From: Candidatus Mediterraneibacter pullistercoris
Lineage (GTDB): Bacteria; Bacillota; Clostridia; Lachnospirales; Lachnospiraceae
NCBI GenBank assembly: GCA_019116885.1
Contig: DXAU01000017.1
Span: 109,572 to 173,571 of the forward strand
Direction of reading: 5' to 3'
Length of the DNA: 64,000 nucleotides
Part shown: positions 1 through 64,000 of the stretch, in pieces
How positions within the stretch are numbered: position 1 is the first letter of the stretch
How the letters are laid out: every line of letters begins with the position of its first letter
Translations under genes and position numbers: made by a program
The notes under the pieces: model-generated
What the model was told of the DNA's origin: nothing
The model's database searches: none
The model's input: only the letters and a program-made list of their open reading frames with translations

Positions 1-1058
1 CGTTCGATCAGCTCCTTAAATGAAATCCCCGCCTCTTTCATCATGCCCGGATACCGGCTGTGGGCCGTAAATCCCGGGATCGTGTTGACCTCGTTAAAAT
101 AGATCTTTCCTTCCGGTGTCAGAAACATATCCACTCTGGCAAAATCCCGGCACTTTAACGCGCGGTATATGACAGCCGCCATATGTCTGATCTCTTCCGC
201 TTTCTCGTGGGGAATCCTTGCCGGGACATAGATATTGGACGTCTTCAGCGTATATTTTTCTTCATAGTTAAAGAAACCTTCGGATAACCCGATCTCGTCC
301 ACTTCTCCTATAAACAGTTCGCCGTTTCCAAGGACTGCGCACCCTACTTCAAATCCCGAAATCTGCTCTTCCATGACCACTTCACTGTCGTGCTCAAACG
401 CACTTTCAACAGCCGGGATCAGTTCTTCCTCAGCGCAGACTCTCGTGATGCCAAATGATGATCCGGCCCGGACTGGCTTTACGAACAGCGGATATTTAAG
501 CCTGCGCGCACATTTTCGCATCTCCTGCGCATCATAAGGCCTTGTGACTGTCACAGTCTCAGCCACCGGCACTCCTGCCGCCGCTGCGATGCGGTGAGAG
601 AGTTCTTTATCCATACCTACCGCAGAACTCAGCAGTCCGCATCCTATGACCGGGATGGCGGCCAGTTCCAACACTCCCTGTACTGTCCCGTCCTCCCCGT
701 TCTTTCCGTGCAGAATCGGAAAGGCAGCGTCTAAAGATACCATACGCGTCCCGCCTGCCTCCTGGTAACAGATGCCGTGAACCGTCCTGTCCGTACATAC
801 CCACACCGGCGTACACGTCTTGTCATTGAGCCATCGGTTCTCCGGGATATCGTCGATATTTCCCTTGTAGAGATACCATTGTCCGCTCTGGCGGCTGATG
901 CCGATCAGAACCTGTTCATAGCGCTCTGTGTCCATGTTCTCTATGACGGCGTGCGCTGACTGAAGAGACACTTCGTATTCGGTGGAACATCCGCCAAACA
1001 GTATGGCGATCCTCTTCTTTCTCCCATTCTCTGTCATTTTGTTGTCGTCCATTTTCAT
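1..1058 (-). CDS. D-alanine--D-alanine/D-serine ligase, VanG-like (3' end off window)
   Basis: Reverse translation reads MKMDDNKMTENGRKKRIAILFGGCSTEYEVSLQSAHAVIEN...FPILHGKNGEDGTVQGVLELAAIPVIGCGLLSSAVGMDKE...YPLFVKPVRAGSSFGIT...FFNYEEKYTLKTSNIYVPARIP...FNEVNTIPGFTAHSRYPGMM; Ddl-family ATP-grasp motifs. Confidence 0.85.
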   Translation of the reverse strand, partial: MKMDDNKMTENGRKKRIAILFGGCSTEYEVSLQSAHAVIENMDTERYEQVLIGISRQSGQWYLYKGNIDDIPENRWLNDKTCTPVWVCTDRTVHGICYQEAGGTRMVSLDAAFPILHGKNGEDGTVQGVLELAAIPVIGCGLLSSAVGMDKELSHRIAAAAGVPVAETVTVTRPYDAQEMRKCARRLKYPLFVKPVRAGSSFGITRVCAEEELIPAVESAFEHDSEVVMEEQISGFEVGCAVLGNGELFIGEVDEIGLSEGFFNYEEKYTLKTSNIYVPARIPHEKAEEIRHMAAVIYRALKCRDFARVDMFLTPEGKIYFNEVNTIPGFTAHSRYPGMMKEAGISFKELIE

Positions 1059-1331
1059 TTCTCCTTTTCCTCGCTGCCGGTATAGTATTCTGCCGTCCAC
1101 TCTTGCGATATGAAAATAATAACAGGATGGGATTAATGATTTTTAATGAAATCATGATGATTTAGTGTATAGAATTGTTAAGATTTTATTTAGTAACCGT
1201 GGGGATTTGTAAATGGATCAGGCTGAACTGCCGCTTTTGAAATCAGTCCACCCTGTATTGCCATACATCCAAAAGGATGATATCATACCGACATAGGTCA
1301 TGCACCAAAGGGGGCTTACAAAAGATACATT

Positions 1332-2630
1332 ATGGAATACTCATTTACGGAACTACTCTGGCTCTTTCTCATCTACTCTACACTCGGATGGATCTTTGAG
1401 GCAGTCGTGGGCACAATTAAAAACAAAAGATTTACGAACCGGGGATTCTCGACAGGACCTTTCTGTATCATCTACGGATTCTCGGCAGTCACCATGCAGG
1501 TGACACTTGCCGATCTGACAGACAATCCCATATTTCTGTTTCTTGGATGCGGGATACAGGCCACTGCCATCGAATGGTTCGCCGGCAAGATACTGGAACG
1601 CCTGAACCGTCATAAATGGTGGGATTACTCCAATAAGAGATGGAATTTTGACGGATATATCTGTCTGGAATACACGCTGCTCTGGGCGATTCTCGGGACA
1701 CTCACCGTACGGTACGGGAATACTTTTTTCCTGTTTCTCTACAAACTCATCCCCGAGCCGGTGCCCGCAGTTATCACCTGGGTGCTTGCCGCCTATGTGT
1801 GCCTCGACTCCGCCGTCTCTCTTGCAGCAGTGTTTCATCTGCGCCGCACCGGAAAAGGCAAACGTGAGCACAGCGGCACAATCTCATCTAAGTTATACCG
1901 GGCCGCACGCACTGTCATCGGCTATGTAGAACGCCGTATGGCAAAGGCTTATCCGGTGATTGAAGAAAAATCCGAAGAAATATTAAAAGAAGGAAAGTTT
2001 GCAGAAGGATGCGGCTTCTACAAACTGTTCTGGCTGTTCCTCATCGGTGCATTTTTAGGAGATATCACTGAAACGATCTTCTGCCGCCTGACTGCCGGAG
2101 TATGGATGAGCAGGAGCAGCCTTGTGTGGGGACCGTTCAGTATCGTGTGGGGGCTTGCCATTGCCCTTGCCACTGTTCTCCTGTACAAGGACAGAGAGAA
2201 ACCCGACCGGCACATCTTCCTGATCGGAACACTCCTTGGCGGCGCTTATGAGTATGCGTGCAGTGTTTTTACCGAGATCGTCTTCGGGCAGGTCTTCTGG
2301 GATTACAGCGGCATCCCGTTCAATCTTGGCGGAAGGATCAATCTCCTCTACTGCTTCTTCTGGGGAATTGCCGCCGTTGTATGGATCAAACTTCTGTATC
2401 CCCGGTTCTCCGGATGGATCGAGCGCATCCCGAAGATAGCAGGATACATAGCGACCTGGATTCTGGTCGTATTTATGGCCGCTGACATCATCGTTTCTGC
2501 AGCCGCTCTTATCCGCTATGACCAGAGAGCCGGAGGATCTGCAGCCAAAAGCGGCTGGGAGCAGATCATAGATGAGAACTTTGACGATGACAAAATAAAA
2601 CAGATCTATCCAAATGCAAAGCAAAGATAA
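1332..2630 (+). CDS. CmpB-type putative ABC-transporter membrane protein with tandem duplicated domain
   Basis: 432 aa ORF, multiple TM segments; two related blocks: FTELLWLFLIYSTLGWIFE.../FYKLFWLFLIGAFLGDITE... Confidence 0.7.
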   Translation: MEYSFTELLWLFLIYSTLGWIFEAVVGTIKNKRFTNRGFSTGPFCIIYGFSAVTMQVTLADLTDNPIFLFLGCGIQATAIEWFAGKILERLNRHKWWDYSNKRWNFDGYICLEYTLLWAILGTLTVRYGNTFFLFLYKLIPEPVPAVITWVLAAYVCLDSAVSLAAVFHLRRTGKGKREHSGTISSKLYRAARTVIGYVERRMAKAYPVIEEKSEEILKEGKFAEGCGFYKLFWLFLIGAFLGDITETIFCRLTAGVWMSRSSLVWGPFSIVWGLAIALATVLLYKDREKPDRHIFLIGTLLGGAYEYACSVFTEIVFGQVFWDYSGIPFNLGGRINLLYCFFWGIAAVVWIKLLYPRFSGWIERIPKIAGYIATWILVVFMAADIIVSAAALIRYDQRAGGSAAKSGWEQIIDENFDDDKIKQIYPNAKQR

Positions 2631-2633
2631 ACG

Positions 2634-2676
2634 AAAAAGAGGAGATTCTCAAATGTTCTGTGAATCTCCTCTTTTT
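2634..2676. terminator. Bidirectional rho-independent terminator
   Basis: aaaaagaggagattc...gaatctcctcttttt, perfect 15-bp arms between convergent genes. Confidence 0.85.
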
Positions 2677-2704
2677 CTGTTTGTTCTTATCTGCTGCCGT
2701 CCTG

Positions 2705-3922
2705 CTACAGTTCGACTTTCAGGTTCTGTTCTTTGATATTATGACGGTTGGCATATCCTGACAGGATCATGGTCAGAGCACCGTCTCCGGTGATGTTGCA
2801 GGCTGTGCCGAAGCTGTCCTGGAGTGCAAAAATGGTAAGCATCAGGGCCGTCCCTGTCTCATCAAATCCAAGCACGCCCGTGATCAGCCCGAGAGACGCC
2901 ATGACGGTTCCGCCCGGCACACCGGGAGCACCGATGGCAAATACGCCGAGAAGCAGACAGAACAGGACCATCGTTCCGACATCCGGTATCCGTCCGTATA
3001 AGATCTGTGATACTGTCATGACAAAAAACACCTCGGTCAGCACGGAACCGCAGAGATGGATATTTGCAAACAGCGGGATGCCGAAATCTACCATGTCATC
3101 CCTGAGCGGCGGCTCTGATTTCTTCGCACAGCGGAGCGCGACTGCAAGCGTTGCCGCAGAAGACATCGTACCAATGGCGGTAATATATGCCGGTCCATAG
3201 TTTCTGATGACTTTCAGCGGATTGCTCCCCGAGTAGATGCCTGCGGCAATGTAGAGCACAGCCATCCACAGATAATGTCCTGCCATAACGATCAGCACGA
3301 CCTGGATGAACACCGGAAGCTGCTTTGTGATCGTCCCCTCATAGGAGAGTCCGCAGAATGTAAACCCGATAAATACCGGAAGGATCGGAATCACGACTCT
3401 GGTCACGACTTCCAGCACGATCTTCTGAAATTCTTCCAACAGGTTCGTCATCGTCACAGCATTCGTCCACGTGCATGCCAGTCCTAAGAGCACGGACAGT
3501 ACGAGGGCGCTCATCACCGACATGATCTGCGGGATCTCAAGCTGGAACACGACCTCCGGCAGTTCTTTCAGACCTTCTACTTCTGATACGATGGACAGAT
3601 GGGGGATGATCCCGTAGCCTGCCGCCATGGAAAGAAACGCCGCCAGAATGGAGGACAGATACGCGCAGAAAAGCGCCACGCCCAGCATCCGTGAGGCGCT
3701 CTTTCCAAGCCTCGTGATCGACGGCGCGATAAAGCCGATGACAATCAGAGGCACACAGAAATTAATCAGCTCTGACAAAATAAATCTTACAGTTACAACA
3801 ACATTCATCAAGGCGTCTCCTGCAGCTTTCATGGACTCCATTCCTGCAAGCTGCCCGACGATGATTCCGAACACCACTCCCACGAGCAGTTTAAACGGAA
3901 GACTGGTGAATACTTTCTTCAT
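2705..3922 (-). CDS. Dicarboxylate/amino acid:cation symporter (DAACS family)
   Basis: 405 aa, MKKVFTSLPFKLLVGVVFGIIVGQ..., GTMSSAATLAVAL and GAPGVPGGTVMASLG motifs. Confidence 0.85.
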   Translation of the reverse strand: MKKVFTSLPFKLLVGVVFGIIVGQLAGMESMKAAGDALMNVVVTVRFILSELINFCVPLIVIGFIAPSITRLGKSASRMLGVALFCAYLSSILAAFLSMAAGYGIIPHLSIVSEVEGLKELPEVVFQLEIPQIMSVMSALVLSVLLGLACTWTNAVTMTNLLEEFQKIVLEVVTRVVIPILPVFIGFTFCGLSYEGTITKQLPVFIQVVLIVMAGHYLWMAVLYIAAGIYSGSNPLKVIRNYGPAYITAIGTMSSAATLAVALRCAKKSEPPLRDDMVDFGIPLFANIHLCGSVLTEVFFVMTVSQILYGRIPDVGTMVLFCLLLGVFAIGAPGVPGGTVMASLGLITGVLGFDETGTALMLTIFALQDSFGTACNITGDGALTMILSGYANRHNIKEQNLKVEL

Positions 3923-4043
3923 TTGAAATCCTCTCTTCTTCTCAGTTTATAATATGCCGCCCTATTATAATCGATATATGTGTCTCTGGCAATAGTTATT
4001 ATTTCCATATTGGATACAGTAACAGCCCCATGGCTGAATCGGC

Positions 4044-4071
4044 TTGACAAAAGTCATATCTGTGTTACGAT
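4044..4071 (+). promoter_or_regulatory. Candidate sigma-A promoter for proB
   Basis: TTGACA-N16-TACGAT upstream of proB. Confidence 0.55.
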
Positions 4072-4129
4072 ATCACAGTAAGTGTCCGCACACAGAGCGC
4101 GGGCAGATCAGTTCTAAAGGAGTAAGACA

Positions 4130-4933
4130 ATGGCACTTTATAATAACAGGATCGTAGTAAAAGTAGGAACTTCAACACTCACAAATGATGCGGGAAAGAG
4201 CGATCTTCGCGCCACGGACCGCCTCGTCTGCACGCTGGCCGATATCCATAATATGGGATATGAGGTCATCCTTGTCTCCTCGGGCGCTATTGCCGTGGGG
4301 AGAAACAAGCTGAACATGCAGGGCAGACCGGACAGTAACACTATGCGCATGAAGCAGGCCGCAGCCGCAGTCGGCCAGTGCAGCCTGATGTATCTGTACG
4401 ACAAGTTCTTCGGGGATTATGACAAGACTGTTGCCCAGATCCTCCTCAATGCAGAAGATATCGAGCAGGAGGAAAAAAAGGAAAATCTGACAAATACATT
4501 TGATGCGCTTCTTGAAATGGGCGTGATCCCAATTGTAAATGAAAATGACTCTGTAAGCTACACCGAGATCGAGTCCGAGGACAGGCTGTTCGGAGACAAC
4601 GACATGCTCTCCTCAGTCGTGGCTGTCCTGTGCCGGGCGAAACGCCTTGTCATCTTGTCCGATATTGACGGCTTCTACGACAGTGATCCCCGTCTGCACC
4701 CCAATGCAGAACTCATCGAGCAGATTGATACGATCGATGAAAGCGTCTATTCCCTCGCAGGAGGCGCCGGTTCAAGAAGAGGCACAGGGGGCATGCGCAC
4801 AAAACTGCAGGCTGCGCAGCTTGCCACTTCGCAGGGTATCGATACGATCGTAACGAACGGGAAGCGCCCGGAGGCCCTTTACGACATTGTCAGGGGCGGA
4901 AAAGCCGGCACACTGTTTACCGGGAAGATATAG
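4130..4933 (+). CDS. proB: Glutamate 5-kinase, short form without PUA domain
   Basis: RIVVKVGTSTLTN, VSSGAIAVG, NENDSVS, LSDIDGFYDSDPR, GTGGMRTKLQAA motifs; 267 aa. Confidence 0.95.
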   Translation: MALYNNRIVVKVGTSTLTNDAGKSDLRATDRLVCTLADIHNMGYEVILVSSGAIAVGRNKLNMQGRPDSNTMRMKQAAAAVGQCSLMYLYDKFFGDYDKTVAQILLNAEDIEQEEKKENLTNTFDALLEMGVIPIVNENDSVSYTEIESEDRLFGDNDMLSSVVAVLCRAKRLVILSDIDGFYDSDPRLHPNAELIEQIDTIDESVYSLAGGAGSRRGTGGMRTKLQAAQLATSQGIDTIVTNGKRPEALYDIVRGGKAGTLFTGKI

Positions 4934-4937
4934 TGTG

Positions 4938-5504
4938 TCAGTTCTGTTCAGGAAATACAGCCTTCTCCAGGGTGAGAAGGCTGATTTTTTTCTCAATCCC
5001 TCCGGCATAGCCAGTCAGACTGCCGTCCGTACCAAGCACCCGGTGGCAGGGTACGATAACAGACACAGGATTGTGTCCCACTGCGCCGCCCACCGCCTGG
5101 GCCGACATTGTCTCAATTCCTCTCTGAGCCGCGATCTCACGCGCGATCTCCTTGTAGGTCGTTGTCTGTCCGTAGGGAATCTTCAAGAGAATCTCCCAGA
5201 CCGAACGGCGGAACTCACTTCCTATTAGATGAAGCGGCGGAGTGAAGCCAGGCTCCTGACCGTCAAAATAAAGATCCAGCCACTTTACCGTCTGTTCCAA
5301 AACAGCAGATCTTTCCGCCACTTTATTTGCGTCTGTTACTCTCTCTGCCCTCATCTCTGCTCCCTGTTCCCTTGTAACTCTGTCTCTGAGTATTTCACCG
5401 CCAAAATACTTCTGTCCGTCGAACCACAGCCCTGTGAGTCCCTCTCCATCACAGGCAAGAGTGATCCCGCCAAGCGGCGAGTCATAATGACAGATATCGT
5501 GCAT
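4938..5504 (-). CDS. Methylated-DNA--[protein]-cysteine S-methyltransferase
   Basis: Active-site VIVPCHRVLG and YGQTTTYKEIA motifs. Confidence 0.93.
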   Translation of the reverse strand: MHDICHYDSPLGGITLACDGEGLTGLWFDGQKYFGGEILRDRVTREQGAEMRAERVTDANKVAERSAVLEQTVKWLDLYFDGQEPGFTPPLHLIGSEFRRSVWEILLKIPYGQTTTYKEIAREIAAQRGIETMSAQAVGGAVGHNPVSVIVPCHRVLGTDGSLTGYAGGIEKKISLLTLEKAVFPEQN

Positions 5505-5525
5505 GATTTGCCCTCCTCCTTTTTC

Positions 5526-6287
5526 TCAGCGAGACTCCAGAAAACTCTCCACTGCACGGTTAAACTCCCTGTGCTCCTCTTTCGCGATAAAATGAGTTCC
5601 GTGCAGAACCCGGATCTTTGCATTTGGAAGGCTCGCATAGATCAGCCTCGTGTGCTCGTCCTTTATCATATCTCTGTCTCCGGCAATGACCAGCTTCTTC
5701 ATATTTATGAAATCCGGATCTTTATTTTCAGACAGCTCCTCCGGACGGATATTCGGATCATTGACCATCAGCCTGAGCATCTCTGCATTTTTCCGCGCTT
5801 TTTCGGAAAATGAAGCTCCACCGTCTTTCTTCCCGGACTTTTTGGCAGACAGTATTTCCCCGAAAGCAGCAAAAGCAGATGCCATCCGGCATCCGAAGAC
5901 AATCGGGATCTGTGTAGACGGCTTTACACCCGACGCGTCCAGGTTTGCCCCGTTTAAGATCAGATGGTCTACCCGCTCCGGATACTTCAGGGCAAAGATA
6001 AGAGCGATGTTTCCACCGTCTGAGAAGCCCAGGATATGCGCCCTGTCAATACGCTGCTCATCCATAAAATCATGCAGATCCTCAGCAAACTGTCGGATAG
6101 TAAAGGGCTTCTCCCCTCGGGGCGACTGCCCGTGTCCGCGGGTGTCCAGAGCAATCACACGATACCTGCTCTTAAAATATTCGATCTGATGCTCAAAGTA
6201 ACTGCCGTCCTCCCCGTTGCCGTGAAGGAGGATGAGCGGTGTGCCTGAGCCCTGTTCTGTATAGTGAAGTGCGATATCCGTAGCCAT
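5526..6287 (-). CDS. Alpha/beta hydrolase
   Basis: LILLHGNGEDGSYF, ALDTRGHGQS, LGFSDGGNIAL nucleophile elbow. Confidence 0.88.
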   Translation of the reverse strand: MATDIALHYTEQGSGTPLILLHGNGEDGSYFEHQIEYFKSRYRVIALDTRGHGQSPRGEKPFTIRQFAEDLHDFMDEQRIDRAHILGFSDGGNIALIFALKYPERVDHLILNGANLDASGVKPSTQIPIVFGCRMASAFAAFGEILSAKKSGKKDGGASFSEKARKNAEMLRLMVNDPNIRPEELSENKDPDFINMKKLVIAGDRDMIKDEHTRLIYASLPNAKIRVLHGTHFIAKEEHREFNRAVESFLESR

Positions 6288-6517
6288 GTCGTATCACCTG
6301 TCCTGCCCTTTCTATATGGCATGCATAAGCAGCCTGCCAGATGAAATTATTATAATACAGATAGCTTGAAAAATCTATCCGAAGGCAGCTTTAGCAAATT
6401 CGTATTTATCGGACTGGGAAAGTGTCCGCCAATAAATAATAATATCCGAAAACGCAGAGAAATCGTTTTAAAAGGGAACGTAGTCGAGAAAGCTCCGGTT
6501 TTGTTCCTTCCGTCTGG

Positions 6518-6709
6518 AATTCAGGTTTCGGGATGAGAAAGAAAGCAGCCGGGAGGTATGTATTGTGTACGCACCGTTGGAGCCGCACCGGCACTTGGAG
6601 CGCGTCCTTTGCGCTCCTACGTACCGCTGTGCGGCGACCGAGTGAAAACGTGTGCGCTAGCAATACATACCTCCCGGCGGATATTTTGTCAATCTGATAA
6701 ACCTGAATT
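6518..6709. repeat. Long imperfect inverted-repeat (hairpin) element abutting carB stop
   Basis: Outer arms aattcaggttt/aaacctgaatt (6518-6528/6699-6709), 18-bp perfect arms gccgggaggtatgtattg (6548-6565)/caatacatacctcccggc (6661-6678), inner arms gccgcac/gtgcggc and ggagcgc/gcgctcc. Confidence 0.75.
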
Positions 6710-6710
6710 T

Positions 6711-9700
6711 CTACACCGTCGCAATATCGATAAGCGTCAGTTTCTTGATATCCGTATTCTCAAGACTTGTAATCAGCGCCTCCGCAGTGTCGATCGCGGT
6801 CAGAACGTTGACGCCTGTCTCAATGGCATTTCTGCGGATGACGAATCCGTCCTTGGAGTGCTCCGCGCCCTGTGCCGGGATATCGATGACAAGGTCGATC
6901 TTATGACCCAGGATCAGATCGAGAAGGTTCGGTGACTCCTGCTCGATCTTACGCACCGGCGTCGCCTTTACTCCCGCCTCGTTAAGGGCTCTTGCTGTTC
7001 CGCTGGTGGCGAAGATGTGATATCCGATATTCGCAAATCTGCGCCCGATCTCCACAGCCTCCGGCTGATCCGCGTCGCGGACCGTCATAATCATATTCTT
7101 GAACTTCGGCAGCTTGATGCCTGCGCCGATAAACGCTTTGTAAAGAGCCTCATCGAATGTTTTCGCGATGCCCAGGCACTCGCCTGTTGACTTCATCTCT
7201 GGCCCGAGGCTGATATCCGCTCCCCTGATCTTCTCGAAAGAGAACACCGGCATCTTGACAGCCACATAGTCTGCCTCCGGCTGAAGGCCCGGCGTGTAGC
7301 CCAGCTCTTTGATCGTCTTCCCGATGATGACCTGTGTCGCCAAAGGCACAATAGGGATTCCCGTCACCTTGCTGATATAGGGCACGGTACGGCTGGAACG
7401 GGGGTTGACCTCGATTACGTAGACGTCATCCTCTCCGCAGACTATAAACTGGATGTTGATCATACCGATGACATGGAGGGATTTTGCAAGTCTTCTTGTA
7501 TACTCCGCGATCTTTGCTTTCGCGCTTTCTGTCAGGCTCTGTGCCGGATAGACAGAAATACTGTCTCCGGAGTGGATGCCGGCACGCTCGATATGCTCCA
7601 TGACACCCGGAATCAGAATATCCGTGCCGTCGCACACAGCATCGACCTCGATCTCCTTGCCCTGCAGGTATTTATCCACGAGGATCGGGTGATCCTGGGC
7701 GATCCGGTTGATGATGCCGATGAACTGGTCGATGTCATGGTCATTGATGGCAATCTGCATGCCCTGTCCGCCGAGCACATAGGACGGGCGCACAAGAACC
7801 GGATAACCAAGACGGTTTGCCACTTCTTTCGCTTCTTCTGCTGTGAACACAGTGCCGCCGGTCGGACGCGGGATCCCGCACTCTTCCAGGATATCGTCAA
7901 AGAGCTCCCTGTCCTCTGCCTTATCTACATTTTCTGCGGAAGTACCAAGGATCGGCACTCCCATCTTCATGAGGGCTTCTGTCAGCTTGATAGCCGTCTG
8001 TCCGCCGAACTGTACGACGGCTCCGTCCGGCTTTTCGATATCTACAATGCTCTCCACGTCCTCTGGTGTGAGCGGCTCAAAATACAGCTTGTCCGCGATA
8101 TCGAAGTCCGTACTTACAGTCTCCGGGTTATTGTTGACGATAATCGTCTCATATCCCGCTTTGGCAAATGCCCAGGTACAGTGTACAGAGCAGAAATCGA
8201 ACTCGATCCCCTGACCAATGCGGATCGGGCCGGAGCCAAGCACGAGAACTTTTTTCTTATCCCCGGTCTTCTCCACTTCGTTCTCACTGCCGTATACAGA
8301 ATAATAGTAAGGCGTCTCCGCCGCAAACTCTGCCGCGCATGTATCCACGATCTTGTACGCCGCAACAATGCCGTTTGCATGGCGCATGTCATGGATCTCA
8401 CGCTCACTCTTTCCTGTCAGGCGTGCGATCACATTGTCCGGGAACTCGATGCGCTTCGCTTCTCTTAAAAGGTCAGCAGTGAGTTCCTGCGTTTTCAGTG
8501 CATTTTCCATTTCCACGATGATGGCAAATTTATCGATGAACCATTTATCTACTTTCGTGATATTGTAGATCGTATCATAATCAATTCCTCTGCGGACCGC
8601 CTCCGCGATCTTCCACATACGCATGTCATCTACTTTTTGGAGCTGCTCTAAAAGATCATCTTCAGACAAATCTGTAAAATCATAGGACATCAGGCTGTCC
8701 ACATGCTGTTCCAGAGAACGGATCGCTTTCATCAGAGCGCCCTCAAAATTATCGCAGATACTCATAACCTCTCCGGTTGCCTTCATCTGCGTAGTAAGAG
8801 TTCTCTTGGCGCTGATGAATTTATCAAATGGCAGACGCGGAAGTTTTACAACCACGTAATCAAGCATCGGCTCGAAGCTTGCGTATGTCTTCTGTGTGAT
8901 GGCATTCTTGATCTCATCCAGCGTATAGCCAAGCGCAATCTTCGCTGAAACCTTTGCGATCGGATACCCCGTCGCCTTGGACGCCAGTGCGGAAGAACGG
9001 CTCACCCGGGGATTCACCTCGATCACGCAGTATTCAAACGTATCCGGGTTCAGCGCATACTGCACGTTGCATCCGCCTGTGATCTTCAGCTCACTGATAA
9101 TATTCAGCGCGGAAGTACGGAGCATCTGATACTCCTTGTCGCCCAGTGTCTGTGACGGAGCCACGACGATACTGTCTCCGGTATGGACGCCGACCGGGTC
9201 GATATTCTCCATATTACATACGGTGATACAGTTGCCTGCACTGTCACGCATCACCTCGTACTCAATTTCTTTCCATCCGGCGATGCAGCGCTCCACGAGC
9301 ACCTGTCCCACGCGGGAGAGACGGAGGCCGTTCTCCAGAATCTCTACGAGCTGCTGTGAGTCATGGGCGATACCGCCGCCGCTGCCGCCCAGCGTATATG
9401 CAGGACGGAGCACGACCGGGTAGCCGATCTTATTGGCAAATGCAAGGCCGTCGTCCACACTTTCCACGACGAGAGAAGCTGCAACAGGTTCTCCGATCTT
9501 CTCCATTGTCGCCTTGAATTCCAGACGGTCCTCTGCCTTTTTGATCGTCTCCGATGTCGTTCCGATCAGGCGCACGCCGTTCTCACGCAGGAATCCTGCC
9601 TCTTCAAGTTCCATGGCAAGGTTCAGGCCCGCCTGTCCGCCCAGAGTAGGAAGCACGCTGTCCGGCTTTTCTTTCTTGATGAGCTGCTCGACCACTTCCA

Positions 9701-9911
9701 CGGTCAGAGGTTCAATGTATACACTGTCTGCGATATCTTTATCTGTCATAATCGTGGCAGGGTTGGAGTTTAAAAGAATGACCTCGATGCCTTCTTCTTT
9801 GAGGGAACGGCATGCCTGGGTTCCCGCATAGTCAAACTCCGCCGCCTGTCCGATGACGATCGGACCGGAACCGATGACCAGAACTTTCTTAATACTTAAA
9901 TCTCTTGGCAT
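6711..9911 (-). CDS. carB: Carbamoyl-phosphate synthase large chain
   Basis: 1066 aa, MPRDLSIKKVLVIGSGPIVIGQAAEFDYAG..., duplicated ATP-grasp halves. Confidence 0.98.
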   Translation of the reverse strand: MPRDLSIKKVLVIGSGPIVIGQAAEFDYAGTQACRSLKEEGIEVILLNSNPATIMTDKDIADSVYIEPLTVEVVEQLIKKEKPDSVLPTLGGQAGLNLAMELEEAGFLRENGVRLIGTTSETIKKAEDRLEFKATMEKIGEPVAASLVVESVDDGLAFANKIGYPVVLRPAYTLGGSGGGIAHDSQQLVEILENGLRLSRVGQVLVERCIAGWKEIEYEVMRDSAGNCITVCNMENIDPVGVHTGDSIVVAPSQTLGDKEYQMLRTSALNIISELKITGGCNVQYALNPDTFEYCVIEVNPRVSRSSALASKATGYPIAKVSAKIALGYTLDEIKNAITQKTYASFEPMLDYVVVKLPRLPFDKFISAKRTLTTQMKATGEVMSICDNFEGALMKAIRSLEQHVDSLMSYDFTDLSEDDLLEQLQKVDDMRMWKIAEAVRRGIDYDTIYNITKVDKWFIDKFAIIVEMENALKTQELTADLLREAKRIEFPDNVIARLTGKSEREIHDMRHANGIVAAYKIVDTCAAEFAAETPYYYSVYGSENEVEKTGDKKKVLVLGSGPIRIGQGIEFDFCSVHCTWAFAKAGYETIIVNNNPETVSTDFDIADKLYFEPLTPEDVESIVDIEKPDGAVVQFGGQTAIKLTEALMKMGVPILGTSAENVDKAEDRELFDDILEECGIPRPTGGTVFTAEEAKEVANRLGYPVLVRPSYVLGGQGMQIAINDHDIDQFIGIINRIAQDHPILVDKYLQGKEIEVDAVCDGTDILIPGVMEHIERAGIHSGDSISVYPAQSLTESAKAKIAEYTRRLAKSLHVIGMINIQFIVCGEDDVYVIEVNPRSSRTVPYISKVTGIPIVPLATQVIIGKTIKELGYTPGLQPEADYVAVKMPVFSFEKIRGADISLGPEMKSTGECLGIAKTFDEALYKAFIGAGIKLPKFKNMIMTVRDADQPEAVEIGRRFANIGYHIFATSGTARALNEAGVKATPVRKIEQESPNLLDLILGHKIDLVIDIPAQGAEHSKDGFVIRRNAIETGVNVLTAIDTAEALITSLENTDIKKLTLIDIATV

Positions 9912-10981
9912 TATTTCGCTCCTTTCATCATCTCAATAAATCTGTCAAACAGGTAGCTGGAATCCTGCGGTCCCGGGCACGCCTCCGGGTGAAACTGCAC
10001 TGTGAAAATATTCTTGCCTGCATATGCAAGCCCTTCATTTGTACCGTCGTTTACGTTTATAAATGCCGGAACAGCAATCTGGGGATCTACCGACTTCTCA
10101 TCCACCACATAACCGTGATTCTGTGAGGAGATATAGACTCTTCCCGTATCCAGGTCTTTCACCGGATGGTTTCCGCCCCTGTGTCCGTATTTCAGTTTGT
10201 GTGTGGACGCACCCGTAGCAAGCGCCATGAGCTGATGTCCGAGACAGATGGCGAATATCGGAATATCTGTATTGTACAGCTTTCTGATTTCTTCGATAAC
10301 AGATGTGCAGTCCGCCGGATCTCCAGGTCCGTTGGAGAGCATGATACCGTCAGGATTGGATGAAATGATCTCTTGGGCGGTGGTGTGAGCCGGATAGACC
10401 GTCACTTCGCAGCCGCGCTGATTTAAAGACTTTGCGATATTATTTTTTGCGCCCAGGTCGAGAAGAGCGACTTTTAATCCCTCACCCTCAAGGACGTATT
10501 TTTCAGAACATGTCACTTTGGAGACAACGTCTCCCACTGCATATGCTTTCAACTTCGGGATGACCTGATCCAGATCATAATTCTCATCTGTCGTGATCAT
10601 GCCGTTCATCGTACCTTTTTCTCTCAGGATCTTTGTAAGAGCCCTCGTATCAATCCCTGCGATCCCGGGAATATCCTGCTGTTTCAGGAAGTCCTGTATC
10701 GTGCCCCCACATCGGAAGTTGCTGGGCATTCTCGATAATTCTCTTACGATATATCCGTCCGGCCACGCTTTCCTTGATTCCATGTCCGGCGTGATACCAT
10801 AGTTCCCGATCAGGGGATAGGTCATGACCACTGCCTGTCCTGCATAAGACGGATCAGTCAGCACCTCTAGATAGCCTGTCATAGATGTATTAAATACGAT
10901 CTCGCTGATACACTCCCGCTCTGATCCGATACTTGTGCCGGTGAATACCGTACCGTCTTCCAATATTAGAAACGCTTTCAT
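9911..10981 (-). CDS. carA: Carbamoyl-phosphate synthase small chain
   Basis: MKAFLILEDGTVFTG..., FAICLGHQLMALA class I GATase; stop overlaps carB start (TAATG). Confidence 0.97.
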   Translation of the reverse strand: MKAFLILEDGTVFTGTSIGSERECISEIVFNTSMTGYLEVLTDPSYAGQAVVMTYPLIGNYGITPDMESRKAWPDGYIVRELSRMPSNFRCGGTIQDFLKQQDIPGIAGIDTRALTKILREKGTMNGMITTDENYDLDQVIPKLKAYAVGDVVSKVTCSEKYVLEGEGLKVALLDLGAKNNIAKSLNQRGCEVTVYPAHTTAQEIISSNPDGIMLSNGPGDPADCTSVIEEIRKLYNTDIPIFAICLGHQLMALATGASTHKLKYGHRGGNHPVKDLDTGRVYISSQNHGYVVDEKSVDPQIAVPAFINVNDGTNEGLAYAGKNIFTVQFHPEACPGPQDSSYLFDRFIEMMKGAK

Positions 10982-11019
10982 CTGTTCACCCTTTCCCTTT
11001 GTATAATTCAATAACTGCC

Positions 11020-11039
11020 GTTACAGTCTGCACTGTAAC
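11020..11039. promoter_or_regulatory. Perfect small hairpin in carA leader
   Basis: gttacagt-ctgc-actgtaac, ~40 nt upstream of carA start. Confidence 0.4.
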
Positions 11040-11207
11040 ATCTCTCCTCTGAGAACAGATATGCCGTTGCATAGCAAAGGCACTCTTGGAGTCTTTTCAT
11101 CCAGAGCGCCCTCGTTCTCAAATTGTAAAGATTATACTACAACTGAGCTTATAATTCAACTGATAAATCCTGCAATAATATTCAGAAATACTTCTAAATA
11201 TTCAAAA

Positions 11208-12461
11208 CTACTGCTGATAATTCCAGAATACCATAATCTTATTGTGTATCTCATCCTCGATATATGTGTATTTCACCTGGCTGAGTCTATACACTGACCC
11301 CAGGGTCTGGACAGCCTTGGGAAAAAGTTCATTGATCACTTTATCCCGGGCCTCGTCATAGAGTTCCGCGGAAGAAAATTTACACACGAACATCTCCTCT
11401 CCCGCATAAATGCTGTCGGTCATATCACCGAGAAGAATCTGCGGGTCGTAGGAATCATAGTACATCCCGTTCATCCTGTAATAATTCAGATCATCTGAAT
11501 CACACGCCGGATATGCAATCTCACTGTCCGGCTCATGATCCGCCATGATCTCCGCATCTGTACAGCAAAGATAATCATAGTAGATGACATTGTCCGGGAT
11601 ATTCTCTCCATTATCAGAAGACAGGAAGACCGGATCTCCGAATGTTACGTCCATCTGATAATACTTCCCGCCGCAGTTGACAATATTCCATGCATGAGCT
11701 TCCTGTCCCTGGGCCGTCCCAACCACATAGATACATTCAATCCCCATATTGTCCAGCAGATACTGCGCTGCCCTGGAATAACCGGCGCACACAGAACTCT
11801 TCCCTACAAGGGCGCTGTAGATGTTCTGATTGTCCGGCGCGTTTTCATCATAATCGACGGTATTGACGAGATATTCATAGATATACCGTATCTTGTCATA
11901 TTCTCCTGCCGATGCATCGATTCCTTCCATACAGTCTGCGGCCGCCGCATCGATCTCTCTCTGCCGCTCCTCCTTTTCCGCAGGAGTACAGGAGTATCCG
12001 GGGCAGAATTCTGTGTAACTGTCATAGATCGTCATCCGGGAACTTCCAACGCACCAGAAAAGTTCCGGACAGTCATAGAGAAGATACTCATATACCTTTT
12101 CCGGGTGATCATCCCGCCCGGCATGAACAAGGATCGTCTCTTCCATGCTGCTCACTCCCTGAAGCAGTTCCCTGTAGACCGTCTGCTCTTCTTCTGTAAG
12201 CTGCTGATAATAAAAGTGACCGGAAACTTCCTCCGCCGTCACACTGACTTCCGGAAAATCCACGCCTGCTGTCTGCAGTGTATGAACCGTTTTTTCCACA
12301 GACCCGCCGAACGTCTCCCTGACCTGCGCGCCAAACCTGTCTGCAGCCCAGGGGATTCCATACGCAGCTCCTCCGCCGAGTATGATAAGCATTACAAGGG
12401 CAGTTACGCACCCCGTCCTGCGCTTTCGTCTCTCTCTTTGAATTCTCCTTTTTCCTGCCAT
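11208..12461 (-). CDS. Transglutaminase-like domain secreted/membrane protein
   Basis: GKSSVCAGYSRAAQYLLDNMGIECIYV...AHAWNIV core motifs; N-terminal TM. Confidence 0.8.
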   Translation of the reverse strand: MAGKRRIQRERRKRRTGCVTALVMLIILGGGAAYGIPWAADRFGAQVRETFGGSVEKTVHTLQTAGVDFPEVSVTAEEVSGHFYYQQLTEEEQTVYRELLQGVSSMEETILVHAGRDDHPEKVYEYLLYDCPELFWCVGSSRMTIYDSYTEFCPGYSCTPAEKEERQREIDAAAADCMEGIDASAGEYDKIRYIYEYLVNTVDYDENAPDNQNIYSALVGKSSVCAGYSRAAQYLLDNMGIECIYVVGTAQGQEAHAWNIVNCGGKYYQMDVTFGDPVFLSSDNGENIPDNVIYYDYLCCTDAEIMADHEPDSEIAYPACDSDDLNYYRMNGMYYDSYDPQILLGDMTDSIYAGEEMFVCKFSSAELYDEARDKVINELFPKAVQTLGSVYRLSQVKYTYIEDEIHNKIMVFWNYQQ

Positions 12462-12543
12462 AGGACTCCTCTCTGATATCCCTCTGTATCGCTGTATGCT
12501 TTCCCGCTTTCCTCTCCTGCTTCATAGTGTACATTCCGGCTCT

Positions 12544-13824
12544 TTACGTCAGCTCCGCGATCCTCGACACTCCCACATAGATCTCCGAAATCTTATACCA
12601 TGTGGGATAATCTACTTTCCCCGTTGCAGGAAGTCCGAATACTGACTGGAATTCCTTTACTGCATTCTCTGTTGCAGGGCCGTAGATGCCGTCCGCTGTA
12701 ATCTTTGGCAGAGCCGGATACGCCCCTGCGATCACATTAAGCTGTTCCTGCATCTGACGCACTTTCGCTCCGCTGGCCCCTTCCTCAAGAGTATATCCCG
12801 GCCAGGACGCGGGTATTCCTGAGATTTCTTCCGCAGAATTGATGTACATGTCGTCTCCGTAGAAATACCTCAGTATCTCGATCGGAGAATACCCCTTGTC
12901 TCCCAGTTCTTTAGACCCCCACTGTGTCATCCAGTCCGGACAGCTCACGCGTCGCCCGTCACAGTACTGGGTCAGGATCGGCTGTCTTACATTCGGTCTG
13001 GACAGGTATGCTGCAAACAGCTCATCTACGATTCCGGATATCGTGTCATAAAAATTTCTTTCCGGTATCCACTTATGGTCAAATGCAGTGGAGGAAGTAA
13101 TGGTGAAATCATAGCCCCGGTTCCTGTACCATTCTGTGTATACTCTGTTGAGTGTAAATGACATAATCGCCAGCACATTTGCACGTATCGTATCTGCCGG
13201 CCATGTGGCATATATCTCACTGGACGCCACATTTTTGATATAGTCTTTGTACTTCACATAGTAGTTCGTCGCCGTCGTATCTCTGGGCGAACCATCATGG
13301 ACAACAATATACTCCGGCACGACCACCCGGCTCAATACGATCTCACCGGACTCATTTGTCGGCTTGATCTCATCTTCTGCTATCTTGGGCGGGTAATCGC
13401 CGTATAAAGTATGAGCGGGGATCACGAATACTTCCTCTTCTTCCCCACCCGTTTCACTCGGCCGCATCCTGACATTCTGGATCGCCTTTACATTTGCAAG
13501 TATCTCAGTCCCGGCGATGCTCACCGGTTCAAATCCCGGCGCACTGACATCCAGTGTGTACTCTGAATATGGCTGCCGTTCATTGTTCGGATCCAGACTC
13601 CATTCCTCAGGCGGCGCATCCAGTGTGAGCACCTCGCTCTGTCCGGAAGAGTCCGTGGTCACCTGTTCCAGTGTCTGTTCCGGCACCCCTGTATACGAGA
13701 TGGATATCCGCGCCTCCCCGATGGGACGGGAATCCACTGTAGAGGTAACATTGATCTGAAGCTCCCCTTTTCCCGAAGTCTCGTCCTGCATTGCTCTTAT
13801 ATACTGCATAAATGTCTCCCGCAT
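12544..13824 (-). CDS. Peptidoglycan-binding domain protein
   Basis: C-terminal GASGAKVRQMQEQLNVIAGAYPALPKITADGIYGPATENAVKEFQSVFGLPATGKVDYPTWYKI = PG_binding_1. Confidence 0.8.
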   Translation of the reverse strand: MRETFMQYIRAMQDETSGKGELQINVTSTVDSRPIGEARISISYTGVPEQTLEQVTTDSSGQSEVLTLDAPPEEWSLDPNNERQPYSEYTLDVSAPGFEPVSIAGTEILANVKAIQNVRMRPSETGGEEEEVFVIPAHTLYGDYPPKIAEDEIKPTNESGEIVLSRVVVPEYIVVHDGSPRDTTATNYYVKYKDYIKNVASSEIYATWPADTIRANVLAIMSFTLNRVYTEWYRNRGYDFTITSSTAFDHKWIPERNFYDTISGIVDELFAAYLSRPNVRQPILTQYCDGRRVSCPDWMTQWGSKELGDKGYSPIEILRYFYGDDMYINSAEEISGIPASWPGYTLEEGASGAKVRQMQEQLNVIAGAYPALPKITADGIYGPATENAVKEFQSVFGLPATGKVDYPTWYKISEIYVGVSRIAELT

Positions 13825-13862
13825 AGAAATGATCTATTAATTATATATGCGGGAGACGTTCT

Positions 13863-14894
13863 TTAGAACAGTTTCATAATATCGTTGAACATGATTACGA
13901 CCATGAGTACCATAAGAAGCGCAAATCCTGCGAAATGCACCATCCCCTCTTTCTCGGGCGGCACACGTTTGCGCCGTATGGCCTCCACAATAAGAAATAC
14001 AAGTCTGCCGCCGTCCAAAGCCGGAATAGGAAGCAGGTTCATCACTCCAAGGTTCGCAGACAGAAGGGTGCCAAAATTTATCAGGCTTAACATAATTACT
14101 GCAAATCCTGACGGAGCGGCCGACTCATAGACGTCGTCCACAACTGCGACAATCCCAACCGGACCAGACATATCCTGAAGTCCCACCTGTCCTGTCACCA
14201 GCATTCGCAGACAGTCCACTGTATAGTGCATCCAGTACTCCAGTCTGTAGAATCCATACTGCAGGGTTCCGAAGAATCCTGGACGCTCGAAGTTCCCGCT
14301 GCTCATTCCCAGAAGAGGCGAAGCATCTCCTTCAAGCTGTCTTGGCTCTATCTGTACCGTATACTCCTCGCCGCCGCGTTCATACACTACCTCATAAGGC
14401 GCATCATCCGGATGCGTCAGTGTGTAAAGCCGCACATCATCCCATATATGGACGCTGCGTCCGTTGATCTCCTTTATCACATCTCCTGCCTGAAGTCCCT
14501 GTTCCTGTGCAGAATAACCATCGGCTACCCCGCTGATCTCCGTGGACTGATAGCCCGTCGCGCCGACCAGAATCACACAGAAAATCCATGCAAGAAGCAG
14601 ATTGAAGAGCGGTCCTGCCACGATGACAGATATCCTCGCCCATACAGATTTGCTGTTGAAACTCCCCTCGGATATATCGTCCGCATCATCCTCTCCCATC
14701 ATACATGCGCCTCCAAAAGGGAGCAGTTTGATGCAGAAGAATGTGCCTCCGATCTTTTTCCCTATCAGAGTCGGCCCAAGTCCCAGGGAAAATTCATCCA
14801 CCCGGATACCGTTTGCCTTGGCCAGAATAAAATGACCCAGCTCATGAAATATGATTATAAAGCTGAATAGTAAGATCGCTATGATTATACCCAT
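13863..14894 (-). CDS. rseP: RIP metalloprotease (site-2 protease)
   Basis: IIFHELGHFILAKANGI, PDZ domain, NLLPIPALDGGRLVF. Confidence 0.95.
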   Translation of the reverse strand: MGIIIAILLFSFIIIFHELGHFILAKANGIRVDEFSLGLGPTLIGKKIGGTFFCIKLLPFGGACMMGEDDADDISEGSFNSKSVWARISVIVAGPLFNLLLAWIFCVILVGATGYQSTEISGVADGYSAQEQGLQAGDVIKEINGRSVHIWDDVRLYTLTHPDDAPYEVVYERGGEEYTVQIEPRQLEGDASPLLGMSSGNFERPGFFGTLQYGFYRLEYWMHYTVDCLRMLVTGQVGLQDMSGPVGIVAVVDDVYESAAPSGFAVIMLSLINFGTLLSANLGVMNLLPIPALDGGRLVFLIVEAIRRKRVPPEKEGMVHFAGFALLMVLMVVIMFNDIMKLF

Positions 14895-14956
14895 GTATTA
14901 CCACCTTTTTTAATCAAGACTCGCCCTGTCTCATATAAACTTTATTGTTCTTTATT

Positions 14957-16108
14957 TCAGAAGTGAGACATTCTGCATCTGATAAATTCATATGTTTCCT
15001 GTTCTGTCTTTAGTATCTCTTCCACATTCGGGTTTTTGATATTCTTGTGATTCTCCATACACGCCTGGATAATCTCGGGTATCTGGAGATACCGGATCTT
15101 ACGTTCCAAAAACAGCGCCACTGCTTTTTCATTGGCGGCGTTGAATACCGTTGGAAGAGAGCCCCCTTCCCTGCCTGCCTGGATCGCCAGTTTCAGCCCG
15201 AAGAATGTCTCCATATCCGGCTTCTCAAATGTGATCTGGGTCAAAGCGCTGAAATCCAGCCTGTCTCCGGGAAGATATCTTCTCTCCGGATAATAGAGCG
15301 CATACTGGATCGGCAGCTTCATATCCGGTGTACCAAGCTGCGCGATCACTGCTCCGTCCACGTATTCCACCATGGAGTGTATGATGCTCTGCGGCTGAAC
15401 AACTACCTGAATCTGCTCCATATTGACTCCGAAGAGCCATTTTGCCTCTATCACTTCAAGCCCCTTATTTACCATTGTAGAAGAGTCGATCGTGATCTTG
15501 CGCCCCATCTCCCAGTTGGGATGCTTCAGGGCGTCTTCCACCTGTATATTTTCCAGTTCGTGCCGTTTCTTTCCCCGGAACGGTCCGCCTGACGCAGTCA
15601 GCAGTATCTTGTGCAGCGCGTTCTCCTGACCGCCCTGCAGCGACTGGAAGATCGCGCTGTGCTCACTGTCCACCGGAAGGATGGATACGTGGCGCTCCTT
15701 TGCCAGAGGCATAATGATATGTCCCGCGGTAACAAGCGTCTCTTTGTTCGCCAGAGCAATATCCTTGCCCGCCCGGATCGCTTCGATCGTGGGCTGGATG
15801 CCGATCATCCCGACGATGGCTGTCACGAGGATCTCCGCCTCCTGCTCTGACGCCGCAGCCAGAAGTCCCTCCATGCCCGACATCACTTCTACCTGCATAT
15901 CACGCACACGGACCTTTAACTCAGCAGCAGACTCCTGGCTCCACACGGCCGCGATCTTTGGCTCAAACTCACGGATCTGTTTTTCCAGAAGATCGATGTT
16001 TCTGCCCGCCGCCAGAGCCGTCACCCTGATATCTTTATTTGTCCTTACGATCTCGAGTGTCTGGGTCCCGATAGATCCGGTAGAACCCAGGATAGCTATT
16101 TTTTTCAT
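14957..16108 (-). CDS. dxr: 1-deoxy-D-xylulose 5-phosphate reductoisomerase
   Basis: MKKIAILGSTGSIGTQTLEIV, ALANKETLVTAG, PVDSEHSAIFQ. Confidence 0.97.
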   Translation of the reverse strand: MKKIAILGSTGSIGTQTLEIVRTNKDIRVTALAAGRNIDLLEKQIREFEPKIAAVWSQESAAELKVRVRDMQVEVMSGMEGLLAAASEQEAEILVTAIVGMIGIQPTIEAIRAGKDIALANKETLVTAGHIIMPLAKERHVSILPVDSEHSAIFQSLQGGQENALHKILLTASGGPFRGKKRHELENIQVEDALKHPNWEMGRKITIDSSTMVNKGLEVIEAKWLFGVNMEQIQVVVQPQSIIHSMVEYVDGAVIAQLGTPDMKLPIQYALYYPERRYLPGDRLDFSALTQITFEKPDMETFFGLKLAIQAGREGGSLPTVFNAANEKAVALFLERKIRYLQIPEIIQACMENHKNIKNPNVEEILKTEQETYEFIRCRMSHF

Positions 16109-16152
16109 CTGTTCTTAACCTCATTTTGTGTGTTGCCCGGATGTCCCGTCTT

Positions 16153-16965
16153 TTACAGGATGATGGCAAGATAGTATATGATCGGCGCTGTAAATATGAC
16201 ACTGTCAAAACGGTCGAGTATTCCCCCGTGTCCCGGGATAAGCTTTCCGTAATCTTTGATGTTATGGTATCTCTTGATCGCAGATGCGGCCAGATCGCCG
16301 ATCTGGGAGATCGCGCCTCCGGCGGCCCCGATGAACGCGTATGTCAGGACGTCCGCGTCTGCGCCGCCCCACTGGTTGATCGCCAGAGCATAGATCACTC
16401 CTATGAGCGCTGCCCCGAGGATGCCGCCTATGCCGCCCTCAACAGATTTCTTCGGACTTAAAACCGGAGCCATCTTGTGCTTTCCAATCAGCATGCCGAC
16501 ACAGTACGCGCATGTGTCGCATCCCCAGGAGCAGACGAACACAAGCCACACTGTAAAAATACCCTCCGGCAGAATCCGGGTCTGATAGATATAGGACAGC
16601 ATCACTGCTATATAGAACAGGCCGAAAAATGACGCAAAGATCTGCTGTGTATTATATTTGGGATAGGCAAATACAAGCACTGCCATCTGACAGATCAGGT
16701 AAGCCATGAAAAGCATCGTCTGCCAGGACAGTTCTTCATTTGAAATCCATGGCTCAAAATAGATGAGGGCATAGTAAATTACCGCGAAAGCATATCCCAC
16801 GATCCCCGGCGCTTTCTTCTCAATGGAAAATACCCTGTAAAGCTCGTACATCCCGATCAGACTGATCAGGAGCAGGACACCGAACAGGAGTTCCCCTCCT
16901 GTAATCAGTGTCGCCAGGGCAATGACCATCAGCAGTATTCCACTTAACAGACGTGTTCTGAACAT
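16153..16965 (-). CDS. cdsA: Phosphatidate cytidylyltransferase
   Basis: C-terminal SQIGDLAASAIKRYHNIKDYGKLIPGHGGILDRFDS signature. Confidence 0.95.
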   Translation of the reverse strand: MFRTRLLSGILLMVIALATLITGGELLFGVLLLISLIGMYELYRVFSIEKKAPGIVGYAFAVIYYALIYFEPWISNEELSWQTMLFMAYLICQMAVLVFAYPKYNTQQIFASFFGLFYIAVMLSYIYQTRILPEGIFTVWLVFVCSWGCDTCAYCVGMLIGKHKMAPVLSPKKSVEGGIGGILGAALIGVIYALAINQWGGADADVLTYAFIGAAGGAISQIGDLAASAIKRYHNIKDYGKLIPGHGGILDRFDSVIFTAPIIYYLAIIL

Positions 16966-16969
16966 AAAC

Positions 16970-17677
16970 TCATGCCTCCTCTACTCCGCCGAATCTTCTA
17001 TGCCTGTGATTGTATTCCTCTATCGCTTTTACCAGTTCCTCTTTTGTGAAATCGGGCCACGGAACATCTGTAAAATAGAACTCCGCGTATGCGAGCTGCC
17101 AGAGCATATAGTTGGACAGCCTCTGCTCACCGCTCGTGCGGATCATCAGATCTGGATCTGGGACTCCGTGCGTGTCAAGATAGGATTCAAACACCGATTC
17201 ACTGATCTCATCCGGCTTAAGCCTGCCTTCCGCGCAGTCCTGAGCCATTTTTTTCGCAGCCCTGGTGATCTCGTCCCTGCTGCCATAATTGAGCGCAATC
17301 GTAAAATTAAGACCGCCATTGTTCACTGTCGCCGCCTCGAGCTCCCGAATCCTGCTCTTGATATCATTGTCCAACGGATCGATATCGCCGATGACCCGGA
17401 TCTTCATGTCGTTTTTTTCAGCAGTCTTTAAGCAGGTCTTCATATAATTGCGGAGCAGCTTCATGAGCGCAGCCACCTCTCCGTCCGGACGGTTCCAGTT
17501 CTCCGTGGAGAACGCATAGACTGTCAGATACTTCACTCCCATGCGCCATGCTTCTTCGCAGATGCGCTCCACGTTCTTGCTTCCCTGGGCATGTCCGTAA
17601 TTGCGCGGCATGCCTTTGGATTTCGCCCATCTTCCGTTTCCGTCCAGTATGATCGCAATATGCTGCGGTACCTTCAT
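16970..17677 (-). CDS. uppS: Isoprenyl (undecaprenyl-PP) transferase
   Basis: HIAIILDGNGRWAKSKGMPRNYGHAQG; DLMIRTSGEQRLSNYMLWQLAYAEFYF. Confidence 0.97.
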   Translation of the reverse strand: MKVPQHIAIILDGNGRWAKSKGMPRNYGHAQGSKNVERICEEAWRMGVKYLTVYAFSTENWNRPDGEVAALMKLLRNYMKTCLKTAEKNDMKIRVIGDIDPLDNDIKSRIRELEAATVNNGGLNFTIALNYGSRDEITRAAKKMAQDCAEGRLKPDEISESVFESYLDTHGVPDPDLMIRTSGEQRLSNYMLWQLAYAEFYFTDVPWPDFTKEELVKAIEEYNHRHRRFGGVEEA

Positions 17678-17713
17678 CTTCTCTTCCTCTCACTCTGCTA
17701 TTATATACACTGG

Positions 17714-17743
17714 AAAGGGGGCTTAAACTTTAAAGCCCCCTTT
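17714..17743. terminator. Rho-independent terminator between frr and uppS
   Basis: aaagggggctt...aagcccccttt stem with flanking A/T runs. Confidence 0.7.
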
Positions 17744-17759
17744 TAATGTAAGTGTAACC

Positions 17760-18311
17760 TTATACTGTCATGATCTCTTTTGATTTTGTCTCGATCATCT
17801 TATCAATCTTTGCAATGTATTTGTCTGTGAGCTTCTGAAGCTCATCCTCAAGGTCCTTGATTCCATCTTCAGAGATTTCAGTTCCTTTCAGTTTCTTAAA
17901 CGCCACGTTTCCGTCACGCCGGATATTTCGGACGGCTACTTTCGCTGTCTCGCCTTTTTTCTTCACATCTTTTGCCAGTTCTTTTCTCCGCTCTTCGGTA
18001 AGTTCCGGGAACACGAGACGGATAGTGGAACCATCGTTGGTCGGATTAATCCCGATGTCGGAGGTGAGGATCGCTTTTTCAATCTCTTTGAGCATACTCT
18101 TCTCCCATGGCTGGATCTGGATCATTCTCGCCTCCGGAACGGATACGTTCGCCACCTGCTGGATCGGTGTAGGCGCTCCGTAGTAATCCACAGACAGCTT
18201 GTCCAGTACATGGGGATTGGCACGTCCCGCACGGATCGTTGCAAGCTCACTGTCAAGATTGTTGATTGTTTTTGTCATTTTTGTGTCATATACAGCTACT
18301 TTTTCATTCAT
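17760..18311 (-). CDS. frr: Ribosome recycling factor
   Basis: [44 protein letters not shown]. Confidence 0.97.
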
Positions 18312-18323
18312 TGTGAAATCCTC

Positions 18324-19019
18324 CTACACTGTTACTTTTGTTCCGGTAAAGTTCCCGCTCATCGTCTCCACAATACTGTTTTCTTCATTGAGTCCAAACA
18401 CGAGCATCGGCATCTTATTTTCAAGACAGAGGATCGACGCTGTCAGGTCTACTGCCGCAAGTTTCTTGTCGATCACTTCCTGGATGGAGACTTCATCGTA
18501 CTTGACTGCCGCCGGATTCACTTTCGGATCGCTGTCATAGATACCGTCGATCGCTTTCGCAAGGAGCATAGCATCCGCCTCAATCTCAACGGCTCTTAAT
18601 ACCGCCCCTGTATCCGTAGAAAAGTACGGGTGTCCTGTCCCGCCTGCAAAAAAGATCACTTTTCCTTTTTCAAGAGCTTCCACCGCTGCATCCTTTGAGA
18701 ACAGGGAAGTAAAGGAACCGCACACAAACGGAGTGAACACTTCGGTCTTCATTCCCGCATATCTGAAAATATCAGACACGTAAATACAGTTCATCACTGT
18801 GGCAAGCATGCCGATCTGATCCGCTTTCGTCCTGTCAATCGTCTCGCTTGTGCGTCCCCGCCAGAAATTACCGCCTCCTGTCACGATAGCCACTTGAATC
18901 CCGTCATCCACCAGCTTCTTCACCTGTTCGGCAACTCCGATACATGTCGCTTCGTCAAATCCTGTCTTTTTTTCACCTGCGAGGGCTTCCCCGCTCAGCT
19001 TGAGCAATACTCTTTTCAT
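18324..19019 (-). CDS. pyrH: UMP kinase
   Basis: MKRVLLKLSGEALAG..., VTGGGNFWRGR, GTGHPYFSTDTGA. Confidence 0.97.
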   Translation of the reverse strand: MKRVLLKLSGEALAGEKKTGFDEATCIGVAEQVKKLVDDGIQVAIVTGGGNFWRGRTSETIDRTKADQIGMLATVMNCIYVSDIFRYAGMKTEVFTPFVCGSFTSLFSKDAAVEALEKGKVIFFAGGTGHPYFSTDTGAVLRAVEIEADAMLLAKAIDGIYDSDPKVNPAAVKYDEVSIQEVIDKKLAAVDLTASILCLENKMPMLVFGLNEENSIVETMSGNFTGTKVTV

Positions 19020-19126
19020 ATAAACAAGCTCCTTTGATTTCTCTGCTAAAATGAAGTATAACATAAGTTTTCCAATTTGTCATGTACATATCCGGCATCC
19101 CGGACGCACTGTCATGATCTTTCTTT

Positions 19127-19810
19127 CTACTGTACGGCAAACATAGAAAAAAGCACTGTCATGATCCCGCAGATCCCTATGGCAAGCCCGCTCATTGCGC
19201 CTTCTATCTCCCCCATTTCGATTGCCTTGGATGTTCCAACCGCATGGCTTGAAGCTCCGATGGCAAGACCTGCCGCAACCGGGTCTGACACATGAAAGAT
19301 GCGGATAAGAAAAGGCGCCAGGATACTGCCCAGTATTCCTGTAAATATTACTGCCGCAACCGTAACCGGAATCATCCCGCCCGCCGGCTCCGCAATGCTG
19401 ACAGCGATCGGTGTGGTCACAGATTTCGGCAGGAGAGATACGGTAAGTCCCTCGTCCAGTCCAAACAGCCGGCACAGCAGATACACACACACCATAGATG
19501 CGGCAGAACCGGCCGCACACCCCACAAGTACCGGAAGCCAGTACTGTTTCAGTATCCGGAGTTTTGTATACACTGCAACCGCCAGACATGCCGTGGCCGG
19601 CGCAAGAAACATGTTGATGATCTCTCCGCCTTCATTGTAGGATTCATAAGGAATCCTGAATATGAGCAGAACTGCGCATACTAGAACGATTGCTATGACC
19701 AGAGGATTACAGAACGGAGTCTTGAATTTCTGATGCAGTCCGACCCCGATTCCAAAAGCGATTACACTAAGCGCCACTCCAAAATACGGAGACGAAAACA
19801 CCTCACTCAT
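19127..19810 (-). CDS. LrgB family protein
   Basis: PKSVTTPIAVSIAEPAGGMIPVTVAAVIFTGILG; ASSHAVGTSKAIEMGEIEGAMSGLA. Confidence 0.93.
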   Translation of the reverse strand: MSEVFSSPYFGVALSVIAFGIGVGLHQKFKTPFCNPLVIAIVLVCAVLLIFRIPYESYNEGGEIINMFLAPATACLAVAVYTKLRILKQYWLPVLVGCAAGSAASMVCVYLLCRLFGLDEGLTVSLLPKSVTTPIAVSIAEPAGGMIPVTVAAVIFTGILGSILAPFLIRIFHVSDPVAAGLAIGASSHAVGTSKAIEMGEIEGAMSGLAIGICGIMTVLFSMFAVQ

Positions 19811-20168
19811 TATTTTTCCTCCTTTCCATCCACCGGACGGTCAGCCTTACGCTCCACGCTGTCACCAGAAAAGTGGCCACTGTTGAGATGATGCAGATCA
19901 CCACAATCTTTATCCATGCGTCTTTAAGCACATCCGTATAATCAATGATACTCACCCCTGCGGGCACAAAGAAAAAGGCCATGTTTTCCAGCAGAAAATC
20001 CGCCTTCTCCTGGATATGTTCAATCTTTAAAATACCTGTAAGCAGGCAGAGAAACAAGAGGATCATCCCGATAATGCCGGCAGGAAATGCAAACGGCAGG
20101 ATCTTCTCCACAAGAACGCCCAGCCAGCAGACGGCAAAAATGATCCCGATCTGTCTTATGATCTTCAT
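19803..20168 (-). CDS. CidA/LrgA family protein
   Basis: MKIIRQIGIIFAVCWLGVLVEKILPFAFPAGIIGMILLFLCL...FFFVPAGVSIIDY; adjacent to LrgB. Confidence 0.9.
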   Translation of the reverse strand: MKIIRQIGIIFAVCWLGVLVEKILPFAFPAGIIGMILLFLCLLTGILKIEHIQEKADFLLENMAFFFVPAGVSIIDYTDVLKDAWIKIVVICIISTVATFLVTAWSVRLTVRWMERRKNNE

Positions 20169-20200
20169 AATGTTTCTTTCCTTTCTGTCTCGGAAAATTA

Positions 20201-20229
20201 TTGACATTCCAGTTTCTATGATTTATGAT
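20201..20229 (+). promoter_or_regulatory. Consensus sigma-A promoter for aroF-aroB
   Basis: TTGACA-N17-TATGAT. Confidence 0.75.
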
Positions 20230-20346
20230 ACTATTGGTTTCGCGCTTTAAACAACTAAAATTTTACAGTGCGAAGTTACCGTTGTCAGATGATATCTGTT
20301 ATCAAAACACCTTTCTATTATAAATGAAACTGGAGGAAAAGCAAGA

Positions 20347-21360
20347 ATGATCATTGTATTAAAACCACATACCTCAGAGGAAAATATATCCCGGGTTGAA
20401 AATCTGGTAAAAAACAGGGGGCTTGATACCCACATCGTGCGTGGTGCCGAGATGACCATCATCGGATGTATCGGGGACACCACCCTTATCGATCCCCGGC
20501 TTTTTGAAGTTGACAGCTCCGTCGACAAAGTCATGCACGTACAGGAGCCGTATAAACTGGCCAACCGTGCATTTCATCCGGAGGACTCTGTTATCGATGT
20601 CTCCGGGGTAAAGATCGGCGGCGGTCATCTCGGGCTGATCGCCGGGCCATGCTCTGTAGAGTCCTTTGAACAGGTGCTTGAGATTGCCAGAGCTGCAAAA
20701 GCATCCGGCGCAAATCTCCTGAGAGGCGGAGCATTCAAACCACGTACCAGCCCTTATTCTTTCCAGGGACTTGGTCTGGAGGGGCTCGATATTCTGTGTG
20801 CAGTCAAAGAAGAGACGGGACTTCCCATAGTCACAGAACTGATGTCGCCGCAGTACCTGGATATCTTTAATGAGAAAGTGGATCTGATCCAGATCGGAGC
20901 CCGCAACATGCAGAACTTCGATCTTCTCAAACAGCTCGGCCAGATCGACCGTCCGGTCCTCTTAAAGCGGGGACTGAACGCAACCTATGAAGAGTGGATC
21001 ATGTCCGCAGAATATATCATGGCTTCCGGAAATGAGAATGTCATCCTCTGCGAAAGAGGCATCCGCACATTTGAGACATTTACACGGAATACTCTTGATC
21101 TTCAGAGTATCCCTGTGCTCCGCAAGAAAACTCACCTCCCGGTAGTCGTAGATCCAAGCCATGCCGGCGGAAAATGGTGGCTCGTAGAACCGATGGCAAA
21201 GGCTGCCGTGGCGGCCGGAGCAGACGGGCTTATGGTCGAAGTCCACAACAATCCTGAGTGTGCGCTGTGTGATGGCGCACAGTCACTGAAACCGGAAAAA
21301 TATGATGAACTGATCAAACAGGTAAAACAGATCGCGGAAGTTGTAGGAAAGATATTATGA
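20347..21360 (+). CDS. aroF: 3-deoxy-7-phosphoheptulonate synthase (type AroAI-beta/ACT-like N-terminus)
   Basis: [42 protein letters not shown]. Confidence 0.95.
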
Positions 21361-22409
21361 AGATAACAGTAAATCTGGGCAAAAACTCATATCCTGTCCA
21401 CATTGCGGGCGGACTGCTGGCAAAATCCGGAGAATACATTTCCCGGATCTTCCAGGGCCAGAAGATCATGCTCATCTCAGACGACAATGTATTCCCGCTG
21501 TTCGGACAAAAAGTGCTGGACTCCCTGAGGGATTACGAGTGCCATACTCTCGTTCTTCCACATGGCGAACCAACAAAGAATTTTCAGTCCCTTCCAACAA
21601 TATACAAAGCCCTGCTCGACGCAAAACTCACAAGGAGCGATCTCGTCATCGCTCTCGGCGGCGGAGTGATCGGGGATCTGGCAGGATTTGCGGCCGCAAG
21701 CTATCTGCGCGGCATCAGGCTGGTGCAGATCCCAACATCTCTGCTTGCACAGGTGGATTCTTCTGTGGGCGGCAAGGTGGCGGTTGATCTCCCCCAGGGG
21801 AAGAACCTGGTAGGTGCCTTCTTCCAGCCGAAAATGGTTCTCATAGATCCGGATGTGCTTGACACTCTCCCGGAGCATTTCATAAAAGACGGCATGGGGG
21901 AAGTCATCAAATACGGCTGTATCAAGGACGCAGACCTCTTCGAGAAGCTCTGCTCCCACAACTCTTTTGATTCTCTGAAACCTGAGCTGCCCGGAATCAT
22001 CACGCGCTGCGTGGATATCAAGCGCCGCGTCGTGGAAGCAGATCAGTTTGACACTGGTGAACGTATGCTCCTAAACTTTGGCCATACGCTTGCGCATACA
22101 ATCGAGCAGTATTATAACTACGAGCGTGAAAGTCACGGTGAAGCTGTAGGAATCGGCATGTACCAGATCAGCAGGATTGCTGAAAAAAAGGGCCTCACTC
22201 TTCCAGGATGCGCGGATAAGATCCGAAGAGCTCTTGAGATATACGGGCTTCCGGTTTCCTGCGGGCTCACATCAGAAGTTCTGCTCGAAGCCATAGCTCT
22301 GGACAAAAAGAATCTGAACGGACATTTGAATATTGTTCTTCTAAAAGAGATTGGTGAGAGTTATGTGTATCCGACAGATATCTCATTCTTTGTGGAAAAC
22401 GGCCGGTGA
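21357..22409 (+). CDS. aroB: 3-dehydroquinate synthase
   Basis: [42 protein letters not shown]; overlaps aroF stop by 4 nt. Confidence 0.97.
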
Positions 22410-22465
22410 CACTTCAGCCAGGTGTACGTATACCTTATTATTTTCCATGAACATCCAAAAAATAC

Positions 22466-22497
22466 GCCGCACGTCCGTCGTTTGACAGCCGTGCGGC
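22466..22497. terminator. Bidirectional terminator
   Basis: gccgcacg...cgtgcggc between convergent aroB and molybdenum hydroxylase. Confidence 0.75.
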
Positions 22498-22511
22498 ATG
22501 TTTATGCAGAA

Positions 22512-24842
22512 CTATTTCTCTTTCAGTTCCTGCATCCCTCTGTAAACTTTTTCTGCGGTCATCGGAAGTTCTCTTATGATCACTCCTACCGCGTTCTGTA
22601 TCGCATTTGAGATTGCCGGTGAGGGTGTATTGATGACGATCTCTCCGATGGATTTCGCGCCAAAAGGACCTGTCGGCTCATAGCTGCTCTCAAATTCCAC
22701 CCGGATCGTTCCCACATCAAGACGGCTTGGTATCTTGTACTGCATGAAAGAATTGCTGTAATTCTTTCCTTTCTGATTGTACACGACATCCTCAAACAGC
22801 GCCATTCCGATACCCTGGGCAATGCCGCCCTCAGTCTGTACCCTGGCCAGACTCGGATTTACTACAGTCCCGCAGTCCACAACTGCCGCATAATCAACCA
22901 TCTCAACTACGCCTGTCTCTCTGTCTATTTCCACCTCTGCTATACCTGCCATAAACGGCGGCGGTGATGTCGGAGATGAAAACGCCTCGCTTGCCGAAAG
23001 CGCCTCATTGTTAGAACACATCACGCGGTTTCCGATCTCTTTCCTCGTGATGGATTTCCCGGTCTTCATATCCGTCACTTCCGCGCCATTAAATTCCACA
23101 TCATCCACAGAACACCCAAGATATTCTGCTCCTTTCTCACAGATCTTCTCCCGGAGCGCCTCACATGTCCGCACTACAGCCATACCTGTCACGTAAGTCG
23201 TACTGGAAGCATAGGAACCGCAGTCATAAGGTGAGACATCTGTATCAACTCCATGCACAATGATATCTTCTATATCACAGTCCAGACACTCCGCTGCCAT
23301 CTGGGAAAGGATCGTATCGCACCCGGTTCCCATGTCAGTCGCACCGATCATCAGACTGTAGAATCCGTCGTCGTTGACTTTTATAGCAACAGATCCTGTA
23401 TCAACGCCTGAGATGCCAGATCCCTGCATCGCCAGAGCTACGCCCACTCCGCGGACTTTTCCGTTCCCCATATCGCGGCATGGATATTTCTCGTCCCATC
23501 CGATCATCTCTTTCGCCCGTGCCAGACACCGGTCAAGCGCACAGCTCTTAGCCGTCTCGCCGTAATACGCCGGCATGGCCTGTCCCTCGCGTACAAGGTT
23601 CTTTTCTCTTAAAACAGCAGGATCCATGCCAAGCTCCTGAGCCAGTTCATTGACCGCCGATTCCACTGCAAATATCCCCTGCGTCGCACCGTATCCTCTG
23701 TATGCGCCGGAAGACATGACATTCGTATATACGACATCATAGGCAAAACGAAACGCCTCGGTCTTCCCATAAAGAGGGATCGATTTGTGTCCAGAGAGAC
23801 CGACTGTCGTCGGTCCATGTTCTCCAAATGCCCCGGTATTTGACAGCGTGTAGAGATCGATCGCCCTGATACGTCCCTCTTTGTCTGCTCCAAGGCGGAC
23901 ATGCATCTCCATCTCGTGGCGCGGCGAAGATGCGGTCAGAGACTCCTCTCTCGTATATATGATCTTGGCAGGCTTTCCGGTCTTCCATGTAACAAGAGCC
24001 GGATACACTTCGGATACCGAAGTCTGCTTTGCCCCAAACCCGCCGCCGATACGGGGTTTGACCACACGGATCTTACTCTTTGGGACATCCAGCGCATTGG
24101 CAAGGATGCGGCGGACATGGAAGGGAACCTGTGTCGAAGACACGACATTGAGCCTTCCGTATGCGTCAAGGCTGGTATACGTGCGGAACGTCTCCATCAT
24201 AGCCTGCTGGTTTGCTTTCGTATGATAGACTCTGTCAATCACATGATCGCATGATGCCAGAACCTCCTCAACATCCCCTTCCCCACACTCTCCATGAGCG
24301 CACAGATTCCGCTTATTATCAGCCCCCACCGGACAGAGACTCTTCCAGCTGCTTTCCGGATGCACAAGGATGGGATTATCCTTTGCGCTCCTGAAATCAA
24401 GCACTGGTTCTAAAACTTCATACCGGATCTTGACAAGGCCCATTGCTTTTTTGACTGCTTCCTCGGAAGTTCCCGCAACAATTGCAGCGGCATCTCCCAC
24501 AAAACGCATCCTCTGATCCAGAATCAGACGATCGTAGGGGCTTGGCTCAGGATAAGTCTGTCCGGCCATTGTAAATCGTTTGTCCGGACAGTCCTTGTAA
24601 GTGAGAATACATTCGATTCCAGGCACAGCCTCTGCCCTTGCCGTATTGATGTCTTTTATCAGCGCGTGGGCATGAGGGCTTCTTATGATCTTGACAATGA
24701 GACAGTCAGACGGTGCAAGGTCGTTTGTGTAGACTGCTTTGCCTGTAACCAGCGCTTCCGAATCCACCTTTGGCACAGCCTGACTTACGACACGCATATC
24801 CGGGACGTCCCGTTTTGATCCATTTTCTCCGGTCTTCATCAT
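22512..24842 (-). CDS. Xanthine dehydrogenase-family molybdopterin-binding subunit
   Basis: FGAKQTSVSEVYPALV, GAYRGYGATQGIFAVESA, TGPFGAKSIGEIVINTPSPAISNAIQNAVG. Confidence 0.93.
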   Translation of the reverse strand: MMKTGENGSKRDVPDMRVVSQAVPKVDSEALVTGKAVYTNDLAPSDCLIVKIIRSPHAHALIKDINTARAEAVPGIECILTYKDCPDKRFTMAGQTYPEPSPYDRLILDQRMRFVGDAAAIVAGTSEEAVKKAMGLVKIRYEVLEPVLDFRSAKDNPILVHPESSWKSLCPVGADNKRNLCAHGECGEGDVEEVLASCDHVIDRVYHTKANQQAMMETFRTYTSLDAYGRLNVVSSTQVPFHVRRILANALDVPKSKIRVVKPRIGGGFGAKQTSVSEVYPALVTWKTGKPAKIIYTREESLTASSPRHEMEMHVRLGADKEGRIRAIDLYTLSNTGAFGEHGPTTVGLSGHKSIPLYGKTEAFRFAYDVVYTNVMSSGAYRGYGATQGIFAVESAVNELAQELGMDPAVLREKNLVREGQAMPAYYGETAKSCALDRCLARAKEMIGWDEKYPCRDMGNGKVRGVGVALAMQGSGISGVDTGSVAIKVNDDGFYSLMIGATDMGTGCDTILSQMAAECLDCDIEDIIVHGVDTDVSPYDCGSYASSTTYVTGMAVVRTCEALREKICEKGAEYLGCSVDDVEFNGAEVTDMKTGKSITRKEIGNRVMCSNNEALSASEAFSSPTSPPPFMAGIAEVEIDRETGVVEMVDYAAVVDCGTVVNPSLARVQTEGGIAQGIGMALFEDVVYNQKGKNYSNSFMQYKIPSRLDVGTIRVEFESSYEPTGPFGAKSIGEIVINTPSPAISNAIQNAVGVIIRELPMTAEKVYRGMQELKEK

Positions 24843-25318
24843 GCCCGCGCCTCCTTTTCTTCTTTTTCCTTCTGCGCTGCCATATATTTCTGTATCGCGC
24901 GGAGCTGGCTCATATATCCGGTGCAGCGGCACAGATTACCCGCAAGGTATTCTTTGATCTCATCCAGGTCCGGATCTGCCAGTTCCCGTTTCATTGCCAG
25001 TACATTCATAATGAATCCGGGCGAGCAGAAGCCGCACTGCTCGCCGCCCTCATCCGCCAGAAATCTGCCGAATTCCGCGGCCTCCTCTTCCACACCTTCC
25101 AGTGTAGTGATCTCGTGTCCGCTTATCCCTGCCGCCAGTACGGAGCAGGACAGCCTCGACTTTCCGTCGATCCATACCGTACACAAGCCGCAGTTTGTCG
25201 TCTCGCATCCGCATTTGACGCTCTTGCATCCAAGACCTCTCAGCACGCCGAGCAGCACTGCATCCGGTCCGACTTCTGCAGTCACCTGTTTCTTATTTAA
25301 TATAAACTGTATTTCCAT
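24839..25318 (-). CDS. (2Fe-2S)-binding subunit of molybdenum hydroxylase
   Basis: VKCGCETTNCGLCTVWIDGKSRLSC and QCGFCSPGFIMN...NLCRCTGY. Confidence 0.95.
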   Translation of the reverse strand: MEIQFILNKKQVTAEVGPDAVLLGVLRGLGCKSVKCGCETTNCGLCTVWIDGKSRLSCSVLAAGISGHEITTLEGVEEEAAEFGRFLADEGGEQCGFCSPGFIMNVLAMKRELADPDLDEIKEYLAGNLCRCTGYMSQLRAIQKYMAAQKEKEEKEARA

Positions 25319-26185
25319 CTATCTGCCCTCCGCCAGGATCGACATCATTTCGCGACGGATGAGCACTTCTGCCAGATGCTTCCGGTAACCGGCACTTCCG
25401 CGCATATTTGACCCATATGTAAATTCTGATGCTGCCTGTTTTGCATATTCTGCAATCGTCTCCTCCGAAGCATCCGGCGGAATCTCCCACTTCTTCTCAA
25501 GAAGAGCCGCTTTCATCGGCCGCGCTCCGACTGAAAAATACCAGGTTTCCTGCCCATGCACTATCCCGGTCACCACGGAACAGGCGATCACAGGAAAATC
25601 CGTTTTGGTCTGACGGATCGATTCATAGCGGAACTTTCTCTTGCTTTTCCTGACGATGACGGAAAGAAGAATGTCTTTGTCCCGCCTGCGCCTTACAAAC
25701 TCCGACAGCCGGATCGTGCCGCCTTCATAGAGCTCCACGAATGTATCCAGAGCAAGAAAAGCCGTCAGTACATCAGAGAAACCGAATCTGCCATAGATAC
25801 TCCCTCCAATCGTCGCCTGATTGCGAAACTGGACTCCCACAATATGCCGGACACTCTCTGCAATCCCGTCTCCGTAGAGGTCTTTTAGCGCCTGACACTG
25901 CTCGATCTGCCGCAATGTGCACATCGCGCCGATCTTTATTACATTTCCTTCATCCTCGATCTGATCAAGACCCAGATCTGACAGATCGATGAGTGTCTTA
26001 ACGCGGGCGTTTCCAAGACGCATCCACATCATGCCGCCCATCACCCGGCTGCTGCGCGCCTGATTCAGCTCGTATGCCTCTTCCAGCGTCTTGGGTTTTA
26101 CATAGTTACCGATCGTAATCACATCAGTTCCCTCCCTGTTTGTCCTATCCCTTCTCCGGCCTGACAAAACGGACCGCATATTCAT
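25319..26185 (-). CDS. FAD-binding subunit of molybdenum hydroxylase
   Basis: IGAMCTLRQIEQ, QFRNQATIGGSIYGRFGFSDVLTAFLALD. Confidence 0.9.
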   Translation of the reverse strand: MNMRSVLSGRRRDRTNREGTDVITIGNYVKPKTLEEAYELNQARSSRVMGGMMWMRLGNARVKTLIDLSDLGLDQIEDEGNVIKIGAMCTLRQIEQCQALKDLYGDGIAESVRHIVGVQFRNQATIGGSIYGRFGFSDVLTAFLALDTFVELYEGGTIRLSEFVRRRRDKDILLSVIVRKSKRKFRYESIRQTKTDFPVIACSVVTGIVHGQETWYFSVGARPMKAALLEKKWEIPPDASEETIAEYAKQAASEFTYGSNMRGSAGYRKHLAEVLIRREMMSILAEGR

Positions 26186-26339
26186 GGATTTTCTGACATG
26201 TATCTGCTTTTTTCTAGTATATCTTATATCAAGTGCAGCCGGAAAACAAGCAAAAACTCAAATTGGTGCAAAGCCGAATCCGCATACTCTTATCCTTCCG
26301 CATGCGCAGCGCCAGACTCCTCCATAAGAATGAAAAGAG

Positions 26340-26368
26340 TTGACAGCCGGACAACCGGATGTTATGAT
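26340..26368 (+). promoter_or_regulatory. Consensus sigma-A promoter for lysine riboswitch-dapA
   Basis: TTGACA-N17-TATGAT ending ~22 nt upstream of riboswitch P1. Confidence 0.8.
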
Positions 26369-26390
26369 TTCATTGAATAATGGAACGCAG

Positions 26391-26553
26391 GATAGAGGTC
26401 GCATTTTTCATGAGTATGATGGCGGATGTATCAGGAACAGAAGAAATCATCAGAAAGGGAAAGATGCCGAAAGAATAAGGTATCCCTGAAGCCTTGTTCT
26501 TGGGCATGTCGTAAACAGCGGCATGACTGTCATCGCAGGATGGGGAGCTATCT
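26391..26553 (+). ncRNA. Lysine riboswitch (L-box)
   Basis: gatagaggtcgc...gagta...aagggaaagatgccgaaag...cttgggc...atgactgtcatcgcaggatggggagctatc; P1 gatag/ctatc closes; followed by terminator and dapA. Confidence 0.88.
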
Positions 26554-26575
26554 GATATACGACAGAGTATATTTC

Positions 26576-26603
26576 GGAACGGCGCATCTTGCCGTTTCTT
26601 TTA
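26576..26603 (+). terminator. Riboswitch-controlled intrinsic terminator
   Basis: aacggc-gcatctt-gccgtttctttt between L-box and dapA. Confidence 0.75.
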
Positions 26604-26654
26604 TTGTATGGCACATCTGATACAGCAGACATACTATATCATTAAAAGGAGGAA

Positions 26655-27545
26655 ATGAAAATGGCAATTTTTAAAGGTGCAGGCGTAGCGCTTGTTACTC
26701 CGATGAAAGGAAATCTTGAAATCGATTACGATAAACTTGATGAACTCATCGAGGAGCAGATCGCCGGCGGTACAGACTCGATCATTATCTGCGGTACCAC
26801 AGGCGAGTCCGCAACTATGACTGAAGCTGAGCACAGCGAAGCGATCCGTTTCACAGTCGAGAGAGTGAATCACAGAATCCCCGTTATAGCAGGAACGGGG
26901 TCCAACAGTACCCGGACAGCAGTCCAGCTCTCCAAAGAGGCAGAGAACGACGGGGCTGACGGACTTCTTCTCGTGACGCCATATTACAACAAGGCAACAC
27001 AGAATGGACTGATCGCACATTACACGCAGATCTGTAATGAAGTCCAGATCCCGGCGATTCTCTACAATGTGCCAAGCCGCACCGGATGTTCTATCCAGCC
27101 GCAGACTCTTGCCACGCTTGTGAAAAATGTTGATAACATTGTCGGCGTGAAAGAGGCTTCCGGAAATATCGGAACAGTTGCAGAGATCATGCATCTGTGT
27201 GATGGTGATATCGATCTGTACTCCGGAAATGACGATCAGGTCGTTCCGCTTCTCTCCCTTGGCGGGATCGGCGTAATCTCCGTACTGTCAAACGTAGCCC
27301 CGGCTTATGTACACGACATGGTCTATAAATACCTGTCTGGCGACACAGCCGGCAGCGCTAAGATGCAGCTTGACGCAATTCCGCTCATCAGCGCCCTTTT
27401 CTGCGAGGTCAACCCAATTCCGGTAAAGGCGGCAATGAACATGATGGGCAAAAATGTAGGTCCTTTAAGAGCGCCGCTGACAGAGATGGAAGATGCTCAC
27501 AAAGAAACGCTGAGAAAGGCAATGACTGAATTTGGTCTTCTGTAA
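26655..27545 (+). CDS. dapA: 4-hydroxy-tetrahydrodipicolinate synthase
   Basis: GTTGESATMTEAEH, YYNKATQNGL, LYNVPSRTGCSIQP, GVKEASGN. Confidence 0.97.
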   Translation: MKMAIFKGAGVALVTPMKGNLEIDYDKLDELIEEQIAGGTDSIIICGTTGESATMTEAEHSEAIRFTVERVNHRIPVIAGTGSNSTRTAVQLSKEAENDGADGLLLVTPYYNKATQNGLIAHYTQICNEVQIPAILYNVPSRTGCSIQPQTLATLVKNVDNIVGVKEASGNIGTVAEIMHLCDGDIDLYSGNDDQVVPLLSLGGIGVISVLSNVAPAYVHDMVYKYLSGDTAGSAKMQLDAIPLISALFCEVNPIPVKAAMNMMGKNVGPLRAPLTEMEDAHKETLRKAMTEFGLL

Positions 27546-27559
27546 ATTGTGAAAAATCT

Positions 27560-27606
27560 GTGAACGGGGACGTAGTAAAACCAGGTTTTACTACGTCCCC
27601 GTTCAC
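27560..27606. terminator. Perfect 23-bp-arm palindrome, bidirectional terminator / REP-like
   Basis: gtgaacggggacgtagtaaaacc-a-ggttttactacgtccccgttcac followed by T-run. Confidence 0.9.
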
Positions 27607-27618
27607 AATTTTTTATGC

Positions 27619-28497
27619 CTATTTCCGCTTTTTCCCGTAATTGACAAGTCCTACAACTCCCGGACCTGCGTGGGTTCCGATACTCGGGCTCACATCATTG
27701 ATCACAACATTTGTAAATCCCAGTTCTTTTACCATGTCTGCCACAGCTGCTGCCTCGTCATAACAGTCTCCATGGAGAACCGCAACCATCCTGTCCTTTC
27801 CGTATGCATCCAGATCAAGCGAGGCTTCCATCCTTGATACCAGTGTCTTAAGAGATTTCTTGCGCCCTCTCACAGTCCCGTCTGATTTCAGTTCTCCGGC
27901 AGAGGTCACTGTCAGAATCGGTTTGATATTAACAAGGCTTCCAACAACCGCCGTCGTCTTCGACACACGGCCGCCGCGCTGCAGATGATACAGGTCATTT
28001 ACAGTAAATGATACATTTACATGCTCCCGCTCTTCCGTCAGAATGTCACAGACTTCCTCCATGCTCTTTCCCTTTTTCCAGAGTTCCACCGCACGGTACA
28101 CAGACACGCCTTCGCCGAGCGATGCATTAAGTGAATCAAACACCGTGATCTTTCTCTCCGGATATTCCTCGAGAAGTTCGTTTGCCGTCATAATGACATT
28201 GTTGCAGCTTCCGCTCAGAGCACTGGAAAATGCGATATGAAAAATATTCTTTCCGTCTTTTAATATTTTCTCGAACCTTTCCCTGATCACTGCGGGATTA
28301 TTCGCCTGCGATTTCGGCAGCTCGCCTTTTCTCATCGTCTCATAAAATTCATGGGGCGGCATATTCAGCTCGTCTCCATATACCGTATCCCCAAACGAAT
28401 AGTACTGAGGAATAATCGTAAGGCTGTTCTCTTTAATAAATTCTGGCAGTACGTCAGAATTAGAATCTGTTGTGATCACATAATCAGACATATTCAT
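27619..28497 (-). CDS. DegV family (fatty-acid-binding) protein
   Basis: YVITTDSNSDVLPE, FSSALSGSCNN, PSIGTHAGPGVVGLV. Confidence 0.93.
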   Translation of the reverse strand: MNMSDYVITTDSNSDVLPEFIKENSLTIIPQYYSFGDTVYGDELNMPPHEFYETMRKGELPKSQANNPAVIRERFEKILKDGKNIFHIAFSSALSGSCNNVIMTANELLEEYPERKITVFDSLNASLGEGVSVYRAVELWKKGKSMEEVCDILTEEREHVNVSFTVNDLYHLQRGGRVSKTTAVVGSLVNIKPILTVTSAGELKSDGTVRGRKKSLKTLVSRMEASLDLDAYGKDRMVAVLHGDCYDEAAAVADMVKELGFTNVVINDVSPSIGTHAGPGVVGLVNYGKKRK

Positions 28498-28645
28498 CCT
28501 CCTTTAATTTCTCTTTCTCTAACTGTGGTCTCCATTCCAGATCAAACATCCGAAACTTCCAAACGTACTCAGCCATTTTATCACTATTCTCATATTTTTT
28601 AAAGTATATCTGCAATAACCAGAACAGGTTCAGAATGTTGCTGAT

Positions 28646-29458
28646 TTAATATTCTGTCCGGAAACTGGAAAGAATCTCTATAATCTCTCTTTCTTCGTCG
28701 CCTGTGAATTGTCCGGTCGGCGACTCTGCTATGAATGAGATATACGAACTGTACCAGAAAGCAAATTCTCCAGCATATGCTCCACGCACATCATCCCTTA
28801 TACCTGTCCATGATTCCGGCACTACCGCATATGCTACTGCCCCATCCACATCCTGAAAATCAGAATCTGTCTGCATATCTAACTGCCCTGTAGCCTTTAA
28901 CTTTGCAACCATAAAAGTCCCCAGATCCGAATGATCCGCGGCCTGTACATATCCCGGAATAAATTGGGAATCTCCTGCTTTTGAAACTTCTACACGTGTC
29001 ATTGTATCAGAAGATCCGCCGCCTAACTGCCCCTCCGGAACACCGCCTATATGAGAAAAAGTTATAGTTGCTCCATTGCTGTTTGATAAAGTAACAGTTT
29101 CCCCGGTCTGTGTAACCTCTTCCTTTGTTATCGTCCAGCTATCCGGATAGTCAAATGTAAAATCAGGGTATGTAACAGCATGGACTGTCGAGAACTTTGT
29201 ACGATATGTATTTGACAATTCAATCACCGGACTCTGCTGTTCCGGCTCTTCTGGCTGTTCCGCCTGACTGTCCGGTGATTCATTTTGAGGTTCGTCTTCC
29301 AGCACATTTTCTTCGGATTCTTTTGCAGTATCCGTTTTCTCGTTCTGAACGCCGCTTATTTCTGCGGAGTTATTTTCTGCATTTTTGCCACAGGCTACAG
29401 AAGTAATTCCAATAATAACTATCGCCAGTGTCAATAATATATATTTTCTTTTCATCAT
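28646..29458 (-). CDS. Putative lipoprotein, unknown function
   Basis: Signal peptide MMKRKYILLTLAIVIIGITSVAC lipobox; acidic linker. Confidence 0.7.
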   Translation of the reverse strand: MMKRKYILLTLAIVIIGITSVACGKNAENNSAEISGVQNEKTDTAKESEENVLEDEPQNESPDSQAEQPEEPEQQSPVIELSNTYRTKFSTVHAVTYPDFTFDYPDSWTITKEEVTQTGETVTLSNSNGATITFSHIGGVPEGQLGGGSSDTMTRVEVSKAGDSQFIPGYVQAADHSDLGTFMVAKLKATGQLDMQTDSDFQDVDGAVAYAVVPESWTGIRDDVRGAYAGEFAFWYSSYISFIAESPTGQFTGDEEREIIEILSSFRTEY

Positions 29459-29520
29459 ATTTGTTTCTCCTTACAGTCATATTGATTACTCCTATGATTA
29501 CCTTTTGATTTTTAAAAAAT

Positions 29521-29570
29521 AAAAAACGCCGAAATCCCAGTAAAACCAAGGTTTTCCAGCGTTTTTTAAG
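29521..29570 (-). terminator. Terminator after tRNA-Trp
   Basis: AAAAAACGC...GCGTTTTTT on - strand. Confidence 0.75.
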
Positions 29571-29641
29571 CAGGGGATGAGAGAATCGAACTCCCACCAA
29601 AGGTTTTGGAGACCCCTATCATACCATTTGACCAATCCCCT
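29571..29641 (-). tRNA. tRNA-Trp (CCA anticodon)
   Basis: AGGGGATTGGTCAAATGGTATGATAGGGGTCTCCAAAACCTTTGGTGGGAGTTCGATTCTCTCATCCCCTG folds as cloverleaf; loop CTCCAAA; CCA tail not encoded. Confidence 0.88.
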
Positions 29642-29752
29642 GTATTGCGGCCTGTTTCTCACAAGCCACTTGTTTAGTATACTGTGACGTATCGTATTTG
29701 TCAAGATTTTTTTGCATTTTAAGCCTTCATTGTATATTCCTCTTCGCGCCTG

Positions 29753-30733
29753 TCACGGTCTGCATTTTCCACAGGGTTCATATCCCGAATCAATCAGATC
29801 ATCCCGGGTGCCTGTAAATTCTTTTTTATTTTTTTCTTTGATATTCTCTGCCCCGGAGCAGTCAGGATCATGAAACTTTTTTGTATTGACATTAAGGATA
29901 TAGGTCTGCTCCTTTGCGTCCACATTTTCTGTCTGCTCCATCCCGTCAGCTTCCACTGACTGGGCGGTATCGCTGTCTGCGCTTTCCCAGTTTTCTCCTG
30001 TTGCATAGTTAATCGTAATCTGCGGCTGCACATTATATACATAGACATTAAAACAGATTCCCTCTCCTCCATCTTCCACTGACTCTGCCTCCATCTGCAC
30101 TCCGGAAGCCACCAGATTCTCTCCCTCGAAGACAGGGGTCACCCGGTACATAACATGATTGTCTGTCTCATGAACATAGTCGGCAATCATGTCCTCGAAC
30201 GGAAGCATCCCCTCCGTATTCATATAACGTGTGCCTGTGATAAGATTCTCCTCATTGTCGTTCTCACCAGTAAGCTGGAACCCGATCAGATGGCAGCGGT
30301 TGTAGACGTATCCGCCGTCAACACTGTCATACTTCTCATTCACCCACCCTGTCGGCTTCACTTCGCTGATGCTCTCCCGCTCCTCGGTGGGCATCGTCTC
30401 TTCTCCCACACAGGCTGCCGCCTCTCCGCATCGCCCAAGTTCATCCAGTTCACTGTATTCTTCATATGCGGCAGTTGTCAATTCATACTCCTCAAATTCA
30501 GGCTGATTGCCGCTGATCTCCACATAGGGCTCCCCGCTGTACTCCGGGACATCCGCGACCGTATCTGCAGTCTGGACAGACGGACTTCTGTCCGTCGTAT
30601 CGATGTATGAACCGGATCTGGCGCTCCCATTCCCGGTGCTGTCATCCCCTGTATTCAAATCTCCGCATGCTGTCAGCAAGACCGCAAAGGCCAGGGACAG
30701 CCATACAGATATGTGCCGCCGTTTTCTGTTCAT
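29753..30733 (-). CDS. DNA/RNA non-specific endonuclease lipoprotein with C-terminal Ada-like Cys/His domain
   Basis: MNRKRRHISVWLSLAFAVLLTAC; YNRCHLIGFQLTGENDNEENLITGTRYMN; C-term FHDPDCSGAENIKEKNKKEFTGTRDDLIDSGYEPCGKCRP. Start chosen at MNRKRRH. Confidence 0.85.
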   Translation of the reverse strand: MNRKRRHISVWLSLAFAVLLTACGDLNTGDDSTGNGSARSGSYIDTTDRSPSVQTADTVADVPEYSGEPYVEISGNQPEFEEYELTTAAYEEYSELDELGRCGEAAACVGEETMPTEERESISEVKPTGWVNEKYDSVDGGYVYNRCHLIGFQLTGENDNEENLITGTRYMNTEGMLPFEDMIADYVHETDNHVMYRVTPVFEGENLVASGVQMEAESVEDGGEGICFNVYVYNVQPQITINYATGENWESADSDTAQSVEADGMEQTENVDAKEQTYILNVNTKKFHDPDCSGAENIKEKNKKEFTGTRDDLIDSGYEPCGKCRP

Positions 30734-30835
30734 TTCATATTTCCTCCCCGATGTTCTTATTCTGCACAGTCCGAATCTCTCTTGCCTGCTGCTTTTCTTT
30801 TTCTTATATATTATAACATAATCACCAGAAGTGCA

Positions 30836-30877
30836 AAAAGGCGGCCGCTGATGCTCTGTATCCATCACGGCCGCCTT
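30836..30877 (-). terminator. Intrinsic terminator of small ORF
   Basis: aaggcggccg...cggccgcctttttt on - strand. Confidence 0.75.
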
Positions 30878-30902
30878 ATCCTCTGTCTTTATGATCCGGC
30901 GC

Positions 30903-31064
30903 TTATCCTCTGCGCCTGTCTCGTCCCTGTCTGTCCGGCTGTCTTGCCGGTACTCTTACCGGCACTGGTTCCGGAATCAGCCCGGGAATCAAACCGTTTA
31001 TCACTTCTTTCATTTTCTTTCCGATACCACTGTTTATTAATCTATAATAATATCCTAATGACAT
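30903..31064 (-). CDS. Small protein, 53 aa (not in ORF track)
   Basis: MSLGYYYRLINSGIGKKMKEVINGLIPGLIPEPVPVRVPARQPDRQGRDRRRG; RBS AGGAGGAAACGGATC-ATG; own terminator. Confidence 0.6.
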   Translation of the reverse strand: MSLGYYYRLINSGIGKKMKEVINGLIPGLIPEPVPVRVPARQPDRQGRDRRRG

Positions 31065-31250
31065 GATCCGTTTCCTCCTGTTAATGAATCAGCAAAACAT
31101 AATCTGTTGATGTTACGCTTGCATTTTAGCAGAAGAATCCATATTTGTCAGTGACTTTATCACTTATTTTAGAATTGTTTATACTTCTTTTATATAAATG
31201 AATTTCCATCCTGCTTCTTCACCTTATATGGGAAACTGGTTCTTTCCCAT

Positions 31251-32012
31251 TTACTGGCTGCTTCCCTCTTCTGCGGAATCTGTCTCCTCTCCCGGGTCTT
31301 CGGACTCATCCGTCTGTGCCTGCTCTTCCTCAGTTCCTGTATCCACGCTCTCGATCAGCATGGAATCCAGTTTATCCATATCTTCCTGGTCGATGGCAAA
31401 TTCCCGGCTGCCTTCTTTCGTGACGTGGAGCTTCGCATTTCTTGCCCCGCCGTAGAGCATCCCGGAGTCCACACGTTCTTTGAGCACCTCATAATATATC
31501 TGATAGATTTCGCTCTGCATCTCCTCATCCGAAGGCATTTCTCCGCCATCCATCACACTGTCTGTAACCGTCTGTGCATACTCCTGGGCACGTGTCTGAA
31601 ATGTCTCGTATGTATCAGTAAAAAGCGTGATCGGCTTGACGATGACAGGCACGGTGTACGTACCGTCTTCCTGCTTCTCTGGCTCGCCGATCGTATAGCT
31701 GACTTTTCCTGCAATCTCCCCAAACAGTTCCCTGTATTCAGGCTGTAGTTCCTCCGGCATATCCGAGCTCTCAAAACCTGCCATTGTAGCATCCAGATTA
31801 TCCTCAAATATTTTCTCTGCTTCCTCCCTGGATGTCCCGGTGATCTCCACATATTTATCCGTCTCATTTTTATAAGACGTATCCAGCACCGCCTGAACAT
31901 ACTCCCCGGCGTCAAACCTGTTAATGTACAGATACCCGCCGGTTAAGCCTCCTGCTGCAATAGCGGCAGCAAGTATCAATGTGATAAGGATGATCTTTTT
32001 CTTCTTAGTCAT
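31251..32012 (-). CDS. DUF5105-like membrane-anchored protein
   Basis: N-terminal TM MTKKKKIILITLILAAAIAAGG; YVQAVLDTSYKNETDKYVEITGTSREEAEKIFEDNLD. Confidence 0.6.
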   Translation of the reverse strand: MTKKKKIILITLILAAAIAAGGLTGGYLYINRFDAGEYVQAVLDTSYKNETDKYVEITGTSREEAEKIFEDNLDATMAGFESSDMPEELQPEYRELFGEIAGKVSYTIGEPEKQEDGTYTVPVIVKPITLFTDTYETFQTRAQEYAQTVTDSVMDGGEMPSDEEMQSEIYQIYYEVLKERVDSGMLYGGARNAKLHVTKEGSREFAIDQEDMDKLDSMLIESVDTGTEEEQAQTDESEDPGEETDSAEEGSSQ

Positions 32013-32110
32013 CTTACTCCTCCTTTTTCATAAGTTTGCCACAGTATACCACTGTAGAACCAAGAAAAAGGAAGAACCCTGTCGTCTGTCCGCAAAAATG
32101 AGGTTTCAGG

Positions 32111-34132
32111 TCATTCTCCCACGCTGTCTCTGTACTTTGCACAGCCCACGTGGATCACAGAGTTTGTCTCCTCATCCATTACCGAAACATCGATATCCGA
32201 TGAGTGGTCCAGAGGATACAGAAGAGGCTGGACGTCAAGTTCCTCAGGAACCATCAGTTCTTTAATCTCCGCCACTTCCTCCGGCTGATCATAGTACGAC
32301 ATATGCGTGCCGCCGGACACCAGACCGCCGCCGGACACAGGATGTTTTTCCATCACCTGTATAGAATCCACCTCATAATCAGCCAGACTCTTCGCTGTAT
32401 CGATTCCGTATTCTTCAAGAAGACTGCATGTGCGTTCAAAGAACGGATAGACAAACATATCTGTGGAGCTTCCGTCTTCTGAGGACTTTATCCTCGTATA
32501 TCCGCAGGGAAGCTCACCGCCAAGCTGTTCCATCTGAAGTTCCCGGACGTCGTCTCTGTATGCGGCAATAAGCGCTTCTTTCTGATCCCCTGTGATCTGA
32601 AGCGCGATTCCTTTCACACCGTCCTCCCAGGAAAAACGGTCCTCAGACACATTTTCAAGATTTACCGCCGGATAAGCCTTCTGCTTGTATTCGTCTGTAT
32701 CATACACGGAAGCGAACATCCCGGCCTGTTCCCTGTTCAGCGGATATGCGCGGTAATAAGTGCTGCCATCTGCCATATGATAACACACTTTTGCATAAGT
32801 ATATGGGCCGCTGTCTGCCATATCTTCCTGTGCGGCGCCGCTCCGGATAATCTCTTTGAGCCAGCTCAGCGCGGCAGCACGCCCTTCATCCTCTAAACAG
32901 TACTGATCCATCTGCGCCAGTGTTTCATATGCTTCTCTGTTTCCCGCAGTCTCAGTATACGTCCAGTAATCCATTCCAATCCCGTCGACGCTTATCCCGA
33001 CACTCTGAGCATCTTCCGGAAAACGGGAATCATAGGCGGACGCCCCTGCCGGAAAGGCCAGGCCGGCTGCGAGCACCGCCCCGGCAGACAGGGTAAGCTG
33101 CCATTTTCTTCTGAAGAGCTTTCCGCCGGAATCTTTCACCAGATACTCCAGCAGACAGTGTACCAGCAGCACCGCAGCCACTCCGCCGGATGCGCAGAGA
33201 AGTATGCCGGATGCGTTCCCGGACTGAGTCCCAAGAAGATCTGACAGGAAACCAAACACCCATAATCCGGCAAGAAAAGACGCGGATATCTGCACCGTCC
33301 TCTCCCCTGCTGCAATAGCAAATATCCTGCCCGTCCTTTCTGTCTTCCTCTTCCGCTGTGCAAGAGCTGACAGCAGAAAGAGAACAGCAACCCACAGGAC
33401 TGATGCCGCCACAGAAGACGCCGGAGGACGAAAAGAGAGCACGAACGGCTTTTCAAACACGCTCATCCCCGTCAGATCTGCAGTAAGCCGCTCCGGTGAC
33501 AGGACAGTGTACAGCAGCTCAAGGAGAGGACTCTTATAATATGTAACAAAATAACTCCTTGAAAGTGTGAGAAATACATTCCCTGTCAGCACCGGAAAAT
33601 AGACGGTCAGGGCCGCACAGACAACCAGGTCAGATATAAGATTTCCACAGACTGCTGCGCAAAGCATCCCGATATGGTAGAAGATCAGAAAGGAGAGACC
33701 ATAGACAAATATGCTTTTCAGAGTATAGCCTGCCGCATATGGTCCGAACTGCGGATCAAAAGTTATCTGGCAGAGCCCGCACACTGTCATGACAAATGCC
33801 AGCGGCACAAGCACATGAAAAAGCCCGTGCACATATCTGCTCCAGAAGATCTGTCCTCTGCTGACCGGGAGACTGTAATAAAAGTCCTGTTTCCTGCGCT
33901 GGAAGAGATAAAAAAACTCAATAAAAGCCACGATAAGCCCAAGCCCCATGCAGATCCACCTCAGTTCCAGGACTGGACCGCCGATTCCAAAAAAAGTATT
34001 GTCCGTGTCAAAACTTAATCGTGTGACGGCAAGGACTCCATAGAGGATGAACACTCCCCATCCGAGAGCTGACACGAGATGCCCTCTGCCCGCCTCTTTA
34101 CACCAGCTAATGAAGCACTTTGCGGATGTCAT
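32111..34132 (-). CDS. ABC transporter permease (ABC-2 like)
   Basis: 673 aa, multi-TM N-terminal half, YSLPVSRGQIFWSRYVHG; overlaps ATPase gene. Confidence 0.75.
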   Translation of the reverse strand: MTSAKCFISWCKEAGRGHLVSALGWGVFILYGVLAVTRLSFDTDNTFFGIGGPVLELRWICMGLGLIVAFIEFFYLFQRRKQDFYYSLPVSRGQIFWSRYVHGLFHVLVPLAFVMTVCGLCQITFDPQFGPYAAGYTLKSIFVYGLSFLIFYHIGMLCAAVCGNLISDLVVCAALTVYFPVLTGNVFLTLSRSYFVTYYKSPLLELLYTVLSPERLTADLTGMSVFEKPFVLSFRPPASSVAASVLWVAVLFLLSALAQRKRKTERTGRIFAIAAGERTVQISASFLAGLWVFGFLSDLLGTQSGNASGILLCASGGVAAVLLVHCLLEYLVKDSGGKLFRRKWQLTLSAGAVLAAGLAFPAGASAYDSRFPEDAQSVGISVDGIGMDYWTYTETAGNREAYETLAQMDQYCLEDEGRAAALSWLKEIIRSGAAQEDMADSGPYTYAKVCYHMADGSTYYRAYPLNREQAGMFASVYDTDEYKQKAYPAVNLENVSEDRFSWEDGVKGIALQITGDQKEALIAAYRDDVRELQMEQLGGELPCGYTRIKSSEDGSSTDMFVYPFFERTCSLLEEYGIDTAKSLADYEVDSIQVMEKHPVSGGGLVSGGTHMSYYDQPEEVAEIKELMVPEELDVQPLLYPLDHSSDIDVSVMDEETNSVIHVGCAKYRDSVGE

Positions 34133-35048
34133 ATCCTTTCACCTCCAGCTCGGCAATAAATATCTCCTCTAAACTCATCGGAACCTCATTTAGCACTGCC
34201 GGTCCCTCATCCAGAAGTTTTTCCCTGATCTTGTCTTTATCCCCACGTGCGACCAGCGTGATAAAGCTGCCCTCGGCTGTGCTGCGCACGATGTCAAGAT
34301 CTTTCTCTATCCGGTCTGCGATGATCTTCATCTCTTTGCTGACAGTCTGCGCGTCTTTTGCACTTCCACTGTCACCGAACCGGAACGCACACTGGAATTT
34401 GCACATATCTTTCGCCTGAACGCGCATATCTCCGGCAGTCACAAGGCCGCCTTTGTGGAGGATGGCAATATTTCCGCAGACATCTTCCAGCTCCTGCAGC
34501 TTGTGCGACGCTACGACCACTGTAAATCTGCGCTCTTTCATCTCCTGGCGGAAAAGATTCTTCATTACATCTGAAGCGATCGGATCAAGCCCGTCAAACA
34601 CTTCGTCGCACAGCAGATATTTTGTTCCCGCACAGAGCGCGAGAATCAGGAAAGCCTGACGCTTCATCCCTTTGGAGAACGTCCGCAGCGGCTGCCTCAC
34701 ATCCAGGTTCAGCGATTCCGCCATATATTCAGCTTCTCCAGTATCCATATCCGGATACTGGCTCTTATAGAATTCTGCCATCTGCTCCATTGTAGCATTT
34801 GGAAAATAATACGGATCATCAGGCAGATAAAAGATCTTCTCTGCCGCTGCGCTCAGTTCTTCTCCATCCACAAGTATGTCCCCGGAATCCGGATCCAGTA
34901 TCCCGGCCATCAGGCGAAGCAGCGTTGTCTTCCCCGCACCATTTGTTCCGAGAAGCCCGAACATAATTCCCTCCGGAATGTCAAGCGAAATGCCGTCCAC
35001 TGCACGGGCTGTATCAAATGTCTTTACCAGGTTCTTTGTACATATCAT
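34107..35048 (-). CDS. ABC transporter ATP-binding protein
   Basis: GLLGTNGAGKTTLLRLM, TFSKGMKRQAFLILAL, YLLCDEVFDGLDP. Confidence 0.93.
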   Translation of the reverse strand: MICTKNLVKTFDTARAVDGISLDIPEGIMFGLLGTNGAGKTTLLRLMAGILDPDSGDILVDGEELSAAAEKIFYLPDDPYYFPNATMEQMAEFYKSQYPDMDTGEAEYMAESLNLDVRQPLRTFSKGMKRQAFLILALCAGTKYLLCDEVFDGLDPIASDVMKNLFRQEMKERRFTVVVASHKLQELEDVCGNIAILHKGGLVTAGDMRVQAKDMCKFQCAFRFGDSGSAKDAQTVSKEMKIIADRIEKDLDIVRSTAEGSFITLVARGDKDKIREKLLDEGPAVLNEVPMSLEEIFIAELEVKGYDIRKVLH

Positions 35049-35145
35049 GTAATATCCTCTTAATTTATTTAATATTTTTGTAATATATTATAATGCATGT
35101 CACTACAAATGTAAAGACACTCCTGATACGTGCTGTATCAAATGT

Positions 35146-36129
35146 TCAGACAATCGCCCAGGGATCTTCTTTCCCTGCTGCATGATAGATACAGCTCAAG
35201 ATAGAATTTTTTACCATATCACTCACCGCCTGGTCTGTGTAAAACGCCATGTGCGGAGTGACGATCACATTCGGAAATCCTCTTAGGATATACAGATCCC
35301 GTTTGCTCAGCACGTCAGATTTCCGGTCGTGATAATACATACCGAACTCATCTTCGATAACATCCAGCCCGGCCGCGCTGATCTTTCCCGACTCGACCCC
35401 TTCGATGAGCGCTTTTGTATCGATCAGCCCGCCCCTTGCCGTATTGATGATGACAACGCCATCTTTCATCTTTGAGAGAGCGCTGCTGTCTATCATATGG
35501 AAATTATCATCAAGAAGCGGCATGTGCAGAGTGATAAGATCACATTCCCGGTAGATCGTCTCGAGGTCGGCATACATGGCATACTGCTTTACAGAATCAT
35601 CTTCATATCTGTCATACGCATAGATCCTGCAGCCGAATCCCGACAGATTCCGGATGACCGCGCGCCCTATCCGTCCTGTCCCCAGCACTCCCACTGTAAA
35701 GTTCGGCAGCTCTCTCCCCTGCAGGCCCGGCAGAGAGAAATCATTTAACTCCTCCCTCTGCATGATCCTTTTCATTCTGCGTATCGACATGAGAATGAGC
35801 ATAATCGTATAATCAGCCACACACTCCGGTGAATAAGATACATTGCTCACATGCATACCCATACGCTCTGCCGCCGCAATGTCCACATGGTCATATCCGA
35901 TCGTCCGGGTAGAGATCATCTTTACACCGAGCTTATGAAACTGTTCCATAAGCCTGGCATCAACCTTCGTCGTAATGATGCTCAGGTACTCGCACCCTTC
36001 TGCAAGATGCACATTCTCCATTGTCGGTTCCTCGGAAGTAAAGCCAATCTCCACGCCGTATTCCCTGGAAAACTTCTGAAAATACTCTGCTTCATCAAAC
36101 TCTCTGTAACTGTATACAAAAATCTTCAT
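35146..36129 (-). CDS. D-isomer-specific 2-hydroxyacid dehydrogenase (D-lactate dehydrogenase-like)
   Basis: GVLGTGRIGRAVIRNLSGFG, NTARGGLIDTKAL, ISTRTIGYDHVD. Confidence 0.9.
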   Translation of the reverse strand: MKIFVYSYREFDEAEYFQKFSREYGVEIGFTSEEPTMENVHLAEGCEYLSIITTKVDARLMEQFHKLGVKMISTRTIGYDHVDIAAAERMGMHVSNVSYSPECVADYTIMLILMSIRRMKRIMQREELNDFSLPGLQGRELPNFTVGVLGTGRIGRAVIRNLSGFGCRIYAYDRYEDDSVKQYAMYADLETIYRECDLITLHMPLLDDNFHMIDSSALSKMKDGVVIINTARGGLIDTKALIEGVESGKISAAGLDVIEDEFGMYYHDRKSDVLSKRDLYILRGFPNVIVTPHMAFYTDQAVSDMVKNSILSCIYHAAGKEDPWAIV

Positions 36130-36144
36130 CTTCTCTTTCCCCTC

Positions 36145-36948
36145 TCATATCAGCCCATAATGTTCCATGGCATGAGCGATTCCGTCTTCTTCCACAGCTC
36201 TTGTCACAAACTCTGTATGCGCATCAAGCACAGGATCATGCTCTCCCATTGCCACAGCATGCACCGCAAACTCAAACATAGGCAGGTCATTGCTGCTGTC
36301 TCCGAACACATAGGCACATTCATCCGGCAGATTCAGCCTGTTCAGCATAAATCTGCACGCTGTCGCCTTGGAATACCCTTTCTGCACTACTTCATAGGCG
36401 CCTCCGCCCCGATGCATAGCCTCCATATCCTGACTGATAAATTCAAGAAAGGTGTTCAGGTCGCTCTTTTCATCCGCGTAGATGAACAGCTTGTCATAGA
36501 TAAATCCGTCTCTCTCAAGCGGACATTCTATTCCCATGCCTTTCTCCCGGAAATATCTCCTTGAAGATTCCAGTTTATCAAATCTTGAGATACGGCTCGG
36601 GAAGTAGACGTCCTCCGGCCCTTCTGCGATCCCGCCAAGATTGCACTCAAACATCTTATCGAGGATCTCTCTGCCCCGTTCTCCCGGTAGTGATCTCGCA
36701 AAAAGTTCCTCCTCATGCCAGAACAGATGCGTTCCGCATCCGCACAGAAAACCGTCAAAAGGCATCTTTCTGATCTCTGCTGGTACGCTGCAGATCGTCC
36801 GCCCTGTATTGATAAAAAGCTGATGGCCGGCCTTTTTTGCCATATGGAGCGCTTTTACGGCGCTCTCTGGGATTTTTCCGGTCTTCTCACTTAGCAATGT
36901 GCCGTCAATATCAAAAAATAATACTGCTCTTTCCATAGTTCTCTCCAT
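36145..36948 (-). CDS. HAD superfamily hydrolase (Cof-type)
   Basis: LFFDIDGTLLSE; VFGDSSNDLPMFE. Confidence 0.92.
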   Translation of the reverse strand: MERTMERAVLFFDIDGTLLSEKTGKIPESAVKALHMAKKAGHQLFINTGRTICSVPAEIRKMPFDGFLCGCGTHLFWHEEELFARSLPGERGREILDKMFECNLGGIAEGPEDVYFPSRISRFDKLESSRRYFREKGMGIECPLERDGFIYDKLFIYADEKSDLNTFLEFISQDMEAMHRGGGAYEVVQKGYSKATACRFMLNRLNLPDECAYVFGDSSNDLPMFEFAVHAVAMGEHDPVLDAHTEFVTRAVEEDGIAHAMEHYGLI

Positions 36949-37027
36949 TTCATCATCTGAATTTCACGTAACATTCTACTATCCTTTCCCGGAAATGTCC
37001 ACCATATCCAAAGACTGTCAGGCACAG

Positions 37028-37082
37028 AAAAAGGGCCGCGCCTCAGACACCCGCACTGCAGGTTCTCTGATCGCACAGCCCT
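37028..37082 (-). terminator. Candidate terminator ending the BMC operon
   Basis: RC reads AGGGCTGTGCG...GCGCGGCCCTTTTT just downstream of second BMC gene. Confidence 0.45.
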
Positions 37083-37115
37083 GTATATCTTTCCGCTGTA
37101 TTGCTTTCCTTTGTA

Positions 37116-37400
37116 TTATTTTTTCCTGCTCCGGAACATCTCGACAATATCGATCATCTCCTGCGACGGGTTCGATATCACAGCTGTCTCGATCACCCTG
37201 CACGGCGGATCTTCTTTCACGCTGTCCACAGCAGCTTTCACCGCGGCAACATCTCCGCCGACAAAGATCAGTGCATGTCCGCCGCACTTTGTGTCCTGCG
37301 TGACATATTCCACATCGGCAGTCTTGAGCATGCGGTCCGTCACCAGAATACCGTTCGCCTCTCCCACGACTTCTACAAGTCCATAAGCTCCATATATCAT
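37116..37400 (-). CDS. BMC-domain shell protein (BMC-H)
   Basis: MIYGAYGLVEVVGEANGILVTDRMLKTADVEYVTQDTKCGGHALIFVGGDVAAVKAAVDSVKEDPPCRVIETAVISNPSQE. Confidence 0.92.
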   Translation of the reverse strand: MIYGAYGLVEVVGEANGILVTDRMLKTADVEYVTQDTKCGGHALIFVGGDVAAVKAAVDSVKEDPPCRVIETAVISNPSQEMIDIVEMFRSRKK

Positions 37401-37431
37401 ATCCGTACCTGTCCTTTCCTCTCGTCTGTGA

Positions 37432-37731
37432 TCATTTCCCGATCGTCATGGCAATCGCTGTCTCCGTATCCTCTGCCGGAGATGCAATCACAGTGTGGGA
37501 TACGATTTTGGTCCGTCCGGCTGCCGCGTCGAGTGCAGCTTCCATAGCCGCTTTCACATTTGACACCGTACCGCGCATCTTAACGCAGGCTCCGGCGCCC
37601 AGCCTGTTCCTCTCCACTGCCTGAATCTTTACATCCGCCGCCTTTGCAGCCGCATCGAGAGCGACAAAACAGATACATTCGCTCTCCAGCTCAAATACTC
37701 CTATCGCCATTCCGGCATACTGTTCCGCCAT
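37432..37731 (-). CDS. BMC-domain shell protein (BMC-H)
   Basis: MAIGVFELESECICFVALDAAAKAADVKIQAVERNRLGAGACVKMRGTVSNVKAAMEAALDAAA...SHTVIASPAEDTE. Confidence 0.9.
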   Translation of the reverse strand: MAEQYAGMAIGVFELESECICFVALDAAAKAADVKIQAVERNRLGAGACVKMRGTVSNVKAAMEAALDAAAGRTKIVSHTVIASPAEDTETAIAMTIGK

Positions 37732-37759
37732 AATTTCCTCCTGTCTGTCTCATTCATCC

Positions 37760-38836
37760 TCAGCGGTTCAGAACTGCGCACACATGCCCTCTGCCGCTGA
37801 GCACCGTCCAGTTAGCTTCGTTGATCTCTTCAAGATGGAACCGGTGGGTGATCAGACGATACAGAGGAATCTCCGCTGTCTGTGCCAGCTTGAGCATTTT
37901 CTCTCCCTGGCCATACGCCTCTTTCGTGAGATGTGTCCTGACATGTTTTGTCAGATCAGCAATGTTCCCTCCTGCTCTGACGAACCTCCTGACTATGCTG
38001 TTTCCACCCGGCAGTTCAACACACTGCAGCGCAATATCGGCAAGTTCGCCGCCAAAACATGATTTTGCCTTTTCGACCATGCCCTGCATACCGCTTTTAC
38101 AGGTAAAGACCGCCTTATGTCTGGCTCCGAGTCTCAGGGCCAGCGCAAGACGTTCTTCATCCTCATCTATTGCTATGATATCAGAAAATCCTGCACATTT
38201 CAATGCCGCGATCATAAGAAGACCCGTCGTCTGGCATCCTGCGACCGCGATCTTTGCATATTTCTCAGGTTTATACAGTTTACAGATACGCTCTACAGAA
38301 GCATAAGCTTCACATGCCCTGCGGTACAGCATCCTGGAATCCAGATCAAGATCGTTCATCTGGAGGATCTTCATGTCCTCTCTGAGGATCACATAGGATG
38401 AATACCATCCGCAGGACTGCGGCCCTTTTTTCCGGTCTCCATATCCCGGTTTCCTGATATTCACAGATCCCAGAGCTGTCACAAGATCCCCTTCTTTTAT
38501 GATCCTGCCGTGAACGTCTTTTACTTCTGTGGTTCCGGTCTTCACAACGATTCCCGTTCCCTCTTCTCCGATGGCGGGGCACTGATATCCCGGAATGTCT
38601 TTCAGGAACTCCTGTGCATCCGATTCTGATACGATACAGCCTTCCATACGCACGAGGATCTCTCTTTCCCCCGGTTCTGGCACATCGGCTTCCTTTATCT
38701 CATACGTTTCTGTCTCTGTAAGGAAAGCGGCTTTCCCTTTTTCCGGAACAGCGCTTCTTACTGGCGGATATCCGGCACCGTTTATCTTTACTTCTTTTAT
38801 GACCTGTTCAACAATCTCGTCAATCTTTACATCCAT
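37760..38836 (-). CDS. MDR-family dehydrogenase with putative BMC encapsulation peptide; zinc ligands not conserved
   Basis: N-term MDVKIDEIVEQVIKEVKING amphipathic helix + linker; IAVAGCQTTGLLMIAALKCAGFSDIIAIDEDEERLALALRLGA Rossmann. Confidence 0.85.
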   Translation of the reverse strand: MDVKIDEIVEQVIKEVKINGAGYPPVRSAVPEKGKAAFLTETETYEIKEADVPEPGEREILVRMEGCIVSESDAQEFLKDIPGYQCPAIGEEGTGIVVKTGTTEVKDVHGRIIKEGDLVTALGSVNIRKPGYGDRKKGPQSCGWYSSYVILREDMKILQMNDLDLDSRMLYRRACEAYASVERICKLYKPEKYAKIAVAGCQTTGLLMIAALKCAGFSDIIAIDEDEERLALALRLGARHKAVFTCKSGMQGMVEKAKSCFGGELADIALQCVELPGGNSIVRRFVRAGGNIADLTKHVRTHLTKEAYGQGEKMLKLAQTAEIPLYRLITHRFHLEEINEANWTVLSGRGHVCAVLNR

Positions 38837-38840
38837 TGTC

Positions 38841-39335
38841 CTATCTCTTTTGCCATGGGACCTGTCTGTCAGACACCCCGTATAACAGCTTATCGATCCT
38901 GATCTTCACAACAACCTTTCTGTAAGCGGTCGGCTGCCCGTCATGACAGCATGGCTTATGAGCGTCCGTAGGATAAACAATGCAGAACATCCCCGGCTTT
39001 ATCGACAGTTTCTGCCCCTCTCCAGTAAGCCACTGGATATCGGTCTTGCTGTCGTAGGGGGATTTTTCTTCCAGTTCAGACGCATCCGCATACTCCCACA
39101 TCTCTTCCCCTTCCAGGAGTATCTGCATGTCAAAATATTCTCTATGTATCTCAAAATCCGCCTCTCCAAACGGTCTGGTCTTTCCCTCCTGGACAAAGGC
39201 AAATCCTTTTCCCACAGGGTATCTTCCCTCAGGGAGCCTTTCCTTTTTTACTTTTTCGACAAAGCGTACTGCATCCCATATCTCAGGAATACACCTCTGG
39301 TAATATCGGAAATTTTCAAGTTTATCTAAGATCAT
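38841..39335 (-). CDS. YhcH/YjgK/YiaL (NanQ) family protein
   Basis: DFEIHREYFDMQILLEGEEMWEY...LTGEGQKLSIKPGMFCIVYPTDAHKPCC cupin-like family motifs. Confidence 0.88.
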   Translation of the reverse strand: MILDKLENFRYYQRCIPEIWDAVRFVEKVKKERLPEGRYPVGKGFAFVQEGKTRPFGEADFEIHREYFDMQILLEGEEMWEYADASELEEKSPYDSKTDIQWLTGEGQKLSIKPGMFCIVYPTDAHKPCCHDGQPTAYRKVVVKIRIDKLLYGVSDRQVPWQKR

Positions 39336-39351
39336 ATCTTACGCCATCCTC

Positions 39352-40251
39352 TCACCCGATCAGTCCAAGTTCGCGCATCTTGTTGTACACTTTCGCTTTC
39401 ATTTCTGCGTCGAGCGGCATGCCCGGGAGTCTCTCGTGTCCGTCCTGTTCAAGGACGCGGTAATACATCGCCTGTTTGCATGCAAGAAACAGAGGAGTGC
39501 TGTATGTGTAGATATCCATCGCTTCTACCATCTTTTTAAACCACTCCGCCGCTTTATTGAAGTCTCCGCACTTTGCAGCCTGATATGTATTGACTGTATA
39601 CTCTGGCGCAAAATTCGCCGTAGCGTTGATGAATCCGTCCACTCCGCACGCAAGGAGCCCCATCGCCTGATTCTCGTAGGCGCAGAATACGGAAAACTCC
39701 GGGTTGATTTCCTTGACTTTCTGCATTGAAAGCAGATGATTGAAATCTGAGATTGTGTCTTTGATTCCCACGATGTTCGGATTTGCTTTTACCAGGTCGC
39801 AGACTACATCCGCATTAAAGCAGTATCCGGTCAGATCAGGGAAATTATAGATGATGATAGGCAGTCTCGTATGAGATGCCACGTATTTAAAATACGCCTC
39901 TACCATATCTGTACTGTAAACACTGAAATACGGGTTGATCAGCAGCACCCCGTCCACTCCGATGCGCTCCACAAAGGCCAGCAGTTCCATCGTATTTTCC
40001 AGACAGGTATCTCCGACGCCGACGATCACATTGACACGTCCTGCCACATACTGCGTCATCTCCCGGATAAAATCTTTTTTCTCCTGCACGGTCATTGTGC
40101 TGAACTCACCTGAAGTTCCAAGGTATGCGAGTCCGTCCACACCTTTTTCGATCAGGAAATCCGCCTGTCTTTTGCTGGCTTCGATATCAACTTTATAATT
40201 CTCATCAAAAATAGTGATTACCGGTGGATTTATACCGCACAGTCTTTTCAT
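39352..40251 (-). CDS. DHDPS/NAL-superfamily aldolase, YjhH/YagE-like (2-keto-3-deoxy sugar acid aldolase)
   Basis: YLGTSGEFSTMTVQEK, VLLINPYFSVYS, IIIYNFPDLTGYCF, IVGIKDTISDFNHL; RBS AAGGAGG. Confidence 0.85.
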   Translation of the reverse strand: MKRLCGINPPVITIFDENYKVDIEASKRQADFLIEKGVDGLAYLGTSGEFSTMTVQEKKDFIREMTQYVAGRVNVIVGVGDTCLENTMELLAFVERIGVDGVLLINPYFSVYSTDMVEAYFKYVASHTRLPIIIYNFPDLTGYCFNADVVCDLVKANPNIVGIKDTISDFNHLLSMQKVKEINPEFSVFCAYENQAMGLLACGVDGFINATANFAPEYTVNTYQAAKCGDFNKAAEWFKKMVEAMDIYTYSTPLFLACKQAMYYRVLEQDGHERLPGMPLDAEMKAKVYNKMRELGLIG

Positions 40252-40266
40252 ATCTGTATTTCCTCC

Positions 40267-40347
40267 TTAATGGTAACCGAGCTGCTCTGACAGCGTACGG
40301 CCTGTCGTGAGCAGTCCGCCGATCACCTTTTCTTTTTTGGGAAGCAA
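40267..40347 (-). pseudogene. Possible C-terminal remnant or leader ORF upstream of aldolase
   Basis: (L)LPKKEKVIGGLLTTGRTLSEQLGYH*, stop codon overlaps aldolase RBS. Confidence 0.35.
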
Positions 40348-40440
40348 TCACTTTTCATTTTTATGCAATTTCACGATAACATTTTTTACTTCTTACTTTC
40401 ATATACTTACAAGAAACCATATTTTATTCAGAGGATATCT

Positions 40441-41331
40441 ATGAAACACCTTCTTTCCAGATCATTTCACACAGTCTTCCACTGCATACGGCTTATGAAA
40501 AGGCCGGCCGCCTTTCTCCTCTTATTTCTGGCCGCATACGCTCTGGGAGCTGGAACCGCCCGTCTGTCAGACCACCTCCGCTCAGGCACAGACGCCCGGA
40601 TGAGTCTTCATGACGATCTGCAGAACAGATCCGTCCCTGCATCCGCAGAAGGAAACTGGGGTCTGAGTTTCCAGGAAGAGGGACGGACTCCGGCAGGCAA
40701 TGCCAATATAGACGAACTGGCCCGGTACGATGCATACTATGCACAGGACACAGAGGAAAAAGTCCTCTATCTCACCTTTGATGCAGGATATGAAAACGGA
40801 AACACAGAACCGATATTGGACGTGCTGAAAAAGCATAATGCGCCGGCCACCTTTTTCGTAGTAGGCACATATATTGAATCCGAACCGGAGCTGATCCTGA
40901 GAATGGTGGAGGACGGGCACACTGTCGGCAATCATACATGGCATCACCCCGACATGTCTCAGATATCTGATATGGATTCATTCAAAAAGGAAATCACGGC
41001 TGTAGAAGATGCGTTCCTTGATGTGACAGGCCAGGAAATGACGAAATATTACAGACCGCCGCAGGGGAAATATAACGAAACAAACCTCCGGATGGCAAAA
41101 GACCTTGGGTATAAAACTTTCTTTTGGAGCCTTGCCTATGTGGACTGGTATGAAGATAACCAGCCCACCAAAGAAGAGGCTTTCGACAAACTTCTTGGCA
41201 GGATTCATCCCGGAGCCGTGGTGCTGCTTCACAGTACTTCAGCCACCAACGCGCAGATACTGGACGAACTGCTGACAAAATGGGAAGATATGGGATATCA
41301 TGTATGTCCTCTCTCTGAACTGGCAGAATAA
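40441..41331 (+). CDS. Polysaccharide deacetylase (PdaA-like)
   Basis: LYLTFDAGYENGNTEPILDVLKKHNAPATFFVVG; VGNHTWHHPDM; YRPPQGKYNE. Confidence 0.92.
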   Translation: MKHLLSRSFHTVFHCIRLMKRPAAFLLLFLAAYALGAGTARLSDHLRSGTDARMSLHDDLQNRSVPASAEGNWGLSFQEEGRTPAGNANIDELARYDAYYAQDTEEKVLYLTFDAGYENGNTEPILDVLKKHNAPATFFVVGTYIESEPELILRMVEDGHTVGNHTWHHPDMSQISDMDSFKKEITAVEDAFLDVTGQEMTKYYRPPQGKYNETNLRMAKDLGYKTFFWSLAYVDWYEDNQPTKEEAFDKLLGRIHPGAVVLLHSTSATNAQILDELLTKWEDMGYHVCPLSELAE

Positions 41332-41390
41332 ATTGCACAAAGAAAAAGGAATCCTTACAGATCCCTTTCTCTTCCAACTCTCTTGACACC

Positions 41391-42614
41391 TTATTCGCTT
41401 CTTCTGAGAATATCATATTGGTCCGGCGTCTCGCTCAGCTCCACCTGGAGTATCTGTCTGGAGTGCGGCGCGCTCTCCTGCTCTTCTCCCTCTTCACCGA
41501 GGATTCGCCTGACCACCACTTCCACATTCCTCCCGTCCGGCTTCATGATCTCAATCGTCTCGCCGACGGAAAATTTATTTTTCTGAGTCAGTCTGCACAG
41601 ACCTTCCTTTGTTTCCTCTACGATGCCGAGATACGTATACTCTTTATTATAAGTATTGCTGTCATATATCTGCGTGTTTTCATCTGGTTTCCCAAAGAAA
41701 AACCCTGTAGTGAACTGCCGGTACGTACAATTCGAGATCTGGTCAAGATACCATGGCATATTTTTCTGGTACAGCGCCGGATCTTTCTGGTAATCGTCGA
41801 TCGCTCTGCGGTAAGTGCGCGCCACCGTGGCCACGTACAGAGCAGTTTTCATCCTGCCCTCTATCTTGAAGCTGTCTATGCCCGCATCGATCAGCTCCGG
41901 AATATGTTCGATCATGCACAGGTCTTTGGAATTAAAGATATAAGTTCCTCTCTCATTTTCATAGACCGGCATATATTCGCCTGGCCTTGTCTCCTCAACC
42001 ACCGCGTACTTCCAACGGCAGGGGTGGGTACAGGCTCCGCGGTTTGCGTCGCGTCCGGTAAAATAGCTGCTCAGGAGACATCTTCCGGAGTAAGAGATGC
42101 ACATTGCCCCGTGAATAAATGTCTCAATCTCCAGATCCGCCGGAATATGTCCCCGCAGTTCTCTGATCTCCTCCAGAGACATCTCCCGGGCAGATACCAC
42201 ACGGCTTGCTCCCTGACGGTGCCAGAAGTTATAAGTTCCGTAATTAGTATTATTTGCCTGGGTGCTTATATGCCTGTCTATCTCAGGGCAGATCTCCTTT
42301 GCAATGTCAAAGACACCAGGATCTGCGATAATAAGTGCATCCGGCCTGATCTCTTTCAATTCCCTGAAATATTCCCGCACTCCCGGCAGATCTTCATTGT
42401 GGGCCAGGATGTTCGCCGTCACATATACTCTCACGCCATGTCCGTGGGCAAATGAGATCCCCTCTCTCATATCCTCCATGGAGAAGTTCTTGGCCTTTGC
42501 CCTCAGACCAAAAGCCTCGCCGCCGATATACACGGCGTCCGCCCCGAATACGACCGCAGTCTTCAGCACCTCAAGACTGCTCGCCGGAATCAGCAATTCA
42601 GGATGTCTCTTCAT
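41391..42614 (-). CDS. Peptidase U32 family protein
   Basis: HGAMCISYSGRCLLSSYFTGRDANRGACTHPCRW; DSFKIEGRMKTALYVATVARTYR. Confidence 0.95.
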   Translation of the reverse strand: MKRHPELLIPASSLEVLKTAVVFGADAVYIGGEAFGLRAKAKNFSMEDMREGISFAHGHGVRVYVTANILAHNEDLPGVREYFRELKEIRPDALIIADPGVFDIAKEICPEIDRHISTQANNTNYGTYNFWHRQGASRVVSAREMSLEEIRELRGHIPADLEIETFIHGAMCISYSGRCLLSSYFTGRDANRGACTHPCRWKYAVVEETRPGEYMPVYENERGTYIFNSKDLCMIEHIPELIDAGIDSFKIEGRMKTALYVATVARTYRRAIDDYQKDPALYQKNMPWYLDQISNCTYRQFTTGFFFGKPDENTQIYDSNTYNKEYTYLGIVEETKEGLCRLTQKNKFSVGETIEIMKPDGRNVEVVVRRILGEEGEEQESAPHSRQILQVELSETPDQYDILRRSE

Positions 42615-43308
42615 GATCCTCTTCCTTTCTGTGTATCTGTCTTTCTGCAGCTCCTGTTTCTGCCGGCCGCCGTTTCACACTGACTGCCGCTCCGTCTCCC
42701 AGAGGGAGTATGGAAGTTACAAGCCGCGTATCATGTTTCAATTCGTAGAGATATTCTCTCATCCTTGCATGGATCGTACGGTTGCGGCGCTCCACCGCAA
42801 ATCTTGATTCGATCACATCTCCGTCCTGCATTACATTGTCAGAGACCAGACATCCGTCCGCCTCGAGCAGGCGCATGATCTCCGGAAAATAGTGGATGTA
42901 CTGTCCTTTTGCCGCATCCATGAATATAAAATCAAAAGGTCCTTCCAGTCCTTTGAGCACTTCGGCGGCATCTCCTTCTATCAGCGTAATCCGGTCCGCT
43001 CTGCCTGCACGGCGGAAGTTCTCTCTTGCTTCCGGGATGCGCTTTGCATAGTTCTCTATCGTAGTGATGGTACACGTTTCCGGCGCGTATTCACTCATAA
43101 GAAGGGCTGAGAAACCCACGGCCGTCCCGACTTCCAGGATGCGTTCCGGCTTTTTCAGCATGATGAGCACTTTTAACAAGCTCTGCATCTCGCGCCGTAT
43201 GACCGGTACGTCCGCCGCCCGCGCCCCGCTCTCTATCTCCTCAAGAAGCGTGCTGTTCTTTGTGTCCAGCGAATTGATAAATGTTACAATACGTTCATCT
43301 ACTATCAT
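42598..43308 (-). CDS. O-methyltransferase (TrmR/CCoAOMT-like)
   Basis: ILEVGTAVGFSALLMSEY; FDFIFMDAAKGQY; GCLVSDNVMQDG. Confidence 0.9.
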   Translation of the reverse strand: MIVDERIVTFINSLDTKNSTLLEEIESGARAADVPVIRREMQSLLKVLIMLKKPERILEVGTAVGFSALLMSEYAPETCTITTIENYAKRIPEARENFRRAGRADRITLIEGDAAEVLKGLEGPFDFIFMDAAKGQYIHYFPEIMRLLEADGCLVSDNVMQDGDVIESRFAVERRNRTIHARMREYLYELKHDTRLVTSILPLGDGAAVSVKRRPAETGAAERQIHRKEEDHEETS

Positions 43309-43379
43309 ATTTCAACACACCTGTATTCAGCACAGATGCACAGGGACTTCCCTGTGCACCGTTTTTGTGATATCCATTT

Positions 43380-45098
43380 CTATAAATCCACATCCATGAT
43401 GATCGGGATCACCATAGGTCTTCTCTTTGTCTTTTTCCAGATATAGTCGTTCATGGCATCGCGGATCACAAGTTTGATCTTGTTCCAGTCTGTATGCCGT
43501 CCTCCCAGACATTTATCAAGCGCTTCAGCGACGGACTTTCTCGCATCGTCCATGAGCTGTTCTGACTCTCTGACATAGACGAATCCACGGGAGACAATAT
43601 CCGGACCTGCAAGGAGACGGTTTGTTCTCCGCTCCAGCGTCAGGACTACGATTATAATACCGTCTTCAGCAAGATGCTGTCTGTCACGCAGTACAATATT
43701 TCCAACATCGCCCACACCGAGTCCGTCCACGAGAACAGCCCCTGTGTGTACTTTATCCACAACCTTTGCCGATTCCTCATCCAGTTCAAGCACATCTCCT
43801 GACTGGATGATAAACACATTCTCCTTCGGGATGCCCAGTGACCGCGCCACCTCGGCGTTCGCTTTCAGATGACGGTATTCTCCATGCACCGGAATCGCAT
43901 ATTTGGGTTTCAGAAGGGAATAGATCAGTTTCAGTTCTTCCTGACAGGCATGTCCTGACACATGCGTATCCTGGAAAATAACTTCGGCGCCCTTTGCCGA
44001 GAGTTCATTGATCACTCTGGATACCGATTTCTCATTTCCCGGGATCGGATTGGAGCTGAAGATAATCGTGTCATTGGGCTGGATCGTCACTTTCCGGTGA
44101 ACGTCCGCTGCCATCCTCGACAGCGCCGCCATGGACTCTCCCTGGCTTCCGGTCGTGATGAGCACCATCTTCTCAGGCGGATAGTTCCGCATCTCGTCGA
44201 TCTCGATCAGAGTATTATCCGGCACATTCAGATACCCCAGCTCAGAGGCTGTGGAGATAATGTTCACCATGCTGCGCCCCTCGACAACTACTTTTCTCCC
44301 GTATTTATAGGCTGAATTGATGATCTGCTGCACCCGGTCCACATTGGACGCAAATGTTGCGATGATAAGCCTTGTATTCTGATGTTCTGCAAAAATATGG
44401 TCGAATGTGATGCCCACAGTCTTCTCCGACTGAGTGAATCCGCGGCGCTCTGCGTTTGTACTGTCGGACATCAGAGCGAGCACTCCTTTCCTTCCGATCT
44501 CCGCAAACCGCTGAAGATCAATAGCATCACCGAACACCGGCGTATAGTCGACCTTGAAGTCTCCAGTGTGCACAACGACGCCGGCCGGGGAATAAATGGC
44601 GAGCGCGGAAGCGTCCTGGATACTGTGGTTTGTCTTAATGAATTCGATCCTGAATTTTCCCAGGTTGATGGACTGTCCATGCTGTACGACTTTGCGTCTC
44701 GTACTCCGCAGGAGATTGTGCTCCTTTAGTTTGTTCTCGATAATGCCCATCGTGAGCTTCGTCGTATAGATCGGCAGATTAATATCTTTCAGTACGTAAG
44801 GCAGAGCCCCGATATGATCCTCATGACCATGGGTAATCACAAATCCTTTGAGTTTCGCTGCATTGTCTTTTAAATAAGTTACATCCGGGATCACAAGGTC
44901 AATCCCGAGCATGTCATCCTCAGGGAAAGCCAGTCCGCAGTCTACTACAACAATACTGTCTTCATACTCGAAGGCAGTGATATTCATACCGATCTGTTCC
45001 AGTCCGCCCAGCGGTATGATACGCAATTTTCCTTTTTTCTCTTTTTTCAAGTGATAAACACCTCCATGAATTTTATGTATCACATTACTTCCGGGCAC
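43380..45098 (-). CDS. Ribonuclease J
   Basis: GLEQIGMNITAFEYEDSIVVVDCGLAFPEDDMLGIDLVIPD; THGHEDHIGALPY; PVHGEYRHLKANAEVA. Confidence 0.95.
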   Translation of the reverse strand: MPGSNVIHKIHGGVYHLKKEKKGKLRIIPLGGLEQIGMNITAFEYEDSIVVVDCGLAFPEDDMLGIDLVIPDVTYLKDNAAKLKGFVITHGHEDHIGALPYVLKDINLPIYTTKLTMGIIENKLKEHNLLRSTRRKVVQHGQSINLGKFRIEFIKTNHSIQDASALAIYSPAGVVVHTGDFKVDYTPVFGDAIDLQRFAEIGRKGVLALMSDSTNAERRGFTQSEKTVGITFDHIFAEHQNTRLIIATFASNVDRVQQIINSAYKYGRKVVVEGRSMVNIISTASELGYLNVPDNTLIEIDEMRNYPPEKMVLITTGSQGESMAALSRMAADVHRKVTIQPNDTIIFSSNPIPGNEKSVSRVINELSAKGAEVIFQDTHVSGHACQEELKLIYSLLKPKYAIPVHGEYRHLKANAEVARSLGIPKENVFIIQSGDVLELDEESAKVVDKVHTGAVLVDGLGVGDVGNIVLRDRQHLAEDGIIIVVLTLERRTNRLLAGPDIVSRGFVYVRESEQLMDDARKSVAEALDKCLGGRHTDWNKIKLVIRDAMNDYIWKKTKRRPMVIPIIMDVDL

Positions 45099-45134
45099 AA
45101 AAAGAACAGCAGTTGTTCAGGCTGCTTAAAACAG

Positions 45135-45596
45135 TCAGTTCTGTTTTGTCATACATTCTCTGCACAGGCCATAGAACTTCAGTTCATGATCCAGGACATG
45201 GAATCCAGTGGCATCCTCGATATGATGCTCAAGATCATCGAGCAGATCGTCACCGAAAGGAATCACTTTATTGCATGCCCTGCATATGAGATGGTGATGG
45301 TTGTGCCTTGTATCGCCTTTTAGAAGGTGTCCGATCTCGTATCTTACACAGCCGTCATCCAGATTAAGTCTGTCCACAAGCTGCATATCCCACAAAAGCT
45401 GCAGTGTACGGTAAACCGTAGCCAGCCCTATATCAGGATAATCCGCAGATACCAGCTCATAGACATCCTCCGCCGTCATATGCCTGCCATCGTTCTGCTC
45501 AAGTACCGACAGGACCAGGATTCTCTGGTGCGTGACCTTTAATCCTTTTTTCCTGAGCTTCTCTTTGAGCAGCTCTTCCGTGTTTTTCTGTTCCAT
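45135..45596 (-). CDS. Fur family transcriptional regulator
   Basis: TVYRTLQLLWDMQLVDRL; HNHHHLICRACNKVIPF. Confidence 0.93.
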   Translation of the reverse strand: MEQKNTEELLKEKLRKKGLKVTHQRILVLSVLEQNDGRHMTAEDVYELVSADYPDIGLATVYRTLQLLWDMQLVDRLNLDDGCVRYEIGHLLKGDTRHNHHHLICRACNKVIPFGDDLLDDLEHHIEDATGFHVLDHELKFYGLCRECMTKQN

Positions 45597-45654
45597 CCGC
45601 GTTCTTTCGTCTCCCCGCAGTAAAGTAGATCTATTGTAAAAGTCCGTAAGGACC

Positions 45655-45915
45655 TTACATTTCTATATTTACGTCTTCCAGCAGTTCCTCGAACACTTTA
45701 GATACCGCCAGCAGTTCCGTCTCGTCAGTAACGATCTCGTACACACTCTCATCCTGTCCCGGTTCTGCACTCTCCCGTAATATCAGACACTCTGCATCAT
45801 CCTCTTCAGAATCCGTGACGAGTATGTATGTATTTCCATTTATCATCGTCTCTTCGAGTACGAAAAATTCATCTTCACCGTTTTCATCTGCAAAAGCAAA
45901 TCTGATTTTCTCCAT
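45655..45915 (-). CDS. DUF1292 domain protein
   Basis: FFVLEETMINGNTYILVTDSEEDDAECLILRE; conserved neighbour of ruvX/ireB. Confidence 0.88.
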   Translation of the reverse strand: MEKIRFAFADENGEDEFFVLEETMINGNTYILVTDSEEDDAECLILRESAEPGQDESVYEIVTDETELLAVSKVFEELLEDVNIEM

Positions 45916-45958
45916 AAAAAACGCCCCTTATCAATCGATATGTGAATCCGGCTCCGCT

Positions 45959-46399
45959 TTAATGCTCCCCATCCTGTTTCATATGTATAAGATCCAGATA
46001 ACCCTGCAGGATAAATACTGCTGCTATCTGATCAATATGCTTCTTGCGGTTCTCTCTTCTTACTCCACTCTCTTTCAATGTGCGCTCTGCCTCGACAGTA
46101 GTCAGCCGTTCGTCCCACATGACGATCTCGATCCCTGTCCGTCTGTGAAGCATATCTTTAAACTCCAGAGACTTCTCCGCACGCTCCCCTATGTCATTGT
46201 TCATGTGTTTCGGAAAACCAAGCACGATCTTCCCCACCTCGTATTCCCCGATCAGTGTCTCGATCCGGGCACAGGTACGTCTCAGTTTATTTTCTTCTTT
46301 CCGCTCGATCGTCTCAATCGCCTGGGCAGTCAGTCCAAGCGGATCGCTGATCGCCACTCCTACGGTCTTAGTTCCGTAATCCAGCCCCATGATTCTCAT
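45959..46399 (-). CDS. ruvX: Holliday junction resolvase-like RuvX/YqgF
   Basis: [53 protein letters not shown]. Confidence 0.95.
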
Positions 46400-46405
46400 G
46401 ACTGA

Positions 46406-46670
46406 TTATTCCCAGGAATTGTGTTCGATATACGCTTTTAACAGTTCTTCCACAAGTTCGTCCCGCTCCACTTTCATCACAAGGCTCCTCGCCCCGTTAT
46501 AGCTGGTAATGTAAGTAGGATCACCTGACATAATATATCCTACGATCTGGTTTACCGGGTTGTATCCTTTCTCTTTCAGCGCCTTGAACACAATTTCAAG
46601 GATGTCTTTTGCTGAGATCTGTGGTCCCGGCTCGACCTGAAAGAATTGTGTATTGCTAAGGTCACTCATC
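46406..46670 (-). CDS. IreB family regulatory phosphoprotein
   Basis: [52 protein letters not shown]. Confidence 0.95.
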
Positions 46671-46796
46671 GTATGTTCCTCCTTTTTTCTGTCTGTTCTG
46701 GATATCATATGGCATACGCTGTTGAGCGCTGCTCTGTGTTTTCGGATAAAATCACAAAGTCCCTATTTACAATTTTAATACAATCCCCCCGAAAAT

Positions 46797-48110
46797 TCAA
46801 CGTATAATTTGTGAATCATTTTCAATTTGCACTTTTATGATACTATTTTTGAGATTTTCATTTGATTGTAGTGCAATTTTCATATACTCTCTCGTATGCC
46901 CTGTCTGAACCAGCTTTCCGCCGATCTCTGTTTCTTCTTCCACGAGTACTTCTACTGTTTTTCCTATGAAACTCTGTTCATATTTTTTCTGTTTCCGCTT
47001 TCCCATCTCTATCATAGCCGCACTCCTTGCAGCCTTTGTCTGTTCATCGATCTGTCCGTCCATACGGGCAGCTTTCGTTCCTTCGCGTTTTGAATATTTG
47101 AAGACATGGGTTTCATAAAAATCTACTTTATCAACAAACGACATGGATTCCGCAAATTCCTCCTCTGTCTCCCCGGGAAAACCGACGATGATATCCGTCG
47201 TAAGCGCAGGAGCATCAAAATGTCTTCTCAGAATACAGCATTTCTCATAATATTCTGCGCTCGTATATCTCCTGTTCATCCGTGCCAGCGTAGCGTCACA
47301 TCCGCTCTGAAGCGAAAGATGAAAATGCGGGCATATTTTCGGCAGTGTGCTCAGTTTCCGGGCAAAATCTTCTGTAATGATTCCAGGCTCCAGAGATCCA
47401 AGACGTATCCTCATAATGCCGTCTGTCTCGTGTACGGCACAGATAAGATCCAGAAGATGCCGCTTTCCATCATGATCAATTCCGTAAGAACTCAGATGAA
47501 TTCCGGTAAGTACGATTTCCTTATATCCATTGGCCGCAAGTTCTTTCACTTCCCTGACCACATCATCCATGTCCCGGCTGCGTACCCGGCCTCTTGCGTA
47601 CGGAATGATGCAGTACGTACAGAACTGGTTGCAGCCGTCCTGAACTTTGATGCAGGCTCTTGTGTGATCGCCCGGCTTTGTAAGACTGAGTTCTTCATAT
47701 TCATGCGTCCGGTTGATGTCCTCTATCTCTGTCACTCTGCGGCGCTCTTCCCGTGAAAGAACGGCGGTATCAGAGCGGTACTCTTCCAGAATCCTGATCA
47801 GATCCTTTTTGTGGTTATTCCCCAGCACAATATCAATGCAGGAATCGTTTTCCTGCCCGTCCTTAGCCTGCACATAGCATCCCGCAGCCACCACGACCGC
47901 ATCCGGATTCATCTTCCGCGCCCTGCGAAGCATCTGGCGGGACTTTCGGTCAGCGATATTTGTCACTGTACACGTATTTATGATATAGACATCAGCGCCT
48001 TCCGCGAAAGGAACAATCTCATATCCGGCATTTTCCAGCATCTCCTGCATGGCTTCTGTCTCGTATGCATTTACCTTACAGCCCAGGTTGTGGAGCGCCG
48101 CTTTCTTCAT
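46797..48110 (-). CDS. mtaB: tRNA (N6-threonylcarbamoyladenosine37-C2)-methylthiotransferase
   Basis: NLGCKVNAYETEAM; CNQFCTYCIIPYARGRVRSR; TTDIIVGFPGETEEEF. Confidence 0.95.
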   Translation of the reverse strand: MKKAALHNLGCKVNAYETEAMQEMLENAGYEIVPFAEGADVYIINTCTVTNIADRKSRQMLRRARKMNPDAVVVAAGCYVQAKDGQENDSCIDIVLGNNHKKDLIRILEEYRSDTAVLSREERRRVTEIEDINRTHEYEELSLTKPGDHTRACIKVQDGCNQFCTYCIIPYARGRVRSRDMDDVVREVKELAANGYKEIVLTGIHLSSYGIDHDGKRHLLDLICAVHETDGIMRIRLGSLEPGIITEDFARKLSTLPKICPHFHLSLQSGCDATLARMNRRYTSAEYYEKCCILRRHFDAPALTTDIIVGFPGETEEEFAESMSFVDKVDFYETHVFKYSKREGTKAARMDGQIDEQTKAARSAAMIEMGKRKQKKYEQSFIGKTVEVLVEEETEIGGKLVQTGHTREYMKIALQSNENLKNSIIKVQIENDSQIIR

Positions 48111-48225
48111 AACAAATTTACCTCTTTTTTCCTCTTGTTTCTTGACTTTTCCCAGTGCATCTCGTAGAATATACATGAGGCCGCAAGCCTTACTTTATTG
48201 TATGATTCAAGGAGGGACCTTTAAA

Positions 48226-48459
48226 ATGAAAACCGTACAGATTTCATTAAACTCGATCGACAAAGTAAAATCTTTTGTAAACGAGATCACAAAGTATGAC
48301 AATGACTTCGATTTAGTATCCGGAAGATATGTTATAGATGCCAAATCAATCATGGGAATCTTCAGTCTGGATCTTTCCAAACCGATTGACCTCAACATCC
48401 ACGCTGACGGCAATGTAGACGATATCCTCGCAGCTCTGGATTCTTACATTATCAAATAA
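48226..48459 (+). CDS. HPr-family protein lacking the catalytic His
   Basis: MKTVQISLNSIDKVKSFVNEITKYDNDFDLVSGRYVIDAKSIMGIFSLDLSKPIDLNIHADG; RBS ggaggg. Confidence 0.88.
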   Translation: MKTVQISLNSIDKVKSFVNEITKYDNDFDLVSGRYVIDAKSIMGIFSLDLSKPIDLNIHADGNVDDILAALDSYIIK

Positions 48460-48473
48460 CAGCACGGTACATA

Positions 48474-48503
48474 AAAAGCTGTCTCGGCTTCGAGGCAGCT
48501 TTT
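48474..48503. terminator. Bidirectional terminator
   Basis: aaaagctgtctcg...cgaggcagctttt. Confidence 0.85.
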
Positions 48504-48521
48504 CTTTGCCCCTTTATCCGT

Positions 48522-49712
48522 TTATTTTCCGTATGATACCGTAAGCACTTCCGCCGTATGAATCGCAGCCTGCATCAGCTCATCGATCTTCTCTTCAAGA
48601 TTCATTTCCGACTTTGCGATCCGCTCAACATTCGGCTTTGTCACCGGATGTTTCGCCACAAATATCGTGCAGCAGTCCTCATAAGGCAGAATAGAAGTCT
48701 CATAGGTATCTATCTTTTCCGATATCTCTACAATCTCTTTCTTGTCAAATCCGATCAGAGGACGGTAGACCGGCATCGTGCACACAGCATTTGTGGCCGC
48801 CAGGCTCTGCATCGTCTGGCTCGCCACCTGGCCAATGCTCTCGCCTGTGACAAGTCCGAGACAGCCGTCTTTCTTTGCAAAATGTTCCGCAATCCGCATC
48901 ATATATCTGCGCATAATGATCGTCAGTTCATCGTGCGGGCATTTCTCATAGATATAGAGCTGGATGTCCGTAAAGTTCACGATATGGAGTTTTACAGGAC
49001 CTGCGTAAGCTGACACGAGCTTTGCCAGATCTATGACTTTTTCTTTCGCTCTCTCGCTCGTATATGGCGGAGCATGGAAATACACTGCCTCGATCTCGAC
49101 TCCCCGCTTTGCTATCATATATCCGGCTACCGGACTGTCAATGCCGCCGGACAGAAGCAGCATCGCGCTGCCGTTTGTCCCAACCGGCATGCCGCCCGGT
49201 CCGGGGATGATCTCTGAGTAGATATAGACTTCCTCACGGATCTCCACATTCAGCCTGACATCCGGGTGATGGACGTCTACTTTCATCTCCGGATATGCAT
49301 CAAGAACTGCCTCGCCCAGCTCACAGTTTATCTCCATGGAATTCATCGGATAGCGTTTGTTGGCGCGCCTCGCCGCTACTTTAAATGTCCGGTCTCCCTC
49401 AGGATACATCTGCCCCACATAAGCGACTACGTCCTTTTTCAGCTCTTCGATCTCCCCGACCGGTCTTCTCACGACGGGACAGATGCCGACGATGCCGAAT
49501 ACTTTCTGGAGACTCTCCACCGCTTCCTCATAATCGTATCCGTCTTCACAGTCCACATAGACCCTGCCGTGGCATTTATGAACGAGGAACTCACCGTCCG
49601 CATCTTTCAGAGCAAATCTGATCTGACGCACAAGAGCGTCTTCAAACATGTAACGGTTTTTTCCTTTTATCCCGATCTCGCCGTACTTGATCAAAAATGA
49701 ATGGAATTTCAT
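48522..49712 (-). CDS. thiI: tRNA 4-thiouridine synthase
   Basis: LIKYGEIGIKGKNRYMFE; LLSGGIDSPVAGYMIAKRGVEIEAVYFHAPPYTSERA. Confidence 0.97.
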   Translation of the reverse strand: MKFHSFLIKYGEIGIKGKNRYMFEDALVRQIRFALKDADGEFLVHKCHGRVYVDCEDGYDYEEAVESLQKVFGIVGICPVVRRPVGEIEELKKDVVAYVGQMYPEGDRTFKVAARRANKRYPMNSMEINCELGEAVLDAYPEMKVDVHHPDVRLNVEIREEVYIYSEIIPGPGGMPVGTNGSAMLLLSGGIDSPVAGYMIAKRGVEIEAVYFHAPPYTSERAKEKVIDLAKLVSAYAGPVKLHIVNFTDIQLYIYEKCPHDELTIIMRRYMMRIAEHFAKKDGCLGLVTGESIGQVASQTMQSLAATNAVCTMPVYRPLIGFDKKEIVEISEKIDTYETSILPYEDCCTIFVAKHPVTKPNVERIAKSEMNLEEKIDELMQAAIHTAEVLTVSYGK

Positions 49713-49754
49713 ATTTCTCTCCTTTGTTTTCCTTATGCCGCATGGCATCGCACA

Positions 49755-50912
49755 TCAGTGCCGTGTGTATCTTCTAAGCATCGGTATACAATTATATAGT
49801 GTTTCCAGCGTGTAGTCAATTTCTTCTTTTGTCGTAAATTCGGACATGCTGAACCTAAGCGTTGCATCCAGGTATTCCCTCGCAGCCCCAATTCCCTTGA
49901 GCACACCGCTCACCGCCGGATGATTCGAGGAGCAGGCTGAACCTGACGACACATAGATGCCTTTGTCCTCGAGCGCATGGAGGAGTACTTCGCTGCGTAT
50001 GCCTGCCACGCCAACGCTGATAATGTGAGGCGCACTCCCCTCATCTGTAAACCCGTGAACTGTCGTGTCTTCGATCTTTGACACACCTTCGATAAAACGG
50101 CTTTTCAGCTCCCGCATGAGCGCGCTCTTCATCTCCATATCCCGGTAGATCATCTCAGAAGCCAGCCCCAGCCCTGCGATCCCCGGCACATTCTCCGTAC
50201 CGGACCGGATATTCTTCTGCTGTTCACCGCCAAAGACGATGGGTCTGATCTTCACCTGGCTGCCGATATAGAGAAATCCAATCCCCTTTGGGCCATGGAT
50301 CTTGTGTCCGCTCGCTGTGAGCAGATCGATATCTGCTCTTTTGGGATAAATTCGGTATTTTCCAAATCCCTGAACTGCGTCTGTGTGAAACAGTATGGAT
50401 GGCTTATACTGCTTGACGATGCTCGCCGCTTCCTGCACCGGCTGCACTGTGCCCACTTCATTATTCACATACATGATGGACACAAGGATTGTCTCCGGGC
50501 AGAGGGCATCTTTTAAGGCTTCCAGCTTTACCTTTCCTTTCGCGTCTACCGGAAGATAAGTCACCCTGAATCCTTCTTCCTCTTCAAGATAGCGCATCGT
50601 ATTTAAGATCGCCGGATGCTCTATGGAGGACGTAATGAGATGATTTCCGTTCCTCTTATTGGCTCTGGCGCAGCCGATCAGAGCCAGATTATCACTCTCT
50701 GTCCCGCCGGATGTGAAAAATATTTCTTTTGGACTGACTTTAAGCAGCTTTGCGATCTTCTCTTTCGACTCCCGGATATAGTGCTCCGCCTGCACGCCTT
50801 TTCTGTGCATGGAAGACGGATTGCCGTAATCCTGGCACATCACTTTATATACAACCTCCCCTACTTCGGGATAACACATGGTCGTAGCGGAATTGTCCAG
50901 ATATACTTCCAT
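49755..50912 (-). CDS. Cysteine desulfurase
   Basis: VYLDNSATTMCYPEV; TASGHKIHGPKGIGFLYI; SSGSACSSNHPAVSGVL. Confidence 0.96.
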   Translation of the reverse strand: MEVYLDNSATTMCYPEVGEVVYKVMCQDYGNPSSMHRKGVQAEHYIRESKEKIAKLLKVSPKEIFFTSGGTESDNLALIGCARANKRNGNHLITSSIEHPAILNTMRYLEEEEGFRVTYLPVDAKGKVKLEALKDALCPETILVSIMYVNNEVGTVQPVQEAASIVKQYKPSILFHTDAVQGFGKYRIYPKRADIDLLTASGHKIHGPKGIGFLYIGSQVKIRPIVFGGEQQKNIRSGTENVPGIAGLGLASEMIYRDMEMKSALMRELKSRFIEGVSKIEDTTVHGFTDEGSAPHIISVGVAGIRSEVLLHALEDKGIYVSSGSACSSNHPAVSGVLKGIGAAREYLDATLRFSMSEFTTKEEIDYTLETLYNCIPMLRRYTRH

Positions 50913-50939
50913 CGCTTTCTTTCCTTTACTCTTTCTTAC

Positions 50940-51692
50940 TTATAAATTATGAATACTGCTCTCCAGATGATACATGAGGATTGAAAGTGTTGTCAATCCC
51001 GCCGTCTCTGTACGGAGGATGCGCTTTCCAAGCGTGACAGGAACTGCGCCCGCTGTCTTTGCCTGTTCCACTTCCTCTTCTTCAAATCCTCCCTCGGGAC
51101 CGATAAAGACTCCGATGGACTGCCCGGCTCTGATATTACCGATGATCTGTGCAGTCCGCTCCATCCCTTCCTCTAATTCGTAAGGAATCAGAACCACATC
51201 CAGCTCTCCTGCTGCCCGTACCGCTTCGGAATAACTCACCGGCCGTTCTACTTCCGGTATCCTGCTGCGCCCGGACTGCTCGGCAGCTCCTTTTGCAATC
51301 ATCTGCCAGCGCTCCTGCCTCTTTCCGGCTTTCCTTTCATCCAGCTTTACGATCGAGCGCTTCGCGGCGAACGGTATCACTTTGTATACCCCAAGTTCAA
51401 CTGCTTTCTGTACAATCAGATCCATCTTGTCCCCTTTCGGGAGTCCCTGAAAGAGCCAGATCTTTGATGGAAGTTCTGTATCTGCATCCAGTTCCCTGAG
51501 AATATCGAGGGCAGCGGCGCCCTCTTCATATGCATGGATACAGCACAGATATGTCCTGCCGCCCCCGTCACTGACCCGGACATCCTCTCCAGGCTTCATG
51601 CGCAGGACATTCCTGATATGATTGACGTCCGGGCCTTTCAGATAGATCCGGCCCTCACTGATCTGCGAAGGATCTGCAAAAAACTGCTGCAT
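50940..51692 (-). CDS. rsmE: 16S rRNA (uracil1498-N3)-methyltransferase
   Basis: GVFIGPEGGFEEEEVEQA; LGKRILRTETAGLTTLSILMY. Confidence 0.95.
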   Translation of the reverse strand: MQQFFADPSQISEGRIYLKGPDVNHIRNVLRMKPGEDVRVSDGGGRTYLCCIHAYEEGAAALDILRELDADTELPSKIWLFQGLPKGDKMDLIVQKAVELGVYKVIPFAAKRSIVKLDERKAGKRQERWQMIAKGAAEQSGRSRIPEVERPVSYSEAVRAAGELDVVLIPYELEEGMERTAQIIGNIRAGQSIGVFIGPEGGFEEEEVEQAKTAGAVPVTLGKRILRTETAGLTTLSILMYHLESSIHNL

Positions 51693-51737
51693 CTTTTTCT
51701 CTCCTGTCTGGTCTTTATGATCTGTTCCCGGCCTGTC

Positions 51738-52688
51738 TTACTTTCTTGCTGTGACGCACACCCATTCTCCCTGGTATGTCACATCAAGTATCGTCATCCC
51801 TGCCGCCTTCACCGCATCCACTACGGTCTGTTCTTTGTCATCAATAATGCCGCTCGTGATATAGATGCCGCCCTCTTTCAACTGGTCTTTGATGACCGGG
51901 GTAAGTTCGACAAGGACATCCGCGAGGATGTTTGCCACAACAATATCATAACAGCCATATCCTGCCCGATCCTGTACCGTTTTGTCGTCAATGATATTTC
52001 CTGTCATCACTTCATACCGGTCTTTCGGTATGCCGTTTACTTCCATATTCTCATGCGTGGCTTCAATGGCGCAGGGGTCGAGATCTGTCCCCACGGAAAA
52101 TGCAGCTCCGAATTTCAGCGCAATCATGCCAAGGATTCCGCTGCCGCATCCCACGTCCAGAATCCTTGTCTTCTCTGTCACATATTTTCTTATCTGCCGG
52201 ATACACAGCTGCGTTGTCTCATGCATCCCTGTACCGAAAGCGGTTCCCGGATCAATGTGGATCACCATCTTGTCCATATCTTCCGGCTTTACCTCTTCCC
52301 AGGACGGGATGATGAGGATATCATCCACACAGAACTGATGGAAGTACTGCTTCCAGTTGTTCACCCAGTCCACATCCTCTGTCTCCGACTCTTCAATGAG
52401 ACATTCTCCCACATCCACAAAGGCAGACGTCTCCTTTAACTCCCGGCGGATATCTTCAAGGATCTTTTCCTTGTCGTCCTCCGGCTCCAGGTAGAAACTC
52501 AGGTACGCCACTCCGTCATCCGTCCCGGTCTCAGGCAGAATATCCACGAACATCTGCTCCTTGTCGCTCTGTGTAAGCGGAACTTTATCCTCCACCTCCA
52601 CCCCCTGTATACCGAGGTCCATCAGCATACTGATAATGATATCCTCGGCCTCTGTGGTTGTTTTTAACCGGAATTTATTCCATTTCAT
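51738..52688 (-). CDS. prmA: Ribosomal protein L11 methyltransferase
   Basis: IDPGTAFGTGMHETTQLC; ILDVGCGSGILGMIALKFGA; DIVVANILADVLVEL. Confidence 0.96.
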   Translation of the reverse strand: MKWNKFRLKTTTEAEDIIISMLMDLGIQGVEVEDKVPLTQSDKEQMFVDILPETGTDDGVAYLSFYLEPEDDKEKILEDIRRELKETSAFVDVGECLIEESETEDVDWVNNWKQYFHQFCVDDILIIPSWEEVKPEDMDKMVIHIDPGTAFGTGMHETTQLCIRQIRKYVTEKTRILDVGCGSGILGMIALKFGAAFSVGTDLDPCAIEATHENMEVNGIPKDRYEVMTGNIIDDKTVQDRAGYGCYDIVVANILADVLVELTPVIKDQLKEGGIYITSGIIDDKEQTVVDAVKAAGMTILDVTYQGEWVCVTARK

Positions 52689-52712
52689 CGTCGGTTCTCC
52701 TTTGCTCTGTTT

Positions 52713-53609
52713 TTAGTCCTGTTTCTCTTCTTTCTGGAACCAGAGGTTCAGATCTACATTTGCATTGATGCCGGGTACTGTGCCGGACTCACTGTACTGC
52801 CAGATCTCATAGTCATAAGGACACTGGGGTATGTCGTAATAGTCCGCGTACCAGAAGTCGTACTCTTTGAGCTGTTCCCGGTCAAGAGTAAACGCCATCC
52901 ATTTCATATTAGAGTATATCATAGAATCATATCCGGCATGTTCTACAGTATCGCAGAATACCTTGCAGAAATTCGTAAATTCCTGCTTCGTATTGACTTC
53001 TGTGCGTGCTGTATCCCATTTGATCTCCTCAGTATCATAGACCACAGGACCGGTGATATCATAAGGCTCCAGATTCTCCAGGACAAATTCGGCCTCTTCG
53101 ACAGCTTCTGCCGCACTGATGGCCTGCGAGAAAAAATACACTCCCACATCAAGCCCCTCCTTGAGAGCTCCTTTGATGTTCTTCTCATACATCGCATCCA
53201 GGACCAGCGCTCCGCTCTCGCCATAGGCACGGTATCCAAGCCGGATGATGACAAACTCAACACCGCTGTCTTTCACCTGTTTCCAGTCGATATCCTCGCC
53301 CTGGAACTCTGAGACATCGATTCCGAAACGAGCGGTCACGCCGTTCTCTTCATCTGCGAAACTCTTATATCCTGTCGTCTCATCCGTCTGAAGACAGGTA
53401 AAATCATATGTACACTCCGGCACATCTGTCAGAAGCGGGGCCTCGTAGCTGTTGCCTTCCACATCTTTAAATGTAAAGTATTCCCCATCCTCCGTCATAT
53501 GGATGTCTTCTCCTCCGTCAGCCGAAGTCTCCTCAGTCTGACCGGCACACCCGGAAAGCAGAAGTAAAAGTATCATAAATAATATCGAAATCAGTTTTTT
53601 TCTATTCAT
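52713..53609 (-). CDS. GH25 lysozyme lipoprotein
   Basis: RFGIDVSEFQGEDIDWKQVKDSGVEFVIIRLGYRAYG; lipobox LLLSGC. Confidence 0.92.
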   Translation of the reverse strand: MNRKKLISILFMILLLLLSGCAGQTEETSADGGEDIHMTEDGEYFTFKDVEGNSYEAPLLTDVPECTYDFTCLQTDETTGYKSFADEENGVTARFGIDVSEFQGEDIDWKQVKDSGVEFVIIRLGYRAYGESGALVLDAMYEKNIKGALKEGLDVGVYFFSQAISAAEAVEEAEFVLENLEPYDITGPVVYDTEEIKWDTARTEVNTKQEFTNFCKVFCDTVEHAGYDSMIYSNMKWMAFTLDREQLKEYDFWYADYYDIPQCPYDYEIWQYSESGTVPGINANVDLNLWFQKEEKQD

Positions 53610-54039
53610 GGCCTGTCACCTGCATCTCATCTCCGACACGTATTTTCCCGCCCCGGATCACTCTCGCAAATACGCCCTCCCGGGGCATGATGCACTCTCC
53701 CATCTTCTGAAATATCTGGCAGCCGTGATGGCATTCCTTGCCGATCTGCGTCATCTCAAGCACTACGCCGCCGCATCTGAGTCTTGTGCCTACAGGCAGT
53801 GATCTGAAGTCGATCCCGCTGACCACAAGATTTTCTCCGAAAGCACCGTCTTCAACCTCTGCGCCCCTTGCACGGAACTCTTCGATCCTGTCATAGGACA
53901 AAAGGCTCACCTGGCGGTGCCATTTTCCCGCATGTGCATCTCCCTGGATGCCGAAATCCTCTATGAACAGTGCTTCTTTCACATTCGTTTTCTGCGTCCC
54001 TTTCTCAGGGCTGGTGCAGACTGCGATCACGATTCCCAT
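53602..54039 (-). CDS. MOSC domain protein
   Basis: GDAHAGKWHRQVSLLSYDRI; GAFGENLVVSGID; GKECHHGCQIF. Confidence 0.92.
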   Translation of the reverse strand: MGIVIAVCTSPEKGTQKTNVKEALFIEDFGIQGDAHAGKWHRQVSLLSYDRIEEFRARGAEVEDGAFGENLVVSGIDFRSLPVGTRLRCGGVVLEMTQIGKECHHGCQIFQKMGECIMPREGVFARVIRGGKIRVGDEMQVTGHE

Positions 54040-54047
54040 GATTCCGC

Positions 54048-55082
54048 TTATCCTCCGATCTGGGACATATCCCTTGTCTCCAACATCTCTTCGCCGTCTT
54101 TGTCCCGTGTATCATCTTCTTCCCTGCCACTCTTTCTTTCATTATCATAAATGCCGTCAGTAAAATGATGGCATGCCGGTTTCCTGTAGATCACTCTCTG
54201 CATCTCACTTCTGACCGTTTCATCCGGCGCACCGGATCTTACAAGTCTCTTAAGATCCGTTCCTTCGCCATACTGAAGGCATGGTTTTAAAAATCCTTCC
54301 GATGTCAGCCGCACTCTGTTGCACGTACCGCAGAACTGATGGGAAATGGCGTCAATAAAACCAATCCGCCCCTTAAAGCCTGGAAAGCGTACATAGACTG
54401 CCGGGCCGTTTCCGGTTCTTCCCGTACATTCAGACACCTCTCCAAACTCCTGCCTTAACATGTCAGTTATCTCCCCACCGCTCACTGCGGCGAACGCCTT
54501 TCCATGGCCGACAGGCATCATCTCTATAAAACGTACGTCGATGTTTCGATCCTCTGCAAGACGGGCGATTCTTATGTAATCGGATGCCGGAATCTCCCGC
54601 ATCGGCACACAATTCACCCTGACCTGAACAGAAGGACAGGACAGGGCTGCTTCCATGCCTGCCAGAGCCTCTCTAAGCCTGCCGCCTCTGGTGATCTTTT
54701 CATAGCGCCCTTCATCTAAAGTGTCGATGCTGATGTTCACTGACGCCAGACCGTTAGCGGCTAATTCGCTCATTTTTTCTTTTAAGAGTATTCCATTCGT
54801 TGTCAGTGTGACCTGTTCTATGCCCTTGATCCCGTTTATCATTCCAAGGAGTTCCGGCAGGCCGCGGCGCACAAGCGGCTCTCCGCCGGTCAATTTGATC
54901 CGGCTGATCCCCAGATCCGCCCCGATCCGGCATATCTTGGTGATCTCATCATAGGAAAGAATTTCCTCGTGGCTGACGCAGGGCACTCCTTCTGCAGGCA
55001 TGCAGTAAACGCATCGAAGATTGCATCTGTCCGTTACTGAGACGCGCATATATTCGATCGTTCTGCCAAACTGATCTCTCAT
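54048..55082 (-). CDS. moaA: GTP 3',8-cyclase
   Basis: RVSVTDRCNLRCVYCMP; CGTCNRVRLTSEGFLKPCLQYGEGTDL. Confidence 0.96.
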   Translation of the reverse strand: MRDQFGRTIEYMRVSVTDRCNLRCVYCMPAEGVPCVSHEEILSYDEITKICRIGADLGISRIKLTGGEPLVRRGLPELLGMINGIKGIEQVTLTTNGILLKEKMSELAANGLASVNISIDTLDEGRYEKITRGGRLREALAGMEAALSCPSVQVRVNCVPMREIPASDYIRIARLAEDRNIDVRFIEMMPVGHGKAFAAVSGGEITDMLRQEFGEVSECTGRTGNGPAVYVRFPGFKGRIGFIDAISHQFCGTCNRVRLTSEGFLKPCLQYGEGTDLKRLVRSGAPDETVRSEMQRVIYRKPACHHFTDGIYDNERKSGREEDDTRDKDGEEMLETRDMSQIGG

Positions 55083-55581
55083 CTTGCACACTCCCCGTCA
55101 CGTCCGGTCAGAATCGCCAGCCCATGATCCAGAGAGGGGAGCACTGCCTCCAGGTTCTCTCTTGCCGCTTTCGGACTGCCTGGAAGATTGACAATCAGAG
55201 TCTGCCCCCTGATGACTGAGACACCGCGGCTGAGCATTGCGCGCGGCGTTATCTTAAGCGACGCAAGCCTCATGGCCTCTGCAATGCCCGGAGCATTTCT
55301 CTCTGCAACAGACATCGCCGCCTCCGGAGCGCAGTCTCTCGGCGCGAAACCCGTCCCGCCGGTCGTAAAAATAATGTCCACTCTGTCTATATCACATAGC
55401 CTGCGCAGAGATTTTTCTATTTCTTCTCTTTCATCCGGCAGCAGTACTGTCTCGTGTATGTCATATCCTGCCTCAGTGAGCATCTCACAGATCAGAGGGC
55501 CGCTCCTGTCCTCTCGCTCCCCTTTATAACCTTTGTCGCTCAGTGTCACGACAGCGGCTTTCCATCTGTACCCTTCCATGT
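55079..55581 (-). CDS. Molybdopterin adenylyltransferase / MoaB-Mog family
   Basis: VVTLSDKGYKGEREDRSGPLI; FTTGGTGFAPRDCAPEA; NLPGSPKAARENLEAVLPSLDHGL. Confidence 0.94.
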
Positions 55582-55647
55582 TCTCCTCTCCGTTTCTCCC
55601 ACGTTTCCATATCACCAGAAAACGGACCCGCCACCAGTCCGCTTTCC

Positions 55648-56190
55648 CTAAAGTATATTCAGTTCTTTCTTTGTGCTGTCCTGAGTCTCCCGGGCAGGCT
55701 CTGCTCTGCGGGTATGCCGGTCATTGCAGACATTTCCGCTCTTCCCGCCTGTCTTCTTCACAAGGTATATCTCCCCGATCTCCATCGTCTTATCTATGGA
55801 CTTGCACATATCATAGATCGTAAGGAGCGCCACGCTTACACCGGTCAGAGCCTCCATCTCCACCCCGGTCTTCCCGGTCACTTTTACCGTACAGGTACAG
55901 TAGATGGCACATTCATCAACGTCCATATCAAAATTGATCTTGCAGTTCGTGATCGGAAGGATGTGGCACATGGGAATCAGGTCTGACGTCCGTTTCGCTC
56001 CCATGATCCCGGCTGTGGCAGCCACGCCGAGCACATCTCCTTTCCCGACGGTTCCCGCCTTGATTGCCTGAAACGCTTCACGGTTTACGACGATCTTCCC
56101 GGTTGCGGCAGCTTCTCTCACTGTCTCGGGTTTTGCTGTCACATCGACCATGACTGCTTTGCCGTTTTCATCAAAATGCGTAAATCCCAT
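55648..56190 (-). CDS. moaC: Cyclic pyranopterin monophosphate synthase
   Basis: [63 protein letters not shown]. Confidence 0.96.
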
Positions 56191-56523
56191 GGCGGCTGTC
56201 CTTTCTGTTTCATACAATGCGTCATATGAAACCTCTCTAAAATGTATGCAGGAGATTCCATGACTATCTCTGTGTCTTTCAAATCTCTCAGCTGTCTGAA
56301 TGGGAATAAAAGCATTGAGATTTCTTTTCACCGCGCCGCCTTGGGCGGCAGTTCCGGTTCCACAATGACCTTTTCAGAAATGACCCAGATCCAGAATCTC
56401 AGATGTCTGATATAATGCTTTGCATGTATTCTAACATACTTTTGGGGGAGATGCCATCCTCAATTTCTTAACTTCCCGTGCCGCCATACAAGATGCAATG
56501 AAGCACCGGAAGTGCAAAAAGGA

Positions 56524-56555
56524 GAAACGGCATGGCACGCAGGCTACGCCGTTTC
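56524..56555 (-). terminator. Terminator of the ABC exporter operon
   Basis: RC GAAACGGC...GCCGTTTCTCCTTTTT. Confidence 0.75.
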
Positions 56556-56610
56556 CCGAAACATTTCTGATATTGTCTTATGAGCGGCGCCGCAGGACGG
56601 CGCTTTTATC

Positions 56611-58431
56611 TCAGGCACACGTCTGATCCGTCGATTCAAACTGTGAATTATATAGTTCGGCATAGAAGCCGTTTTGGGCGAGGAGTTCGGTGTGGGTTCC
56701 CTGTTCTACGATGTCGCCGTCTTTCATGACAAGGATCATATCCGCGTCCCGGATCGTAGACAGTCTGTGAGCAATGATAAAGCTGGTACGTCCTTTCATC
56801 AGGTTATCCATTGCTTTCTGAATGAGTACTTCTGTCCTTGTGTCCACAGAACTCGTCGCCTCATCAAGAATCAGGATCTTCGGGTCTGCCAGGATCGCAC
56901 GGGCGATTGTAAGGAGCTGTTTCTGTCCCTGGGAGACATTGCTCGCCTCTTCGTTGAGTTCCATACTATAGCCCCCCGGCAGTGTCTGTACAAATCGGTG
57001 TACATGGGCTGCCCTGGCCGCCTGTATCACTTCTTCGTCTGTGGCGTCCAGTCTTCCGTACCTGATGTTCTCCATGATGGAACCGTGGAAGAGCCACGTG
57101 TCCTGAAGCACCATACCGAACATCTCTCTGAGTTCATTTCGATTAAAGTCTCTGACGTCGTGTCCGTCAATCTTGATCGCTCCGCCGTTCACATCGTAAA
57201 AGCGCATGAGCAGCTTGATCATGGTCGTCTTTCCGGCTCCTGTCGGCCCGACAATGGCAATCTTCTGTCCCTCTTTTACCCTGGCAGAGAAATCGTTGAT
57301 GATAATCTTATCCGGACTGTAGCCAAAATGTACGTGGTCGAATTCTACATTTCCCTGTAATCCCTCCGTAGATACCGGTTCCGGAACCGTCTGGTCTTCC
57401 TCTTCTTCTTCGAGGAATTCAAAGACACGCTCGGAAGCTGCGGCAGTGAGCTGAAGCATATTTGTCACCTGAGCTACCTGCTGGATCGGCTGGGTAAAGT
57501 TTCTTACATACTGGATAAAAGACTGGATGTCTCCGACCTCGATCGCATTGCGGATCGCCAGGAAGCCGCCAAGGATAGCCACTCCTACATATCCTAGATT
57601 GCCGATAAACTGCATGACCGGCATCATCATCCCGGAGAAGAACTGTGATTTCCATGCGGAGTCATAGAGTTTTCCATTTGTATCATTAAATTCTCTGATA
57701 ACGTCTTCTTCTTTGTTAAATGCCTTGATGATATTATGTCCGCTGTAGATCTCTTCGACCTGGCCGTTGACATCTCCAAGGTATTTTTGCTGTCCGCGGA
57801 AATATCTCTGGGAATGTTTCATGACAAATGAGATCAGAAGGATTGATACAGGCAGGATCAGAATAGCCACAAGTGTCATGAGCGGGCTGATGGAGAGCAT
57901 CATGATGAGCACACCGATGATCGTTGTCACAGATGTGATCATCTGCGTTGCGCTCTGGTTCAGGCTCTGTCCAAGTGTATCCACATCATTCGTAACACGG
58001 GAGAGGACTTCTCCTACCGGTTTTGTATCAAAATAATTCATCGGCATACGGTTGATCTTCTCGGATATCTCTTTCCTCAGGCGGTACGTCGTCTTCTGTG
58101 AAACTCCTGTCATGATAATGCCCTGGATGAATGAACACAGAGCGCTTATCACATAAAGTCCCAGTGTCACCAGCAGGATCTGCCCGATCTTGCCGAAATC
58201 CATGCCGTTTCCCCCGGATACCTTGCTCACCAGACCATTGAATATCTCAGTCGTTGCTTTTCCGAGTATCTTCGGTCCTGCAATATTAAAAACAGTTCCG
58301 CAGATCGCAAAGACTGCAACAAATATCATATGCACTTTAAAAGCGCTCATATATTTGATCAGCTTTTTGATTGTGCCCTTAAAATCTTTTGCTTTCTCGC
58401 CGGCTGCATTGCCCCGCATCCCTCTATGCAT
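56611..58431 (-). CDS. ABC exporter ATPase/permease subunit
   Basis: KIAIVGPTGAGKTTMIKLLMRFYDV; NVSQGQKQLLTIARAILADPKILILDEATSSVDTRTE; start MHRGMRGN overlaps upstream gene. Confidence 0.95.
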   Translation of the reverse strand: MHRGMRGNAAGEKAKDFKGTIKKLIKYMSAFKVHMIFVAVFAICGTVFNIAGPKILGKATTEIFNGLVSKVSGGNGMDFGKIGQILLVTLGLYVISALCSFIQGIIMTGVSQKTTYRLRKEISEKINRMPMNYFDTKPVGEVLSRVTNDVDTLGQSLNQSATQMITSVTTIIGVLIMMLSISPLMTLVAILILPVSILLISFVMKHSQRYFRGQQKYLGDVNGQVEEIYSGHNIIKAFNKEEDVIREFNDTNGKLYDSAWKSQFFSGMMMPVMQFIGNLGYVGVAILGGFLAIRNAIEVGDIQSFIQYVRNFTQPIQQVAQVTNMLQLTAAASERVFEFLEEEEEDQTVPEPVSTEGLQGNVEFDHVHFGYSPDKIIINDFSARVKEGQKIAIVGPTGAGKTTMIKLLMRFYDVNGGAIKIDGHDVRDFNRNELREMFGMVLQDTWLFHGSIMENIRYGRLDATDEEVIQAARAAHVHRFVQTLPGGYSMELNEEASNVSQGQKQLLTIARAILADPKILILDEATSSVDTRTEVLIQKAMDNLMKGRTSFIIAHRLSTIRDADMILVMKDGDIVEQGTHTELLAQNGFYAELYNSQFESTDQTCA

Positions 58432-60667
58432 TGACAGGCACCTCCTTTCCGTCGTCTGATGCTTTTCCTGCTTTGAGTTCTGATTCGGAGAGCTGGGAAG
58501 CCGCGATCTGCTGGTATACTTCACAGTTTTCGAGCAGTTCTTTATGTGTCCCGATTCCCGCGATCCGTCCCTGGTCAAGGACGATGATCTGTTCTGAATC
58601 CATGATCGTGCTGATACGCTGCGCCACGATCAGCACAGTGCTCTCCTTCGTTCTCTTCTTCAATGCTTTTCTAAGCGCCACGTCGGTCTTAAAATCAAGA
58701 GCCGAAAAACTGTCGTCAAAGATAACTACTTCCGGATGTTTTGCGATCGCCCTGGCAATGGAAAGCCGCTGCTTCTGGCCTCCTGATACATTTGATCCGC
58801 CCTGGGAGATCGGACTTTCATAGCTGTCCGGCTTCTGACTGATGAACTCCTCCGCCTGTGCGATGCCGGCCGCCTCGATCATCTCTTCCTTATCTCCATC
58901 CGGATTTCCGAACATGATATTGGACGCTATATTACCTGAAAACAGGACACCTTTCTGGGGAACATACCCCAGTTTTTCCCTGAGTTCATGCTGGGATACC
59001 TGCCGGATATCCACTCCGGCCAGGGTGATGCTCCCTTCTGTCACATCATAGAAACGCGGGATCAGATTGACCAGAGTGGACTTTCCGCTCCCGGTGCTTC
59101 CGATGATCGCCGTAGTCTCCCCCGGTTTTGCCGTAAAAGTAATGTCATGGAGTACATTCTCATCCGCTCCCGGATACCGGAACGAGACATGCTCGAAGCA
59201 AAGCACCCCTTTTTCTCCGGAATCAAACTCTTCCGGCTGTTCGGGATCATGGATCACGGTCTTACTGTCAAGCACTTCCTGTACACGGTCTGCCGCAACC
59301 GCTGCTCTTGGCAGCATGATAGAAAGCATGCACAGCAGCAGGAAGCCCATGATGATCTGCATCGTATACTGGATAAACGCCATCATATCGCCGACCTGCA
59401 TCTGCCCGTTGTCGATGCCGTGAGCTCCCGTCCACATGATGAGTACCGAGATGCCGTTCATGACCAGCATCATGACAGGCATCATGAACGTCATGGCCCG
59501 GTTTACAAACAGGTTCGTTCTTGTAAGCGCTCTGTTTGCATCATCAAAACGTTCCTCCTCATGTTTCTGCGTACTAAACGCGCGGATGACGGAAAGCCCG
59601 GTAAGTATCTCTCTCATGACCAGGTTCACCCGGTCTACCAGAGACTGCAGTATCCTGAATTTTGGCATTGCAGCCAGGAAGAGCACGAGGATGACAAGGG
59701 AGATCAGCACGACTGCCAGAGCGATGATCCAGGACATAGACACATTTGTCTGAAACACCTGGAAGATGCCGCCGATTGCAAGGATCGGCGCATACAGCAC
59801 GATCCTTAAAAGCATGACAATAATAAGCTGGATCTGCTGGATATCATTCGTACTTCTCGTAATCAGGGAAGCCGTGGAAAAATGATCGAACTCATTGTTG
59901 GAAAATCCCACTACCTTGTGGAACACCCTGCTCCTTAAATCCCGTCCTGTGGCAGCGCCCACGCGGGAGGCCATAAACCCGACGAGTATGCTGGCAGCCA
60001 TTCCAAGAAAGGCAAGACCCGCCATCTTTCCGCCTGTTGTGACAAGATAATGAATCTGTATCCTGTCCATGTCCATACCCAGGTTCTCATACGCACTTCC
60101 CACATAGCTGACTGCAGCCTGCTCCAGGATCGTTTCAGGCATATCTGACATCTGATTTTCCATCTCCTGGATCATGGTGTCTTTCTGATCCGCGGGGAGC
60201 ATCTGCATGATATCAAACATATCCATTTCATCTGATATCATCTGCTGCGGCAGTGAGGACTTCATCTGCTCCTCAATCTGCTGTGTCATCTCGCTCCCCG
60301 ACTCAAATCCCGCCGTCAGCATCATCGGACAGGCAAGGATATCCCCGAGTTCTTCTGTCTCTGTCTCGGAGATATCATCTTTCAGGATATAAGCCGCCGT
60401 ATCATAAGCATCATTCTCTTCTTCATAGGCGTTAAGTACCGTCTCCTGATCTCCGGCGGGCACAAAGAGGAGCAGCCGCTCCATCTCTTCTGCAGAAACC
60501 GCTTCCGGTATCGTATCTTCGATCCCGCCCTGCTGTATGCCTACATTGACAATATCCGATGTATAGGCCGGCAGCGACAGGTCACAGTATGCCTGAATAA
60601 ACAGTACGGCAATGATAAGCAGCAGAGACTTCCAGTGTTCTGCCGCATATTTGAATAAATTTTTCAT
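58424..60667 (-). CDS. ABC exporter ATPase/permease subunit
   Basis: TTAIIGSTGSGKSTLVNLIPRFYDVTEG; NVSGGQKQRLSIARAIAKHPEVVIFDDSFSALDFKTD. Confidence 0.95.
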   Translation of the reverse strand: MKNLFKYAAEHWKSLLLIIAVLFIQAYCDLSLPAYTSDIVNVGIQQGGIEDTIPEAVSAEEMERLLLFVPAGDQETVLNAYEEENDAYDTAAYILKDDISETETEELGDILACPMMLTAGFESGSEMTQQIEEQMKSSLPQQMISDEMDMFDIMQMLPADQKDTMIQEMENQMSDMPETILEQAAVSYVGSAYENLGMDMDRIQIHYLVTTGGKMAGLAFLGMAASILVGFMASRVGAATGRDLRSRVFHKVVGFSNNEFDHFSTASLITRSTNDIQQIQLIIVMLLRIVLYAPILAIGGIFQVFQTNVSMSWIIALAVVLISLVILVLFLAAMPKFRILQSLVDRVNLVMREILTGLSVIRAFSTQKHEEERFDDANRALTRTNLFVNRAMTFMMPVMMLVMNGISVLIMWTGAHGIDNGQMQVGDMMAFIQYTMQIIMGFLLLCMLSIMLPRAAVAADRVQEVLDSKTVIHDPEQPEEFDSGEKGVLCFEHVSFRYPGADENVLHDITFTAKPGETTAIIGSTGSGKSTLVNLIPRFYDVTEGSITLAGVDIRQVSQHELREKLGYVPQKGVLFSGNIASNIMFGNPDGDKEEMIEAAGIAQAEEFISQKPDSYESPISQGGSNVSGGQKQRLSIARAIAKHPEVVIFDDSFSALDFKTDVALRKALKKRTKESTVLIVAQRISTIMDSEQIIVLDQGRIAGIGTHKELLENCEVYQQIAASQLSESELKAGKASDDGKEVPVNA

Positions 60668-61125
60668 AGTCTGTCTGTCCTTTCTGTCGATTGTTCCAGT
60701 TCCAGATTCTCATAGATCTGTATCAGCAGCCGCCGGAAAAGCAGCTTCTCCTCGGGATTCATCTCACGGAACATCAGCCCCTCCATCTGAGATGCCACAG
60801 TCACGACTTTGGAGACGCATGTTCTGCCTTTCTCTGTCAGTGTAAGACGCAGCACTCTCTGATCCGCCTCATCCGGATGCCTCGTCAGATATCCGTCTTT
60901 CTCCATCTTCTGGATCGATGATGTGATCGAGGGCGGAGTCACATTCAGATGGGATGCCAGTTCCTTCTGGGACATGGCGTCCCGGCGGTGCAGAGTAAAC
61001 AGGATGCTCGCCTGGCTCCCGTTCAGGTCAAACTCTTTATACATCTCTTTTGCCCTCTGCATGACCTTATGCAGCACAATTCCCATCAGTCCCAGAGACG
61101 GGATGTCTTTTAGTTCACAATTCAT
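60664..61125 (-). CDS. MarR family transcriptional regulator
   Basis: MSQKELASHLNVTPPSITSSIQKMEKDGYLTRHPDEADQRVLRLTLTEKG; overlaps ABC exporter gene. Confidence 0.94.
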   Translation of the reverse strand: MNCELKDIPSLGLMGIVLHKVMQRAKEMYKEFDLNGSQASILFTLHRRDAMSQKELASHLNVTPPSITSSIQKMEKDGYLTRHPDEADQRVLRLTLTEKGRTCVSKVVTVASQMEGLMFREMNPEEKLLFRRLLIQIYENLELEQSTERTDRL

Positions 61126-61374
61126 ACCGGCCCTCCGTCCAATTTAATTTAGTTAAGAAACTAACAGATATATTAGTATTAATGCATAATTTAGTCAAGG
61201 TCATCTCCTGTATTTCACAGTTTTTTTATACTTTATACACAAATACCACCGGATATTTCATTAATACGGTTTTATATTAACGCAGATATCCCAGCGTCTG
61301 CAAAAGACGCCGGGATATTCGCATCTGCTTTTATCATCTTTCATTTTTACAATTCGCATCATACAGCCTGTGCT

Positions 61375-62301
61375 TCAGGACTGTTCAAGATCAAGACAGC
61401 GTTTCAGTTCTCTGACATACAGCTCTCCCATTCTGCTGAGCATTGTGTTTCTCCTCACAATATAGCCGATCTCCATCGTGCTGTTTCTGTTCTCTTCATC
61501 ATCGCGGAAAGGAACCGCTGTAAACTCATTTCCGTTGAGTTCCTCACAGATAATTCCTGAGCAGAGCGTATATCCGTTAAGCCCTACCATCAGATTGAGC
61601 ATTGTCGCCCTGTCATTCGCCTTTATCACTCGGGAATACTCGTTTGTCGCAAGGATCTCTTCCGCAAAATAAAACGAGCTGTTGTCCCCCTGTTCAAAAG
61701 ACAGGCAGGGATAATCCTCCAGCTCCTTGAAACTGATGGATGGTCTGGCGGCAAGCGGATGACGTTTCCACAGATATACATACGCCTGGCAGTCTGTCAG
61801 ATGATGAAATATAAGCCCCGCCGATCTTAGCAGCTTCTCCATGCATTTCCGGTTGAAATCACAGAGATAGAGGACTCCCACTTCGCTCTTCATGGTGCTG
61901 ACATCCCGGATGATTTCTTCCGTCTTTGTCTCCCGGATGGCAAACTCATACTTTGACATGTCAAATTCCTTTGCCATGTCCACGAACGCTTTCACTGCAA
62001 AAGAATAGTGCTGTGTGGACACGCCGAACTTCTTTCTGTACGATCCGCCGTCTCTGTACTTTTCCAGTATGCTCTCATACTGCCCATACAGTTGTTTGGC
62101 ATACAGCAGGAACTCCGCCCCGTCATTTGTCAGGGTAACGCCTCTCCCGCTCCGGTTAAGCAGAGTGATTCCAAGTTCCTTTTCCAGTTCCTGCACGGCA
62201 CTGCTCAGAGACGGCTGGGAGACATAAAGACGTTCCGCAGCTTTATTGAGAGACTTTGTCTCTGCAATCGTAATCAGATAGTTCAATTGAGTCAATGTCA
62301 T
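61375..62301 (-). CDS. LysR family transcriptional regulator
   Basis: LNYLITIAETKSLNKAAERLYVSQPSLSSAVQELEKELGITLLNRSGRGVTLTNDG. Confidence 0.94.
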   Translation of the reverse strand: MTLTQLNYLITIAETKSLNKAAERLYVSQPSLSSAVQELEKELGITLLNRSGRGVTLTNDGAEFLLYAKQLYGQYESILEKYRDGGSYRKKFGVSTQHYSFAVKAFVDMAKEFDMSKYEFAIRETKTEEIIRDVSTMKSEVGVLYLCDFNRKCMEKLLRSAGLIFHHLTDCQAYVYLWKRHPLAARPSISFKELEDYPCLSFEQGDNSSFYFAEEILATNEYSRVIKANDRATMLNLMVGLNGYTLCSGIICEELNGNEFTAVPFRDDEENRNSTMEIGYIVRRNTMLSRMGELYVRELKRCLDLEQS

Positions 62302-62428
62302 AAATCTTACCTCGTTCTGTTATCCGGCACTCCGCGCCATTCCGGAGCACATCCGCTTTCTGCTGTGTACAGATCGATTATAATGTAAGACCCCCTGCAC
62401 TTGCAAGTACGCACAACACAGGCTGGCG

Positions 62429-63577
62429 TTATTTCCCGAAGATCTCCGCCGCCTGTCTCATATTTTCCATGATCTCCACCTGAAATGGACATCTCGTCTC
62501 GCACGCTCCGCACCGGACGCACTCTCCGGCATGATGAGAGAGAAGTTCATAGTGCTCCCTCACTGTCTCCGGCACACCGCCCTGCGCTTTTGACAGATTC
62601 AGAAATTTTGTCACAGACGCCACATCGATCTTCTTCGGGCATGGCGCACAGTGGCTGCAGTACATACAATGCCCTTTCCAGCTGATATTCGGGAATGATG
62701 CAAGAGCGGCCGCATAGTCCCTCTCTTCTTCCGCTGCATTTTCGTAGGCAAGGCTGATGCGGAACTGTTCGACCGAATGAGCTCCGGCAAGAACTGTCAC
62801 TGCTGCCGGTCTTGTGAGAGCATAGTGCAGGCACTGATTCACAGTCAGAGCCTTTCCGGCAGGGGATAAGTTCTCATCGAGCAGATCTCCGCCGCCGAAG
62901 GCTTTCATGACTGTGATTCCCACACCCATCCTCTGACAGACTTCGTAAAGTTCCTGCCGTTCAGGGTCCATATTGACGAGATGCTTCTCGTAATTCTTTT
63001 CTGCCCACAGTTCCTCCACATCCTCGCTTGCCGGCTGCAGATCATAGCATGGATTCACACTGAACATAAGCACCTCGATACTGCCGCTCTTTACCGCTTC
63101 AAGAGCCGCCTGGGGATTATGGCTGCTCAGTCCAATATGCCGGATCACGCCTTTTTCTTTTAACTCCTTTGCATATGCCAGCACAGGGCCGTCTGCGATT
63201 TCTCTCCAGTCTTCCAGAGAGTCCACGTAGTGGATCATTCCCACATCGATGTAGTCTGTTTTCAGAAGAGAAAGCATCTCTCTCATCCCCTCTTTCACTT
63301 CATCGATATTACGGGTCCGCTTATACTGTCCATTCTTCCACACAGAGCAGATATGAGACTGTATGATGAATTTCTCTCTCCTTCCATCCAGAGCCTCACC
63401 TACGCTGGCCCGCACTGCCGGATCCGACGCATAGAGATCAAAATAATTCACTCCCTGCCTCTCGGCCTCGTCCAGAAGTCTTTTTGTATTGCGATATTCA
63501 TCCCCGGAAAATCCTTCGCATCCAAGTCCGATCTCGCTGACCTCTAACCCCGTGCTTCCAAGTCTTCGATATTTCAT
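62429..63577 (-). CDS. Aldo/keto reductase with C-terminal 4Fe-4S domain
   Basis: RRLGSTGLEVSEIGLGCEGF; HCMYCSHCAPCPKKIDV; CVRCGACETRCPFQVEI. Confidence 0.93.
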   Translation of the reverse strand: MKYRRLGSTGLEVSEIGLGCEGFSGDEYRNTKRLLDEAERQGVNYFDLYASDPAVRASVGEALDGRREKFIIQSHICSVWKNGQYKRTRNIDEVKEGMREMLSLLKTDYIDVGMIHYVDSLEDWREIADGPVLAYAKELKEKGVIRHIGLSSHNPQAALEAVKSGSIEVLMFSVNPCYDLQPASEDVEELWAEKNYEKHLVNMDPERQELYEVCQRMGVGITVMKAFGGGDLLDENLSPAGKALTVNQCLHYALTRPAAVTVLAGAHSVEQFRISLAYENAAEEERDYAAALASFPNISWKGHCMYCSHCAPCPKKIDVASVTKFLNLSKAQGGVPETVREHYELLSHHAGECVRCGACETRCPFQVEIMENMRQAAEIFGK

Positions 63578-63622
63578 CTTTCTCCTCCTTTTCTTTCGTT
63601 ACAATATACTTTTAATATTATT

Positions 63623-63868
63623 TTATAATCCGAGTCCTGACGCCCACGAACTGATCTCGTCCTCTGCATCTGCAACTTCATTTCGTGAAACGCTTAGACC
63701 GTCGCCGCTTACCTCCGCATCAGGCTGAAGTTCCCTGATCGTATCGACTGTATCAGACAGTCCACTTCCGCCATGTACAGTAAACGGTATGATCGTCTTG
63801 TCTGAAAAGTCGTATTCTTCCAAAAATGTATAGACCGGCATCGGCATATCTCCCCACCAGTTAGGATA
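63623..63868 (-). pseudogene. 5'-truncated flavodoxin
   Basis: Reads *YPNWWGDMPMPVYTFLEEYDFSDKTIIPFTVHGGSGLSDT...; in-frame TAA immediately before conserved YPNWWGD; no N-terminal FMN-loop sequence seen upstream in window. Confidence 0.7.
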
Positions 63869-64000
63869 TTAAAATGTAGCCCGTCCTCTCCAGCCCTTGA
63901 AAACACTGGGCTTAACGGCTTACACAAGTGTGTTTTCTGTTCTTTTTAGTAGCATATTGCTCCGACCTTTCCCATTTATTGTACTCTGGTTTACCCGTTT

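Follow-up and report, generated by a model that had tools for sequence, protein, structure and literature searches.

Do five closely spaced genes that join a keto-deoxy-sugar-acid aldolase to shell proteins build a bacterial microcompartment (BMC) of their own, or do they serve one encoded elsewhere? The locus lies in the window, i.e. the whole 64,000-nucleotide stretch of Candidatus Mediterraneibacter pullistercoris DNA analysed in this work. An ORF check and a Pfam search of the five proteins reproduced the gene set and gaps given in the initial annotation: the five ORFs are real, all on the minus strand, with intergenic gaps of 16, 4, 28 and 31 bp, and their order was found again in relatives. 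The features of the locus and its surroundings are the following.

39352..40251, minus strand: 2-keto-3-deoxy sugar-acid aldolase of the DHDPS/NAL superfamily, with L-KDR as its proposed substrate (PF00701, 217 bits)
38841..39335, minus strand: member of the YhcH/NanQ family, which would act on the keto-deoxy acid as an anomerase/mutarotase (PF04074 (DUF386), 123 bits)
37760..38836, minus strand: protein of MDR fold that starts with an encapsulation-peptide-like helix, proposed cargo adaptor (ADH_zinc_N, ADH_N)
38783..38836, minus strand: encapsulation-peptide-like N-terminus of the MDR, MDVKIDEIVEQVIKEVKI (conservation, AlphaFold2 model)
37432..37731, minus strand: BMC-H1, satellite single-domain shell protein (PF00936, 60 bits)
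37116..37400, minus strand: BMC-H2, satellite single-domain shell protein with a Cys in the pore loop (PF00936, 65 bits)
40270..40347, minus strand: remnant of an IclR-family regulator gene, last 26 codons (tblastn)
40346..40354, no strand: junction of a ~3.5 kb deletion, with rhmD, gntP and ~90% of iclR gone (flank alignment to locus L064)
35146..36948, minus strand: genes for a HAD (Cof) phosphatase and a D-lactate-dehydrogenase-like protein, adjoining the shell pair (conserved order)

The MDR scored just over the cut-off for ADH_zinc_N (33 bits) and just under it for ADH_N (23.4 bits). Compared with two congeners, dN/dS was at or below 0.1 for all seven genes from 35146 to 40251, a rough estimate with dS near saturation.

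A main BMC locus elsewhere in the genome

The only BMC-P gene of the genome is located away from the window, in a PVM-like main locus (C57/C66) carrying BMC-H, BMC-T and BMC-P; the whole-genome search for a separate BMC-P and BMC-T proposed by the initial annotation found both. This main locus encodes an aldehyde dehydrogenase (AldDH; NF011927, 659 bits in the window's own genome), PduL, an RnfC-like protein, a class II aldolase, a DUF336/HbpS protein, a functional-looking Zn-MDR and a regulator that reads as DeoR-like from its sequence, all of which it shares with PVM, PVM-like and GRM5 fucose-rhamnose metabolosomes, as well as an Fe-ADH. The absence of a CoA-acylating AldDH, a phosphotransacylase and a signature lyase, noted earlier, was true of the window but not of the genome, where all are in the main locus. 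PF00596, PF00171, PF06130, PF00107 and PF10662 were matched in the main locus of a congener (L081 in G444). In this contiguous locus (4-17 kb) there was no ORF of the size of a glycyl radical enzyme, which sets it apart from GRM5. The main-locus substrate is inferred from the class II aldolase, which passed no NCBIfam equivalog cut-off; in PVM BMCs the intermediate is inferred to be lactaldehyde (PMC4207490). The satellite route, by contrast, would reach lactaldehyde via a nonphosphorylated sugar-acid branch.

In satellite loci the shell genes are contiguous but do not make a sufficient set (only PF00936 or only PF03319), with a full BMC locus elsewhere (Axen 2014, PMC4207490), and those with enzymes ('EUT modules') are functional extensions of the main BMC (Sutter 2021, PMC8217296). 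The window locus has two BMC-H genes and zero PF03319, BMC-H1 and BMC-H2 are 31 bp apart with no gene between them, and the core AldDH and BMC-P of a stand-alone metabolosome are absent from it. It is like the published satellite and satellite-like loci (PMC4207490, PMC8217296) in its contiguous, PF00936-only shell genes and the full locus elsewhere, which agrees with the satellite class suggested earlier. It differs in its enzymes (DHDPS-family aldolase, YhcH and zinc-less MDR), a content found for no satellite in the main texts that the comparison covered. The five genes are probably a satellite or satellite-like locus of a PVM-like, lactaldehyde-type metabolosome; we give this a probability of roughly 0.6, a figure that covers the whole explanation (satellite status, L-rhamnonate route, adaptor MDR and deletion).

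The operon in relatives and its partial deletion in the window

In a few species, a rhmD-gntP-iclR-aldolase-yhcH-MDR operon was identified directly upstream of the shell pair by sequence comparison; operon-less sites were seen in congeners. The rhmD gene and the GntP-family permease gene are directly upstream in congeners and in Faecalicatena, and the RhmD equivalog NF011968 was matched at 662-663 bits (cut-off 393) in congener G444 and in G104. In the window, the IclR remnant matches residues 225-250 of the congener IclR (250 aa) at 69% identity (tblastn, E=3.6e-6), and the flanks of the junction at 40346-40354 align to ~4253-4489 and ~8024-8148 of L064. By this alignment, a deletion of ~3.5 kb took rhmD, gntP and most (~90%) of iclR in the window's species. 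L-rhamnonate dehydratase (NF011968) was absent from the window and from the rest of its own genome. The deletion may simply be recent.

The window locus might also be a decaying relic, left by the loss of the dehydratase, the permease, the regulator and, probably, the promoter, in which the shell pair alone is useful. The mapped deletion argues for this, as does the promoter-like sequence that precedes rhmD in L064 and falls inside the deleted stretch; the same operon is in advanced decay in G405. However, the ORFs of the window are all intact, and its branch showed no excess of dN over the congeners. We regard the chances of a relic as even, and such a relic is compatible with the satellite explanation for the relatives.

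The aldolase route and the zinc-less MDR

The initial annotation was right to link a keto-deoxy-sugar-acid aldolase to BMC shell genes: the nearest solved structure is E. coli YagE (3n2x, E=3.5e-56; 2v8z). The match is moderate (194 bits), and the substrate of the aldolase is a prediction. The YNFP and VGIKDT motifs (catalytic Tyr and Schiff-base Lys) align with those of YagE, as expected of a class I DHDPS/NAL enzyme. Aldolase identity was 93% in congeners, 81-84% in Faecalicatena-like genomes and 82% in a Blautia MAG; in the order sample, no aldolase was found beyond the genus.

The nonphosphorylated L-rhamnose pathway yields pyruvate and L-lactaldehyde at its end (PMC3870299). Because the operon of the relatives starts with genes for L-rhamnonate dehydratase, a permease (GntP) and a regulator (IclR), the likely route runs from L-rhamnonate through 2-keto-3-deoxy-L-rhamnonate to pyruvate and L-lactaldehyde, the aldehyde presumably handled by BMCs of the main-locus type. 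Given the dehydratase in relatives, the glycolaldehyde or glyceraldehyde proposed previously is a less likely product. The relatives share with the known pathway the succession of L-rhamnonate dehydratase and an aldolase for 2-keto-3-deoxy acids, but this aldolase is of the DHDPS superfamily, like YagE, GntP import replaces the rhamnose dehydrogenase and lactonase in the operon, and there is a BMC linkage. A literature search for rhamnonate together with a microcompartment gave no relevant match, nor did a plasmid search give any.

In the mechanism that we propose, GntP would import L-rhamnonate or a similar sugar acid, RhmD would make 2-keto-3-deoxy-L-rhamnonate, YhcH would open or epimerise its ring form, and the aldolase would split it into pyruvate and L-lactaldehyde. 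The zinc-less MDR, bearing a putative encapsulation peptide (EP), would bring the EP-less aldolase to the shell, as CcmN does for its cargo in beta-carboxysomes. Lactaldehyde would then be processed by the AldDH, PduL and alcohol dehydrogenases of the metabolosome, while the two extra BMC-H proteins would adjust shell permeability; the window's species would retain only the second half of the module. We advance only tentatively the idea of a metabolosome with a second input, in which an EP-tagged pseudo-dehydrogenase, paralogous to a main-locus enzyme, is the dedicated adaptor recruiting the KDR aldolase to the PVM-like shell, and the L-lactaldehyde formed in nonphosphorylated L-rhamnonate breakdown enters the same organelle.

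The aldolase pathway might instead be cytosolic, with nothing encapsulated except perhaps the MDR and with the adjacency of the shell pair reflecting operon sharing. Neither the aldolase nor YhcH has a recognisable EP, and in Faecalicatena the aldolase-MDR operon, YhcH included, is far from the shell pair, indicating that linkage is not obligatory. However, both the aldolase and the satellite MDR are rare: they occur in the same 4/397 family genomes (4/4 co-occurring), all with a main locus; in every genome where it was found, an intact aldolase is accompanied by the MDR with its EP-like N-terminus and by the main BMC. Moreover, the order aldolase-MDR-BMC-H1-BMC-H2 recurs in the Blautia MAG, where YhcH is missing. 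We consider a cytosolic pathway unlikely.

The satellite MDRs form a clade apart from the main-locus Zn dehydrogenases (support 0.99). In the window MDR the catalytic zinc ligands are replaced (C->S, H->E, C->A), and all three are lost in 7/7 satellite MDRs (S/A/T, E/Q/F, A/V/F), with replacements that differ between lineages; 14 main-locus copies keep them, barring one Ala at the third position. The middle Gly of the Rossmann GxGxxG is replaced in five of the seven, including all congeners. It is kept in the other two, and cofactor binding is possible in some satellite MDRs. The N-terminus is conserved in all seven and resembles those of main-locus cargo. An encapsulation peptide was taken as a terminal amphipathic helix of ~18 residues joined by a flexible linker; the AlphaFold2 model has a helix at 5-21 and a low-confidence stretch at 15-27 (pLDDT <50), in agreement with the N-terminal extension first described. 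Its hydrophobic moment gave p=0.10 in a weak test in which several main-locus cargo were also non-significant. As judged from these alignments, the satellite MDR keeps an encapsulation-peptide-like N-terminus and has lost its catalytic zinc site.

Zinc-independent MDR enzymes exist, and the satellite MDR could be an active oxidoreductase of this kind in the metabolosome, e.g. reducing L-lactaldehyde to 1,2-propanediol. The retained fold, N-terminus and NAD-site Asp (6/7) fit such a role, as does purifying selection. The loss of every zinc ligand, through different replacements in different lineages, and of the middle Rossmann Gly in most copies, together with the Zn-MDR and Fe-ADH already in the main locus, makes it unlikely. 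Since the ligands are lost in 7/7 orthologues and kept in the main-locus paralogues, the satellite MDR probably acts as a cargo adaptor rather than as the aldehyde-processing dehydrogenase it was first taken for. CcmN, which carries an EP and connects cargo with the shell in beta-carboxysomes (PMC12339742), would be its functional parallel, although the folds differ.

Sialic acid or another aldonic acid as substrate is improbable. The YhcH/NanQ protein and the NAL-superfamily membership of the aldolase would fit sialic acid, and RhmD enzymes can accept other acids, e.g. L-mannonate and L-lyxonate. Nevertheless, nanA models scored far under their cut-off (107 of 382 bits), whereas in relatives the RhmD equivalog was well over its own and a sugar-acid permease of the GntP type lies upstream. 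YhcH reached 97 bits against the N-acetylneuraminate anomerase model NF040884, under the cut-off of 160.

The shell pair and its neighbours

Of the congeners, 26/58 had the BMC-H1/BMC-H2 pair, and of the family genomes 20/397, in most cases with no aldolase; each of these 20 family genomes has the main-locus MDR. In the family sample (n=397), 20 genomes had both main locus and shell pair, 56 the main locus only, 0 the shell pair only and 321 neither (Fisher p=4.6e-16); the corresponding numbers in the genus sample (n=58) were 22, 10, 4 and 22 (p=5.7e-5). BMC-H2 adjoins BMC-H1 at every BMC-H1 locus examined, and BMC-H1 groups with the 117-aa BMC-H of the main locus (support 0.94). The pore loop of BMC-H2 is TKCGGHA; its Cys, considered as a possible ligand for an Fe-S cluster in the pore, is conserved in the genus and in Faecalicatena and replaced by Asn in the Blautia MAG. 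From these surveys, BMC-H1/BMC-H2 is a widespread satellite shell pair, which many Lachnospiraceae carry together with a main BMC locus.

Consistent separation of the shell genes from the aldolase and dehydrogenase had been named as evidence against the original reading; they were unlinked in most relatives, but linked in three congeners (one decayed) and in the Blautia MAG. The reading first proposed from gene content and spacing, in which the five genes are a complete BMC operon for a 2-keto-3-deoxy sugar acid, was rejected and retains hardly any probability: the locus has no BMC-P or BMC-T, a complete locus exists elsewhere, and in relatives the pair mostly lacks an aldolase beside it.

The HAD and D-LDH genes keep the same order beside the shell pair in operon-less congeners and in Faecalicatena. 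A promoter-like TGGACA-17-TAGAAT is located at 37001-36973 of the window and in the same place in L064. These genes probably form a separate transcription unit; their membership of the operon, recycling NADH, is unlikely, since they adjoin the two shell genes even where the operon is absent and have a conserved promoter-like site of their own. In operon-less species, a 35-nt stretch before BMC-H1 matches the MDR (86%), but this possible scar is ambiguous because the match coincides with promoter-like hexamers in both.

The gene content suggests a second food source plumbed into an existing organelle. If true, the organelle would have been re-plumbed for a new substrate, with a paralogous cargo enzyme losing catalysis, keeping its targeting peptide and becoming an adaptor, and with accessory shell proteins brought under the same promoter. 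A sugar-acid pathway would then be tied to a microcompartment for the first time, as far as the literature search showed, and the link between L-rhamnonate and the metabolosome can be tested in the culturable gut species Faecalicatena faecalis and F. orotica.

The window locus and the main microcompartment locus

Profile searches (Pfam, NCBIfam) matched the families assigned in the initial annotation to the five minus-strand genes (aldolase, YhcH, MDR, BMC-H1 and BMC-H2), and the gaps between them were as described. The MDR (satellite MDR) scored 33.3 bits against Pfam ADH_zinc_N (cut-off 31.8) and 23.4 bits against ADH_N (cut-off 23.5), weak scores that gave a first hint that it is unusual. 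A second DHDPS-superfamily gene in the window (26691-27542), 25% identical to the aldolase, is probably an ordinary dapA.

The five genes do not form a complete BMC of their own; a complete locus with BMC-P, BMC-T, AldDH and PduL lies elsewhere in the genome. The source assembly (2.45 Mb, 74 contigs, 92% complete) gave 13 PF00936 matches and exactly one PF03319 match in profile searches; the separate BMC-P and BMC-T sought genome-wide both lie in the main locus. Contigs C57 and C66 both end inside the same MDR gene and overlap in sequence, indicating one main locus. It is unbroken in the congener G444 (L081).

Content of the main locus in L081 (Pfam, NCBIfam)
First part: EutS-like BMC-H, EutP, class II aldolase, HbpS/DUF336, AldDH, Zn-MDR
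Remainder: four BMC-H, PduL, BMC-P, RnfC-like protein, BMC-T, DeoR-like regulator, Fe-ADH

The class II aldolase has an EP-like tail at its C-terminus. PVM-like loci contain a class II aldolase and a DeoR regulator, and GRM5 loci additionally a PduS homologue, DUF336 and a zinc-binding dehydrogenase (Axen 2014, PMC4207490). Unlike GRM5, L081 has no glycyl radical enzyme, and the main locus was therefore called PVM-like. The window locus is a satellite by Axen's definition, a possibility raised in the initial annotation, or satellite-like when the enzymes it encodes are taken into account, and may already have a catalogue entry (Sutter 2021). Further satellite shell genes, and one neighbour, were observed in the same genome:

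L016 (contig C71), 5300-6105: two EutS-like BMC-H with EutP
L016, 1041-4745: 1234-aa protein with repeated multicopper-oxidase-like modules (HXH-type motifs), adjoining this satellite
L018 (contig C66), 7482-8231: lone BMC-T of ~249 aa (EutL-like)

Zinc site and proposed targeting of the satellite MDR

The satellite MDRs (n=7) form a single clade (support 0.99). The catalytic Cys, His and Cys are kept in the main-locus MDRs (n=14), except for one Ala at the third position. In the satellite copies these positions read S/S/S/A/A/S/T, E/E/E/Q/Q/Q/F and A/V/A/A/A/A/F, and the middle Gly of GxGxxG reads Q/R/R/G/R/G/T. Replacement of the zinc ligands in 7/7 copies argues against the aldehyde-processing role suggested earlier. 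The structure model keeps the MDR fold (best PDB match 1vj0), and the N-terminal extension described initially was recovered: it resembles the N-termini of main-locus cargo and is modelled as a helix plus flexible linker, as EPs are described (PMC12339742). The simplest reading is that targeting was kept and zinc catalysis is gone. The satellite MDR would recruit the aldolase, which has no recognisable EP; CcmN is a precedent for such a recruiter.

The aldolase module in relatives

Orthologues of the satellite MDR were found within the genus in the window's own genome, G425, G444 and G405, and outside it in G104, G148 (Faecalicatena faecalis), G214 (VE202-21), F. orotica and a Blautia MAG. At E <= 1e-90, the aldolase was present in exactly four genomes of the family sample, the same four that carry the satellite MDR. 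Each of the eight relatives with the satellite MDR has a single BMC-P together with many BMC-domain matches. The operon order in loci L060-L064 and L066-L070 is enolase-superfamily gene, GntP permease, IclR, aldolase, YhcH, MDR. Two of the dehydratases encoded by this first gene were tested against NF011968 (L-rhamnonate dehydratase), where they reached 662-663 bits with the cut-off at 393; one, searched against solved structures, matched RhmD structures. These matches point to L-rhamnonate as the substrate, and thus to L-lactaldehyde and pyruvate as products. RhmD is also active on some other acids, and for this reason we only infer L-lactaldehyde as the aldehyde of the module. The pathway from L-rhamnonate to L-lactaldehyde and pyruvate has been described (PMC3870299).

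The Faecalicatena-like loci (L060, L061, L062, L068-L070) carry an extra, divergently oriented PduL downstream of the satellite MDR, beside the aldolase-MDR operon. It lacks an N-terminal EP, and both copies that were scanned scored >250 bits on PRK15070. The satellite MDR of VE202-21 (L062/L070) is interrupted around residue 110 by a frameshift, which may be genuine or a sequencing error. In G405 (L065, 1067-2239) the operon is in advanced decay: a frameshifted GntP fragment runs on into what is left of the MDR, its C-terminal half, and rhmD, aldolase and yhcH are lost while the shell pair is intact.

The shell pair and the deletion in the window

BMC-H1 orthologues (at least 49% identity) were present in 20/397 family genomes; a main-locus-type MDR was present in 76, including all 20 of these. 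Within the genus (n=58), BMC-H1 was found in 26 genomes, the main-type MDR in 32 and both in 22. Fisher tests of this co-occurrence, which ignore shared ancestry, gave p = 4.6e-16 (family) and 5.7e-5 (genus). All main-type MDR matches with checked flanks adjoin BMC-H or AldDH genes. The proposed link between shell pair and aldolase stood in part in the neighbourhood comparison, where gene calls in relatives were mechanical ORFs. Aldolase and MDR are linked to the pair in the Blautia MAG (aldolase, MDR, BMC-H1, BMC-H2; no rhmD or yhcH at the locus), but in congener loci L100, L104, L105 and L106 a deacetylase borders BMC-H1, BMC-H2, HAD and LDH, and the aldolase operon is absent beside them. 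In Faecalicatena-like genomes the pair is flanked by a MATE transporter on one side and by that deacetylase on the other, and in most of these genomes HAD and LDH are adjacent. The shell pair is commoner than its link to the aldolase.

The pore loop of BMC-H2 (window 37400-37116) carries a Cys (TKCGGHA), kept in the genus and Faecalicatena and not in the Blautia MAG; the loop of the main BMC-T (L015) also has one (TVCPGKY). An extended -10 promoter-like site within the satellite MDR gene (window 38203-38175, minus strand; L064 10137-10165) resembles the promoter-like site upstream of BMC-H1 in the operon-less L105/L106 (35 nt, 86%), which may be a scar or coincidence.

The window keeps the final 26 codons of iclR (40347-40270). 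There is no trace of rhmD or gntP at the locus, and a search of the rest of the assembly (92% complete) gave no rhmD-type gene. Sequence on either side of the junction (near 40346-40354) aligns to ~4489 and ~8024 of L064, a relative's operon locus, so that about 3.5 kb has been lost, and with it the promoter-like site preceding rhmD. An assembly error could conceivably have produced this junction, although it sits within a 173 kb contig. The remaining window genes show dN/dS <= 0.1 with no excess on the window branch; these rates therefore suggest that either the deletion is recent or the remaining genes are still in use.
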